From: a virus
Length of the DNA: 36,571 bases
Reading direction: 5' to 3' (one strand)
IMG/VR virus record: IMGVR_UViG_3300021964_000208
Location: 1-36,571 of that record
The position numbers and the translations under genes are program-made. Numbering within the stretch: the first letter of the stretch is position 1; every line of letters begins with the position of its first letter. Shown here one piece after another: positions 1-36,571 of this stretch. A model generated the notes under the pieces. That model did no database searches. It was not told the DNA's origin and worked only from the letters and a program-made list of their open reading frames with translations.

Positions 1-4
1 TTTA

Positions 5-190
5 TTAAGTTTCATTGTATTCTTCCAAAGTATCCCAGACTTGATTCGCGACTTGATCCCAGACTTGCCACTTGACTTGACGCCTGACTTGCCGCCTGAC
101 TTGCCTCATAACTTGATTATTGACATGATCCCAGACTTGATCATAGACTTGATCCCAGACTTGCCACCTGACTTGTTTATTAAGTTTCAT
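5..190 (-). CDS. xxQV tetrapeptide-repeat ORF, copy 1
   Basis: A 61-residue ORF made almost entirely of a four-residue repeat, two variable residues then Gln-Val, with pairs such as WD, YD, NN, MR, RR and KW. It ends in TLEEYNET, as the next copy does. Its ATG lies inside the last codons of the upstream ORF (11-nt overlap), so expression would need termination-reinitiation. The tail contains a further out-of-frame ATG at 14 that leads off the window edge, suggesting yet another copy. The repeat resembles no solenoid or coiled-coil family I can name. It could be an open frame in a minisatellite rather than a gene. Confidence 0.4.
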   Translation of the reverse strand: MKLNKQVRWQVWDQVYDQVWDHVNNQVMRQVRRQVRRQVKWQVWDQVANQVWDTLEEYNET

Positions 191-389
191 TGTATTCTTC
201 CAAAGTATCCCAGACTTGATCCCTGACTTGATTATAGACTTGATTATAGACTTGACCCTTGACTTGAGATAAAACTTGATCCCAGACTTGCCGCTTGACT
301 TGCCTCATGACTTGATTATTGACTTGATCCCAGACTTGCCTCATGACTTGACTATTGACTTGATCCCAGACTCGACCTCTAAATTCCAT
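180..389 (-). CDS. xxQV tetrapeptide-repeat ORF, copy 2
   Basis: A 69-residue ORF starting MEFRGRV, then xxQV repeats to a TLEEYNET end. Variable pairs are mostly WD, NN, NS, MR, KR, KG, YN and RD. The end shared with copy 1 shows that the two arose by segment duplication. The start overlaps the end of the upstream ORF by 11 nt, with the ATG embedded in that ORF's AAATATGG context. No promoter box precedes it. Confidence 0.4.
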   Translation of the reverse strand: MEFRGRVWDQVNSQVMRQVWDQVNNQVMRQVKRQVWDQVLSQVKGQVYNQVYNQVRDQVWDTLEEYNET

Positions 390-579
390 ACTTTATTACT
401 TTACTCCAGACTTGCTGCCTGACTTGCCCCCTGACTTGATTATCGATTTGATTCCAGACTTGCCCCCTGACATAATTCCTGACTTGATTATAGACTTGCC
501 CCCTGACTTGATTATCGACTTGATTCCTGACTTGATCCCTGACTTGATTCCAGACTTGATTATCGATTTTATTTTCCAT
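379..579 (-). CDS. xxQV tetrapeptide-repeat ORF, copy 3
   Basis: A 66-residue ORF starting MENKID, with xxQV repeats rich in RN, RD, DN, RG and YN pairs, ending in KVIKYGI. Its C-terminal context resembles that of copy 4 (KLIKYGK), so copies 3 and 4 form one subtype and copies 1 and 2 another. The start is again nested in the end of the upstream ORF. Function unknown. Confidence 0.4.
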   Translation of the reverse strand: MENKIDNQVWNQVRDQVRNQVDNQVRGQVYNQVRNYVRGQVWNQIDNQVRGQVRQQVWSKVIKYGI

Positions 580-754
580 ATTTTATTAGTTTAGTCCGGG
601 CTTGATCCTGGACTTGACTATAGACTTGATCCCTCACTTGATCCCTGACTTGATTATAGACTTGCCACTTGACTTGATTATCGACTTGCCACCAAACTTG
701 ATACCTGACTTGATCACAGACTTGAGATATGACTTTAAAGTTCCTTATTTCCAT
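569..754 (-). CDS. xxQV tetrapeptide-repeat ORF, copy 4 (first in the array)
   Basis: A 61-residue ORF with a non-repeat N-terminus (MEIRNFKVIS), then xxQV repeats and a KLIKYGK end. Its ATG is in a 25-bp block (738-762) that matches 1080-1104 with one difference. In the second place this block is the end of one gene plus the GGAAC half of an early promoter. Here GGAAC is kept but the TATAAT position reads AGTCAT. The array therefore appears to have overwritten a former gene start, and this ORF's start may be fortuitous. Confidence 0.35.
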   Translation of the reverse strand: MEIRNFKVISQVCDQVRYQVWWQVDNQVKWQVYNQVRDQVRDQVYSQVQDQARTKLIKYGK

Positions 755-797
755 TCCTTTTTGTCAGTATCAAGCGCTGCAATTGCAGCCTTAAATA

Positions 798-1064
798 TTA
801 GTTTGCAATCTCTACTTCCTGAGGATTGTAGTAAGCTTCGAAAGCTATTTCATTATTATCGTAAAGATAGTTTTGAAGCACTCTAGTATCTACCACTTCA
901 GTATCGGAATTGAATGCAACCATAAGATAAGAATCATCAACAGCGAACTCAAACATACCATTTTCTTTAGTATCATCAAGAAACGATTCGAGATCAGCTA
1001 TTTCTTCTTTTGTATATGACTCTTTATAATCACGGAAAATCGTTTTAATATTAACTTTTTTCAT
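798..1064 (-). CDS. Small acidic protein of unknown function
   Basis: An 88-residue protein, rich in Asp and Glu, with a mixed alpha/beta look and no signal peptide or metal motif. It begins MKKVNIK. The start is fixed by the promoter box at 1071-1086, whose TATAAT ends 6 nt before the ATG, so the message is predicted to be leaderless. Family not recognised. Confidence 0.75.
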   Translation of the reverse strand: MKKVNIKTIFRDYKESYTKEEIADLESFLDDTKENGMFEFAVDDSYLMVAFNSDTEVVDTRVLQNYLYDNNEIAFEAYYNPQEVEIAN

Positions 1065-1070
1065 ACAATT

Positions 1071-1086
1071 ATTATAATGAAGTTCC
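1071..1086 (-). promoter_or_regulatory. Early promoter GGAAC-N5-TATAAT
   Basis: GGAAC, 5 nt, TATAAT, then 6 nt to the ATG at 1064. The expected start of transcription is the A of the ATG. Confidence 0.85.
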
Positions 1087-1302
1087 TTATCTCCATTCCT
1101 TTTTATCGCCTAGACGCTCATTTTCATTATAACCAGCATAATATGCTTCAACTTCCTCTTCGGTCATATCCTCTTCGGTCATACGTCGGGAAGTACCGGT
1201 ATCGCCCTCATAATAATGAGGGCATTCACCTCTATTATAATAGCTATCAGCGCTGCCGCGATCGAATGGACCTCCATGTCTAGTATCATAAACTTTTTTC
1301 AT
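1087..1302 (-). CDS. Small conserved phage protein (GGPFDRGSADSYY motif)
   Basis: A 71-residue protein with an N-terminal HGGPFDRGSADSYYNR segment and a C-terminal EEVEAYYAGYNEN segment. I recall this pair of motifs from short uncharacterised proteins in many phage and bacterial genomes; it has no assigned function to my knowledge. The acidic middle is low complexity. The start is set by a promoter box ending 6 nt upstream. The stop codon falls just beside the promoter of the next gene. Confidence 0.8.
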   Translation of the reverse strand: MKKVYDTRHGGPFDRGSADSYYNRGECPHYYEGDTGTSRRMTEEDMTEEEVEAYYAGYNENERLGDKKEWR

Positions 1303-1308
1303 ACAATT

Positions 1309-1324
1309 ATTATATTGGAGTTCC
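1309..1324 (-). promoter_or_regulatory. Early promoter GGAAC-N5-TATAAT
   Basis: GGAAC-TCCAA-TATAAT, then 6 nt to the ATG at 1302. Same layout as the box at 1071. Confidence 0.85.
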
Positions 1325-1339
1325 TTTAATTATGCTCTA

Positions 1340-1403
1340 GGCGCGTTGACTCACGGGTGGTTAGTCCCGCCGGGTTTCATCGCGCCGGAATAACCCGGTT
1401 CCC
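1340..1403 (-). other. GC-rich island with H-type pseudoknot potential
   Basis: A GC-rich stretch in AT-rich DNA. GGCGCG (1340-1345) can pair with CGCGCC (1381-1386), and CCGGGTT (1370-1376) with AACCCGG (1392-1398). The two helices interleave, the geometry of an H-type pseudoknot, and a CGGG/CCCG hairpin fits in the first loop. On the minus strand GGAAC at 1398-1402 is followed by N5, TATTCC, 6 nt and an ATG that opens a 9-codon frame (MKPGGTNHP), matching the spacing of the early promoters with a poor -10. It sits just after the lipoprotein gene and could be a 3' structure, a terminator or a small RNA. Confidence 0.45.
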
Positions 1404-1415
1404 TTTGTCAGCAAA

Positions 1416-1760
1416 TTAGTAATTGTAGTAATAAGATGGACGGCTGTAATTATTACGATTGTAATTGTAGTAATAAGATGGACGGCTGTAATTATTACGA
1501 TTGTAATTGTAATAAGGTTGACGGTTATGATTGTAATAAGGTTGTGGTTGCCGATTGCGATAAGCTCGATTCTTAGCCATTTCCGATCCAGCCACTGCAC
1601 CTACGGCACCGCCAATAAGAGCGCCAGTCTCATCACCAATAAGATAGCCAACACCGGCACCGACGGCACCACCACCTACAGCACCGCGTTCACCGGGTGT
1701 GCAAGAAACGCCAAGAAGTGCAGCTGCACTTAGGAGAGGAAGTATGAATGTTTTTTTCAT
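1416..1760 (-). CDS. Glycine-zipper lipoprotein with Tyr/Asn repeat tail
   Basis: A 114-residue predicted lipoprotein. Residues 1-20 form a signal peptide ending in the lipobox LGVSC. Residues about 24-60 are a glycine-zipper segment (GAVGGGAVGAGVGYLIG and a second Gly/Ala run) of the kind that inserts in membranes. The rest is a hydrophilic tail of Tyr, Asn, Arg and Pro, with a 14-residue unit (YNYNRNNYSRPSYY) in tandem. Expected in the cell envelope; possible roles are lysis or exclusion of other phages, but this is inference. No GGAAC promoter; TATACT lies about 26 nt upstream of the ATG. Confidence 0.8.
   Translation of the reverse strand: MKKTFILPLLSAAALLGVSCTPGERGAVGGGAVGAGVGYLIGDETGALIGGAVGAVAGSEMAKNRAYRNRQPQPYYNHNRQPYYNYNRNNYSRPSYYYNYNRNNYSRPSYYYNY
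1420..1503. repeat. 42-bp tandem duplication in lipoprotein gene
   Basis: Two exact 42-bp copies, 1420-1461 and 1462-1503, encoding the 14-residue repeat. Their identity at the DNA level suggests a recent or easily reversible duplication. Confidence 0.9.
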
Positions 1761-1788
1761 AATAAGTTGTTGGTGTTAAATTAGTATA

Positions 1789-2139
1789 CTAGTCTCTAAC
1801 TGCGCGCAGAGACTCGGTAAAATAATCGTATTCTTGCTGAACACCAAATTCCCAAGTACCAGGCTCGAGATCAATCGCATCATGACGATCAGCCATCACG
1901 CAACGAATTTTAGTAGGTTTAGTATTCTGCATAAACATTGTACCCCCACTGCTTTTAAAGAAGTTAACTCCTTGGTAGTTATCAACTACGTGATGATTAC
2001 CCGTCGTCTCGCTATCTGCAACAATCAGATAGTCTCCCGTTACAACCACTGGGGTTGCTGTCTTTGGCAATTCGCTGGGAAACACCATACATTCTCCGTG
2101 AATTATCACGGTATTTTTATCTTTGTTTAATGTATTCAT
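1789..2139 (-). CDS. Conserved phage protein (SETTGNHHVVD motif)
   Basis: A 116-residue protein. Recognisable conserved stretches are HGECMVFPS near residue 15, ADSETTGNHHVVD near 41, and ADRHDAIDLEPGTWEFG near 83, followed by QQEYDYFTESLR at the C-terminus. I recall this set from a widespread phage family without known function. Several His, Asp and Glu residues are conserved, so metal or nucleotide binding is possible but not shown. The start is fixed by the promoter 6 nt upstream. Confidence 0.85.
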   Translation of the reverse strand: MNTLNKDKNTVIIHGECMVFPSELPKTATPVVVTGDYLIVADSETTGNHHVVDNYQGVNFFKSSGGTMFMQNTKPTKIRCVMADRHDAIDLEPGTWEFGVQQEYDYFTESLRAVRD

Positions 2140-2145
2140 ATTTAT

Positions 2146-2161
2146 ATTATAATGTAGTTCC
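2146..2161 (-). promoter_or_regulatory. Early promoter GGAAC-N5-TATAAT
   Basis: GGAAC-TACAT-TATAAT, 6 nt before the ATG at 2139. Confidence 0.85.
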
Positions 2162-2181
2162 TTTTTATTTCAACACTTTTT

Positions 2182-3147
2182 CTATGCAATCGCTTGGATC
2201 TGCAGGTCGCGACCTCCAAGTCTCTCTTTAATCGCATCTCTAAGAGTATTACATTCAGGCGAAACAGCCTCAACGTGCCAAACCCCGGTAGTTGCGTTTT
2301 TCATCTTAAGGTGAGGGGCATAAGAAACTCCATCAAAGATAGCGTTCATATCCCAGAGCTCATACTCTGACTTGTTCCACCACTCTTCGTTATAGTTTTC
2401 GAAAGTATCAAGTTTCTTCCCGTAGGATTCCAGCATACGCTCTACCCCGAACTTGCGAACAAACTCAGTACGAACATCAGCGTTCTTAATCTCAACATAT
2501 TGAGAAAGTTCAAGATCAGCATCATCAGCCATTGCGAGCCACTTAGGAACTCTAACCCCGTTTAAAAGGTATACCTCAAACTCGCCATGACCCGCATACT
2601 TGATCGCGGGCGCGCCTTCAGCATGGAGCTGGTTTTCTTCGTTAAAGTGAATTTCAAGAGGCTTCTCCGTAACAACCATTACCTCGTCAAGAGGGAACAT
2701 AAGACCGAGCGAAGTAGTATCAGACCATGCATTATATCTAGTTCGCAGATCGTCTTCCATATCTATACCAACCTCATTGATCATGAAGTCATAGAAAGAG
2801 ATAACTGAAGAGTAAAAGGCGCCATCCTGATAAGGGTATACCGGAGGATTATCTTTCAGAAGCTTATTAAGTCGCGGCGGGTCTGAAAAGATATCTTCAA
2901 GCTCTTCTAGAACTTTATCTATTGCAGTACCCTCAGTAAGAAGAACCGTAGCTACCCAGCCCTCAATAGGGTTCTGGGTAATGATCACCTCAGTTTCTTT
3001 CATCTGAAGGATTTCGCGCTGATAAGCATTAACGATTTCCTTTGTGCGATCCGGATCGAGCCGATCGGTGTTGATTCCAGTTTGAATCCACTTCTCTGCA
3101 TACTCAGATAGTCGCTGTTCTTGTTCAGTTGTTAGTTTCTCAATCAT
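2182..3147 (-). CDS. DUF6745-like protein
   Basis: A 321-residue protein. The middle carries the pattern I associate with DUF6745: a SFYDFMINEVG segment near residue 118, an LHAEGAPAIKY segment near 176, then VYLLNGVRVPKWLAM, and a stretch like NADVRTEFVRKFGVERML about residues 222-241. The C-terminal quarter (SYAPHLKMKN, TTGVWHVEAV) resembles the usual end of that family. The family turns up beside leucine-rich-repeat proteins in bacteria and in phages, and has no known activity. The promoter is 23 nt upstream, so this message has a short leader. Confidence 0.8.
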   Translation of the reverse strand: MIEKLTTEQEQRLSEYAEKWIQTGINTDRLDPDRTKEIVNAYQREILQMKETEVIITQNPIEGWVATVLLTEGTAIDKVLEELEDIFSDPPRLNKLLKDNPPVYPYQDGAFYSSVISFYDFMINEVGIDMEDDLRTRYNAWSDTTSLGLMFPLDEVMVVTEKPLEIHFNEENQLHAEGAPAIKYAGHGEFEVYLLNGVRVPKWLAMADDADLELSQYVEIKNADVRTEFVRKFGVERMLESYGKKLDTFENYNEEWWNKSEYELWDMNAIFDGVSYAPHLKMKNATTGVWHVEAVSPECNTLRDAIKERLGGRDLQIQAIA

Positions 3148-3170
3148 AAAAATATGTTTTGTTCTCTATT

Positions 3171-3186
3171 ATTATATACTTGTTCC
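3171..3186 (-). promoter_or_regulatory. Early promoter GGAAC-N5-TATAAT
   Basis: GGAAC-AAGTA-TATAAT. The ATG at 3147 is 23 nt downstream, one of the minority of boxes that predict a leader. Confidence 0.8.
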
Positions 3187-3188
3187 CT

Positions 3189-3590
3189 TTACCAAGTAAT
3201 ATCATCACCATTAATTACATCCCAGACAGTCTTTCTATCGTCGCAATAGACGATATAAATGAACTGCTCATCGCTGCGATCCACAATGTAATTTTCTACG
3301 TCGTCAAAATTAGGCAGCATTAAAGGTGCATAACCACTCTTTATAGCATCTCGGAATCGATCCTTAGTCGTTACTGCCTCTATCATCTTCATAGAGATAT
3401 TTTCATGCTCACCGTCATACACTGCGATATCATACCAATTCAGGAATGCATGCTGAGCAATGTCCTTTTTAGTTGAAGAAAAGAATTTAAGATTTGATCT
3501 AAAAGCTTTAAGAGTATCACTAACGCTCTTGTCAGTAAATGTATAACTAACATTTTTATCCTCATCTTCTGTATTATCGTACATCTTCAT
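3189..3590 (-). CDS. Hypothetical protein, 133 aa
   Basis: A soluble, acidic protein with an Asp/Glu-rich N-terminus, a Lys- and Ser-containing middle (residues about 28-45) and a C-terminus ending VWDVINGDDITW. No motif recognised. The start is set by the promoter 6 nt upstream. Confidence 0.75.
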   Translation of the reverse strand: MKMYDNTEDEDKNVSYTFTDKSVSDTLKAFRSNLKFFSSTKKDIAQHAFLNWYDIAVYDGEHENISMKMIEAVTTKDRFRDAIKSGYAPLMLPNFDDVENYIVDRSDEQFIYIVYCDDRKTVWDVINGDDITW

Positions 3591-3596
3591 AACTAT

Positions 3597-3612
3597 ATTA
3601 TATTTTTGTTCC
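3597..3612 (-). promoter_or_regulatory. Early promoter GGAAC-N5-TATAAT
   Basis: GGAAC-AAAAA-TATAAT, 6 nt before the ATG at 3590. Confidence 0.85.
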
Positions 3613-3615
3613 TTT

Positions 3616-3798
3616 TTAATTTTCCTCTTGAGTTATATCGCACAATACGAAACTTAGCGCGCGTATGAGATCCATATTTGTGTAGCCTTCTTCTATCATT
3701 TTTCCAATTTGTAAGAAGAGGTGGTCTACACAAACATGCCAATCCTCATGCATGCTATTTTCATCATCATGATCCTCAAATGCAGAGCTATCATCCAT
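3616..3798 (-). CDS. Hypothetical protein, 60 aa
   Basis: A small acidic protein beginning MDDSSAFEDHDDENS, with His and Cys residues (HEDWHVCVDH) and a hydrophobic C-terminal helix (LIRALSFVLCDI). I chose the ATG at 3798 over the longer frame from 3846 because it overlaps the stop of the upstream gene by only 8 nt and drops a stretch that lies inside that gene. No function can be given. Confidence 0.6.
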   Translation of the reverse strand: MDDSSAFEDHDDENSMHEDWHVCVDHLFLQIGKMIEEGYTNMDLIRALSFVLCDITQEEN

Positions 3799-4012
3799 TA
3801 TTTGAAATACTCTCCATAGTAGCTTTAATGTCTTTAGCAGTATCAATCCAAAGATTTACATCAATTAAATGATTTTCCGGCCATTCCTTAATATACTCTT
3901 GCTCATTTTCAACAATTTCATTCACCCTACCTCCAATAGCATCAAGTATAAGCATATTAGCGATAGGGTTACCCTTAAATGACGTAGCCAGTTGTTCTGT
4001 AATTGATTTCAT
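3791..4012 (-). CDS. Hypothetical protein, 73 aa
   Basis: A 73-residue soluble protein starting MKSITEQLATSFKGNP, with mostly helical character. It precedes and overlaps the next gene, so the two are probably co-translated. No promoter box lies directly upstream; it follows the 4030-4221 gene after 17 nt and is likely read through from it. Confidence 0.7.
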   Translation of the reverse strand: MKSITEQLATSFKGNPIANMLILDAIGGRVNEIVENEQEYIKEWPENHLIDVNLWIDTAKDIKATMESISNNG

Positions 4013-4029
4013 TTTAATTTATGTTTAGG

Positions 4030-4221
4030 TTATTTTACGTTAAAATATTTTGCCGTAATTGCAAGAAGATGGCTGTAGTCGCCAGACATAGCCTCTTCGA
4101 GGTATTTATCAATTTTATCTGCAGGCCATTTTGCTTTAGTAGCAGCGCGACGAGCGAGACCGAGAATATTAAATGCATTCCCATCTTCTCCAATAATTTT
4201 TAGATCAGGTTTACTTTCCAT
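4030..4221 (-). CDS. Conserved phage protein (GNAFNILG ... SGDYSHLL)
   Basis: A 63-residue protein reading MESKPDLKIIGEDGNAFNIL, then LARRAATKAKW and EEAMSGDYSHLL. I recall these motifs from short phage proteins found near replication or early genes; function unknown. The promoter decides the start: TATAAT ends 6 nt before the ATG at 4221, whereas the longer frame from 4245 would start upstream of the promoter's GGAAC. Confidence 0.8.
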   Translation of the reverse strand: MESKPDLKIIGEDGNAFNILGLARRAATKAKWPADKIDKYLEEAMSGDYSHLLAITAKYFNVK

Positions 4222-4227
4222 ACTATT

Positions 4228-4243
4228 ATTATATCTTTGTTCC
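4228..4243 (-). promoter_or_regulatory. Early promoter GGAAC-N5-TATAAT
   Basis: GGAAC-AAAGA-TATAAT, 6 nt before the ATG at 4221. Confidence 0.85.
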
Positions 4244-4244
4244 A

Positions 4245-4469
4245 TTAATTTCTTCTAGGTGAATTCAAATATACATTTTGTTCCTCTTTATCACTACTAG
4301 TAGCATCAGGATGATTTTGCGGCATCCTAAATCTCAAACTCATAATTGCCTTATCGGCTGTCTCTGCTGCTGGGTCTCCGTCATGATAAATATCATCCCC
4401 TCCCGCGGTCTTACTATAGATATTCATCCAAAAGTTAACTTCTAGTTCGTCTTGAAATTCAATTCTCAT
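4245..4469 (-). CDS. Hypothetical protein, 74 aa
   Basis: A 74-residue soluble protein with an AAETADKAIMSLRFRMP stretch (residues about 34-50) that has the look of a conserved helix. Otherwise unrecognised. It follows the small membrane protein gene by 13 nt and probably shares its transcript. Confidence 0.7.
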   Translation of the reverse strand: MRIEFQDELEVNFWMNIYSKTAGGDDIYHDGDPAAETADKAIMSLRFRMPQNHPDATSSDKEEQNVYLNSPRRN

Positions 4470-4482
4470 TTTACTAATTTTT

Positions 4483-4665
4483 CTATCTAATTCCTATCAA
4501 CGCCCAACCATGCGTAGCAATAGCGTTTAAGATAATAAAGAGGCATGTAAAAACATGGAGAAGAACCCATAAGGTGCGAATAATTGCAACTCGGTCTGCT
4601 CTACGGCTATCATCATATGCTTTAGACCCTAAAGCTTTACACCAATATTCCCATAAAGTTCTCAT
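4483..4665 (-). CDS. Small inner-membrane protein, 60 aa
   Basis: Begins MRTLWEYWCKALGSKAYDDS, then RRADRVAIIRT, followed by one hydrophobic helix (residues about 32-50). The basic flank comes before the helix, so the N-terminus is probably cytoplasmic. The WEYWCKALG...AYDD...RRADRVAIIRT pattern is one I recall from small phage membrane proteins of unknown role. Confidence 0.75.
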   Translation of the reverse strand: MRTLWEYWCKALGSKAYDDSRRADRVAIIRTLWVLLHVFTCLFIILNAIATHGWALIGIR

Positions 4666-4670
4666 GATAA

Positions 4671-4877
4671 TTAATGATAATGGTATATCATATCTCCGTT
4701 AGAGTTAATTTCAACAGTATGCGCTAGCCATTCGCAGCTCAAAGCGACATCGTGATCTAGACCAACAATGATGGTATCGCCTTTATCATCTACATATTCG
4801 TATCCTTCTGCGCGCAGGCGATCATACTGAATAGCTTGCAAGCTAGAGCAAAAATTAGCGGTTTCAAACTCGTTCAT
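4671..4877 (-). CDS. Hypothetical protein, 68 aa
   Basis: A soluble 68-residue protein with a YVDDKGDTIIVGLDHDVALS middle and a C-terminus of beta-strand character. It begins at an ATGA overlap with the upstream gene, so translational coupling is likely. Confidence 0.7.
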   Translation of the reverse strand: MNEFETANFCSSLQAIQYDRLRAEGYEYVDDKGDTIIVGLDHDVALSCEWLAHTVEINSNGDMIYHYH

Positions 4878-5083
4878 AGTACATTATTTTTAAAAAGATC
4901 GTCAACAGTGTATTCCTGCTCTTCGATAAATTGATTCAAATCATCTCTCAATTCTATGCAGATCTCAAGAGCATGCTCGTGCGCATTTTTAATATCCTTA
5001 GAGTAAATTCTAGCTGTTTCCAGAATGAAACTCTTAGCTTTTTCATGGATGGCTGTGCTTTCTTCAAGTGTTGGCTTTTTCAT
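4874..5083 (-). CDS. Hypothetical helical protein, 69 aa
   Basis: A 69-residue charged, helix-rich protein beginning MKKPTLEESTAIHEKAKSF. It opens a run of short genes reading toward lower coordinates, with an ATGA overlap to the next. The promoter 6 nt upstream fixes its start. Confidence 0.75.
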   Translation of the reverse strand: MKKPTLEESTAIHEKAKSFILETARIYSKDIKNAHEHALEICIELRDDLNQFIEEQEYTVDDLFKNNVL

Positions 5084-5089
5084 ACCTTA

Positions 5090-5105
5090 ATTATATTAAA
5101 GTTCC
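5090..5105 (-). promoter_or_regulatory. Early promoter GGAAC-N5-TATAAT
   Basis: GGAAC-TTTAA-TATAAT, 6 nt before the ATG at 5083. Confidence 0.85.
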
Positions 5106-5184
5106 TTTTATAATTTAATAGAGATTTACCTACGCTGCTACATACTCTGCAGCTTTGCTTACCTCATTTATACTGATGTATCGT

Positions 5185-5192
5185 CATAAATA
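5185..5192 (+). promoter_or_regulatory. Late promoter CATAAATA
   Basis: A T4-type late -10 octamer, 6 nt before the ATG at 5199. Confidence 0.65.
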
Positions 5193-5198
5193 TAATGT

Positions 5199-5579
5199 AT
5201 GAATGGTATGTTATTCTTCTACATCTGGGTTGCGCTTTGGATTTATAATCACATACGCTTTTGGCGTAATTACTGGGGCGCAACAAAAGCTACTGCTTCA
5301 GAAATATATGAGGGTAAAGTAAAGACAGTGTTCTCAAAATACGGAGATGAGAGAAATCCTAAAGTTGGTCATACAACCTACTTCATCAAAGGAGTTCAGT
5401 TTATGGTATTCTTTATATGTACAGGCTTTTCGCTTCATATAGCAGATTCTGCAACTATAGCTTTCTTAGCATATAATATACTGATGTTTATTCAGTTTAA
5501 GAATAAAGAGACGTATCACTGGTTGAATGCTGCTCTCTGCTTAGGGATGGTCATAGAAAGAGTCCTATACTTTTTCTAA
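5199..5579 (+). CDS. Late-expressed membrane protein, 126 aa
   Basis: A 126-residue membrane protein with about four hydrophobic segments: residues 4-22, roughly 66-82, 84-97 and 108-125. The first is followed by an Arg/Trp-rich loop (IRFWRNYWG). It is one of only two plus-strand genes in the early region and carries a late promoter, so it is expected with the lysis and virion genes. A holin or another lysis role is possible, but no family match supports it. Its end overlaps the convergent lipoprotein gene by 4 nt. Confidence 0.75.
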   Translation: MNGMLFFYIWVALWIYNHIRFWRNYWGATKATASEIYEGKVKTVFSKYGDERNPKVGHTTYFIKGVQFMVFFICTGFSLHIADSATIAFLAYNILMFIQFKNKETYHWLNAALCLGMVIERVLYFF

Positions 5580-5758
5580 AATTTAATTTTATACTTCAAG
5601 AGAATTGTAGGGTCTGCCTGATAAACATCCGTGTAATTACTGTATGCAGATCTTTCAGCAGCATCAACCGTCTGTATCCAACTACGATGAGAGATACTAG
5701 TTGATGTGCACGACGTAAAAATAATTGCTAGACAGGTAGATGATATAAACAGTTTCAT
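5576..5758 (-). CDS. Small lipoprotein, 60 aa
   Basis: A 60-residue predicted lipoprotein with a short signal peptide (MKLFISSTCLAIIF) and lipobox FTSC at residues 14-17. The mature part has about 44 residues and no known domain. Upstream is a good Shine-Dalgarno sequence, AAGGAG, about 9 nt from the ATG, which is unusual in this window. A spanin or exclusion function can be imagined, but nothing in the sequence decides it. Confidence 0.7.
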   Translation of the reverse strand: MKLFISSTCLAIIFTSCTSTSISHRSWIQTVDAAERSAYSNYTDVYQADPTILLKYKIKF

Positions 5759-5776
5759 ATAATTTAACTCCTTACT

Positions 5777-6016
5777 TTATCGCTCATATTGCTCTTTTAG
5801 CTTGTTAAGCTTTTCTATACTACTGTTAATGCGCTCACTATATCTTTTATGAACACCGCTCGTTAATTTATGCTCTACAGTATAATCCGGATTTTTACAA
5901 TTCATAGCTAACATGTTGTACTCTCCTGAAAGATCTTCACTAACACTAGCATGCATACGAAGCTCGGAAAGAGCATTCTCATATAACTTTTTATATAGTC
6001 TACTCTCCTCGCTCAT
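5777..6016 (-). CDS. Hypothetical coiled-coil-prone protein, 79 aa
   Basis: A charged, helix-rich protein beginning MSEESRLYKKLYENALSELR and ending in a Lys/Glu-rich helix (INSSIEKLNKLKEQYER). It overlaps the upstream gene by 17 nt in another frame. Family not recognised. Confidence 0.7.
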   Translation of the reverse strand: MSEESRLYKKLYENALSELRMHASVSEDLSGEYNMLAMNCKNPDYTVEHKLTSGVHKRYSERINSSIEKLNKLKEQYER

Positions 6017-6218
6017 TATTAATTAAACCATATAATGTTAAAGCGCTATGAACTGCCTCAATAACCATATCGTCAGAAAAGTAACGAAATACTTCTTGCA
6101 AAATATTATCCCCATACTCTCCCTGTACTGACTCTAGTAGCGGTACCCTGCACCCTGGATAGGTTTCCAAACCGAGTTTTTCTAGATCTTCTTTCATAAA
6201 TGTATAATTTTTTTCCAT
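6000..6218 (-). CDS. Hypothetical protein, 72 aa
   Basis: A 72-residue soluble protein (LETYPGCRVPLLESVQG, then a helical C-terminus). The start is set by the promoter box that ends 6 nt upstream. It heads a two-gene unit with the 5777-6016 gene. Confidence 0.75.
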   Translation of the reverse strand: MEKNYTFMKEDLEKLGLETYPGCRVPLLESVQGEYGDNILQEVFRYFSDDMVIEAVHSALTLYGLINNERGE

Positions 6219-6224
6219 ACTATT

Positions 6225-6240
6225 ATTATATTATTGTTCC
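6225..6240 (-). promoter_or_regulatory. Early promoter GGAAC-N5-TATAAT
   Basis: GGAAC-AATAA-TATAAT, 6 nt before the ATG at 6218. Confidence 0.85.
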
Positions 6241-6473
6241 TAAAAAATTTCCTTTTCAACTACATTATATGACATGATTCTAGCTTTATATTTCTGAAGA
6301 GTATCCACTTCATCGTTCATAGCCTTTAAGGCTTTTGCATACGTATTATAAAGCTTGCCAGTCGATAGTTCAAAACTATCACTCCCACTTCGAAACCATT
6401 TACACTTATATGTATATACTCTATTCTTCTTCATCACAACTAAATGCTTGTTCAGTCCAATACTCACACGCAC
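6240..6473 (-). CDS. Hypothetical basic protein, 64-77 aa
   Basis: A Lys-rich protein with FRSGSDSFELSTGKLYNTYA, then a Lys/Met/Asp-rich helix. The longest frame starts at GTG 6473; the ATG at 6434 (MKKNRVYTYKCKW) is an equally good start and gives 64 residues. Neither has a clear Shine-Dalgarno sequence or promoter box, so it is likely read through from the gene at 6508. Family not recognised. Confidence 0.6.
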   Translation of the reverse strand: MRVSIGLNKHLVVMKKNRVYTYKCKWFRSGSDSFELSTGKLYNTYAKALKAMNDEVDTLQKYKARIMSYNVVEKEIF

Positions 6474-6507
6474 TTCTCACATGCGTCAGGAGTTGGTAAC
6501 TTTTCCA

Positions 6508-6735
6508 TTACCAGCAAAGTTCATCTCTCGCTGCATCAGGGAGGTAGTCAAGCTGATTACCTTCAGCGATATAAGCGATTACTTCTTCTTCGCTATTACT
6601 ATCTAGCGTAGCTGCAGCAATTTTACTAATGCTATGCTCGAAAGGCCATCTCGGCTGAATCGCTAGCCTACACTCAATATCTCCATGCATCTCTCTAATG
6701 TATTGCAATTCTTCAATAAGTTCATCAACTCTCAT
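6508..6735 (-). CDS. Conserved phage protein (QPRWPFEHSI ... YIAEG)
   Basis: A 75-residue protein beginning MRVDELIEELQYIREMHGD, then ECRLAIQPRWPFEHSI and VIAYIAEGNQLDYLPDAARD. I recall this pattern (a helix, then A-Q-P-x-W-P-F-E, then YIAEG-x-Q-x-x-YLP) from a family of small phage and prophage proteins without known function. The start is set by the promoter 6 nt upstream. Confidence 0.8.
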   Translation of the reverse strand: MRVDELIEELQYIREMHGDIECRLAIQPRWPFEHSISKIAAATLDSNSEEEVIAYIAEGNQLDYLPDAARDELCW

Positions 6736-6741
6736 ACTATT

Positions 6742-6757
6742 ATTATATTATTGTTCC
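6742..6757 (-). promoter_or_regulatory. Early promoter GGAAC-N5-TATAAT
   Basis: GGAAC-AATAA-TATAAT, 6 nt before the ATG at 6735. It overlaps the stop of the upstream gene. Confidence 0.85.
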
Positions 6758-6927
6758 TTTTTGATTTTTTGCTTAATTGATTGTCGCATGCTGTCATGTC
6801 TATCCCATACCTTGTCTCTTAAGCTCATATATACCTTGTAATAGACTTTTTTGTCTATTCGAGCTTCAATAATGCCATGAATCTTGTTACTAAGCTTTAA
6901 CTGATTATTTGCTGTATTAAATTTCAT
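6748..6927 (-). CDS. Hypothetical basic protein, 59 aa
   Basis: A Lys/Arg-rich 59-residue protein starting MKFNTANNQLKLSNK and ending in QKIKKEQ. The longer frame to 6966 would begin inside the tRNA-Arg gene, so I use the ATG at 6927, just 5 nt beyond the tRNA 3' end. It is probably cut out of the tRNA transcript. Function unknown. Confidence 0.6.
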   Translation of the reverse strand: MKFNTANNQLKLSNKIHGIIEARIDKKVYYKVYMSLRDKVWDRHDSMRQSIKQKIKKEQ

Positions 6928-6932
6928 GGTAG

Positions 6933-7007
6933 TGGTACCCCGACCCTGAATTGAACAGGGAATCAAGCTTTAGAAGAGCTTTGTTATATCCGTTTAACTA
7001 CCGGGGC
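6933..7007 (-). tRNA. tRNA-Arg (UCU)
   Basis: Seven-pair acceptor (GCCCCGG with UCGGGGU), four-pair D stem (GUUA/UAAC), anticodon stem AAGCU/AGCUU around loop CUUCUAA with anticodon UCU, five-pair T stem (CCCUG/CAGGG) around UUCAAUU, and an encoded CCA. It reads AGA, a codon used often in the neighbouring phage genes. Confidence 0.92.
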
Positions 7008-7015
7008 ATTTAAAA

Positions 7016-7292
7016 TGGTAGGGCGACTGGGATTCGAACCCAGACTGGAGGGATTTTCTTACCAACTACAGCTTTCGCTGCTCTCTCGATTTGTGGTCTG
7101 GACTTTCTCTTCACCATGTCGTTATGATTTAGGTGCGCTCCCGTCAAGTCTCTACACGTTCCTTTTTAGGCTTCGCTCGAGATTACCATTTTAAAGGCTT
7201 CCTCGAATTTGAGAGCGTCCACTTACAAAGTTTCCAATGTAAGGCTCAATTTTACTATAAGTCCCCTGTCTCTGCCGTTGGACTACCGCCCC
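7016..7292 (-). tRNA. tRNA (UAA anticodon) interrupted by a group I intron
   Basis: The 5' exon is 7259-7292 (34 nt) and the 3' exon 7016-7057 (42 nt), giving a 76-nt tRNA. The joined molecule has a seven-pair acceptor (GGGGCGG with UCGCCCU), D stem GUC/GAC, anticodon stem GGGGA/UCCCU, loop CUUAAAA, T stem CUGGG/CCCAG around UUCGAAU, and encoded CCA. Splicing after U34 and before A35 gives anticodon UAA, which would read UUA as leucine. The variable loop is only 5 nt (CCAGU), whereas bacterial tRNA-Leu normally has a long variable arm, so the amino acid charged is uncertain. Confidence 0.88.
7058..7258 (-). ncRNA. Group I intron, subgroup IC3-like (cyanobacterial tRNA-Leu type)
   Basis: A 201-nt intron without an ORF. 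The 5' site follows U, with exon CUU pairing to intron GAG (U·G at the junction); the 3' site follows G (7058). Core elements match my memory of the Anabaena tRNA-Leu(UAA) intron: AAUUGAGCC near the 5' end, then UAAGUGGACGCUCUCAAAUU, and the P7/P3 segment AGAGACUUGACGGGAGCGC at about 7135-7153, then AACGAC, AAGAGAAAGUCCA, and GCAGCGAAAGCUG close to the 3' end. The insertion point (between U34 and A35) is also the same. Confidence 0.9.
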
Positions 7293-7333
7293 ATTTAAAA
7301 TTTTTTTTATTTTTATTTTTAAGTTATACAATA

Positions 7334-7349
7334 ATTATATAGAAGTTCC
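7334..7349 (-). promoter_or_regulatory. Early promoter GGAAC-N5-TATAAT driving the tRNA genes
   Basis: GGAAC-TTCTA-TATAAT, 41 nt before the first tRNA. Its presence ahead of an RNA gene shows that the motif acts in transcription, not as a ribosome site. Confidence 0.85.
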
Positions 7350-7372
7350 CTTTTACAAATTATTATATTCTA

Positions 7373-7684
7373 TTATAGATATTTCTTCCAGTGATAGAAA
7401 CTACCTGATTTAGTTTTAAATTTGACATTAAAACCTTCCTCATCTTCATACGATTCTAGGATTTCCTCAACAGGAGTGGTTAGCCACCAATCTTGCGATG
7501 ACATTGTTCTAGTAAAATAAGTACCCACCTGCATACACTCCCCTATCACGGGTTGTGAGTTTTTAGTAATTTCTGGTTCACCACCTTCCCTGTGAAGAAT
7601 AGAGTTGCTCATAGGCCCGCTATCTCCTTTATAGTAAATTTCCTCTCCAGTATCGGGATTATAACATGTAAGTGAGTATCTCAT
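7373..7684 (-). CDS. Hypothetical protein, 103 aa
   Basis: A 103-residue protein beginning MRYSLTCYNPDTGEEIYYKG, then GDSGPMSNSIL and a C-terminal FYHWKKYL. I use the ATG at 7684, which stands 4 nt after the stop of the small membrane gene, with GGAG about 9 nt upstream; the longer frame would run over that gene. Mostly beta-strand in character; no family recognised. Confidence 0.65.
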   Translation of the reverse strand: MRYSLTCYNPDTGEEIYYKGDSGPMSNSILHREGGEPEITKNSQPVIGECMQVGTYFTRTMSSQDWWLTTPVEEILESYEDEEGFNVKFKTKSGSFYHWKKYL

Positions 7685-7688
7685 TCTT

Positions 7689-7775
7689 TTATTCTCCCGC
7701 GCATGTAGAAGCAAAATACAAAATAACAATAGTAGCTACGCCTACTACAAAAAATGTTATTGCTTCAATACTCAT
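7689..7775 (-). CDS. Small single-span membrane peptide, 28 aa
   Basis: A 28-codon frame reading MSIEAITFFVVGVATIVI and on to CAGE. One hydrophobic helix spans residues about 6-23. The ATG lies in the last codons of the upstream gene (11-nt overlap) and the stop is 4 nt before the next start, so it fits neatly in the operon. Confidence 0.55.
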   Translation of the reverse strand: MSIEAITFFVVGVATIVILYFASTCAGE

Positions 7776-8115
7776 CTAGTCCTGCATCATTAATCATTTT
7801 ATGAATAGGTGAGTTTGACCAGCTTGGCAATTCTTCATCTTCAAACGACATTACTCCGCCGAATGGTGTCCAATCAATTGGATAAAATCCAGTACTGTTA
7901 TAGCTAATTAAACCGTCATAATCAATTACAATGTTATTGCTACAAGACAATAAAGTTTCATCAGTATTTTCAGAGTACACTACATCAATTAGTTTGATAC
8001 TATTAGTGTCTTCTAGCTTGATAAAGGACTCTAACTGTCTACGACTAATTGTCTCAGTATAATCGTAGATGTCCTTTGCTTTAAAGCGTTGTAGAATTTT
8101 TGTAAACATATTCAT
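7765..8115 (-). CDS. Hypothetical protein, 116 aa
   Basis: A 116-residue acidic protein with an N-terminal basic helix (MNMFTKILQRFKAKD) and a C-terminal segment rich in aromatic residues (STGFYPIDWTPFGG, then ELPSWSNSPIHKM). No family recognised. Its promoter box lies 56 nt upstream, so this transcript would have a real leader; TTATAAT also occurs nearer to the start. Confidence 0.7.
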   Translation of the reverse strand: MNMFTKILQRFKAKDIYDYTETISRRQLESFIKLEDTNSIKLIDVVYSENTDETLLSCSNNIVIDYDGLISYNSTGFYPIDWTPFGGVMSFEDEELPSWSNSPIHKMINDAGLDEY

Positions 8116-8171
8116 TAATAAAATTATAATTTAACTCTAGGGTTAATCAACACTAGTTTTTGTTTTATTTT

Positions 8172-8187
8172 ATTATATCAATGTTCC
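8172..8187 (-). promoter_or_regulatory. Early promoter GGAAC-N5-TATAAT
   Basis: GGAAC-ATTGA-TATAAT, 56 nt before the ATG at 8115. It overlaps the end of the HNH gene. Confidence 0.75.
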
Positions 8188-8753
8188 AAAAAGATTTTCC
8201 ATTCTTCTCTAAGAACGTTAAAAGACATACCGTTAACGGGTCTAATAGGTTTCCTTATAAGCTTGAGACCGCACTCTTCCGGTAGTTTATTACTTTTAAC
8301 AGAATTGATATCTCTATCACAACAAACCATATTGCTCCACACATCCTCCCCTCCGCGGCTTACGGGTAGTACATGATCGATCGATAGCTGGTCCTTACTA
8401 AGCTTCTTTCCAGAATATTGACATGTATACTGATCCCGTTTATAAATGTTATTCTTTGTAGGAAACAATACTCTCGGGAAGAGAATTTTATTATAGGAAG
8501 CACATATAATAATTGAGGGCGATCTAATCGCTCCAAGAGGGGTGTGTATAAGATCGTCGATACTTCTAATATCTAAATCAATCCAATCCTCCCAATTCCT
8601 AATAGTCTCGAACCCAGTAACCTTATTGTCTTCGTCAAGATGAGTATTTATAGGGTATGCAGCTCCGCTAGTTACATTAAGTATAGCGTCTTGCCATGTG
8701 CATGTATCGATAGGGAAATATGATGCATTTAGCTTAAGGACTGGCCTCTTCAT
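8178..8753 (-). CDS. HNH endonuclease
   Basis: A 191-residue protein. The HNH_5-type domain occupies about residues 103-165: YKRDQYTCQYSGKKL, then SIDHVLPVSRGG (the His-Asp of the first strand), and WSNMVCCDRDIN (Asn and terminal His/Asn equivalent). In many relatives the first knuckle is CxYCG; here and in some phage members it is CQYSG, so the zinc site may be incomplete. A conserved N-terminal domain (VLKLNASYFPID, WQDAILNV) matches the stand-alone HNH family found in bacteria and phages. I use the ATG at 8753, overlapping the upstream gene by 20 nt. No intron surrounds it, so it may be a free-standing homing enzyme. Confidence 0.85.
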   Translation of the reverse strand: MKRPVLKLNASYFPIDTCTWQDAILNVTSGAAYPINTHLDEDNKVTGFETIRNWEDWIDLDIRSIDDLIHTPLGAIRSPSIIICASYNKILFPRVLFPTKNNIYKRDQYTCQYSGKKLSKDQLSIDHVLPVSRGGEDVWSNMVCCDRDINSVKSNKLPEECGLKLIRKPIRPVNGMSFNVLREEWKIFLEH

Positions 8754-9669
8754 TATCAATGTTAAATTTAAGATCCTTAATACTATTCTCAATTGACTCT
8801 AATACTGGAGTCATTTCAGTAACGCTATTAGACTTTAATACACAGTTGGATCTTGGAGCTTTAACATTTTCTAAGAAATGATCATACGTATCAAAGTACG
8901 TTATAGTAGAAGGATCGACTAGATCATACTTACCCAGTAGCTCAATAACTTGCTTTGTATTTACAAATCCAGGCTGAGTGAGGTTAAAAATATTATCTTT
9001 TACAATTTCTGACTCTTCCAGATAATGCATCGGTCTAATTGTATTAAATGTCTCTCTTACAAATTCTTCAATGTTAGAGAGAGAGTTAGTACAATTAAGA
9101 AGTGTTTTATATTTTAAGAGCTTTACCAGATAATTTCTATCACTATACTCTCCGTTGAAAGGCACTCTAAGTCTGCAGATTTTAATATTGCCTCTGGCAA
9201 ATTCACGGCACTCTTTCAGTAGTTTTTCGCCGAGAGCTTTACTACCGCTGTAGTAAGAACGATATCCAGTTTCAAAATTAAAGTTACTAGGAGAAAGATG
9301 ATGTATCTCGCTTGAAGGATAATCGCCTTCTTCGCATGTCTTATCAAAATAAATGCATCCAGACGAAATGTGAGCTAATTTTACGTGTTCCCAAAAACAA
9401 GCATCAGCTAGTTGAGCGGGTAGAAATGCATTCGCCATGAGACATTCCTCCTGCTGATCAGGGCTTTCGCACGCATCAACATTAGGCTTTCCAGTATACC
9501 CCGCGCAGTTAATTACTGCGTGTGCTTGAGTGTCTCTTAAGAGAGTCTCGAACTCTTCTTTATCAAGCGGGTATCGAGCTTTATATGTAGTATAATCAAT
9601 CCCATTGCTTTTGAAGAACTTAATAAAAGCGCTGCCTATATATCCTGTTGATCCAGTTAAAATAATCAT
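8734..9669 (-). CDS. NRS/ER-like nucleotide-sugar epimerase-reductase (RmlD family)
   Basis: A 311-residue short-chain dehydrogenase fold. The NAD(P) site is TGSTGYIG at residues 5-12, and the catalytic Tyr-x3-Lys is in SYYSGSK near 144. The stretch INCAGYTGKPNVDACE, the SSGCIYFD segment, and LTQPGFVNTKQ match the plant NRS/ER and Mimivirus reductases, which convert UDP-4-keto-6-deoxyglucose to UDP-L-rhamnose in two steps, more than they match bacterial RmlD. With the 4,6-dehydratase at 29512 this could make activated L-rhamnose for glycosylation of phage or host components. The substrate nucleotide (UDP or dTDP) is not determined. Confidence 0.8.
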   Translation of the reverse strand: MIILTGSTGYIGSAFIKFFKSNGIDYTTYKARYPLDKEEFETLLRDTQAHAVINCAGYTGKPNVDACESPDQQEECLMANAFLPAQLADACFWEHVKLAHISSGCIYFDKTCEEGDYPSSEIHHLSPSNFNFETGYRSYYSGSKALGEKLLKECREFARGNIKICRLRVPFNGEYSDRNYLVKLLKYKTLLNCTNSLSNIEEFVRETFNTIRPMHYLEESEIVKDNIFNLTQPGFVNTKQVIELLGKYDLVDPSTITYFDTYDHFLENVKAPRSNCVLKSNSVTEMTPVLESIENSIKDLKFNIDNEEASP

Positions 9670-9926
9670 TCGTCGTTGCTAGTAATATTTACCATTTTTT
9701 CTAGAATATCAAATACATTACCTTTATCATATGAGAATGCAGCCTCGTATCCAGACCCTCGATCGAGCAATCGCGATGTTTCTCCCAAAAACTCAGGAGA
9801 TAAATAACGTCTACTATCAATCAACGATGCATAATGTTCGATTGTTTCGAAAGAGTCAATCATTTTTTCGATCGCTCTTTCCATCTCGTTAATTTCGTAC
9901 TTCGTAAATGTTACATCTTCTTCCAT
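9666..9926 (-). CDS. Hypothetical protein, 86 aa
   Basis: An 86-residue acidic helical protein beginning MEEDVTFTKYEINEMERAIE. Its stop overlaps the start of the reductase gene (ATGA), so the two are probably coupled and may work together. It begins 8 nt after the end of the 9935 gene and has a variant promoter inside that gene's 3' end. Confidence 0.7.
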   Translation of the reverse strand: MEEDVTFTKYEINEMERAIEKMIDSFETIEHYASLIDSRRYLSPEFLGETSRLLDRGSGYEAAFSYDKGNVFDILEKMVNITSNDE

Positions 9927-9933
9927 ATAATAT

Positions 9934-9949
9934 ATTATATCTTAGATTC
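9934..9949 (-). promoter_or_regulatory. Variant early promoter GAATC-N5-TATAAT
   Basis: GAATC-TAAGA-TATAAT, 7 nt before the ATG at 9926. The upstream element departs from GGAAC and the spacing is one longer, so it may be weaker. Confidence 0.5.
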
Positions 9950-10114
9950 TTTCCACTCTTCGAACGGCGGAAGGGGTAAGCGGCTTTCGTTCCACTTTTT
10001 CCAGTCTTCTTTTGTCCATCTGTTAGTGAAAACAGGAGGAACGCGGAAACGAGCATTCCAAGCTCGGATCGCTTGCTGCTTATTGTATTCTTCGATAGTC
10101 TTTTCCCGCCTCAT
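9935..10114 (-). CDS. Small Trp-rich basic protein, 59 aa
   Basis: A 59-codon frame reading MRREKTIEEYNKQQAIRAWN, then FRVPPVFTNRWTKEDWKKWN and ending FEEWKESKI. Five Trp residues and regular charge make it protein-like, and no stop breaks it. It fills a gap of about 210 bases that otherwise has no gene. Function unknown. Confidence 0.65.
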   Translation of the reverse strand: MRREKTIEEYNKQQAIRAWNARFRVPPVFTNRWTKEDWKKWNESRLPLPPFEEWKESKI

Positions 10115-10137
10115 AAGATTGTTATTCTTTAATGTGT

Positions 10138-10383
10138 TTAGATTCTTTTCACTACCTTCACAAATTCATCGTGCCAAAACTTGCTTGATTCTCTCAAGCT
10201 GGAATTAGATTCTCTCACATATTCAAGGGTAGTTACTATAATCTCTTTTCTACGTGAGTCAACGCCGTATTGAGTCAGTTCAAAATCGTCAAGTATTTCA
10301 ATAATTGAATCTATATAAGGGCACGTGTTGGGTGGTATGCCCGGTGCCCTTTCCTTAGCAGATTGTAGTCGTGACTTAGCCAT
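10138..10383 (-). CDS. Conserved small phage protein (NTCPYID motif), 81 aa
   Basis: An 81-residue protein with PPNTCPYIDSIIEIL near residue 16, then LEYVRESNSSLRESSKFWHD near 54. The pairing of a CPYID motif with a helix containing LRE...W is one I recall from small phage proteins of unknown role. The ATG at 10383 overlaps the preceding stop as TAATG, so re-initiation is likely; the longer frame from 10392 would start within the upstream gene. Confidence 0.75.
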   Translation of the reverse strand: MAKSRLQSAKERAPGIPPNTCPYIDSIIEILDDFELTQYGVDSRRKEIIVTTLEYVRESNSSLRESSKFWHDEFVKVVKRI

Positions 10384-10568
10384 TACAAGCAATTTGTTAT
10401 ATAATCATCGACACATATAGGATCAATACCTTTTTTTTCTAGCATCGATGCCCATTCTCCTAGCGGTATAAAAGCAATTTCATTGTCAGTTAAGCCACTA
10501 TCCTGCAACTCGCCAATAATTTCGTCAATTATAAAATCGATCTCTTTCCACTCAATTGTCATCTTCAT
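10383..10568 (-). CDS. Hypothetical acidic protein, 61 aa
   Basis: A 61-residue acidic protein beginning MKMTIEWKEIDFIIDE, with a GLTDNEIAFIPLGEWASML middle. It overlaps the small membrane gene upstream by 17 nt and the next gene by one base. A second start (MTIEW) is two codons in. Confidence 0.7.
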   Translation of the reverse strand: MKMTIEWKEIDFIIDEIIGELQDSGLTDNEIAFIPLGEWASMLEKKGIDPICVDDYITNCL

Positions 10569-10638
10569 TATGTTTAACTAATTCGTTAATAAAATAATAT
10601 ACAAACAGACAAAACCAAACTATAGTAACTCCAATCAT
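10552..10638 (-). CDS. Small single-span membrane peptide, 28 aa
   Basis: A 28-codon frame, MIGVTIVWFCLFVYYFI then NELVKHNEDDN: one hydrophobic helix followed by a charged tail. It starts 3 nt after the stop of the membrane protein gene upstream and overlaps the next by 17 nt. Probably a real member of a run of tiny membrane proteins. Confidence 0.5.
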   Translation of the reverse strand: MIGVTIVWFCLFVYYFINELVKHNEDDN

Positions 10639-10641
10639 AAA

Positions 10642-10803
10642 TTATTCTTCTATATTGTTATGATATTTCCAGACAATATGCTGAACTATAGCTAGTAAAA
10701 ATATATCAATCGATAAAATAATGAGGGTAACAAAAGACCCTAGCAATGAATATAATAAAAGGTATACTATAATCTCAATTAGTAAAATAGCTAATAGCTT
10801 CAT
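10642..10803 (-). CDS. Small membrane protein, 53 aa
   Basis: A 53-codon frame starting MKLLAILLIEIIVYLLLYSL. Two hydrophobic stretches (residues about 3-20 and 24-42) are followed by a short polar tail, so it could be a hairpin in the membrane. Its ATG overlaps the stop of the zinc-ribbon gene as ATGA, which supports translation. Function unknown. Confidence 0.65.
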   Translation of the reverse strand: MKLLAILLIEIIVYLLLYSLLGSFVTLIILSIDIFLLAIVQHIVWKYHNNIEE

Positions 10804-11054
10804 TTTCGTTTATTCCAAAGTTTAGCAGCTGCTGCCATAGATGTTACCTGCCCATGAGGAGGTGTAGGGCCGTCAGCTTCACAAAGCTTATTCTTACACG
10901 AAACTCCAGCACCCCATGGTAGAGAATAAGCTTCTGCTTTTCCTCCACAAAAAGGGCATGGCTTTAAGTCATATGACTTATCAGGCTGCTTTAGTTTTAC
11001 ACTTTTGCGCTGCCGTGTTCGTTTCTTTTTTGTTGTTGTTTTCTTTGATGCCAT
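10800..11054 (-). CDS. Lar-family zinc-ribbon protein
   Basis: An 84-residue protein. Residues 1-23 are a Lys/Thr/Arg-rich tail. The rest is a zinc ribbon: LKPCPFCGGKAEAY, then GVSCKNKLCEADGP, and AAAKLWNKRK at the end. This is the pattern of the restriction-alleviation (Lar) family and of related phage proteins. Lar of the Rac prophage modulates type I restriction; whether this member does so is unknown. Its start overlaps the end of the HExxH gene by 74 nt in another frame, with both proteins Lys-rich there. Confidence 0.75.
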   Translation of the reverse strand: MASKKTTTKKKRTRQRKSVKLKQPDKSYDLKPCPFCGGKAEAYSLPWGAGVSCKNKLCEADGPTPPHGQVTSMAAAAKLWNKRK

Positions 11055-11451
11055 TAAAGAGAAAAATTGTGTTTACAAAAAGATCGACATCGTATTTAAA
11101 TCTTCTATCTACCTTTACGTAATTATAATATCCTACCAGGCTATTTTCAACCATTTCTATGCACTTTTTATCTGCTGAAATAATTGAGTTTTCATATGCC
11201 CATAGCCATGCATGACATTCAATATCCAATGTTGTTCCATACCAAGCTTTAGAATATATACAATGTGCAATTTCATGAAGGCAGGTAAAGTATGTTTCAA
11301 TGTCTACAATATATGGTATACATACAGTTCTTACAGATCGCCTAGCATATGAATCAGCAGGATTATAGGCAGTTTCGACTTTTAAATTGAAAGCTTCAAC
11401 TAAAAGATCGATATGATTAATTAAATCATTATGCGATACTTCACTATGCAT
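10981..11451 (-). CDS. HExxH putative zinc metallopeptidase, 156 aa
   Basis: A 156-residue protein with YFTCLHEIAHCIY, the HExxH zinc site at residues about 59-63. A Glu about 18 residues later (LDIECHAWLWAYE) is a candidate third ligand. I recall phage proteins with the same HEIxHC...E...AWxWA layout. The frame extends upstream to 11742, but that part is antisense to nothing and runs across the 11456-11833 gene in another frame; the ATG at 11451, 4 nt after that gene's stop, is the sensible start. Confidence 0.75.
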   Translation of the reverse strand: MHSEVSHNDLINHIDLLVEAFNLKVETAYNPADSYARRSVRTVCIPYIVDIETYFTCLHEIAHCIYSKAWYGTTLDIECHAWLWAYENSIISADKKCIEMVENSLVGYYNYVKVDRRFKYDVDLFVNTIFLFNGIKENNNKKETNTAAQKCKTKAA

Positions 11452-11455
11452 AGAT

Positions 11456-11833
11456 TTAAATCGAAATAAGATTGTTTTTAGAGCGGCGCTTAGCTTCCTT
11501 TTCAGAAATAAGATGGTGAGAATGGTATCCGATGCATTGGCCATCGTCAAATTCCACATAATATCTAGTGAATTGACGATGCCCCCAACCGCTGGATGAG
11601 ACGCCGCGTATATTACCATCTTGCGCACACGTAACGGCAACAATCTTCCCTCTCCGGCCACTGTACTTGTAGTATTGGCGTGAATAATCAGGGCGTGCGC
11701 CACGTCTAATAGCTCGTCCTGCTTTTTTAATTTCATATCCAATATTAACTAGTACTGTTTCGCCGGGGTTAAATTTACAATTAGGGTGACTCCAGTCATA
11801 TTTTACTTTCGCTTTAATTTCACTCGTTTTCAT
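11456..11833 (-). CDS. SH3/KOW-like protein of unknown function, 125 aa
   Basis: A 125-residue basic protein. The middle, GRRGKIVAVTCAQDG, followed by HRQFTRYYVEFDDGQCIGYH, looks like a small beta-barrel of the KOW/SH3 kind, often used for RNA or protein binding. The C-terminus is Lys/Arg-rich. The start is set by the promoter 6 nt upstream; it heads the run of coupled genes to 10138. Confidence 0.7.
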   Translation of the reverse strand: MKTSEIKAKVKYDWSHPNCKFNPGETVLVNIGYEIKKAGRAIRRGARPDYSRQYYKYSGRRGKIVAVTCAQDGNIRGVSSSGWGHRQFTRYYVEFDDGQCIGYHSHHLISEKEAKRRSKNNLISI

Positions 11834-11839
11834 AATATT

Positions 11840-11855
11840 ATTATATGGATGTTCC
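11840..11855 (-). promoter_or_regulatory. Early promoter GGAAC-N5-TATAAT
   Basis: GGAAC-ATCCA-TATAAT, 6 nt before the ATG at 11833. Confidence 0.85.
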
Positions 11856-12568
11856 TAAAAATCATCCAATTGCTCAATTTCCTTAATTTTAGATTCTACT
11901 TTTTTCCGGACAATTGTATCAATGCCAACATATCGCTCCTTGATTACAGGTATCGCAACATGTCTTACCCAATTTCTTCTAATACTATTATCCTCATTTG
12001 ACGGGTCTTGTACAACAAATCCCGTATCTAGAATATTTTCAGACTGTAGAAACTTTAAGATAGATTCTTTAGTCGTGAGCATAAAAGGCCTAACAACAGT
12101 ATACTTAGACCTATTAGTTCTGGCAGGGATAGGAGTAAACTCTTCCTTACCATTGAAGCAGTTCATAAGATAGGACTCTACACAATCTTGTAAATGATGA
12201 CATACAATAACCTCTGCCCCTGAGGGTACTGCGCTGCTAATTAGATTATATCTAATATCACGCAATTCCTTTTCGCTCATGTCTCTACCATCGAGCTCGT
12301 TCTTAAGAATCTTATGTTCAATTTTAGGCTTAGGGTTATCGCTATGCGCAATCTGCCTCTCAGCGTTGAGCTCAAATACAAACTGATTGAACACTTTTGC
12401 TGCTGTAGAGCTATATTCAGTATTATGATCTACATGTAAAAAGCATAGCTTTCTATACCCTCTTGCAAGGAATAGAGATAGTGCTACACTATCTTCACCC
12501 ATAGAGACGGCAACATAAAGCGTCTCCGATTTTGGTGTCTTGATTAGCTTCTTGTTAAACTTAATCAT
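11855..12568 (-). CDS. TilS-like PP-loop ATPase
   Basis: A 237-residue protein. The PP-loop is SMGEDSVAL at residues about 23-31 (the usual motif is SGGxDS). It is followed by FLHVDHNTEYSS, then HHLQDCVESYLMNCFNG, and DPSNEDNSIRRNWVR near 200; each matches the N-terminal domain of tRNA(Ile)-lysidine synthetase. The C-terminal substrate domains of bacterial TilS are absent, and Met replaces the first Gly of the loop. It may modify a tRNA or another adenylated substrate. No tRNA-Ile(CAU) is in the window. It overlaps the next upstream gene by 4 nt (ATGA-type). Confidence 0.75.
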   Translation of the reverse strand: MIKFNKKLIKTPKSETLYVAVSMGEDSVALSLFLARGYRKLCFLHVDHNTEYSSTAAKVFNQFVFELNAERQIAHSDNPKPKIEHKILKNELDGRDMSEKELRDIRYNLISSAVPSGAEVIVCHHLQDCVESYLMNCFNGKEEFTPIPARTNRSKYTVVRPFMLTTKESILKFLQSENILDTGFVVQDPSNEDNSIRRNWVRHVAIPVIKERYVGIDTIVRKKVESKIKEIEQLDDF

Positions 12569-12747
12569 ACTTTGACTTTAAACGCGTTCGGGCTAAAATA
12601 CCTTACTTCATCAACGTTAATAGTTTCGAGTTTATCTTTATCGTTAATATTACTAATGATAGTTTGCGATATAATATACACAATAAGTACAATTGTAAGA
12701 ATTAACGATGAAATAAATCCTTGTTTATTAAAGTAACAATTTTTCAT
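12565..12747 (-). CDS. Small membrane protein, 60 aa
   Basis: A 60-residue protein with one long hydrophobic helix (residues about 11-32, SSLILTIVLIVYIISQTII) after a basic N-terminus, and a soluble C-terminal half of about 28 residues. The start is set by the promoter 6 nt upstream. It is coupled to the TilS-like gene. Confidence 0.75.
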   Translation of the reverse strand: MKNCYFNKQGFISSLILTIVLIVYIISQTIISNINDKDKLETINVDEVRYFSPNAFKVKV

Positions 12748-12753
12748 ATCTTT

Positions 12754-12769
12754 ATTATAGTAGAGTTCC
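12754..12769 (-). promoter_or_regulatory. Early promoter GGAAC-N5-TATAAT
   Basis: GGAAC-TCTAC-TATAAT, 6 nt before the ATG at 12747. Confidence 0.85.
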
Positions 12770-12796
12770 CTTTTTAATACATATAATTTGAGCTAT

Positions 12797-13291
12797 TTAT
12801 CGAGCGCAGTCAACCTCATAAACGTCTATAGAACACTGTTCTAAAAAGTTTAAGCCAGCTCTATCCCTATAAACTTCGCTATAATATAACTCTATAAAAC
12901 CGGATTGATAAATTAATTTAGCACAATCGATACAAGGAGAGTGTGTACAAAACATCGCCGCGCCCTCACCGCTCTCAGCTGACTTTGCTAGCTTCGCTAT
13001 GCAGTTAGTTTCCGCATGAAGAACTTCAGGTTTAGTAGCTAGTCTAGTATATCGATTTGTATCGCTATCATATCCCCAGCCGTCTTCATAGTATGTATCT
13101 CGCACATCATATGCAAATTGATGCTCTTCGCATTCATTATCCCAGCCCGATGGGGTGCCATTATACCCTATTGATATAATTCTACTCTCTTTAACTGCAA
13201 TAGCCCCTACCTTTAACCGCTTTGCCTTACTAAGTTCAGCAAAGCGGTAAGCAGTATCAATATATGCTAACTGAAATTCTTTTTTTATCAT
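12797..13291 (-). CDS. dCMP deaminase
   Basis: A 164-residue zinc-dependent deaminase. The family signatures are KVGAIAVKESRIISIGYNG near residue 26, LHAETNCI (His-Ala-Glu, zinc ligand and catalytic Glu) near 90, and HSPCIDCAKLI (PCxxC, zinc ligands) near 115. The enzyme converts dCMP to dUMP for thymidylate synthesis, as in T4 gene cd. The YNGTPSGWDN stretch is typical of the dCMP rather than the cytidine deaminases. Length is normal for the family. Confidence 0.93.
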   Translation of the reverse strand: MIKKEFQLAYIDTAYRFAELSKAKRLKVGAIAVKESRIISIGYNGTPSGWDNECEEHQFAYDVRDTYYEDGWGYDSDTNRYTRLATKPEVLHAETNCIAKLAKSAESGEGAAMFCTHSPCIDCAKLIYQSGFIELYYSEVYRDRAGLNFLEQCSIDVYEVDCAR

Positions 13292-13302
13292 TTAAGACAA
13301 AG

Positions 13303-13596
13303 TTATACAGCACACATTACTACCATAACATCGCTCCCGCATTTAGGGCATTTATTATCGCTAGTTGAGTGTGAGTCCCATTGTTCATGCCATTCGCATC
13401 TATCTTCCATATTAGATTTAATATGCTTACAATAGCCTGCTCTATGTTTAAACGCGGGGCAGGTGCACTCGTAATCATAATCGCCACTGTACTGCTTTTG
13501 AAATGATACGGTGTAGTAGTTATTATTACTACCCTTTACTCTCTTCTCCCAGTACTCGTTTGACCGACACTGATGCATTGGAACATAATCAACCAT
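13303..13596 (-). CDS. SWIM-type zinc-finger protein, 97 aa
   Basis: A 97-residue protein. DYECTCPAFKHRAGYCKHI (residues about 38-56) is a SWIM zinc finger (CxC ... CxH), a DNA- or protein-binding module. A second pair, CPKCG, sits near the C-terminus with a later Cys. Such short SWIM proteins recur in phages; role unknown. The transcript would have a 10-nt leader. Confidence 0.8.
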   Translation of the reverse strand: MVDYVPMHQCRSNEYWEKRVKGSNNNYYTVSFQKQYSGDYDYECTCPAFKHRAGYCKHIKSNMEDRCEWHEQWDSHSTSDNKCPKCGSDVMVVMCAV

Positions 13597-13606
13597 TTTT
13601 ATTTAA

Positions 13607-13622
13607 ATTATATCAATGTTCC
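13607..13622 (-). promoter_or_regulatory. Early promoter GGAAC-N5-TATAAT
   Basis: GGAAC-ATTGA-TATAAT, 10 nt before the ATG at 13596. Confidence 0.8.
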
Positions 13623-13624
13623 TT

Positions 13625-13795
13625 TTAACTAAATTTACGAATACAATATCCTAACTCACTACATGCTTTTTTGTTAACGCATTTAGAGGAAGTACAGTCT
13701 TTTTCTTTCTCGAATGAACGAAAAATATTATCGTAGTTCCTGCTAAATTTATTAATGTTAACAGGTCTTGGCTTATCTCCTTTTCCGGCACTCAT
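13625..13795 (-). CDS. Small conserved phage protein (GKGDKPRPV ... NYDNIF), 56 aa
   Basis: A 56-codon frame starting MSAGKGDKPRPVNINKFS, then RNYDNIFRSF, and a Cys-containing C-terminus (CTSSKCVNKKACSELGYC, four Cys). The N-terminal G-K-G-D-x-P-R-P and Y-D-x-I-F motifs are those of a very common small phage protein family of unknown function. The four Cys here could bind a metal. Confidence 0.8.
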   Translation of the reverse strand: MSAGKGDKPRPVNINKFSRNYDNIFRSFEKEKDCTSSKCVNKKACSELGYCIRKFS

Positions 13796-13808
13796 ATTTT
13801 ATTTAATT

Positions 13809-14171
13809 TTAGTATTCTACATCAGGTTTCCAGCCCCGAGGTGGGGGGCCATCGCTCCACATCGGATCATAATCCCTTAGCGCATCTAGATGCTCTTGCT
13901 CTGCAATTTTCCTAGCAATATCTGGATACTTTTCTGGGTCGTATTTAAACATACTAATAGGGTTATAATATCGACCTGTACGCTCTGCGTACTCGTGCAT
14001 TGTTTCGAAATCCCACGGTCTAAGGGCCTTTTCAACTTCAGGCACATCCCAGATTCCTATCGCCGCTATAGCATGAACTATAAATAGCCATACTAAGTTT
14101 CCGAGAAGATACATTGCTATAAGGGCAAAACCAACTATCTTCTGTATTAGTTCAATTATATCATTAATCAT
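13809..14171 (-). CDS. Membrane-anchored protein, 120 aa
   Basis: A 120-residue protein with one or two hydrophobic helices in residues about 10-40 (KIVGFALIAMYLLGNLVWLF and onward), then a soluble domain rich in Tyr, Pro and Asp ending in GPPPRGWKPDVEY. Its start is 4 nt from the stop of the small gene upstream. Family not recognised. Confidence 0.75.
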   Translation of the reverse strand: MINDIIELIQKIVGFALIAMYLLGNLVWLFIVHAIAAIGIWDVPEVEKALRPWDFETMHEYAERTGRYYNPISMFKYDPEKYPDIARKIAEQEHLDALRDYDPMWSDGPPPRGWKPDVEY

Positions 14172-14175
14172 AATA

Positions 14176-14265
14176 TTAGAATTCTGTAAAAATTTTGAAA
14201 ACTATTTTATTTAAAATCCAGACTGCCCCCAGCCAGATAACTATAAACGCGATTAATTTATTCAT
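14176..14265 (-). CDS. Small single-span membrane peptide, 29 aa
   Basis: A 29-codon frame reading MNKLIAFIVIWLGAVWIL and on to FTEF. One membrane helix. It starts at an ATGA overlap with the upstream stop and ends 4 nt before the next gene, which is good positional support for a frame this short. Confidence 0.55.
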   Translation of the reverse strand: MNKLIAFIVIWLGAVWILNKIVFKIFTEF

Positions 14266-14474
14266 GTGTTTTTATTATTTAAAACGTTTTTATCAACTTC
14301 ATACGCGGGCAACACTTCAACTACGCCCCTATCAAACTTTAAGAACTTACATTCGGGATCAATTTCGACTAGCTCTCTAATATAGCCATTATCGATCAGC
14401 GTTTCAATAATGTACTGTATTTGCGATCTATCGTGTTCTTCCGATTCTTTATCTAAACCAATATAAATGCTCAT
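14262..14474 (-). CDS. Hypothetical protein, 70 aa
   Basis: A 70-residue acidic protein beginning MSIYIGLDKESEEHDRSQIQ. Both ends overlap neighbours by 4 nt (ATGA), so it sits in a tightly coupled run from the RadA-like gene downward. No motif seen. Confidence 0.7.
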   Translation of the reverse strand: MSIYIGLDKESEEHDRSQIQYIIETLIDNGYIRELVEIDPECKFLKFDRGVVEVLPAYEVDKNVLNNKNT

Positions 14475-14923
14475 AGTAGCTCTTTACTTTCTTTAAGTAA
14501 ATTATATATCATAAATGCTTTTTTTCCAATAATTTCCCATTTTTGAGCTTCTTTTTCACACTCTGTTGTTCCCCATTTTCCTTTTGGTCTCTTTGTAACC
14601 ATGTGTACATGTGATCTATCATCAATCCAGTATTGATTCCAATGACAGAATTCGTGAAATAGAGTCTCTACAAAGTCGTTAAGCGTTTCATTTAGTTCGG
14701 GAATGATATAAAGTGTTTGACCATACTTAAACCATCCCACACAACCATCTTCTTTACCTTTTAGCGCAACTCTAATATTGTTAGTATGAGTTTTCCTGTT
14801 AGGTACAATCCAATTGTAAGATGTCGTTAAGCAGTATGATAGTAAATTCCAATCTAAATTTACACCATACTGTTTATTAACGATCTCTTTATCTTGTTTA
14901 GATACCGTCAATCTAATTTTCAT
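14471..14923 (-). CDS. SprT-like putative zinc metallopeptidase, 150 aa
   Basis: A 150-residue protein with FVETLFHEFCHWNQYW, an HExxH zinc site near residue 90, then TECEKEAQKWE near 120 that could give the third ligand. The layout resembles SprT-like and phage-encoded metallopeptidase domains. It is coupled to the RadA-like ATPase (4-nt overlap). SprT-type proteases act on DNA-protein crosslinks, so a link to DNA processing is possible, by inference only. Confidence 0.7.
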   Translation of the reverse strand: MKIRLTVSKQDKEIVNKQYGVNLDWNLLSYCLTTSYNWIVPNRKTHTNNIRVALKGKEDGCVGWFKYGQTLYIIPELNETLNDFVETLFHEFCHWNQYWIDDRSHVHMVTKRPKGKWGTTECEKEAQKWEIIGKKAFMIYNLLKESKELL

Positions 14924-15834
14924 ACGTGTGTATGCTTCCAGACCGCATCTTGACCGCGACCGAATTTTTCAAGAGCACCTTCCTGAACTAAGCTGCGAAG
15001 CAGATAATTAGCACGAGTTGCATCCACCTTAAGAGCTTTGCAAACCCTACTAACTGTAATGCCAGGAGGCTCTTTTAAGCTTTTAATAGCCTGCAACTCT
15101 TTAGCTTTCTTATCGCCTTTAGACGTAGCCTTAGCCATCTTACCACTACTCTCGACTTTCTTATCAAAGTCAAATCCTTTATATCCAAAGTATGTAGATA
15201 CCTCAGCTAAAGAACCGTATCGATTCTTTTCAGTACTAATATATCTTACACTAGGGTCTTCACTATCAACCTCAATCGACATATTCATATCGACAGCATG
15301 AGGAATAGTAGTAGATCCTTTGTATCCGCCAGACTTAGTAACGTGAAGAACAATACTCATAGCAGTACCAGCGGTCTTTGCAGCTCTTACAATATTACTA
15401 ATTGCCTGCTCCTGGCCAGTTCTATTCATGCGCTTTCCGTCAACAGTCAAGCACGGGAATGAATCGTAGACAATAAAGTCTACACCATCCATAAACTCGA
15501 CGATGTTTTCAAGCTCGGTCTCGCAAGCAACGAGAACGTCAGTAATATTAAGACGTCGACACGTATAAGCAATCATCTCAGTCGACTCTTCCCCAGTAAT
15601 ATAAGCAGCAGAATAACCCTGATTGCATAGAGCTTGACATACTTGCAAATATAGAGTAGTCTTACCTGACCCTGGCGCTGCAGCTACTGTTGCAATAGAG
15701 CCGGGCAGAATACCCTCACCTCCATATAGTTCGTCAATTTGCTTGATCCCAGTATGCATTCGATGAAAAAATGCGTCTGGTACTTCGACATCAGCAACTC
15801 GCTGAAGCCCTGTCTTGTTGTGATTAATTACCAT
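14920..15834 (-). CDS. RadA/RecA-like ATPase with C-terminal winged helix
   Basis: A 304-residue RecA-fold ATPase. Walker A is AAPGSGKTTLY near residue 53, Walker B is VDFIVYDSF near 117, and the RadA signature KNRYG (KNRFG in RadA) is near 204. The Zn finger and the Lon-like domain of bacterial RadA are missing. Residues about 247-304 form a predicted winged helix (VSRVCKALKVDATRANYLLR). RadA drives branch migration in recombination; this could be the phage's helicase or recombination factor. The promoter is 31 nt upstream, so the mRNA has a short leader. Confidence 0.8.
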   Translation of the reverse strand: MVINHNKTGLQRVADVEVPDAFFHRMHTGIKQIDELYGGEGILPGSIATVAAAPGSGKTTLYLQVCQALCNQGYSAAYITGEESTEMIAYTCRRLNITDVLVACETELENIVEFMDGVDFIVYDSFPCLTVDGKRMNRTGQEQAISNIVRAAKTAGTAMSIVLHVTKSGGYKGSTTIPHAVDMNMSIEVDSEDPSVRYISTEKNRYGSLAEVSTYFGYKGFDFDKKVESSGKMAKATSKGDKKAKELQAIKSLKEPPGITVSRVCKALKVDATRANYLLRSLVQEGALEKFGRGQDAVWKHTHV

Positions 15835-15865
15835 TATACTTTATGTTAATGTTTTGTTCACCTTA

Positions 15866-15881
15866 ATTATATTGATGTTCC
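15866..15881 (-). promoter_or_regulatory. Early promoter GGAAC-N5-TATAAT
   Basis: GGAAC-ATCAA-TATAAT, 31 nt before the ATG at 15834. Confidence 0.8.
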
Positions 15882-15966
15882 CTTTTGTTTTTTGTTTGGA
15901 ATAAAAATTTTACAATTTAACCATTTCAATCTCGTATGTCGCCTAGCAAAAATACATCACTCATTA

Positions 15967-16227
15967 TTATTTATATTCAGTCGTAATCTTAACAAGCTTA
16001 CGTGCACAGCTTTGAGCCTCTTTCCACTTATTATGCAGTTCAACAACCTCCCAATATTCTATATCAGTATTCACATACTCGGTAGAATTATCAGCTTGCT
16101 GTTTTTTCATCCTATTTAATTTTTGATTAAGACTCTTTCTTCGTTTTGAAATTTCAGCTACTTTGCTCTCAATTAGTTGAGTAAACTCCTGCGACATCCT
16201 ATGAATGGTGGTTTCGTTAATATTCAT
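15967..16227 (-). CDS. Hypothetical coiled-coil protein, 86 aa
   Basis: An 86-residue, strongly charged protein with a likely coiled coil at residues about 12-45 (SKVAEISKRRKSLNQKLNRM). No family recognised. The 90 bases ahead of it hold an inverted repeat (TCAAGT-TCT-ACTTGA at about 16274) but no GGAAC box. Confidence 0.7.
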   Translation of the reverse strand: MNINETTIHRMSQEFTQLIESKVAEISKRRKSLNQKLNRMKKQQADNSTEYVNTDIEYWEVVELHNKWKEAQSCARKLVKITTEYK

Positions 16228-16317
16228 ATTATTATTTATTTTTATATTATTTGTTTAAGATGATCGGAATAGATCAAGTTCTACTTGAACTATTCAGTTC
16301 ATTTTAAACTTTATCTC

Positions 16318-16530
16318 TTAATTTGCAACATTGTTTTTGTAGATTAGCTCGTCCACCATTTTGTCAAAATTTTCACCAGCAATATTTCTCTTAAATAGTT
16401 CAGCGAATTGATTAACATTTAGTTTTCTCATCTCTTCATATCGAAGATATCCAAGTACGGCTTCCCCATGTTCGATATTTTGCTCAGCCTCATATAGGAA
16501 ATTATCGAATTTAGTATGATATGATTTCAT
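16318..16530 (-). CDS. Hypothetical helical protein, 70 aa
   Basis: A 70-residue protein beginning MKSYHTKFDNFLYEAEQNIE, mostly helical and charged. The start is set by the promoter 6 nt upstream, which lies back to back with the late promoter of the endolysin gene. Confidence 0.75.
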   Translation of the reverse strand: MKSYHTKFDNFLYEAEQNIEHGEAVLGYLRYEEMRKLNVNQFAELFKRNIAGENFDKMVDELIYKNNVAN

Positions 16531-16536
16531 AATAAT

Positions 16537-16552
16537 ATTATATTATTGTTCC
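16537..16552 (-). promoter_or_regulatory. Early promoter GGAAC-N5-TATAAT
   Basis: GGAAC-AATAA-TATAAT, 6 nt before the ATG at 16530. Confidence 0.85.
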
Positions 16553-16569
16553 TTTTTTTAAATTTAGTA

Positions 16570-16577
16570 CATAAATA
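16570..16577 (+). promoter_or_regulatory. Late promoter CATAAATA
   Basis: CATAAATA followed by 5 nt and the ATG at 16583. Confidence 0.75.
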
Positions 16578-16582
16578 TTTTT

Positions 16583-17365
16583 ATGTCATATGCTAACGTT
16601 GGAAAGGTTTGGGTACCGGAAACATTCGGAGAATATTTAAGTAAGATTAAAAGACCTGCTTGGTGTAAATACATTACTATTCATCATACTGCAGCGCCGT
16701 CTCTAGCTCAAAGACCTAAAGGGTTTACAGCTCAACACATAGTGAATATAAAAAATTACTATAGCGGTAAATTAGGATGGTCGCGAGGGCCGCATCTTTT
16801 CACGGATGAAGATCAAATATTTGGTATGACCCCTCTTACATCTACAGGTATTCATGCAAAATCGTTTAACTCTAACTCTATCGGCATAGAGGTCTTAGGC
16901 AATTATGATGTTGAAGATCCTAAAAGCGGTAGAGGGTTAGAGTGTTGGAAAACTGCTGCTGCATGTACAGAAGAGCTAGCTAACTGGCTCGGAATCACTC
17001 CTAGCGAATCAACAATTAAATTTCATAGAGACGATCCTCGCACATCAAAGAGTTGCCCAGGCACAAAAGTTTCTAAGAGCTGGTTCCTTTCATTAGTTAA
17101 TGAGGGATATACTCCAAAGCCTCAAATAGAGGTAGAGTTCGTAAACGTAGTTGATTATCTCACTAAAGTAAAGGGCATGCCCTACAACGACGTTGTCAAA
17201 AAGCTATCTACAAAAAGAGGCCTTGCTTACTTTGGAGATATATGGCTAGAAAATACATATTATAATCGCCACGAAAAAGCTACCTACGCCTCTAAAGAAG
17301 AGCTTGATATTCTCGCCAGCGATAATACCCCTAGCTTTACCCCATATGGTGATTACGATCAGTAA
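16583..17365 (+). CDS. N-acetylmuramoyl-L-alanine amidase (endolysin)
   Basis: A 260-residue Amidase_2/PGRP-type enzyme. Zinc ligands are His in TIHHTA near residue 35, His in KFHRDD near 148, and Cys in SCPG near 158. The substrate-binding segment has HLFTDEDQIFG and the SIGIEVLGNYD strand. It cuts the amide bond between muramic acid and the peptide stem. About 90 residues after the catalytic domain are unassigned and may bind the cell wall. No signal peptide, so a holin is required for release. Plus-strand, with a late promoter, as expected for lysis. Confidence 0.92.
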   Translation: MSYANVGKVWVPETFGEYLSKIKRPAWCKYITIHHTAAPSLAQRPKGFTAQHIVNIKNYYSGKLGWSRGPHLFTDEDQIFGMTPLTSTGIHAKSFNSNSIGIEVLGNYDVEDPKSGRGLECWKTAAACTEELANWLGITPSESTIKFHRDDPRTSKSCPGTKVSKSWFLSLVNEGYTPKPQIEVEFVNVVDYLTKVKGMPYNDVVKKLSTKRGLAYFGDIWLENTYYNRHEKATYASKEELDILASDNTPSFTPYGDYDQ

Positions 17366-17377
17366 TGATTTAAGTGT

Positions 17378-17385
17378 TATAAATA
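17378..17385 (+). promoter_or_regulatory. Late promoter TATAAATA without a following gene
   Basis: A perfect T4-type late octamer. The expected start is at about 17391. The first ATG after it is too close (2 nt) and gives only a 7-codon frame. Confidence 0.6.
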
Positions 17386-17390
17386 AAATG

Positions 17391-17575
17391 CGGCTTTTTG
17401 TCTCTGAGTAAGAGGGCGTTGTAGCCTTCACCCTTACCGCGCTCAGTTGGCGTCCCTCGACTGAGTTTCCCAATCCTTATTTGTTTTATCCTTATGGGAG
17501 GGTAAATTTTAAACGCTAGCGGATGGATTCAAACCATCAGCAACAGGGATTGTCGATCGCTTGCTAAATATTTAC
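17391..17575 (+). ncRNA. Candidate structured late noncoding RNA
   Basis: The 214-bp gap between the endolysin and the next gene is GC-richer than its surroundings and has no plausible gene. It can fold as hairpins at 17408-17437 (GTAAG-A-GGG with CCCTTAC), 17442-17465 (CTCAGT/ACTGAG), 17522-17538 (GATGG/CCATC) and 17539-17565 (AGCAA/TTGCT). GAGGG at 17412-17416 could also reach CCCTC in the second loop. On the minus strand the third hairpin looks like a T-arm (GATGG-TTTGAAT-CCATC), so a decayed tRNA is the other possibility. The strand assignment rests on the late promoter. Confidence 0.4.
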
Positions 17576-17579
17576 TCCT

Positions 17580-17852
17580 TTAAATATCTGGTGCTGTTGT
17601 AAGCGCATTGAGAATAAATCCCATGCGAGATTCAAAGTCAGGATCTAGATCATCTTCATATTCAGCTCCTAGCTGGTTAAGCTTTTTTATTTCACTGTAA
17701 AAGTCCTCCAGTATAGGCGATAACTTATCTGCAATTTCCGGGTGCGCGTCTAAAATTTCTTGAAGACGCTCAAATATACCATCTGGTCTACCGTCGCTAT
17801 AAAAATTCTCAGTATAGATGTTCCAAATTAAATCCGTTTCTCCCTTGTTCAT
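17580..17852 (-). CDS. Hypothetical acidic protein, 90 aa
   Basis: A 90-residue acidic, helix-rich protein beginning MNKGETDLIWNIYTENF, with a Glu/Leu-rich middle (RLQEILDAHPEIADKL). No domain recognised. It follows the DUF932 gene and probably shares its transcript. Confidence 0.7.
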   Translation of the reverse strand: MNKGETDLIWNIYTENFYSDGRPDGIFERLQEILDAHPEIADKLSPILEDFYSEIKKLNQLGAEYEDDLDPDFESRMGFILNALTTAPDI

Positions 17853-17857
17853 ATGAT

Positions 17858-17902
17858 TTATTTAGTCAGTTTGCAGGTTTTTTTTCTAATGAACTTAATC
17901 AT
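17858..17902 (-). CDS. Possible 14-aa basic peptide
   Basis: MIKFIRKKTCKLTK. The only support is a strong Shine-Dalgarno-like AGGAGG, 10 nt upstream, inside the end of the DUF932 gene. It may be a true mini-protein or chance. Confidence 0.2.
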   Translation of the reverse strand: MIKFIRKKTCKLTK

Positions 17903-17907
17903 ATACT

Positions 17908-18753
17908 TTAGACCTCCTGCAAATACTCCAAGGCTTTCGTCGAAAGAGTTTTACCAGTCAAATTACGAATAAACTTCTCCGGTGTAAACTTCTGATGGGT
18001 TTCATACTCAGTAATTGCATTAAATGCATCCCAGCGTGTTTGGCCAAGATTAGCAATACCACCCTCACCAAATTTAAGAGCGATTTTTTCTCTCTTATTG
18101 ATACGTCGAGTAGATTCATCTTTCTCTACCGGTAGGAGAGTTTCAACCATCTTTACCATTTCGTCCTTAGTAAATTTTTGTGTACGCAACTTACGAGCTG
18201 TATTAGAAAATTTTCTTGCTGCAACAATATTGGAGCTAATATTCTGCGAAAAAGCTTCTACCCTCTCGCCAAATGTCCAGTTATGTCGAAGCGATGGCGT
18301 GTAACTTTCTGATTCTTTATTCTCTTTATTAATGAGATGAAATGCATTGGTGCAAGAGATTCGAGTAGTAGACGGAATAATCTTATTTGCACACTTACCG
18401 CTATTATCAATCAAAGTATAAAAATATCCTTCGACTGCATCCTGATCGTCAAATCCAATGCTACCAATTTTTGACTGGATAAGCATGCGCTTTCCGCCTC
18501 GACTCTCAGTCCATCCTACGTGCTCAATACTCTCGTTAACCCTCTTGCATGCGGTTTTAATAGTATCAATCATCTCGTCCATTTGAATCGGTCGATATGA
18601 TTCGCTACATGTGCCGAGATGCTCGTTAGTATCCTCCCTCTGCAGAGAGAACAAGTTAGGAATTTGACTTCCCCGTGAATCGAAAAGTGGCTCTTTATAA
18701 ACATTAAATTGAGGCACCTCAGATAGTCCTTTGATTTGATTTAGAAATCCCAT
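17908..18753 (-). CDS. DUF932 protein
   Basis: A 281-residue protein of the DUF932 phage/plasmid family. Recognisable stretches are HLGTCSESYRPIQMDEM near residue 45, STTRISCTNAFHLIN near 128, and GQTRWDAFNAITEYETH near 241. DUF932 proteins are common in large phages and plasmids and have no settled function. The upstream region has one clear promoter 66 nt before the start and a decayed second copy (TATAAC) at about 18789-18805. Confidence 0.85.
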   Translation of the reverse strand: MGFLNQIKGLSEVPQFNVYKEPLFDSRGSQIPNLFSLQREDTNEHLGTCSESYRPIQMDEMIDTIKTACKRVNESIEHVGWTESRGGKRMLIQSKIGSIGFDDQDAVEGYFYTLIDNSGKCANKIIPSTTRISCTNAFHLINKENKESESYTPSLRHNWTFGERVEAFSQNISSNIVAARKFSNTARKLRTQKFTKDEMVKMVETLLPVEKDESTRRINKREKIALKFGEGGIANLGQTRWDAFNAITEYETHQKFTPEKFIRNLTGKTLSTKALEYLQEV

Positions 18754-18819
18754 TGCTTTTTTTTAGTTTTGTTGTTCTTGTTTTATATTGTTATAATGAA
18801 GGTTTCTTTCTTCCTCTTT

Positions 18820-18835
18820 ATTATAAGATTGTTCC
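18820..18835 (-). promoter_or_regulatory. Early promoter GGAAC-N5-TATAAT
   Basis: GGAAC-AATCT-TATAAT, 66 nt before the ATG at 18753. A long leader with an AAAGAGGAAG run follows. A degenerate second box lies between it and the gene. Confidence 0.75.
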
Positions 18836-18864
18836 TTTTTTAATCAACCTCTTTTGGATTATTA

Positions 18865-19032
18865 TTAACCTGAACGCTTTTTTACAAGTTGAATTTGTTT
18901 AATAGCTTCATCCTGAGATAGTCCATCAGCATGCAATATATCTACAACGGTTTTCATTTTTTTATACTTTTTACCTTTGTAGATATATGAATTCTCTATA
19001 GAGTCGTACTGTAGATACATAATATCAATCAT
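18865..19032 (-). CDS. Small protein, 55 aa
   Basis: A 55-codon frame beginning MIDIMYLQYDSIENSYIYKG, then KKYKKMKTVVDILHADGLSQ and a C-terminal DEAIKQIQLVKKRSG. The C-terminal half looks like a small helix-turn-helix-like unit (VVDILHADGLSQDEAIKQI), but that is only a resemblance. It overlaps the HhH gene by 8 nt. Confidence 0.65.
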   Translation of the reverse strand: MIDIMYLQYDSIENSYIYKGKKYKKMKTVVDILHADGLSQDEAIKQIQLVKKRSG

Positions 19033-19600
19033 CTATTAATTCCTCTGGTAAATTGCACATCGATAGATCTACGGACCCATTATCCTGCTGATAATGTTTA
19101 TAGTTATCAATGTTGCTAACAATCTCCTTTAGTAATTTTTTAGTGGGAGTTGTTCTTTTCTTCCCATTATCGCTTACAAATTTCCTTAAATCGCATTTGC
19201 AAATTAATACATATGAACATGTATTGCACATGGTATTTGATCTTAATAAATCAGATCTTTGGCAAGTATTATCTGTACAATCTTCCCAAAATTTTACTTT
19301 TTTGTTGTTAGGCCATTCACTAAATTTAATTGAGTTTTCTCGCAGCTTATAGTTACTAACGAACTGCATTAGCTCTTCAGTTTGATCCTCTTTAGGTTGA
19401 CCCCTAGGCGGGGATTTTATACCAACTCTAGCTAATGTCGTTTTGCCTAGACCATTAACGGAAAGTAAATCTTTTATCGTATTAAAAGCATACTTTGATC
19501 GCCTCTCAATAATTCTATTCGCAGTTTTTCTTCCAATACCCTCAATTGAAAGAAGCTCTTTAAGTGTTAGATTATTAAAATCGTGTACTTTAAGTTTCAT
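19025..19600 (-). CDS. Helix-hairpin-helix DNA-binding protein, 191 aa
   Basis: A 191-residue protein. Residues about 11-60 hold two helix-hairpin-helix motifs (LLSIEGIGRKTANRIIERR and LLSVNGLGKTTLARVG), the ComEA-type fold that binds DNA without sequence preference. The second part is Cys-rich (CTDNTCQRSD, then CNTCSYVLICKC), suggesting a metal site. It sits with the PD-(D/E)XK nuclease and could serve DNA repair or packaging. Role beyond DNA binding unknown. Confidence 0.78.
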   Translation of the reverse strand: MKLKVHDFNNLTLKELLSIEGIGRKTANRIIERRSKYAFNTIKDLLSVNGLGKTTLARVGIKSPPRGQPKEDQTEELMQFVSNYKLRENSIKFSEWPNNKKVKFWEDCTDNTCQRSDLLRSNTMCNTCSYVLICKCDLRKFVSDNGKKRTTPTKKLLKEIVSNIDNYKHYQQDNGSVDLSMCNLPEELIDD

Positions 19601-19799
19601 TAAATTTTATAATATTATTAGGGGTACTATTGTATATTTTTTCTATTGAAAGTAACAGATTACTAATGTCGGCTAATGTTATTTCTTCGTCCGGACGAGT
19701 AAGCTCTTCGCAAACAGCAATTTGATGTTCCGTATTTAAATTATCTTTAATATAGTTATATATTAAAATTTTTAGATCGTATATCAGCTCTTGATACAT
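19590..19799 (-). CDS. Hypothetical protein, 69 aa
   Basis: A 69-residue acidic protein starting MYQELIYDLKILIYNYIKD. It overlaps the genes on both sides by 11 and 44 nt. No motif seen. Confidence 0.65.
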   Translation of the reverse strand: MYQELIYDLKILIYNYIKDNLNTEHQIAVCEELTRPDEEITLADISNLLLSIEKIYNSTPNNIIKFNET

Positions 19800-19947
19800 A
19801 GTAGTATTCTTCTCTGCTTTGTCGGCTGCGATGAGTGTTGTGCTTAAAGTGATCTAAGCTAGCCCATATCAATAGACTGTTTCTTTTTTCTAATGCTCGA
19901 GTATTGCGCCTAGCTTGAATTTTTTTAAATATTCCAGTAATCATCAT
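19756..19947 (-). CDS. Hypothetical basic protein, 63 aa
   Basis: A 63-residue Arg/Lys-rich protein (IFKKIQARRNTRALEKRN, then HRSRQSREEYYYVSR). It starts within the end of the upstream gene. The 44-nt overlap with the next gene is long but its frame is free of stops. Nucleic-acid binding is possible from charge alone. Confidence 0.55.
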   Translation of the reverse strand: MMITGIFKKIQARRNTRALEKRNSLLIWASLDHFKHNTHRSRQSREEYYYVSRADIRSKNFNI

Positions 19948-20326
19948 CGTCTGGGAACATAAACAAAAAGATTGAATCTACATTAGGTATGCCATCTCTC
20001 TGCAATCTATCGGTAACCTTGCTATAGCTATTAATAATAGATGTAAATCCCTGGTAAGAAGATTCTCCAATGATATTACTTACAATCGCTTTTAAATCGA
20101 ATGTATTTTTGAAACTAGTTTCTCTACTAATATTCTCCGCAATACTATCGCAAATATAATCTAGAATTTTTTTATAGCATGATGATTGAGACGGGGAAAG
20201 CTCTTTTAAGAGTTTATCTTTTACACCTGCGCCATCATTTAATTCGAGACTATCAATTAGTTCCCAAAAACTGTTTATGTCAGATTTTTCAAAAATTTGA
20301 TTCAATTCAGTTTCAATATCGTTCAT
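19925..20326 (-). CDS. Hypothetical protein, 133 aa
   Basis: A 133-residue acidic, helix-rich protein beginning MNDIETELNQIFEKSD and ending in FMFPDDDDYWNI. No family recognised. It heads the run 20326-17580, with a promoter 35 nt upstream. Confidence 0.7.
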   Translation of the reverse strand: MNDIETELNQIFEKSDINSFWELIDSLELNDGAGVKDKLLKELSPSQSSCYKKILDYICDSIAENISRETSFKNTFDLKAIVSNIIGESSYQGFTSIINSYSKVTDRLQRDGIPNVDSIFLFMFPDDDDYWNI

Positions 20327-20361
20327 TTTTTATTATATATGGTTTTCATATCTGTATTCAA

Positions 20362-20377
20362 ATTATAATAAAGTTCC
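20362..20377 (-). promoter_or_regulatory. Early promoter GGAAC-N5-TATAAT
   Basis: GGAAC-TTTAT-TATAAT, 35 nt before the ATG at 20326. Confidence 0.8.
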
Positions 20378-20398
20378 CTTGTTGTTTTTCAACATTTT

Positions 20399-21085
20399 TT
20401 ATGTATTTTTATAATGTTTAATTAAATTTTCTATTTCGCATTTCATGTAATTGCATCTTATAGGGTACCATTCATCGCTTTTACTTTTATAAAAAATGAC
20501 TAGACCTCTACATTTTTTACCTGAAGATATCTCATATAAGTGAGCATATAAAGATAGTTGAAGACCATATGTATTAAATTCGCAAACAGATAAATGAGAT
20601 ATAGGGGAGTTATAATATTCATTATAAGAGCTATAAAACCTAAATTGTTTATTTGTTTTAAAATCACCTATAAAGAAACTATCTTTATTTTCATATATCA
20701 AATCAGCAGTACCCGCAATGTTATAATCTAGATTAAATAATTGCTTTTCACAATGCCTTTCTCTAAAACCATCAAACACTTTTTCATATTTATTATATGA
20801 TTCATATAATGTTTTATATTCCTCGTCTTGTTTACCTTCTGTAAGATAGTCCTCCATAACTTTATGAATATGAGTACCATATTCACATGCTTTATTCTTA
20901 TCCTTTTTCCACATATCGAGAATAAAAGCAACATCTAACCCCTCTCTGTTTGCGACTCTACGCGCATTCGACATCTTATCAAATTCAGGTTTATACTTTC
21001 CTAGTATAGTTGTAGCAGAAATTAACTGCTCCCCAGTCTCAACATTAGTATACGTATGAGTTTTTTCATCAAAGGATATAGGCAT
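20399..21085 (-). CDS. PD-(D/E)XK nuclease, RecB/Cas4-like fold
   Basis: A 228-residue protein. The active site is read as His and Glu near 72-78 (HIHKVMEDYL), GTADLIYEN near 121 (Asp), IGDFKTNKQF near 134 (Asp-x-Lys), and YGLQLSLYAHLYE near 169 (the Gln-x3-Tyr helix). This is the RecB-type exonuclease pattern shared by Cas4, AddB and many phage exonucleases. No CRISPR array or other cas gene is near, so a recombination or DNA-processing exonuclease is the natural reading. An ATATTATTATAATATG context precedes the ATG. Confidence 0.85.
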   Translation of the reverse strand: MPISFDEKTHTYTNVETGEQLISATTILGKYKPEFDKMSNARRVANREGLDVAFILDMWKKDKNKACEYGTHIHKVMEDYLTEGKQDEEYKTLYESYNKYEKVFDGFRERHCEKQLFNLDYNIAGTADLIYENKDSFFIGDFKTNKQFRFYSSYNEYYNSPISHLSVCEFNTYGLQLSLYAHLYEISSGKKCRGLVIFYKSKSDEWYPIRCNYMKCEIENLIKHYKNT

Positions 21086-21128
21086 ATTATAATAATATAT
21101 GCAAATTTGTATATATCAACTATTTATT

Positions 21129-21917
21129 TTAACCATAATCCCCGTATGGTGAACTATCGATATTATCCATATCGAACACACTATCCTTGCTGTATGTATC
21201 GATATCTCCTTCATATGACTTTTCATCAGTTTCGGGATTATCCCCACCTGAGAGTCTACCTTGAAAATTATTATCTATGATTTGATTATTACCTCCTTCT
21301 CCAGACAATCCTGGCTCGAATGACCACTCTAGTCTTTTACCTCTTATTCTCCAAACATAATGACTCCCTAGCGCATTCATTGCAGCTATATCGGAATCCA
21401 TTCTTTCTGTTACTATAAACAGCTTCCCAGATCTATCGCCGGGCCGTGTAGAACCGTACTCTGATAACTCAAATACGTCATCTGCTTTAGGCTCTACATA
21501 CCAACTATTATCATTATAAATATCATCCCCATCGAACGCTGCAGCATAAGAACTTATATGTACATATGCAGTAATTGTATCATCCGCTCTTATACCAAAT
21601 TTAGTAAACTGTATAGCGTCCTCCTCCAGCTCTACATACATGGTCATGGTCTTAGGTGTATGGTATATTGATTGAGGTTGCTCGCCGTAAATAGGGTCAG
21701 CACCAGACATTGTTGTAGTATTAACATAATACTTTACTTCAATACCAGTTCGTTCAATGGCGTCTTTAATTATTTCAGACGTCGTTCCAATATCATTTGC
21801 GTTGCAGCTTTTATTAGTAAACCTCTCCTTACAATCATCATTGTTATTATTTGCTCCTTCATAGAAGCAAGAGTCAGTCTCACTAGGGAGCTGGTAGTAA
21901 TTATCACAATTAGACAT
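21129..21917 (-). CDS. Neck (gp14-like) virion protein candidate
   Basis: A 262-residue protein. Its core reads IIKDAIERTGIEVKYYVN, then DPIYGEQP, FTKFGIRADDTITAYVHI, and ALGSHYVWRIRGKRLEWSFE. The order (helix, DPIYGE, a MYVE and FxKFG strand, then a C-terminal strand region) follows my memory of T4-type gp14 neck proteins. Its place next to the terminase and acidic virion gene agrees with a head-tail connector role. The last 50 residues are a Gly/Asn/Asp-rich tail. The assignment is tentative. Confidence 0.5.
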   Translation of the reverse strand: MSNCDNYYQLPSETDSCFYEGANNNNDDCKERFTNKSCNANDIGTTSEIIKDAIERTGIEVKYYVNTTTMSGADPIYGEQPQSIYHTPKTMTMYVELEEDAIQFTKFGIRADDTITAYVHISSYAAAFDGDDIYNDNSWYVEPKADDVFELSEYGSTRPGDRSGKLFIVTERMDSDIAAMNALGSHYVWRIRGKRLEWSFEPGLSGEGGNNQIIDNNFQGRLSGGDNPETDEKSYEGDIDTYSKDSVFDMDNIDSSPYGDYG

Positions 21918-22269
21918 TTTTCTTTAAGCAATAGCCTTTAGTTTGAGGGTTAAACATAATAACGATACCTGTATTAGATAGCTGCTTAGGATGTGATTCA
22001 TCTAAATCAGAAACGCCGTACATCTGACATATGTTACTAACATCAGCTGGGGTTAATATCTCTATCGTTGAGGAACCTTCTCGCATCTTTTCTACCTTAG
22101 GATGTAGCGATCCATCATGCCGCCGGCTTTTCGGTATTGAAGTTATTCTTGTTATGCCACCTCCATCAGATCTAAAGTCACCGTTCGTACGAAAAGGACT
22201 AGATTTAGATGCCATTTTTCTTTGGTTGTTACTAAGCTTGGCTCCACAATATTCTAAAAACGTTATCAC
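21910..22269 (-). CDS. Hypothetical late protein, 119 aa (GTG start)
   Basis: A 119-residue basic protein with a Ser/Arg/Gly-rich N-terminal half and a C-terminal domain (EILTPADVSNICQMYGV, then IVIMFNPQTKGYCLKKNV). A GTG start at 22269 is chosen because the late promoter CATAAATA ends exactly 5 nt before it; an ATG 18 codons in (MASKSS) is the alternative. It overlaps the neck-like gene by 8 nt. Probably a virion or assembly protein by context. Confidence 0.65.
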   Translation of the reverse strand: MITFLEYCGAKLSNNQRKMASKSSPFRTNGDFRSDGGGITRITSIPKSRRHDGSLHPKVEKMREGSSTIEILTPADVSNICQMYGVSDLDESHPKQLSNTGIVIMFNPQTKGYCLKKNV

Positions 22270-22274
22270 AATAG

Positions 22275-22282
22275 TATTTATG
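22275..22282 (-). promoter_or_regulatory. Late promoter CATAAATA
   Basis: CATAAATA, 5 nt, then GTG at 22269. Confidence 0.75.
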
Positions 22283-22295
22283 CAAAACCATAAAA

Positions 22296-22326
22296 AAACC
22301 CTCAGGCTCGGTGAGCTTGAGGGTTT
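22296..22326 (-). terminator. Rho-independent terminator
   Basis: CCCTCAAGCTC-ACC-GAGCCTGAGGG (one G·U pair) followed by a run of U on the minus strand, just after the stop of the acidic virion gene. The A/T-rich flanks also let it work on the plus strand. Confidence 0.85.
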
Positions 22327-22345
22327 TTAAGGTAGAGGTTAAACT

Positions 22346-23143
22346 TTATTTGCCAAAAGCTTGGCTGTTAGGAGTTGATCCGCGAGTTGCTTTAACTTTT
22401 TGGTTTTTAAGGTCTTTCTTGCCGTCGTGTCCTTTCTTAGGATTGACAAGAGCGTGTCCTAAATCACCATCTTCACCAACGTCGTCGGTATAAGAAGCAT
22501 CTCCATCGCCGGAACTTACCAACTCTTTATGAGCAACTACTTGACGACTCATATCCGAATCCTGAGGAGCATCGGCAACAGTTTCGAAGTCAACACCTTC
22601 ACCGAAGGGATTGTCGTCTTCGTCTTCATCTTCGTCTTCGCCACAACATTCTGCTAGCATGTCTCGAAGTTGTTCTGCTAAGTCTCTTGGAAGCTTGAGT
22701 GTTACTTCATCTTCATCTCCGCCAGCTTCAAACTCATCAAAATCATCATCTTGATCGGGGCCAGCTTCAATTCCGAGGACATCCTCATCATCCATTACTT
22801 CTTCATACAACTTGTCAAATAAACTTTGCGTGCTCATAAATCTATTTATGCTATTCGGCTCTTTTTTCTCTGTTTTTGTTGTAGAAATATTAGGAGATTC
22901 CTTTAACGGGCTCGGTTTCGCTTTAGCATTGTATCTATCATCCGCTTCCTCCGGGGGAACAAATCCATCAGCCTGATCTGGGCTACTTTCTGCCTTACCT
23001 AGAATACTTTCACCCTTCGAAGACGCTTTGATTTTTCCTTTTTTCTCTGTAGGGAGATCTTTCGCCCCAGGCCCGTGGCGATTCTCATTTAGGAAATTTT
23101 TATTAAGCTCAGAATATAATTGCGCAATGTCTTTTTTATCCAT
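22346..23143 (-). CDS. Acidic low-complexity virion/prohead-core candidate, 265 aa
   Basis: A 265-residue protein. The N-terminal third is Lys/Ser/Pro-rich, a short helix follows (RFMSTQSLFDKLYEEVM near 103), then long Asp/Glu-rich runs about residues 121-185 around a hydrophobic helix (VTLKLPRDLAEQLRDMLAE), and a Gly/Lys tail. This composition fits a scaffold or prohead core protein, but no family match is claimed. The ATG at 23143 is chosen because a late promoter ends 5 nt before it; the longer frame to 23179 would begin upstream of that promoter. Confidence 0.7.
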   Translation of the reverse strand: MDKKDIAQLYSELNKNFLNENRHGPGAKDLPTEKKGKIKASSKGESILGKAESSPDQADGFVPPEEADDRYNAKAKPSPLKESPNISTTKTEKKEPNSINRFMSTQSLFDKLYEEVMDDEDVLGIEAGPDQDDDFDEFEAGGDEDEVTLKLPRDLAEQLRDMLAECCGEDEDEDEDDNPFGEGVDFETVADAPQDSDMSRQVVAHKELVSSGDGDASYTDDVGEDGDLGHALVNPKKGHDGKKDLKNQKVKATRGSTPNSQAFGK

Positions 23144-23148
23144 AGATA

Positions 23149-23156
23149 TATTTATA
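23149..23156 (-). promoter_or_regulatory. Late promoter TATAAATA
   Basis: TATAAATA, 5 nt, then the ATG at 23143. Divergent from the next late promoter. Confidence 0.8.
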
Positions 23157-23184
23157 TAATTTTCGAAAAATAACCACATAATAG

Positions 23185-23192
23185 AATAAATA
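23185..23192 (+). promoter_or_regulatory. Late promoter AATAAATA
   Basis: AATAAATA, 5 nt, then the ATG at 23198. First base differs from the consensus. Confidence 0.65.
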
Positions 23193-23197
23193 ATGTT

Positions 23198-23575
23198 ATG
23201 ACATTTACAAACAACTCTTTAAATTTAACTCTCTCTGATCCAGAGCTCTTACTTACCGAGCTCAGTACCCATGTTGATTTTATTAGTGCTGGAACTATTG
23301 GCAGTTATAATATTAAAGGGATCGCATTTAATGCAATAGCTGCAGGAAGTCTTGCAGGATCTACCGTTACTTTAAGCGCAACAAATGGTATAAAATTTGC
23401 TGTTGATGAAGCTTATGATGGTGAAGAACTTGGAATAATTCTAGAAAATAACAGTATTAGTCTTTTTACTGCTACTACCGCTTTCGGTGAAACTAGTTCA
23501 CAAAACTTAACTGCTGCGTCTACAGATCATAGCTACCCAGAGCTTCGAAGATTAGTAAGACAGGGAATGGTTTAA
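23198..23575 (+). CDS. Small putative virion protein, 125 aa
   Basis: A 125-residue protein rich in Thr, Ser, Ala and small residues, with alternating beta-strand character (IAAGSLAGSTVTLSATNG). It ends in a short basic helix (ELRRLVRQGMV). This composition and the late promoter suggest a capsid decoration or other virion protein; no family is recognised. Its stop overlaps the end of the convergent terminase gene. Confidence 0.65.
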   Translation: MTFTNNSLNLTLSDPELLLTELSTHVDFISAGTIGSYNIKGIAFNAIAAGSLAGSTVTLSATNGIKFAVDEAYDGEELGIILENNSISLFTATTAFGETSSQNLTAASTDHSYPELRRLVRQGMV

Positions 23576-25254
23576 GTTAACATTGACCATCCTTGAGATT
23601 CTAGATCAGATATATCTAGTTCCTCTATAGAATCATTAAAGACGGCGGGCATACCAATATGCTCGCTTTCTTTATCTGCCAATGTATATATCGAGGTAGG
23701 GTTAGAGAAATATTGAAGACCGAAATCGTGTGGAGATATTACTAATGGCTTACCATTTGAATCTCTTTCTTTTACTTCAAAATAGGTCTCCACTATATCA
23801 TTATGCAATATCATCATGGCCCATGCTATAGCCATAACTCTGTCATCGTGAAACCCGGGTTCTGCAGCCCAACTCTTATTCGGCTTTCTTATAAAATGCT
23901 TAAATTCGCCGAGAGCCTCTTTAGAGTGTAGACGAATAGAATCTAAATCATTCATCCAATACCGTATATTCGTAATAGCGGCATACTTTGTATTGGTGTG
24001 AGATATCATTCCTAATTGAGCCTTTCTCCTGTTAGCTTTGCTTGCTCCATATGAAACAATATTAGAATAATTTTCATCATTATATAGTCTATCAATTATT
24101 TGTGCCCCTTGATTGTTTCTTTCTATTAATGCTAGTGGATTACCCCAATTGGATAAAACATCTTTTACTTTACTACAAAAGTTGTATGGCGATATTTCAT
24201 TACTTGCATATTCAGCAACCTGTTCGATGTTTTTTAAATCAGTAATATCAAATATTTCAATAATAGACGAGTCCTGACCCACACCTTCAGCTACATCAAT
24301 ACCTGCAACATAAACCCTATCCTCAGAAGGCGATTGGTATATCCTATATGCTCCATCATCTAAAGTATATTCAGGATCGCATAATCTGAGTTTAAAGCGC
24401 GCAAATTGCTCATAATCGATAGCAGATTGCCCTGCTGCATGAAATTGCAATTCAAACTCTTGTTGCCATAAATCTTCACTCTCTAGAGATTCTCTGGTAG
24501 TTTTAGCCCATTCTTCATCTCGTCCAGGTATCTCACTCCAATGAACTTTAGATGGCGCCCATCCATTCTCACCTCTTTCTGCACCAACCCATAGACTATA
24601 AAATAAATTATCAGTACCGTTAGGAGTTGATGCAATTAGAATTTTGGATTTCTTTGACGCAGAAATAATAGGATATACAGCTGCCCAAAACTCTTTCATT
24701 AAGTGAGCATCAACGTGAGCTAGCTCATCAAGAATCAACAAATCACAAGAGCTACCACGACCAGCCGAGCTAGTAGTAGTAGTAATACCTATTCGAGACC
24801 CGTTTTCAAATTCAGCTGATGTTTTACCATATTCCTTTACCGGTGGTTTGAGCCAGTTAGGTAAATCCTCATACGCTAGACGTATTCTTCGAAAGATCTC
24901 TATAGCAGTAGCCTCTTTGTTAGCTACAATAAGTATTCTTTGATCCTTCAGGAAGCATGCCGTCCAGAGAGCATAGATAGTCATAAGAGTCGTTTTACCA
25001 ATTTGTCGACTCGCTAGTGTAATATTAAATCTATTCTTTTTAAATGTTTCTAATATTCTTTTTTGACATTTATGAAGTTTAATTTTAGATCTACCTTCAC
25101 CTGGAGCAATAATATAGAAGAAGTTTTGAGCGAAATGAACAATATTCTTTTCAGACTTTTTTAAGTCTTTAATTTGCTCTGGTGTATATTCAAATTTTGC
25201 CCCTCTCTTAGGTAGATTGGGGTTATTCATATAAAACTGGTCTTTATCTGACAT
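23572..25254 (-). CDS. Terminase large subunit (gp17-like)
   Basis: A 560-residue packaging ATPase-nuclease. Walker A is SRQIGKTTLMTI near residue 82, Walker B with catalytic Glu is LLILDELAH near 173, and the coupling motif is IASTPNGTDN near 208. The RNase H-type nuclease follows, with Asp in GIDVAEGVGQDSS near 317, Glu in ALIERNNQG near 376, and Asp in FHDDRVMAIAW near 473. Similar in length and order to T4 gp17 (610 residues). A small-subunit gene is not seen here. AGGTG lies about 5 nt before the ATG. Confidence 0.95.
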   Translation of the reverse strand: MSDKDQFYMNNPNLPKRGAKFEYTPEQIKDLKKSEKNIVHFAQNFFYIIAPGEGRSKIKLHKCQKRILETFKKNRFNITLASRQIGKTTLMTIYALWTACFLKDQRILIVANKEATAIEIFRRIRLAYEDLPNWLKPPVKEYGKTSAEFENGSRIGITTTTSSAGRGSSCDLLILDELAHVDAHLMKEFWAAVYPIISASKKSKILIASTPNGTDNLFYSLWVGAERGENGWAPSKVHWSEIPGRDEEWAKTTRESLESEDLWQQEFELQFHAAGQSAIDYEQFARFKLRLCDPEYTLDDGAYRIYQSPSEDRVYVAGIDVAEGVGQDSSIIEIFDITDLKNIEQVAEYASNEISPYNFCSKVKDVLSNWGNPLALIERNNQGAQIIDRLYNDENYSNIVSYGASKANRRKAQLGMISHTNTKYAAITNIRYWMNDLDSIRLHSKEALGEFKHFIRKPNKSWAAEPGFHDDRVMAIAWAMMILHNDIVETYFEVKERDSNGKPLVISPHDFGLQYFSNPTSIYTLADKESEHIGMPAVFNDSIEELDISDLESQGWSMLT

Positions 25255-25263
25255 TACACCTGT

Positions 25264-25276
25264 TATTTATTAAATA
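25264..25276. promoter_or_regulatory. Overlapping divergent late-type promoter region
   Basis: The 30 bp between terminase and tube genes contain AATAAATA reading left (25264-25271, 9 nt before the terminase ATG) and ATTAAATA reading right (25269-25276, 8 nt before the tube ATG). Both depart from the octamer and its usual spacing, so they are weaker calls. Confidence 0.4.
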
Positions 25277-25284
25277 ATATCGAT

Positions 25285-25884
25285 ATGTCCATAGACCCAA
25301 ACTCTCTTGATTATATGCCTTCACCTCTCAATAAGAGTGTTGTCGATAAATTCTTATTGGTTATTAATATCCCACCAGCTCTTAAGAAAATTAATTCTAA
25401 GTCAATTAGAAACAATAAATCAATACAGTTAGATACATTGCAGTTCTCAGTATGGGGCGCAGTGGTTCCTCGCATAAATGTTCCAGCTATTGATTTGAAG
25501 TATATGGGCGCTAATATGCCAGTATCAACCCATGCTAGACCAAGCTGGGACCCTGTAACAGTTAACTTTCATGTTGATAATTTGTGGAGCAACTACTGGG
25601 TTATATATAAATGGCTTGATTTAATGAGATCTGACGAGGATGGTCAATTTGGAGCGATTGTTGATGATCAAGGTATCTTAGATTCTTCTGCATCTTTGCC
25701 GGAATATTCTACTGAAATGGTTGTTTATAGCTTGGACGAATATGATAAGCCTACTGTAAAGTGGGTATATACCTATGCATTCCCTACTAATTTAGGCAGT
25801 GTTGAGTTTAATGAACAACAAACATCTCAAGTGAAATGCGATTTTACATTTCAATTCTCGCAATTACAGTGCGAACTGGTGTAA
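25285..25884 (+). CDS. Tail tube protein (gp19-like), copy A
   Basis: A 199-residue protein of the T4 gp19 tube type. The C-terminal half has WVYTYAFPTNLGSVEFNEQQ, the counterpart of the gp19 segment with LWPTNVGELQLDW, followed by a closing beta strand (VKCDFTFQFSQLQ). Earlier, VWGAVVPRINVPAIDLKYMG fits the region that makes the inner tube wall. It lies directly before the sheath gene as in T4 (where 18 and 19 adjoin). A second gp19-like gene is at 31235. Confidence 0.8.
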   Translation: MSIDPNSLDYMPSPLNKSVVDKFLLVINIPPALKKINSKSIRNNKSIQLDTLQFSVWGAVVPRINVPAIDLKYMGANMPVSTHARPSWDPVTVNFHVDNLWSNYWVIYKWLDLMRSDEDGQFGAIVDDQGILDSSASLPEYSTEMVVYSLDEYDKPTVKWVYTYAFPTNLGSVEFNEQQTSQVKCDFTFQFSQLQCELV

Positions 25885-25937
25885 AAAATAAAAGTTTATT
25901 ATAAATACCCAATTTTCAAAAAAGTATGTTGATTTAG

Positions 25938-25945
25938 TATAAATA
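25938..25945 (+). promoter_or_regulatory. Late promoter TATAAATA
   Basis: TATAAATA, 5 nt, then the ATG at 25951. Confidence 0.85.
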
Positions 25946-25950
25946 ACAAT

Positions 25951-28275
25951 ATGAGAACAATACAAAGCCCCGGCGTCGAGGTGCGCGAATTTGATTTGAC
26001 AAGTAGGCTTGCAACTTTTGCAGGAACAGATGTATTTGTAACAGGTTTTGCAGATAAAGGGCCAACCGACGAAGTTATAAAGCCTTCAAGCTTGAGAGAA
26101 TTTGAAGCAATCTATGGTGTGCCTAAAACAGCCGCTGAAAGATACCTCTACTATAGTGTCCAGCCAATGATCCGAGCTGGTAGTAATGTTTATGTTTCCA
26201 GACTGCCCTATGGCCCTGATAGTGGAGAAGGTTTTGGGTCTTATTATGGTGCTTTAGTATATCCAACAAAGGTTATTACTGCAGATGCAGCAACTGATGC
26301 TTTATCTTCTGTAGGAACAAACATGGATGTTACATCTGGAACCTATGTTCTCGGCTCTCCTAAATACTTCAACCTTACTAAATCTGAATATCTATCATGT
26401 GTTGATGGTAGCGGATTTACATGGAACACAACAGCGTCCGCTAGTAATGAAATTACAGGAGTTTCTGATTTTGGTAACGCTGGTGTTGTTATCTTAAATA
26501 AGGGTATCACAACAATTAATACGAAGTTTGAAGGTTATTATATTGGCCTTGCTGATAATATTAATTTCAACCCTGCCACTAGCTTCGACTCTATTAGAGC
26601 AGTTAGTACAGTTACAGCATCGGCTGCATCAACAGGTACAGACGCGTTCGCTGCTATGCCGAGTAATAGAATTAACTTCGCTTTATCTGGATCAAACACT
26701 TCCCAGAATACAGTTTCTGAAGTAATGGAAGGCATGGCTGGATTTGATATATCTACCAGAGCATATGATGATGTTCTTAATGTAGGTGTTTTCAAATTGA
26801 GACAATCTATATTTAACCCTGACACTATTAAACTTGATTATGTTCTTGAGGATGCAGTTGCCGGGTCATTAGACTATTTTAGACAAATAGGTGATTTAAA
26901 TGGAGGTCCAGCGAGACCGTTCTTCATCGAGCAACGACTTAATACAAACTCACGAAACGTTACACTTCTTGTCAATGATTACATCTCTAATAGAAAGTCA
27001 TCTACATGGCTTGACACTGACGGGAATCCGACAAAGAATATTAGAGTATTTTCTAGAACTTTAAATGAGACTACAGCGGCTGGCGCTAGCGCTGCTAATG
27101 GGCTTACTAGCGACGCTATAGATGAACTAGTTGCTGATAGTAATTTTAATTATGCAGATGAACTATTCCCGATAGGTGCTTACTCTCATGAGACATTCAC
27201 AGATAAAAGTGTAGGTAGTATACCTCAAAAACTCGATAGGGTATTAGATCTTGTAAGAAATGACGAGATTTATAATATTGATGTTTCTGTAGAAGCAGGT
27301 CTTGGCACCATATATGCTATGACAGAGGCTCTCGGTACTGAATATTTTGATGATACTCAAACTGGGGCCGGCTTAACAACAGGCCTCAACGCGCTACAAA
27401 CAACAGGCGATTATAGCTCGCCAGGAGATACAACCAAGGACTTAAGAGGTAATTACAATACAATATTTTCTAAGTTCCAGGTATTTGCTGAACTCGAAAG
27501 AAAAGATCACCTATTCATAGCAGATCCGCTAAGACCAGTATTTGTTAATGGCAACAATACTAAAACTCTTGACGACCCTAATAAAAACTGGTCACAACAT
27601 GTTTTTAGTGCTTTAAGACATCAGTTTAGCTTGGCTAACAGTTCTTTTGCTACAACTTACGCAAACTGGGCCAGAGTCAATGATAAATTTGGTGGCTCAG
27701 ATTTTTGGGCACCATTCTCTGGAATTGCTGCTTCAATAATGACAAGAACAGATACAACAAATGATCCATGGTGGGCACCAGCTGGTTTCACCAGAGGTCG
27801 TGTATTTTCTGTAAACGATATTGCTATTGAACCAAACCAAAAGCAACGCGATGACTTGTATAAGTTCTCATTTAATCCGATTACTGCTTTCAGAGAAGGT
27901 ATTACAGTGTTTGGTCAAAAGACTCTACAAAAGAATCCTGGAGCGTTTGATAGAATAAATGTTCGAAGATTGTTCTTATATCTTGAGAAGGTAACAAAAG
28001 CAACTGCTAGGTATTATGTGTTTGAGCCAAACACATTATTTACTAGAACAAGAGTTGTAAGTGATCTTAGACCTCTATTCGAAAGAGCTAAAAATAATCA
28101 AGGTGTATATGATTATGTTATCGTCTGTGATGATCGTAATAATACCCCTGATGTTATAGATCAAAATGAGCTCATAATTGACATATATATTAAGCCAGTT
28201 AGAGCTGCTGAATTTATATTAGTCAATTTTTACGCTACTAATACTGGCGCGGATTTTGAAGAGTTTATCGGTTAA
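25951..28275 (+). CDS. Tail sheath protein (gp18-like)
   Basis: A 774-residue contractile sheath subunit (T4 gp18 has 659). The N-terminus SPGVEVREFDLTSR is the typical sheath start that makes the linker strand, followed by FADKGPTDEVIKPSS and VYVSRLPYG. The C-terminal domain has KATARYYVFEPNTLFTRTRV and the final strand (KPVRAAEFILVNFYATNTG) that interlocks subunits. The middle (about residues 100-260) is Ser/Thr/Ala-rich, and likely a surface insertion. Strong late promoter in front and a terminator behind. Confidence 0.95.
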   Translation: MRTIQSPGVEVREFDLTSRLATFAGTDVFVTGFADKGPTDEVIKPSSLREFEAIYGVPKTAAERYLYYSVQPMIRAGSNVYVSRLPYGPDSGEGFGSYYGALVYPTKVITADAATDALSSVGTNMDVTSGTYVLGSPKYFNLTKSEYLSCVDGSGFTWNTTASASNEITGVSDFGNAGVVILNKGITTINTKFEGYYIGLADNINFNPATSFDSIRAVSTVTASAASTGTDAFAAMPSNRINFALSGSNTSQNTVSEVMEGMAGFDISTRAYDDVLNVGVFKLRQSIFNPDTIKLDYVLEDAVAGSLDYFRQIGDLNGGPARPFFIEQRLNTNSRNVTLLVNDYISNRKSSTWLDTDGNPTKNIRVFSRTLNETTAAGASAANGLTSDAIDELVADSNFNYADELFPIGAYSHETFTDKSVGSIPQKLDRVLDLVRNDEIYNIDVSVEAGLGTIYAMTEALGTEYFDDTQTGAGLTTGLNALQTTGDYSSPGDTTKDLRGNYNTIFSKFQVFAELERKDHLFIADPLRPVFVNGNNTKTLDDPNKNWSQHVFSALRHQFSLANSSFATTYANWARVNDKFGGSDFWAPFSGIAASIMTRTDTTNDPWWAPAGFTRGRVFSVNDIAIEPNQKQRDDLYKFSFNPITAFREGITVFGQKTLQKNPGAFDRINVRRLFLYLEKVTKATARYYVFEPNTLFTRTRVVSDLRPLFERAKNNQGVYDYVIVCDDRNNTPDVIDQNELIIDIYIKPVRAAEFILVNFYATNTGADFEEFIG

Positions 28276-28290
28276 TTATTCATATAAACA

Positions 28291-28323
28291 AAAAGGGGGA
28301 AGTCGTTGACTTCCCCCTTTTTT
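28291..28323 (+). terminator. Rho-independent terminator, bidirectional
   Basis: AAAAGGGGGAAGTC-GTT-GACTTCCCCCTTTTTT. Ends the sheath transcript and can also end the RlpA-like gene on the other strand. Confidence 0.92.
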
Positions 28324-28340
28324 ATTGTTCGCTGCTAATA

Positions 28341-28730
28341 TTAAGATGTTTCGATAATATAGATATCACATTTAATAATACCAGCGCTTACCATCTGTAA
28401 ATCTCTCGCTGCAGCTTGCGATACATCCAATACACGACTTTTAGTATAAGGACCTCTATCAGTTATAGACACAGTAGTTTGCAAGCTTCTATTATCTGAT
28501 CTAACAACTTTTAACACAGTACCAAACGGTAAAGTTTTATGTGCTGCTGTTCTTTTAGAATCATCTAGAGGAATTCCTGATGCTGTAATAGTAGAATTTC
28601 TCGGAGAGTTAGTTCTAATCGAATAATGAGAAACAATCCCGCCTTGGTAAAGGGTAGTCTTTACCTTTTCAGTTTGAGCGCAACTTATAAGAAATAATAG
28701 TGGGAATATAAAAATAAAATTTCTAGTCAT
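28341..28730 (-). CDS. RlpA-like lipoprotein (double-psi beta-barrel)
   Basis: A 129-residue protein. Residues 1-17 are a signal peptide with lipobox LISC. The mature part matches the RlpA/DPBB_1 fold: VSHYSIRTNSPRNSTITASG, then AAHKTLPFGTVLKV (the K-x-L-P-x-G-T-x-V motif), and TDRGPYTKSRVLDVSQAAAR. Bacterial RlpA is a septal lytic transglycosylase or peptidoglycan-binding lipoprotein. Here only the DPBB domain is present, with no SPOR domain. The conserved Asp of ITDRGP is kept. The start at 28730 is used; a longer frame would run into the tmRNA gene. Confidence 0.88.
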   Translation of the reverse strand: MTRNFIFIFPLLFLISCAQTEKVKTTLYQGGIVSHYSIRTNSPRNSTITASGIPLDDSKRTAAHKTLPFGTVLKVVRSDNRSLQTTVSITDRGPYTKSRVLDVSQAAARDLQMVSAGIIKCDIYIIETS

Positions 28731-28740
28731 ATTATAAAAA

Positions 28741-29146
28741 TGGTGGAGATGACGGGAGTCGAACCCGTGTCCGCTACAACAGCAATACAACCGTCTACAT
28801 ACTTAGATAATATTGAGATTTAAGGCTCTCATAGTTTATCAACTAACCTAATGCAAGTATAGCTTACAATCTCTAATAGTCTATTTTATTACAGGTTTCC
28901 TATTGTCATTCATACTCATTACGTTACCCAAATGTTTTAATGAGAATCCACATTTGTTTTTTCAGGCAGCAAGAAGAGCTTCTTCTGGAACATATGCATC
29001 AGCATTGTTGAAGATTTGCTCTGCTTCTGCGAGAAGGTCTCTGTACTCTTCGTCAGCAGTTATTTTTTGATCACTTTAACGAGTTAGATCATTCTCGGTA
29101 TGCAGGCTGTACTTGATCCGTCTAACGTCGATACCATTACATCCCC
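28741..29146 (-). ncRNA. ssrA: tmRNA (one-piece)
   Basis: A complete 406-nt tmRNA. The acceptor pairs GGGGAUG (29140-29146) with CAUCUCC and has the G3·U70 alanine determinant; T-arm ACGGG-UUCGACU-CCCGU; CCA is encoded at 28741. The tag frame runs from the GCU resume codon at 29057 to UGA at 28962 and encodes 31 residues starting ADEEYRDLLAEAEQIFNNAD and ending VPEEALLAA. It rescues stalled ribosomes and marks the peptide with a C-terminal LLAA degron. Phage tmRNAs are rare, and this tag is long. A TTAAATAA run before it could be the late promoter. Confidence 0.93.
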
Positions 29147-29196
29147 TTTTTGTTATTTAACATATAAAATTAATAAATCAATCACATTTTAGTCTT

Positions 29197-29445
29197 TTAC
29201 TTATCTGATCGCTGCATTACACGATGCAATCCAGACCCTCTCCCAGTATTACGACCATAAGGATTATACTTTCTATGATCAGCAAACTGCTCAGGAGTTA
29301 CTACTTGCATCTCTCCAGCAGTCTTATGACCGAAGCACATAACTCCCTTTACCTTAGGTACATGCTCAGCGCATGCCATACAATATTTATATCCCGCCTC
29401 AATACGGGCAGGCGTTACCGGCTTAAAACAATGAATACATTCCAT
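29197..29445 (-). CDS. Small zinc-binding phage protein, 82 aa
   Basis: An 82-residue protein with four Cys in CxxC pairs: MECIHCFKP at the N-terminus and YCMACAEHVPKVKGVMCFG near residue 21. The C-terminal half (TPEQFADHRKYNPYGRNTGR) is basic. I recall this layout from small phage proteins of unknown function, sometimes called DksA-like by their zinc finger, but it lacks the DksA coiled coil. The promoter 6 nt upstream sets the start. Confidence 0.8.
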   Translation of the reverse strand: MECIHCFKPVTPARIEAGYKYCMACAEHVPKVKGVMCFGHKTAGEMQVVTPEQFADHRKYNPYGRNTGRGSGLHRVMQRSDK

Positions 29446-29451
29446 ATTAAT

Positions 29452-29467
29452 ATTATAATAGAGTTCC
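29452..29467 (-). promoter_or_regulatory. Early promoter GGAAC-N5-TATAAT
   Basis: GGAAC-TCTAT-TATAAT, 6 nt before the ATG at 29445. It shows that early genes are also placed inside the late module. Confidence 0.85.
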
Positions 29468-29511
29468 CTTTAGTAAAAATAGTTTTAAATAATATTTTTT
29501 TATTATAAAAA

Positions 29512-30480
29512 TTATCTGTTCAAAAACCACTTGACAGTTTTATTAATACCTTGCGAGAACGTATAGGAAGGCTCCCACCCTATATCTTTTTTTATCTTCG
29601 AACTATCGATAGCATACCGTCTGTCGTGACCCGGCCGGTCCTTAACATACGTAATCAATTTATCTAAATCTTTCTTACCAGTCTCTTGCTCAATGATATT
29701 CAGGATGCATTTAACAATGTCGATATTTTGAATTTCATTATTACCGCCAATATTATATGTTGCACCAGCTTTACCGTTTTTAAACGCGCTAATCAAAGCA
29801 TCGCAGTGATCGCCCACATACAGCCAATCGCGAATCTGCTTACCGTCGCCATATATCGGCAATTCTTTACCCTCGAGCGCGCGATTAATAATGCATGGTA
29901 TTAACTTCTCCTTATGTTGTCGCGGGCCGTAATTATTCGAACAGTTTGTTACTATAGTATTTAGACCGTACGTTCTGTGCCATGCTCTAACTAAATGATC
30001 AGATGATGCCTTAGATGCAGAATATGGAGATGATGGATCATATGAGGTTTCCTCAGTAAATGCTGCATCTTCTAACGCTAGATCTCCATATACTTCATCA
30101 GTACTGATATGTAAAAATCTTATATTAGGTGCTAGCTCACGCGTCGTCTCGAGAAGTTCGTAAGTACCTATAATATTAGTCTCGATAAATTTTCTAGATG
30201 ACTTAATAGAGTTATCGACATGAGACTCAGCTGCGAGGTGATATATTCCTACTGGCTTATATTCTGAGTATATATATCGTAAAGCGTCCGCATCAGAGAT
30301 ACACGCTTCTATCAGATCCACACGCGGATTATTTTGAGACAGTTCTAAGATCTCGTCACTGTTACTGGCATAAGTTAATTTATCAATAATAACAATGTTA
30401 TTATCTGTTTCGGTAAGGAGCCTATAGACGAGAGAAGTACCGATAAATCCCGCGCCACCAGTTACTAATATATTTGCCAT
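29512..30480 (-). CDS. dTDP/UDP-glucose 4,6-dehydratase (RmlB-like)
   Basis: A 322-residue extended short-chain dehydrogenase. NAD site TGGAGFIG at residues 6-13, STDEVYG near 125 (the catalytic Thr-Asp-Glu), and YSASKASSD near 152 (Tyr-x3-Lys). TNCSNNYGPRQ and YGDGKQIRDWLYV complete the RmlB pattern. The product, 4-keto-6-deoxyglucose bound to a nucleotide, is the substrate expected for the reductase at 8734. Whether the donor is dTDP or UDP cannot be read from the sequence. Its ATG follows a strong terminator directly. Confidence 0.93.
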   Translation of the reverse strand: MANILVTGGAGFIGTSLVYRLLTETDNNIVIIDKLTYASNSDEILELSQNNPRVDLIEACISDADALRYIYSEYKPVGIYHLAAESHVDNSIKSSRKFIETNIIGTYELLETTRELAPNIRFLHISTDEVYGDLALEDAAFTEETSYDPSSPYSASKASSDHLVRAWHRTYGLNTIVTNCSNNYGPRQHKEKLIPCIINRALEGKELPIYGDGKQIRDWLYVGDHCDALISAFKNGKAGATYNIGGNNEIQNIDIVKCILNIIEQETGKKDLDKLITYVKDRPGHDRRYAIDSSKIKKDIGWEPSYTFSQGINKTVKWFLNR

Positions 30481-30484
30481 AAAA

Positions 30485-30512
30485 AAAGAGCGGCTCGTAC
30501 GAGCCGCTCTTT
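30485..30512 (-). terminator. Rho-independent terminator between Hsp20 and dehydratase
   Basis: A perfect 28-bp palindrome, AAAGAGCGGCTCG-TA-CGAGCCGCTCTTT, followed by U residues. It closes the Hsp20 gene. The ATG of the dehydratase begins right at the end of the U tract. Confidence 0.92.
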
Positions 30513-30524
30513 AGGGTTAATTGA

Positions 30525-30932
30525 TTATAACGTATGTTTGCGAATATGCTCTTCTCTACTACGGCGCGGCACGGTAACTTCTAAGACACCGTTGTTATAT
30601 TTGAATTTAATTTTATCGATATCAAACTCTCTACCGATAGAGAAGGATCGGTTATAGGTCTGTTCCCGCACTCCGTCATGGCTGATAACCTCTCGCGAAG
30701 CTTTGATGTATACATCTCGTTGTTGAGTATCTGTTGTTAGATCCAGATTCTCTGGAAGTACTCCAGGTAAATCTACCTGAATTATCATATGGCTTTCAGA
30801 CTGATTGAATCTGACTTGATCTCCAGTTTTATAAACCTCTTCAAGGGAGTGAAAGACTGGCGTTAGATTAAGAAAGTCATTTAGCGATCTCTCAATATAT
30901 TCTAATGGGTTTGTTTGTTTTATTAGTTTCAT
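30525..30932 (-). CDS. Hsp20 / alpha-crystallin small heat-shock protein
   Basis: A 135-residue small heat-shock protein. The alpha-crystallin domain runs about residues 44-130: MIIQVDLPGVLPENLDL (usual V-x-x-D-L-P-G-V), RSFSIGREFDIDKIKFKYNNG, and the closing GVLEVTVPR. These chaperones hold unfolded proteins, and small ones are common in T4-like marine phages, where they may help virion assembly. A structured 5' region (30938-30996) may control it. Confidence 0.92.
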   Translation of the reverse strand: MKLIKQTNPLEYIERSLNDFLNLTPVFHSLEEVYKTGDQVRFNQSESHMIIQVDLPGVLPENLDLTTDTQQRDVYIKASREVISHDGVREQTYNRSFSIGREFDIDKIKFKYNNGVLEVTVPRRSREEHIRKHTL

Positions 30933-30937
30933 AGTTA

Positions 30938-30996
30938 GTTAGTTTATAGCGAGTCAGGTTTACTCCTGCCCACATATATAATTTACTATAACTAAC
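30938..30996 (-). promoter_or_regulatory. Structured 5' region of Hsp20, possible RNA thermometer
   Basis: On the minus strand GTTAGTTATAG (30986-30996) can pair with CTATAAACTAAC (30938-30949), which ends 5 nt before the ATG. A CAGG/CCTG hairpin (30955-30968) holds an AGGAG inside. Pairing close to the start codon is the layout of heat-shock RNA thermometers. It only counts if transcription begins upstream of 30996, which is not shown. Confidence 0.35.
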
Positions 30997-31003
30997 TACG
31001 AAT

Positions 31004-31159
31004 TCAACTTATTTCTTCTATAATATCAAAAAGTTTCTCAGCGCATTTATATGTTGCTGTTTCAGCTCCATCGCACCACTCGTTAGTTTCTTTATCACTG
31101 CACTCATACTGCTCCCATTCAAGCGCTAGATCTTTAAGTTTTTCAATTAATTCATCCAT
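31004..31159 (-). CDS. Small acidic protein, 51 aa
   Basis: A 51-codon frame starting MDELIEKLKDLALEWEQYEC, then SDKETNEWCDGAETATYKC and a C-terminal AEKLFDIIEEIS. It resembles small phage proteins I recall with the same EWEQYECSDKETNEWCDGA segment. It fills the gap between Hsp20 and the second tail block. Confidence 0.7.
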   Translation of the reverse strand: MDELIEKLKDLALEWEQYECSDKETNEWCDGAETATYKCAEKLFDIIEEIS

Positions 31160-31221
31160 ATACAGCTATTTATTTTTTTCAAGCTAAAAAATGCGTTTTT
31201 TAAATAAAATTGTATTAAAGC

Positions 31222-31229
31222 CATAAATA
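31222..31229 (+). promoter_or_regulatory. Late promoter CATAAATA
   Basis: CATAAATA, 5 nt, then the ATG at 31235. Confidence 0.8.
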
Positions 31230-31234
31230 TAATT

Positions 31235-31798
31235 ATGAGCGATCAAACTATTCAAAAATTCTTTACCGCAGCTGCTCAAAGAGAGTTCGCAAGAGATTTC
31301 CTATTTAGAGTAACAGAGATTACACTCCGAGAGGGTGCGTTTAGCTTCGGTTCCGATGAATTAATTTACGCGAAGACTGCTAAATTGCCAACACGCAAAA
31401 TCGATAATAAGCCTGTGCCGTATATGGGATTAGATTTTAACGTCCCAGGACGAGCTACATATGGAGAGTCTGGTGGATATAATATTGAGTTTTATTGTGA
31501 TGCAGAAGCTGAACTACACCGGAGATTACTAGCCGAAACGCGTGAAGTCTTTGACGATAGTACTTCAACTGGTGATTATAATATAGCAGGGCCTGGATCT
31601 GTTATCACTCTTCACCAGCTTCGAAAGGATTTATCTCCTATTCGAACATATACTTTAGTTGGCGCATCAATAAGAGATTGCGGAGAAATGTCAGGCGCAA
31701 TTTCGTCGGGTACCGGCGATGTAGTTAGCTTTACCGCTCAATTCGCATATCACTACTTTAGAGAAGAGCCGGGCGCTGGCATTGCACGTGGTATTTAA
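31235..31798 (+). CDS. Tail tube-like protein (gp19-like), copy B
   Basis: A 187-residue protein with a gp19-type layout: RDFLFRVTEITLRE near the N-terminus, LDFNVPGRATYGESGG in the middle, RTYTLVGASIRDCGEM (the counterpart of the gp19 TNVGE segment), and a closing strand (VVSFTAQFAYHYF). It differs enough from the tube protein at 25285 to be a separate function. Options are the main tube, an alternative tube, or the tube-baseplate initiator (gp48/gp54 level). A strong late promoter drives it. Confidence 0.72.
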   Translation: MSDQTIQKFFTAAAQREFARDFLFRVTEITLREGAFSFGSDELIYAKTAKLPTRKIDNKPVPYMGLDFNVPGRATYGESGGYNIEFYCDAEAELHRRLLAETREVFDDSTSTGDYNIAGPGSVITLHQLRKDLSPIRTYTLVGASIRDCGEMSGAISSGTGDVVSFTAQFAYHYFREEPGAGIARGI

Positions 31799-31822
31799 TA
31801 TATGCCTTACATAGCTATCTGC

Positions 31823-31830
31823 TATAAATA
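31823..31830 (+). promoter_or_regulatory. Late promoter TATAAATA
   Basis: TATAAATA, 5 nt, then the ATG at 31836. Confidence 0.85.
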
Positions 31831-31835
31831 ATATT

Positions 31836-32681
31836 ATGGCGGACCCCGTACCACACTTCGTTGATCTTTTAAAAGAGTGGAGTTATAATATTCCATTCTC
31901 GACCCAATGGGCTGTATCTATAGATATTAATGATGGTATAAAAGACACTATACAAAAGGTAAAGGATCTAGAAAGTGTTGGAGGGGATGATAAAAATTGG
32001 AATTTTACAGATAGCGTAAATATTCTAACAAAAGATAAAGTATCTACAGAAAACAATGTACATTGCTTTTTTGTAGAATCAGTCAGTGAAATATCTGAAT
32101 CGTTTTCTCCAGATTCTGCCTCTTTTGAGAATAACGGAGGCCTTATACCCGGTCTTATAAGTAGGGGTAGAAGTGGGTATCATAATAGGTCATTAAAGAT
32201 CGGATTTAGAGATACAAACGTCTCATTTGCAGACTTTCTAATAAGACCATGGGTAATAGCTGCAGCATACTTAGGTAGAATTGCTGATGGTGAAAATGAA
32301 ATAAAAGCAAATATTAATGTATATCATTTTACTAGAAATATTGATAAGAAAAATAAAAGAATTAGATTTAAGACGTTTAATTATTACGGATGTACGCCGG
32401 TTGGAGTAGACGCTCCAGATTATGATTACTCTAAAGAGGATATTGTAAACTTTAAAACAACGTGGGTGTTTGACACGTACGGTGTTGAAGATTATAAAAC
32501 CATTAAACCGGTCGAGTCTCCCGACCGCGCGGCGCGCGATCGCGCTGTTGAGGAATTCGACTGGGAGGAAGCTGAAGCCCGGAACCCTGATAGTGTGCTC
32601 GGGGAACCCTCCCCAGCTCAGCAGGTCCTGAATAACGTTGATGAACTACTCCAGGAGAGCAGATTTCCGACCGGTCAATGA
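31836..32681 (+). CDS. Baseplate tube-junction protein candidate (gp48/gp54-like), with GC-rich tail
   Basis: A 281-residue protein. A gp19-like core is suggested by STQWAVSIDIN near residue 21, then RFKTFNYYGCTPVGVDAPDY near 178 (the T-N-V-G-E equivalent), and FKTTWVFDTYGVEDY. After residue about 225 the DNA turns GC-rich, and the protein becomes charged (DRAARDRAVEEFDWEEAEAR). It ends in VLNNVDELLQES, which has a second, frame-shifted copy just past the stop. This suggests a recently expanded C-terminus. Its place in the block agrees with a baseplate-tube role, but no certain match is claimed. Confidence 0.55.
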   Translation: MADPVPHFVDLLKEWSYNIPFSTQWAVSIDINDGIKDTIQKVKDLESVGGDDKNWNFTDSVNILTKDKVSTENNVHCFFVESVSEISESFSPDSASFENNGGLIPGLISRGRSGYHNRSLKIGFRDTNVSFADFLIRPWVIAAAYLGRIADGENEIKANINVYHFTRNIDKKNKRIRFKTFNYYGCTPVGVDAPDYDYSKEDIVNFKTTWVFDTYGVEDYKTIKPVESPDRAARDRAVEEFDWEEAEARNPDSVLGEPSPAQQVLNNVDELLQESRFPTGQ

Positions 32682-32683
32682 TA

Positions 32684-32724
32684 TCTTGAATAACGTTGAT
32701 GAAATACTCCGAGAATCGGGATAG
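32684..32724 (+). pseudogene. Frame-shifted duplicate of the C-terminal segment
   Basis: In the +1 frame relative to the preceding gene, the bases right after its stop read NDILNNVDEILRESG and a stop. This copies VLNNVDELLQES of that gene (DNA CTGAATAACGTTGATGAA versus TTGAATAACGTTGATGAA). The ancestral C-terminus probably lay here before a duplication and a frame change. Confidence 0.6.
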
Positions 32725-32767
32725 ACTCTCTAGGCTAGGAAAATCATCAACATAATATTATAATATT

Positions 32768-33622
32768 TTGAAGAATTTGGTTTATAAAAAATATATTGAT
32801 ATACCCAGTAGTAGTGATAAAATCGCTATAGGGGATATTACTAATAAGCAATTTAATATAGTTTCTAAGACAGTAAATCAAGGAGACGAATTTAGTATAT
32901 CAGAATCTCTAGAAACATTAATAGAAGCGATAGTAATTGATAATAAAAGAATATCAACCCTCAGTCGTATTGATAAGGCCATAATAGTATTGAGCGCATA
33001 TAAAGATTCTGTTAATGATAAGATTACTATTAATACTGGTGAGGGATCGACTCAAATATATGTTCAACAGATAATTGACAACATTCTTAATATAGAGGAT
33101 GGTATAGAGAAAAAAATAAAAATAGATAACATAGAAATCACTCTTGCATCTCCTAAAAAATTATATTATAGTAATACAGCAGATCTTATAGTAGGGTGCA
33201 TCGACAGGGTACTGTGTGAGGAAGATGTTTATTTTTTCTCAGAATTTACGGAAGAGGATAAAGACAAATTTTTAGACTCTATAACACACCCAATACTAAA
33301 TGATTGTCAACACTTCTTAGAGGGAATTGCGTCTTGGCCTAAAACTAATGTAATGCCAGTAACAAAATCTAATATAGAAGAATATAATGTATCTTTAGTT
33401 GACAATTCAATTTATTTTTTAATTAAATCTTTATTTAATGTTAGCTATTATTCAATATCGGAAAATATTTATATGTTTATATCTCAACTAAATGGTAGTA
33501 TAGATCACTATAACGAGATAACACCATTTGATTTTGAAGATTATGTGAGAATACATCAAGCATTTCAAAAAAGACAACAAACAGATTTGAATTCTGGAGG
33601 ACAGGGTATAAATAACTTTTAA
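32768..33622 (+). CDS. Baseplate hub-like protein (gp26-like), TTG start
   Basis: A 284-residue protein starting at TTG (MKNLVYKKYIDIPSSSDKIA). The N-terminus (IDIPSS..., then a K-Q-F-N-I-V-S-K segment) looks like the start of the T4 gp26/gp51 baseplate family, as does the next gene. The protein is acidic and contains helices but no catalytic motif. Late transcription probably reads through from 31823; only a weak AT-rich -10-like run lies before the TTG. Confidence 0.55.
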   Translation: MKNLVYKKYIDIPSSSDKIAIGDITNKQFNIVSKTVNQGDEFSISESLETLIEAIVIDNKRISTLSRIDKAIIVLSAYKDSVNDKITINTGEGSTQIYVQQIIDNILNIEDGIEKKIKIDNIEITLASPKKLYYSNTADLIVGCIDRVLCEEDVYFFSEFTEEDKDKFLDSITHPILNDCQHFLEGIASWPKTNVMPVTKSNIEEYNVSLVDNSIYFLIKSLFNVSYYSISENIYMFISQLNGSIDHYNEITPFDFEDYVRIHQAFQKRQQTDLNSGGQGINNF

Positions 33623-33632
33623 TTAACCTTCG

Positions 33633-34376
33633 ATGAGCAATTCAAATGACCTGATTCAAAAACTAAAAGATTATAATAATGATAATCTTATCCCCATATT
33701 CATTCCAAGCTTAAGTAAGAAGTTAAAATTTAAACCTTTAACTATCAAGCAGCAGAAGAATATTATAAAAACGGCTGGAGATGGAGTTATTAGTGGCGCT
33801 ACATTGAGCCAAGTTATTAATAATATTGTTAACGAGCTGTGTGTAGAATCAGATCAAGAGTTCTCCATAATAGACAGATATCCAGTAATTTTAGCTGCGA
33901 GGATGCATTCTGTTGGTGATGAGATTGATGTTGGTAGTGATAAAGTATCTATCAAAGAGCATATAGCTATATGTAATGATACATTTAAAGGTAAAACGTA
34001 TGATGAAACAACTACATGTAGTTTACAGGATATTACTATCAATTTAAAGATACCTTCTCTTAAAAGAGATTCTGTAGTAAGTGATAAGTTTACTAAAAAC
34101 GCAAAGGATAATGGGGTAGAGATCGGCGACGCTGTCGCAACCTTATATGTACACGAAATTGTAAAATTTATATCTTCAATAGAGAATGGTGATGATGTTC
34201 TAGATTTTTATAAGATGTCAATTTTAGATTGTGTTAAGATTGTGGAAAGTTTGCCTATATCAACTAATAAGAAAATTATCGATTATATCGAGTCTATTAG
34301 AGATATTGAAAATCTATATCTAGAAACGAGCTCCGGAGATATCGAAATTGATGCAAGTTTCTTTAGTGTTGCATAA
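33633..34376 (+). CDS. Baseplate hub subunit (gp26-like)
   Basis: A 247-residue protein. IFIPSLSKKLKFKPLTIKQQ near residue 22 is the characteristic start of T4 gp26-family proteins (T4_baseplate), and the rest keeps the expected size and helix-rich character. The family forms the central hub of the contractile-tail baseplate. The 32768 gene may be its paralog. Starts 10 nt after the upstream stop, without an SD. Confidence 0.68.
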   Translation: MSNSNDLIQKLKDYNNDNLIPIFIPSLSKKLKFKPLTIKQQKNIIKTAGDGVISGATLSQVINNIVNELCVESDQEFSIIDRYPVILAARMHSVGDEIDVGSDKVSIKEHIAICNDTFKGKTYDETTTCSLQDITINLKIPSLKRDSVVSDKFTKNAKDNGVEIGDAVATLYVHEIVKFISSIENGDDVLDFYKMSILDCVKIVESLPISTNKKIIDYIESIRDIENLYLETSSGDIEIDASFFSVA

Positions 34377-34379
34377 ATA
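34372..34379 (+). promoter_or_regulatory. Late promoter CATAAATA
   Basis: CATAAATA overlapping the stop of the preceding gene, 5 nt before a GTG start at 34385. Confidence 0.75.
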
Positions 34380-34384
34380 TATAT

Positions 34385-36523
34385 GTGAACGATGTATCCA
34401 AGCTTATTGCGGCTCTAACCGATCTAACTAAACGTTTAGGTGAAGCTGCTGGCGTCCCTAAAGATATAGTATCTAGCTTTAATGACCAAAAAGCAGAAGC
34501 TGCTGGTGAGACAAGATTTAACAAAGACAATACAAAAATATTGCCTGGAAGTAAAAATCTTACCTCTAAGGATAAAGCTAAATCTACATTCCTAGGAGAT
34601 GTTATAGGAAAAACAATCTACAACCTCACCAAAAAGGATGAAAAACCTGATTTCGGTTTTAAGCAAATTCCGGAAAAAGTAATTCCGAAAGGCGCGCAAA
34701 TACAACAGGATGGTGATGGTGAGAAAGCTAAAGGATTTCTATCAAAAATTATACCTGCATTAGCTTTAGCTGGAGGTATTGCGGTCGCTGTAATGGCGTT
34801 GTTCTCTGGGGCTAACCCCCTCGGAAACATTTTAAATATATCTAGTAAAGTTTTACTTAAAATAGCTCAGAATGCTATTGCTAAAATAGGAGATAAGTTA
34901 ATTAAATTCTCTAAAGCAATAGGGGATGATGTAGCAAAGACTCTGACAAAATTAGTCGATGATGTTGTCGATCTACCACCTAAGGTAGCTGGAATGATAA
35001 AGACTAAAGCGGCAGGGTTTACGGATAATTTATCAGGCGCAGCGGGAAAAGGGTTAGATAAAATTACTAAGGGTGGTAAATTCATTACCACGCTTAAGGG
35101 CATTGCTAAAACTGTTGGAGCCAAGTTATTAAAATTCGCAAAATTCTTACCGTTTATTGGTTCTGCGGTTTCGTTTTATTTTGCCTTTCAAAAATTTAAG
35201 GCCGGGGATACTATTGGAGGAGCGCTTGAGTTGGTATCTGGAATTGTTAATCTCATTCCTGGATTCGGTTGGATAGCCTCTATAGTTATTGATTTATTTA
35301 CAATAGGTCGAGACATAAAAATGACAGAGGAGGAGAGAGTCACTCAGAGCGGTGGATTTAGTAAAGGACTAGGAATAGCTAAAGATTTTCTAGTAAAGTC
35401 ATTTAATAAATATATAAAATATATTCCAGGCATTGGAGGGCTAGTTCAAGCAGGAATGGGTATAGGTAAAGTTTTCTCCGGAGATATTAAGGGAGGTCTG
35501 CTCGAGGTATTAAAAGGTATAGTAAATATAGTCCCAGGTCTTGGAGATACATTATTTCTTGGATTTGAATTTTTAATGGATTTAATTAGCGGTAATAACT
35601 CTACGGATGAGGTTACCGGCAGAAAGTTAAACTTTAATGAGCGTGTTTTTAATTTTATTAATTCAAAAATAGATAAATTGCCATGGTTTATTAGAAAGCC
35701 ATTGGAATGGTTAGGTATAGTAAAGAAAGAGGGAAGTGATGGTAGCGAGGTTATACCTGGAGATATCGATAATGAGGCAGTTATAAAGCAAGAGGTTAAA
35801 AAAATTAACGATAAGTTAGTAGATACTCTAGGAAATACAGGTAGTGGTTTTGTAGATGGTATTAATGTAGATACGGCATCGCCTGTAACAGGTCTTAACT
35901 CTCAAATTGATACAGCAGCAAAGAAAGCTGGCGACCAAGTAGATATGATATCGTCTACAAAGGCTTTTAACTCTCAAATTAATACAGCAGCAAAGAAAGC
36001 TAGTGATCAAGTAGATATGATATCGCCTGTAACAGGTCTTAACTCTCAAATCGCTGCAGCAGCAAAGAAAGCTAGCGATCAAGTAGATATGATATCGCCT
36101 GTAAAGGCTATTAACTCTCAAATTGCTGCCGCGGCAAGCAAAGCTAATAATCAATTACAGTCTTCTACCAATGAAGCGATTGATAATTTATACAGATTTG
36201 AAAATATCGACACTTCTGCAGTTAATGTCAATGTTGAGCCGCCAAAAATTATGCCCCCGACTGTTGATGTTAAAATTGATAGCGACCAAGGGCAGGTAAT
36301 TAAATCTAACAATAAAATAGTTGATGAGAGTGTAGCTAATAGAAGAGTTTTAGAAGAGCAGACGCGTATATTAAAAACTATAGCGGATAATAGTGGTAAA
36401 CAAACCAATAATAATAATAATACACCATCTTTTGCAGGAGTTACCCCTAATAATAAAACATCTACAGACCCCGGCAATTGGCAATTTACAGAAGAAGGGC
36501 CTTTCCTAAGTAATCTTAGATAA
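34385..36523 (+). CDS. Large tail-associated protein with hydrophobic helices and 24-residue repeats (tape-measure/baseplate candidate)
   Basis: A 712-residue protein with a GTG start fixed by the late promoter. Hydrophobic stretches lie at about residues 120-150 (IIPALALAGGIAVAVMALF), 258-310 (FLPFIGSAVSFYFAF onward) and 350-405. The last two carry a repeated motif: I-P-G-x-G, then GD-x-x-GG-x-LE-x-x-x-GIVN-x-x-PG. Residues about 505-590 are 24-residue tandem repeats (NSQI..AAKKASDQVDMIS). The C-terminus is Asn-rich. Tape-measure proteins show such helices and repeats, but T4's tape measure (gp29) is different, so the call is a candidate only. Confidence 0.6.
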   Translation: MNDVSKLIAALTDLTKRLGEAAGVPKDIVSSFNDQKAEAAGETRFNKDNTKILPGSKNLTSKDKAKSTFLGDVIGKTIYNLTKKDEKPDFGFKQIPEKVIPKGAQIQQDGDGEKAKGFLSKIIPALALAGGIAVAVMALFSGANPLGNILNISSKVLLKIAQNAIAKIGDKLIKFSKAIGDDVAKTLTKLVDDVVDLPPKVAGMIKTKAAGFTDNLSGAAGKGLDKITKGGKFITTLKGIAKTVGAKLLKFAKFLPFIGSAVSFYFAFQKFKAGDTIGGALELVSGIVNLIPGFGWIASIVIDLFTIGRDIKMTEEERVTQSGGFSKGLGIAKDFLVKSFNKYIKYIPGIGGLVQAGMGIGKVFSGDIKGGLLEVLKGIVNIVPGLGDTLFLGFEFLMDLISGNNSTDEVTGRKLNFNERVFNFINSKIDKLPWFIRKPLEWLGIVKKEGSDGSEVIPGDIDNEAVIKQEVKKINDKLVDTLGNTGSGFVDGINVDTASPVTGLNSQIDTAAKKAGDQVDMISSTKAFNSQINTAAKKASDQVDMISPVTGLNSQIAAAAKKASDQVDMISPVKAINSQIAAAASKANNQLQSSTNEAIDNLYRFENIDTSAVNVNVEPPKIMPPTVDVKIDSDQGQVIKSNNKIVDESVANRRVLEEQTRILKTIADNSGKQTNNNNNTPSFAGVTPNNKTSTDPGNWQFTEEGPFLSNLR
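35897..36130. repeat. 72-bp tandem repeats in the large tail protein gene
   Basis: The phrase AACTCTCAAATT or AACTCTCAAATC recurs at 35897, 35969, 36041 and 36113, an exact 72-bp period (24 residues). Three full units plus a partial fourth. Confidence 0.9.
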
Positions 36524-36525
36524 TT

Positions 36526-36571
36526 ATGAGTTTATATAGCTTTGGAGAACCGGAAGCTGGATATGTTCCAT
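36526..36571 (+). CDS. Start of the next late gene, truncated by the window
   Basis: An ATG opens a frame MSLYSFGEPEAGYVP that runs off the window. It starts 2 nt after the stop of the large tail gene. Too short to identify; by position it belongs to the tail/baseplate block. Confidence 0.55.
   Translation, partial: MSLYSFGEPEAGYVP

Follow-up and report, generated by a model that had tools for sequence, protein, structure and literature searches.

How does a tRNA gene in a phage genome come to be split in its anticodon loop, is the intervening element a working group I intron, and did it arrive with its tRNA or without it? These questions are raised by positions 7016-7292 (minus strand) of the viral record IMGVR_UViG_3300021964_000208, whose whole stretch of 36,571 nucleotides is here called the window. 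The explanation that we favour, and consider very likely to be right, is that the anticodon loop of a phage class I tRNA-Leu(UAA) was invaded by a minimal group I intron belonging to a lineage that is mobile between tRNA genes.

Anatomy and fold of the split tRNA-Leu(UAA) gene

The minus strand from 7292 to 7016 reads GGGGCGGTAGTCCAACGGCAGAGACAGGGGACTT, then 201 nt, then AAAATCCCTCCAGTCTGGGTTCGAATCCCAGTCGCCCTACCA. With introns allowed (option -i), ARAGORN called tRNA-Leu(taa) and placed a 201-nt intron between positions 34 and 35, and without introns it called no tRNA at 7016-7292. The 34-nt 5' exon (7292-7259) contains the acceptor, D arm, anticodon stem and C32 U33 U34, and its D arm and anticodon arm are identical in intronless phage alleles, for example that of contig L126. 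The 42-nt 3' exon (7057-7016) contains A35 A36 with the rest of the loop, the anticodon stem, a 5-nt variable loop, the T arm, the acceptor, A73 and an encoded CCA; the spliced product given by ARAGORN is 76 nt long and keeps the 5-nt variable loop, A73 and the CCA. Across the junction the intronless alleles read ...GGGGACTTAAAATCCCT..., which confirmed the intron boundaries.

The 201-nt element itself (7258-7058, minus strand) had been taken in the sequence-only reading for a group I intron at U34|A35 of a phage tRNA(UAA), with a search against the Rfam model Intron_gpI as the proposed check. That search upheld the assignment, as did ARAGORN and the covariation described below: RF00028 matched at 54.9 bits against a gathering threshold of 50 (E 2.6e-13 in a 501-base stretch, 4.5e-15 for the whole record) and was the only group I model to do so. 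A fast whole-window Rfam scan at gathering thresholds had missed the intron, presumably through its filters, and the search of the short stretch recovered it. A covariance model, R1, scored the element at 206.8 bits; since its training set consisted of phage introns, the window's included, R1 scores lean toward phages. On its own strand the intron has no reading frame that reaches 60 aa, and it encodes no endonuclease. The group I intron of the window tRNA-Leu(UAA) is real and very probably functional.

The fold was assessed on 48 phage introns, aligned each with 10 nt of both exons, on which P1-P9, including the P3/P7 pseudoknot, were drawn by hand. Standard pairs fill 97.5% of the 2109 cells of this 44-pair structure, a percentage that is biased upward because the structure was drawn by eye on the same 48 introns. 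The two-sided changes are less exposed to that bias; they occur in 25 pairs and 363 cells, where shuffling gave 109 cells on average and sliding the partners gave 35-45. The structural match in the 48 introns is far beyond chance. P1 (7245-7261; this and the following elements on the minus strand) pairs exon CUU (7261-7259) with the internal guide GAG (7247-7245) through CG, UA and UG pairs that are invariant in the phage introns, the last being the U10.G29 pair at the 5' splice site (48/48). P4 (7207-7202 with 7181-7176) encloses P5 and is paired in 97.6% of its cells. In P3 (GCTCTC, 7216-7211, with GGGAGC, 7142-7137) 99.0% of cells are paired, four pairs changed on both sides, and pairs switch among CG, UA, GC and AU across the 48 introns. 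P7 (GACUU, 7150-7146, with AAGUC, 7105-7101), which forms the pseudoknot with P3, is paired in 99.2% of cells, its last pair being A-U in 30 of the 48 introns and U-A in the other 18. P8 is paired in every cell (100%), and P8 and P9 covary too. The 5' exon of the window ends in the U that forms U.G with the guide GAG, and the intron ends in G; this terminal G recurs in 225/225 extracted introns, the extraction having fixed the CUU and AAAAUC boundaries and not demanded the G.

If splicing had been lost, the tRNA gene would be dead and the element a decaying insertion. P2, the only helix with mismatched pairs in the window's intron, would suit such decay, but P1 and P3-P9 are intact together with the splice-site U and G, and the exons make a complete tRNA with encoded CCA; we therefore regard decay as very improbable. 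On the favoured reading of a functional intron, the element would fold in the transcript around P3-P8 and P7, exogenous guanosine would attack after U34 at the splice-site U.G pair of P1, and the freed U34 would then attack after the terminal G of the intron. Ligation would restore the 7-nt loop CUUAAAA and yield a 76-nt tRNA reading UUA. Self-splicing and use of the mature tRNA are predictions of this reading. UUA is the commonest leucine codon in 21 window genes (30%), and AGA makes up 51% of their arginine codons, matching the intronless tRNA-Arg(UCU) that lies just downstream of the tRNA-Leu (6933-7007, minus strand; ARAGORN, RF00005 55 bits).

Relatives of the window that share its TerL either stop short of the tRNA or, in the case of G005, retain the tRNA-Arg(UCU) at the syntenic spot; no tRNA-Leu was found in the stretches of G005 examined, and a 29-base intron-like match at the G005 locus, sitting inside a gene, was dismissed as chance. 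A neighbouring 118-aa gene gave no relative in IMG/VR. Elsewhere the window encodes a phage tmRNA (28741-29146, minus strand) whose predicted tag is unusually long (ADEEYRDLLAEAEQIFNNADAYVPEEALLAA); it is kept in four near-identical relatives (L279, L280, L281, L282) and was not found in the more distant L283 and L284. L052 likewise has a tmRNA (8312-8668), close to its intron-bearing tRNA. A PP-loop ATPase (PF01171; 11855-12568, minus strand) resembles tRNA-Ile lysidine synthetase and is possibly a tRNA-modifying enzyme. At 1-760 short frames follow one another in a run, with QVWDQVxNQV / DLIPDLPPDL repeats.

Class I tRNA-Leu of phages and the movement of introns between tRNA bodies

With its 5-nt variable loop, a feature passed over in the sequence-only reading, the window tRNA is of class I; the usual bacterial tRNA-Leu is of class II, and the long variable arm of that canonical molecule is absent here. 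Its D arm, TAGTCCAACGGCAGAGACA, together with the leucine anticodon, makes it a member of a phage class I tRNA-Leu family, and an intronless copy of the same tRNA body is present in Prochlorococcus phage P-SSM7, where it is annotated as tRNA-Leu for codon UUA. The exact D arm with its flanking bases was found in 31 IMG/VR contigs, all with the intron site uninterrupted (one with a CAA, also leucine, anticodon and one cut at the contig end). Sampling the family with a shorter D-arm string gave 124 intronless genes against 9 with an intron, and 3 truncated or unclear. The anticodons of the 124 were UAA (110), CAA (10) and UAG (4), and since only leucine anticodons occur, the sample supports the identity of the class I family as leucine tRNAs. 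All 107 intron-bearing bacterial genes that we sampled are of class II and none is a class I tRNA-Leu; within that sample, the short-variable-loop tRNA-Leu appears to be found only in phages.

The introns do not respect this division. Between L052, of class I, and L092, of class II, intron identity is 96.4% but exon identity 71%, and in the pairs L049/L091 and L109/L099 the introns are 93% identical and the exons 59-60%. Near-identical introns thus interrupt tRNAs of both classes whose bodies are unlike, so introns have moved without their tRNA. In the trees, class I introns are scattered among class II introns, the class label needing 7-9 changes, of which at least 4-7 are forced by starred branches. 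Within the single D-arm family, exons are 72-87% alike, and the window intron matches those of L111, L109, L299 and L307 at 78%, 75%, 74% and 68%; the introns of L299 and L109, both in the class I D-arm family, match class II introns at 93%. Because the introns of this family represent several lineages while its exons stay alike, the simplest reading is that one phage tRNA family received introns several independent times.

The sequence-only reading had suggested lateral movement of the intron with its tRNA. Lateral movement is borne out, but the companionship of the tRNA is not, given that similar introns occupy class I and class II bodies and that class I tRNA-Leu was absent from the sampled intron-bearing bacterial genes. 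A version of that view would have the phage capture a whole intron-bearing tRNA-Leu gene from a bacterium and lose the variable arm later. The introns of class II phage tRNAs and those of bacterial tRNA-Leu genes are clearly related, as capture would lead one to expect; the class I body, however, is mostly intronless (124 to 9), the L126 allele has the same D and anticodon arms, and introns within the D-arm family do not track the exons. Whole-gene capture is thus strongly disfavoured, and we consider it highly improbable.

As for the route by which an intron would invade a resident phage tRNA, the lineage may circulate among phages and bacteria with the anticodon-arm sequence GACUU|AAAAUC, common to tRNA genes, as its target, and be transferred either through homologous recombination or through homing driven by HNH enzymes, whether encoded in longer introns or acting in trans. 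HNH reading frames occur in long introns (about 590-860 nt) of both phages and bacteria, so that the means for DNA-level homing are present in the intron family, and we infer from these that homing may take place. Some 0.9 kb upstream of its tRNA-Leu the window has a free-standing gene for an HNH endonuclease (8178-8792, minus strand; PF13395 E 2.8e-11, phrog_16726 E 4e-28). That it is a candidate trans-acting homing enzyme is conceivable but unproven; its motif differs by eye from those of the intron-encoded HNH proteins. One exact-pattern search for the exon-intron junction of the window gave no other contig, and thereby no near-identical copy of the intron elsewhere.

Kinship of the intron and the cyanobacterial question

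The closest intron by global identity is a class II phage intron, that of L066 (82.7%), followed by class I phage introns at 80.6%, introns of Gamma- and Alphaproteobacteria at 77%, and the best cyanobacterial one at 68%. Phylogeny with cyanobacterial and proteobacterial introns, which had also been proposed at the outset, was carried out with 14 cyanobacterial introns as the sample of the cyanobacterial and plastid lineage. In the tree from the R1-fitted alignment the 14 form one clade (100/100), with the window and every phage intron outside it; the window joins the stem of that clade (86/83), in loose company with a phage tRNA-Arg intron and the phage class I introns of L028, L111 and L054. 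MAFFT-based trees likewise placed the window on that stem (98-99/80), with the join flagged as long-branch. Owing to this warning an AU test and a re-alignment with the covariance model were run. The AU test did not reject a grouping of the window with the phage introns of L066 and L017 (p 0.27), and after re-alignment the cyanobacteria were still a separate clade. For an intron of 200 nt the deep branching is weakly supported, and the exact sister of the window is left loose in the trees.

The intron had been called cyanobacterial-type, and one could envisage that a cyanophage acquired it from the tRNA-Leu of its host, making it a member of the old cyanobacterial and plastid lineage. The insertion site is shared and the core similar, several of the trees described above attach the window to the stem of the cyanobacterial clade, and P-SSM7, which infects Prochlorococcus, is among the intronless tRNA relatives. 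Set against this, all 14 cyanobacterial introns form a fully supported clade without the window; the identity of 68% falls below the 83% shared with a phage intron and the 77% shared with proteobacterial introns; the stem join carries the long-branch flag and the grouping with phage introns is not rejected; the window tRNA differs in class from the class II tRNA-Leu of cyanobacteria; and no host could be assigned to the window phage, whose TerL and tail sheath are only 32-42% identical to those of isolated phages. We consider a cyanobacterial origin unlikely. The term cyanobacterial-type is right for the site, U34|A35 being that of cyanobacterial, plastid and proteobacterial tRNA-Leu introns alike, and for the architecture, but it is unproven for descent.

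The tRNA-Leu(UAA) introns of cyanobacteria and plastids belong to subgroup IC3. In common with the window's intron they have the insertion at U34|A35, a CUU:GAG P1, a compact core, a terminal G and the GACUU|AAAAUC context; they differ in residing in class II tRNA-Leu hosts and, for the cyanobacterial ones, in forming their own clade, whereas the window intron is shorter and lies in a class I phage tRNA. Alpha- and gammaproteobacterial tRNA-Leu(UAA) introns resemble it in site and core, are closer than the cyanobacterial ones, and in some cases encode HNH proteins, but their hosts are chromosomal class II tRNA-Leu genes.

Intron-bearing tRNAs across phages and bacteria

A pattern scan of IMG/VR gave at least 118 contigs with such an intron in a tRNA, the viral status of contigs other than the window and the named phages being their IMG/VR membership, taken as given. 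After ARAGORN and normalisation of boundaries, the phage genes among the matches listed numbered 118, 24 of class I (the window included) and 94 of class II. The 107 bacterial genes from the same extraction have carriers that include Alpha-, Beta- and Gammaproteobacteria, Cyanobacteria, Acidobacteriota, Bacteroidota and Bacillota. Named phages are also represented. The huge-phage genomes LR756501 and LR756511 have the intron in a class II tRNA-Leu(UAA), the cultured Agrobacterium phage Atu_ph07 has a 362-nt tRNA-Leu(UAA) gene with a 278-nt intron, and a Microcoleus phage record has an annotated 286-nt tRNA-Arg that is likewise intron-bearing. The introns of LR756501, LR756511 and Atu_ph07 share insertion site, family and phage setting with that of the window; they differ in their class II bodies and, in LR756511, in a length of 700 nt with an HNH frame, and none is annotated.

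Several contigs carry introns in other isotypes. L097 has three intron-bearing tRNAs, Thr(GGU) at 112-384, Leu(UAA) at 5359-5644 and Met/Ile(CAU) at 5850-6132, the last split at U33|C34; its Thr gene apparently has a G-C pair (CUG:CAG) at the 5' splice site, U.G elsewhere. L031 (12957-13238) and L076 (3526-3807) have a tRNA-Arg(UCU) split at U34|C35 by a group I intron (RF00028 62.6 bits), adjoining an intron-bearing tRNA-Leu(UAA), and L076 has one more intron-bearing tRNA, SeC according to ARAGORN and possibly tRNA-Lys(UUU). The 240-nt insert in a tRNA-Thr(UGU) of L066 (5651-5966, minus strand) scores 75.9 bits with RF00028 and only 45 bits with R1, which marks it as a putative further intron lineage. 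A ROOL RNA (RF03087, 323 bits) lies at 3148-3722 of L015, in an array of phage tRNAs that includes a class I tRNA-Leu with an intron. Unannotated pairs of group I introns (RF00028 74-82 bits) were also seen in the capsid region of a marine podovirus (L005, 2452-2632 and 3161-3341) and in Pseudoalteromonas phage pYD6-A (L006, 2444-2691 and 3017-3273).

Small group I introns of tRNA genes are known to move laterally and transpose, as in tRNA-fMet of cyanobacteria, for which PMC8450103 and PMC3984707 cite the original work, and in tRNA-Arg(CCU) of alpha-proteobacteria. Those movements are bacterial, while the ones seen here cross unlike tRNA bodies in phages. According to a 2014 review, every phage intron then known lay in a protein-coding gene (PMC3984707). 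The introns reviewed there (td, nrdB, nrdD, DNA polymerase, capsid) resemble the present one in being group I introns of phages, in some cases with HNH/GIY-YIG or trans-acting free-standing enzymes, and differ in having protein-coding hosts instead of a tRNA (PMC3984707). The main text of the huge-phage paper makes no mention of introns (PMC7162821), nor does the Atu_ph07 paper mention its intron among the 33 tRNAs found by tRNAscan-SE (PMC6102473). In the literature covered, mostly from outside subscription journals, no account of group I introns in tRNA genes of phages came to light, and given that coverage we make no claim of priority. As a kind, group I tRNA introns are already known; new here are their setting in phage tRNAs, a target of class I and their exchange between tRNA bodies.

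At least 118 viral contigs and one cultured phage thus break the protein-gene-only rule of the 2014 review. Since tRNAscan-SE 2.0 was, according to its authors, not designed for detecting group I introns (PMC8450103), phage tRNA inventories such as that of Atu_ph07 can miss genes. The intron set also brings to light a class I family of phage tRNA-Leu and raises the question of how its members, putative substrates of LeuRS, are charged. More broadly, it makes testable whether tRNA-Leu introns are old and vertically inherited or have been re-seeded repeatedly by phages. We propose, tentatively and short of conviction, that phages may be a major and mostly unannotated reservoir and traffic route of tRNA group I introns, in which several lineages would hop between unlike tRNA bodies and isotypes, with class I tRNA-Leu as one landing site, and would seed bacterial genomes; even the ancestors of the tRNA-Leu introns regarded as vertically kept may have come this way.
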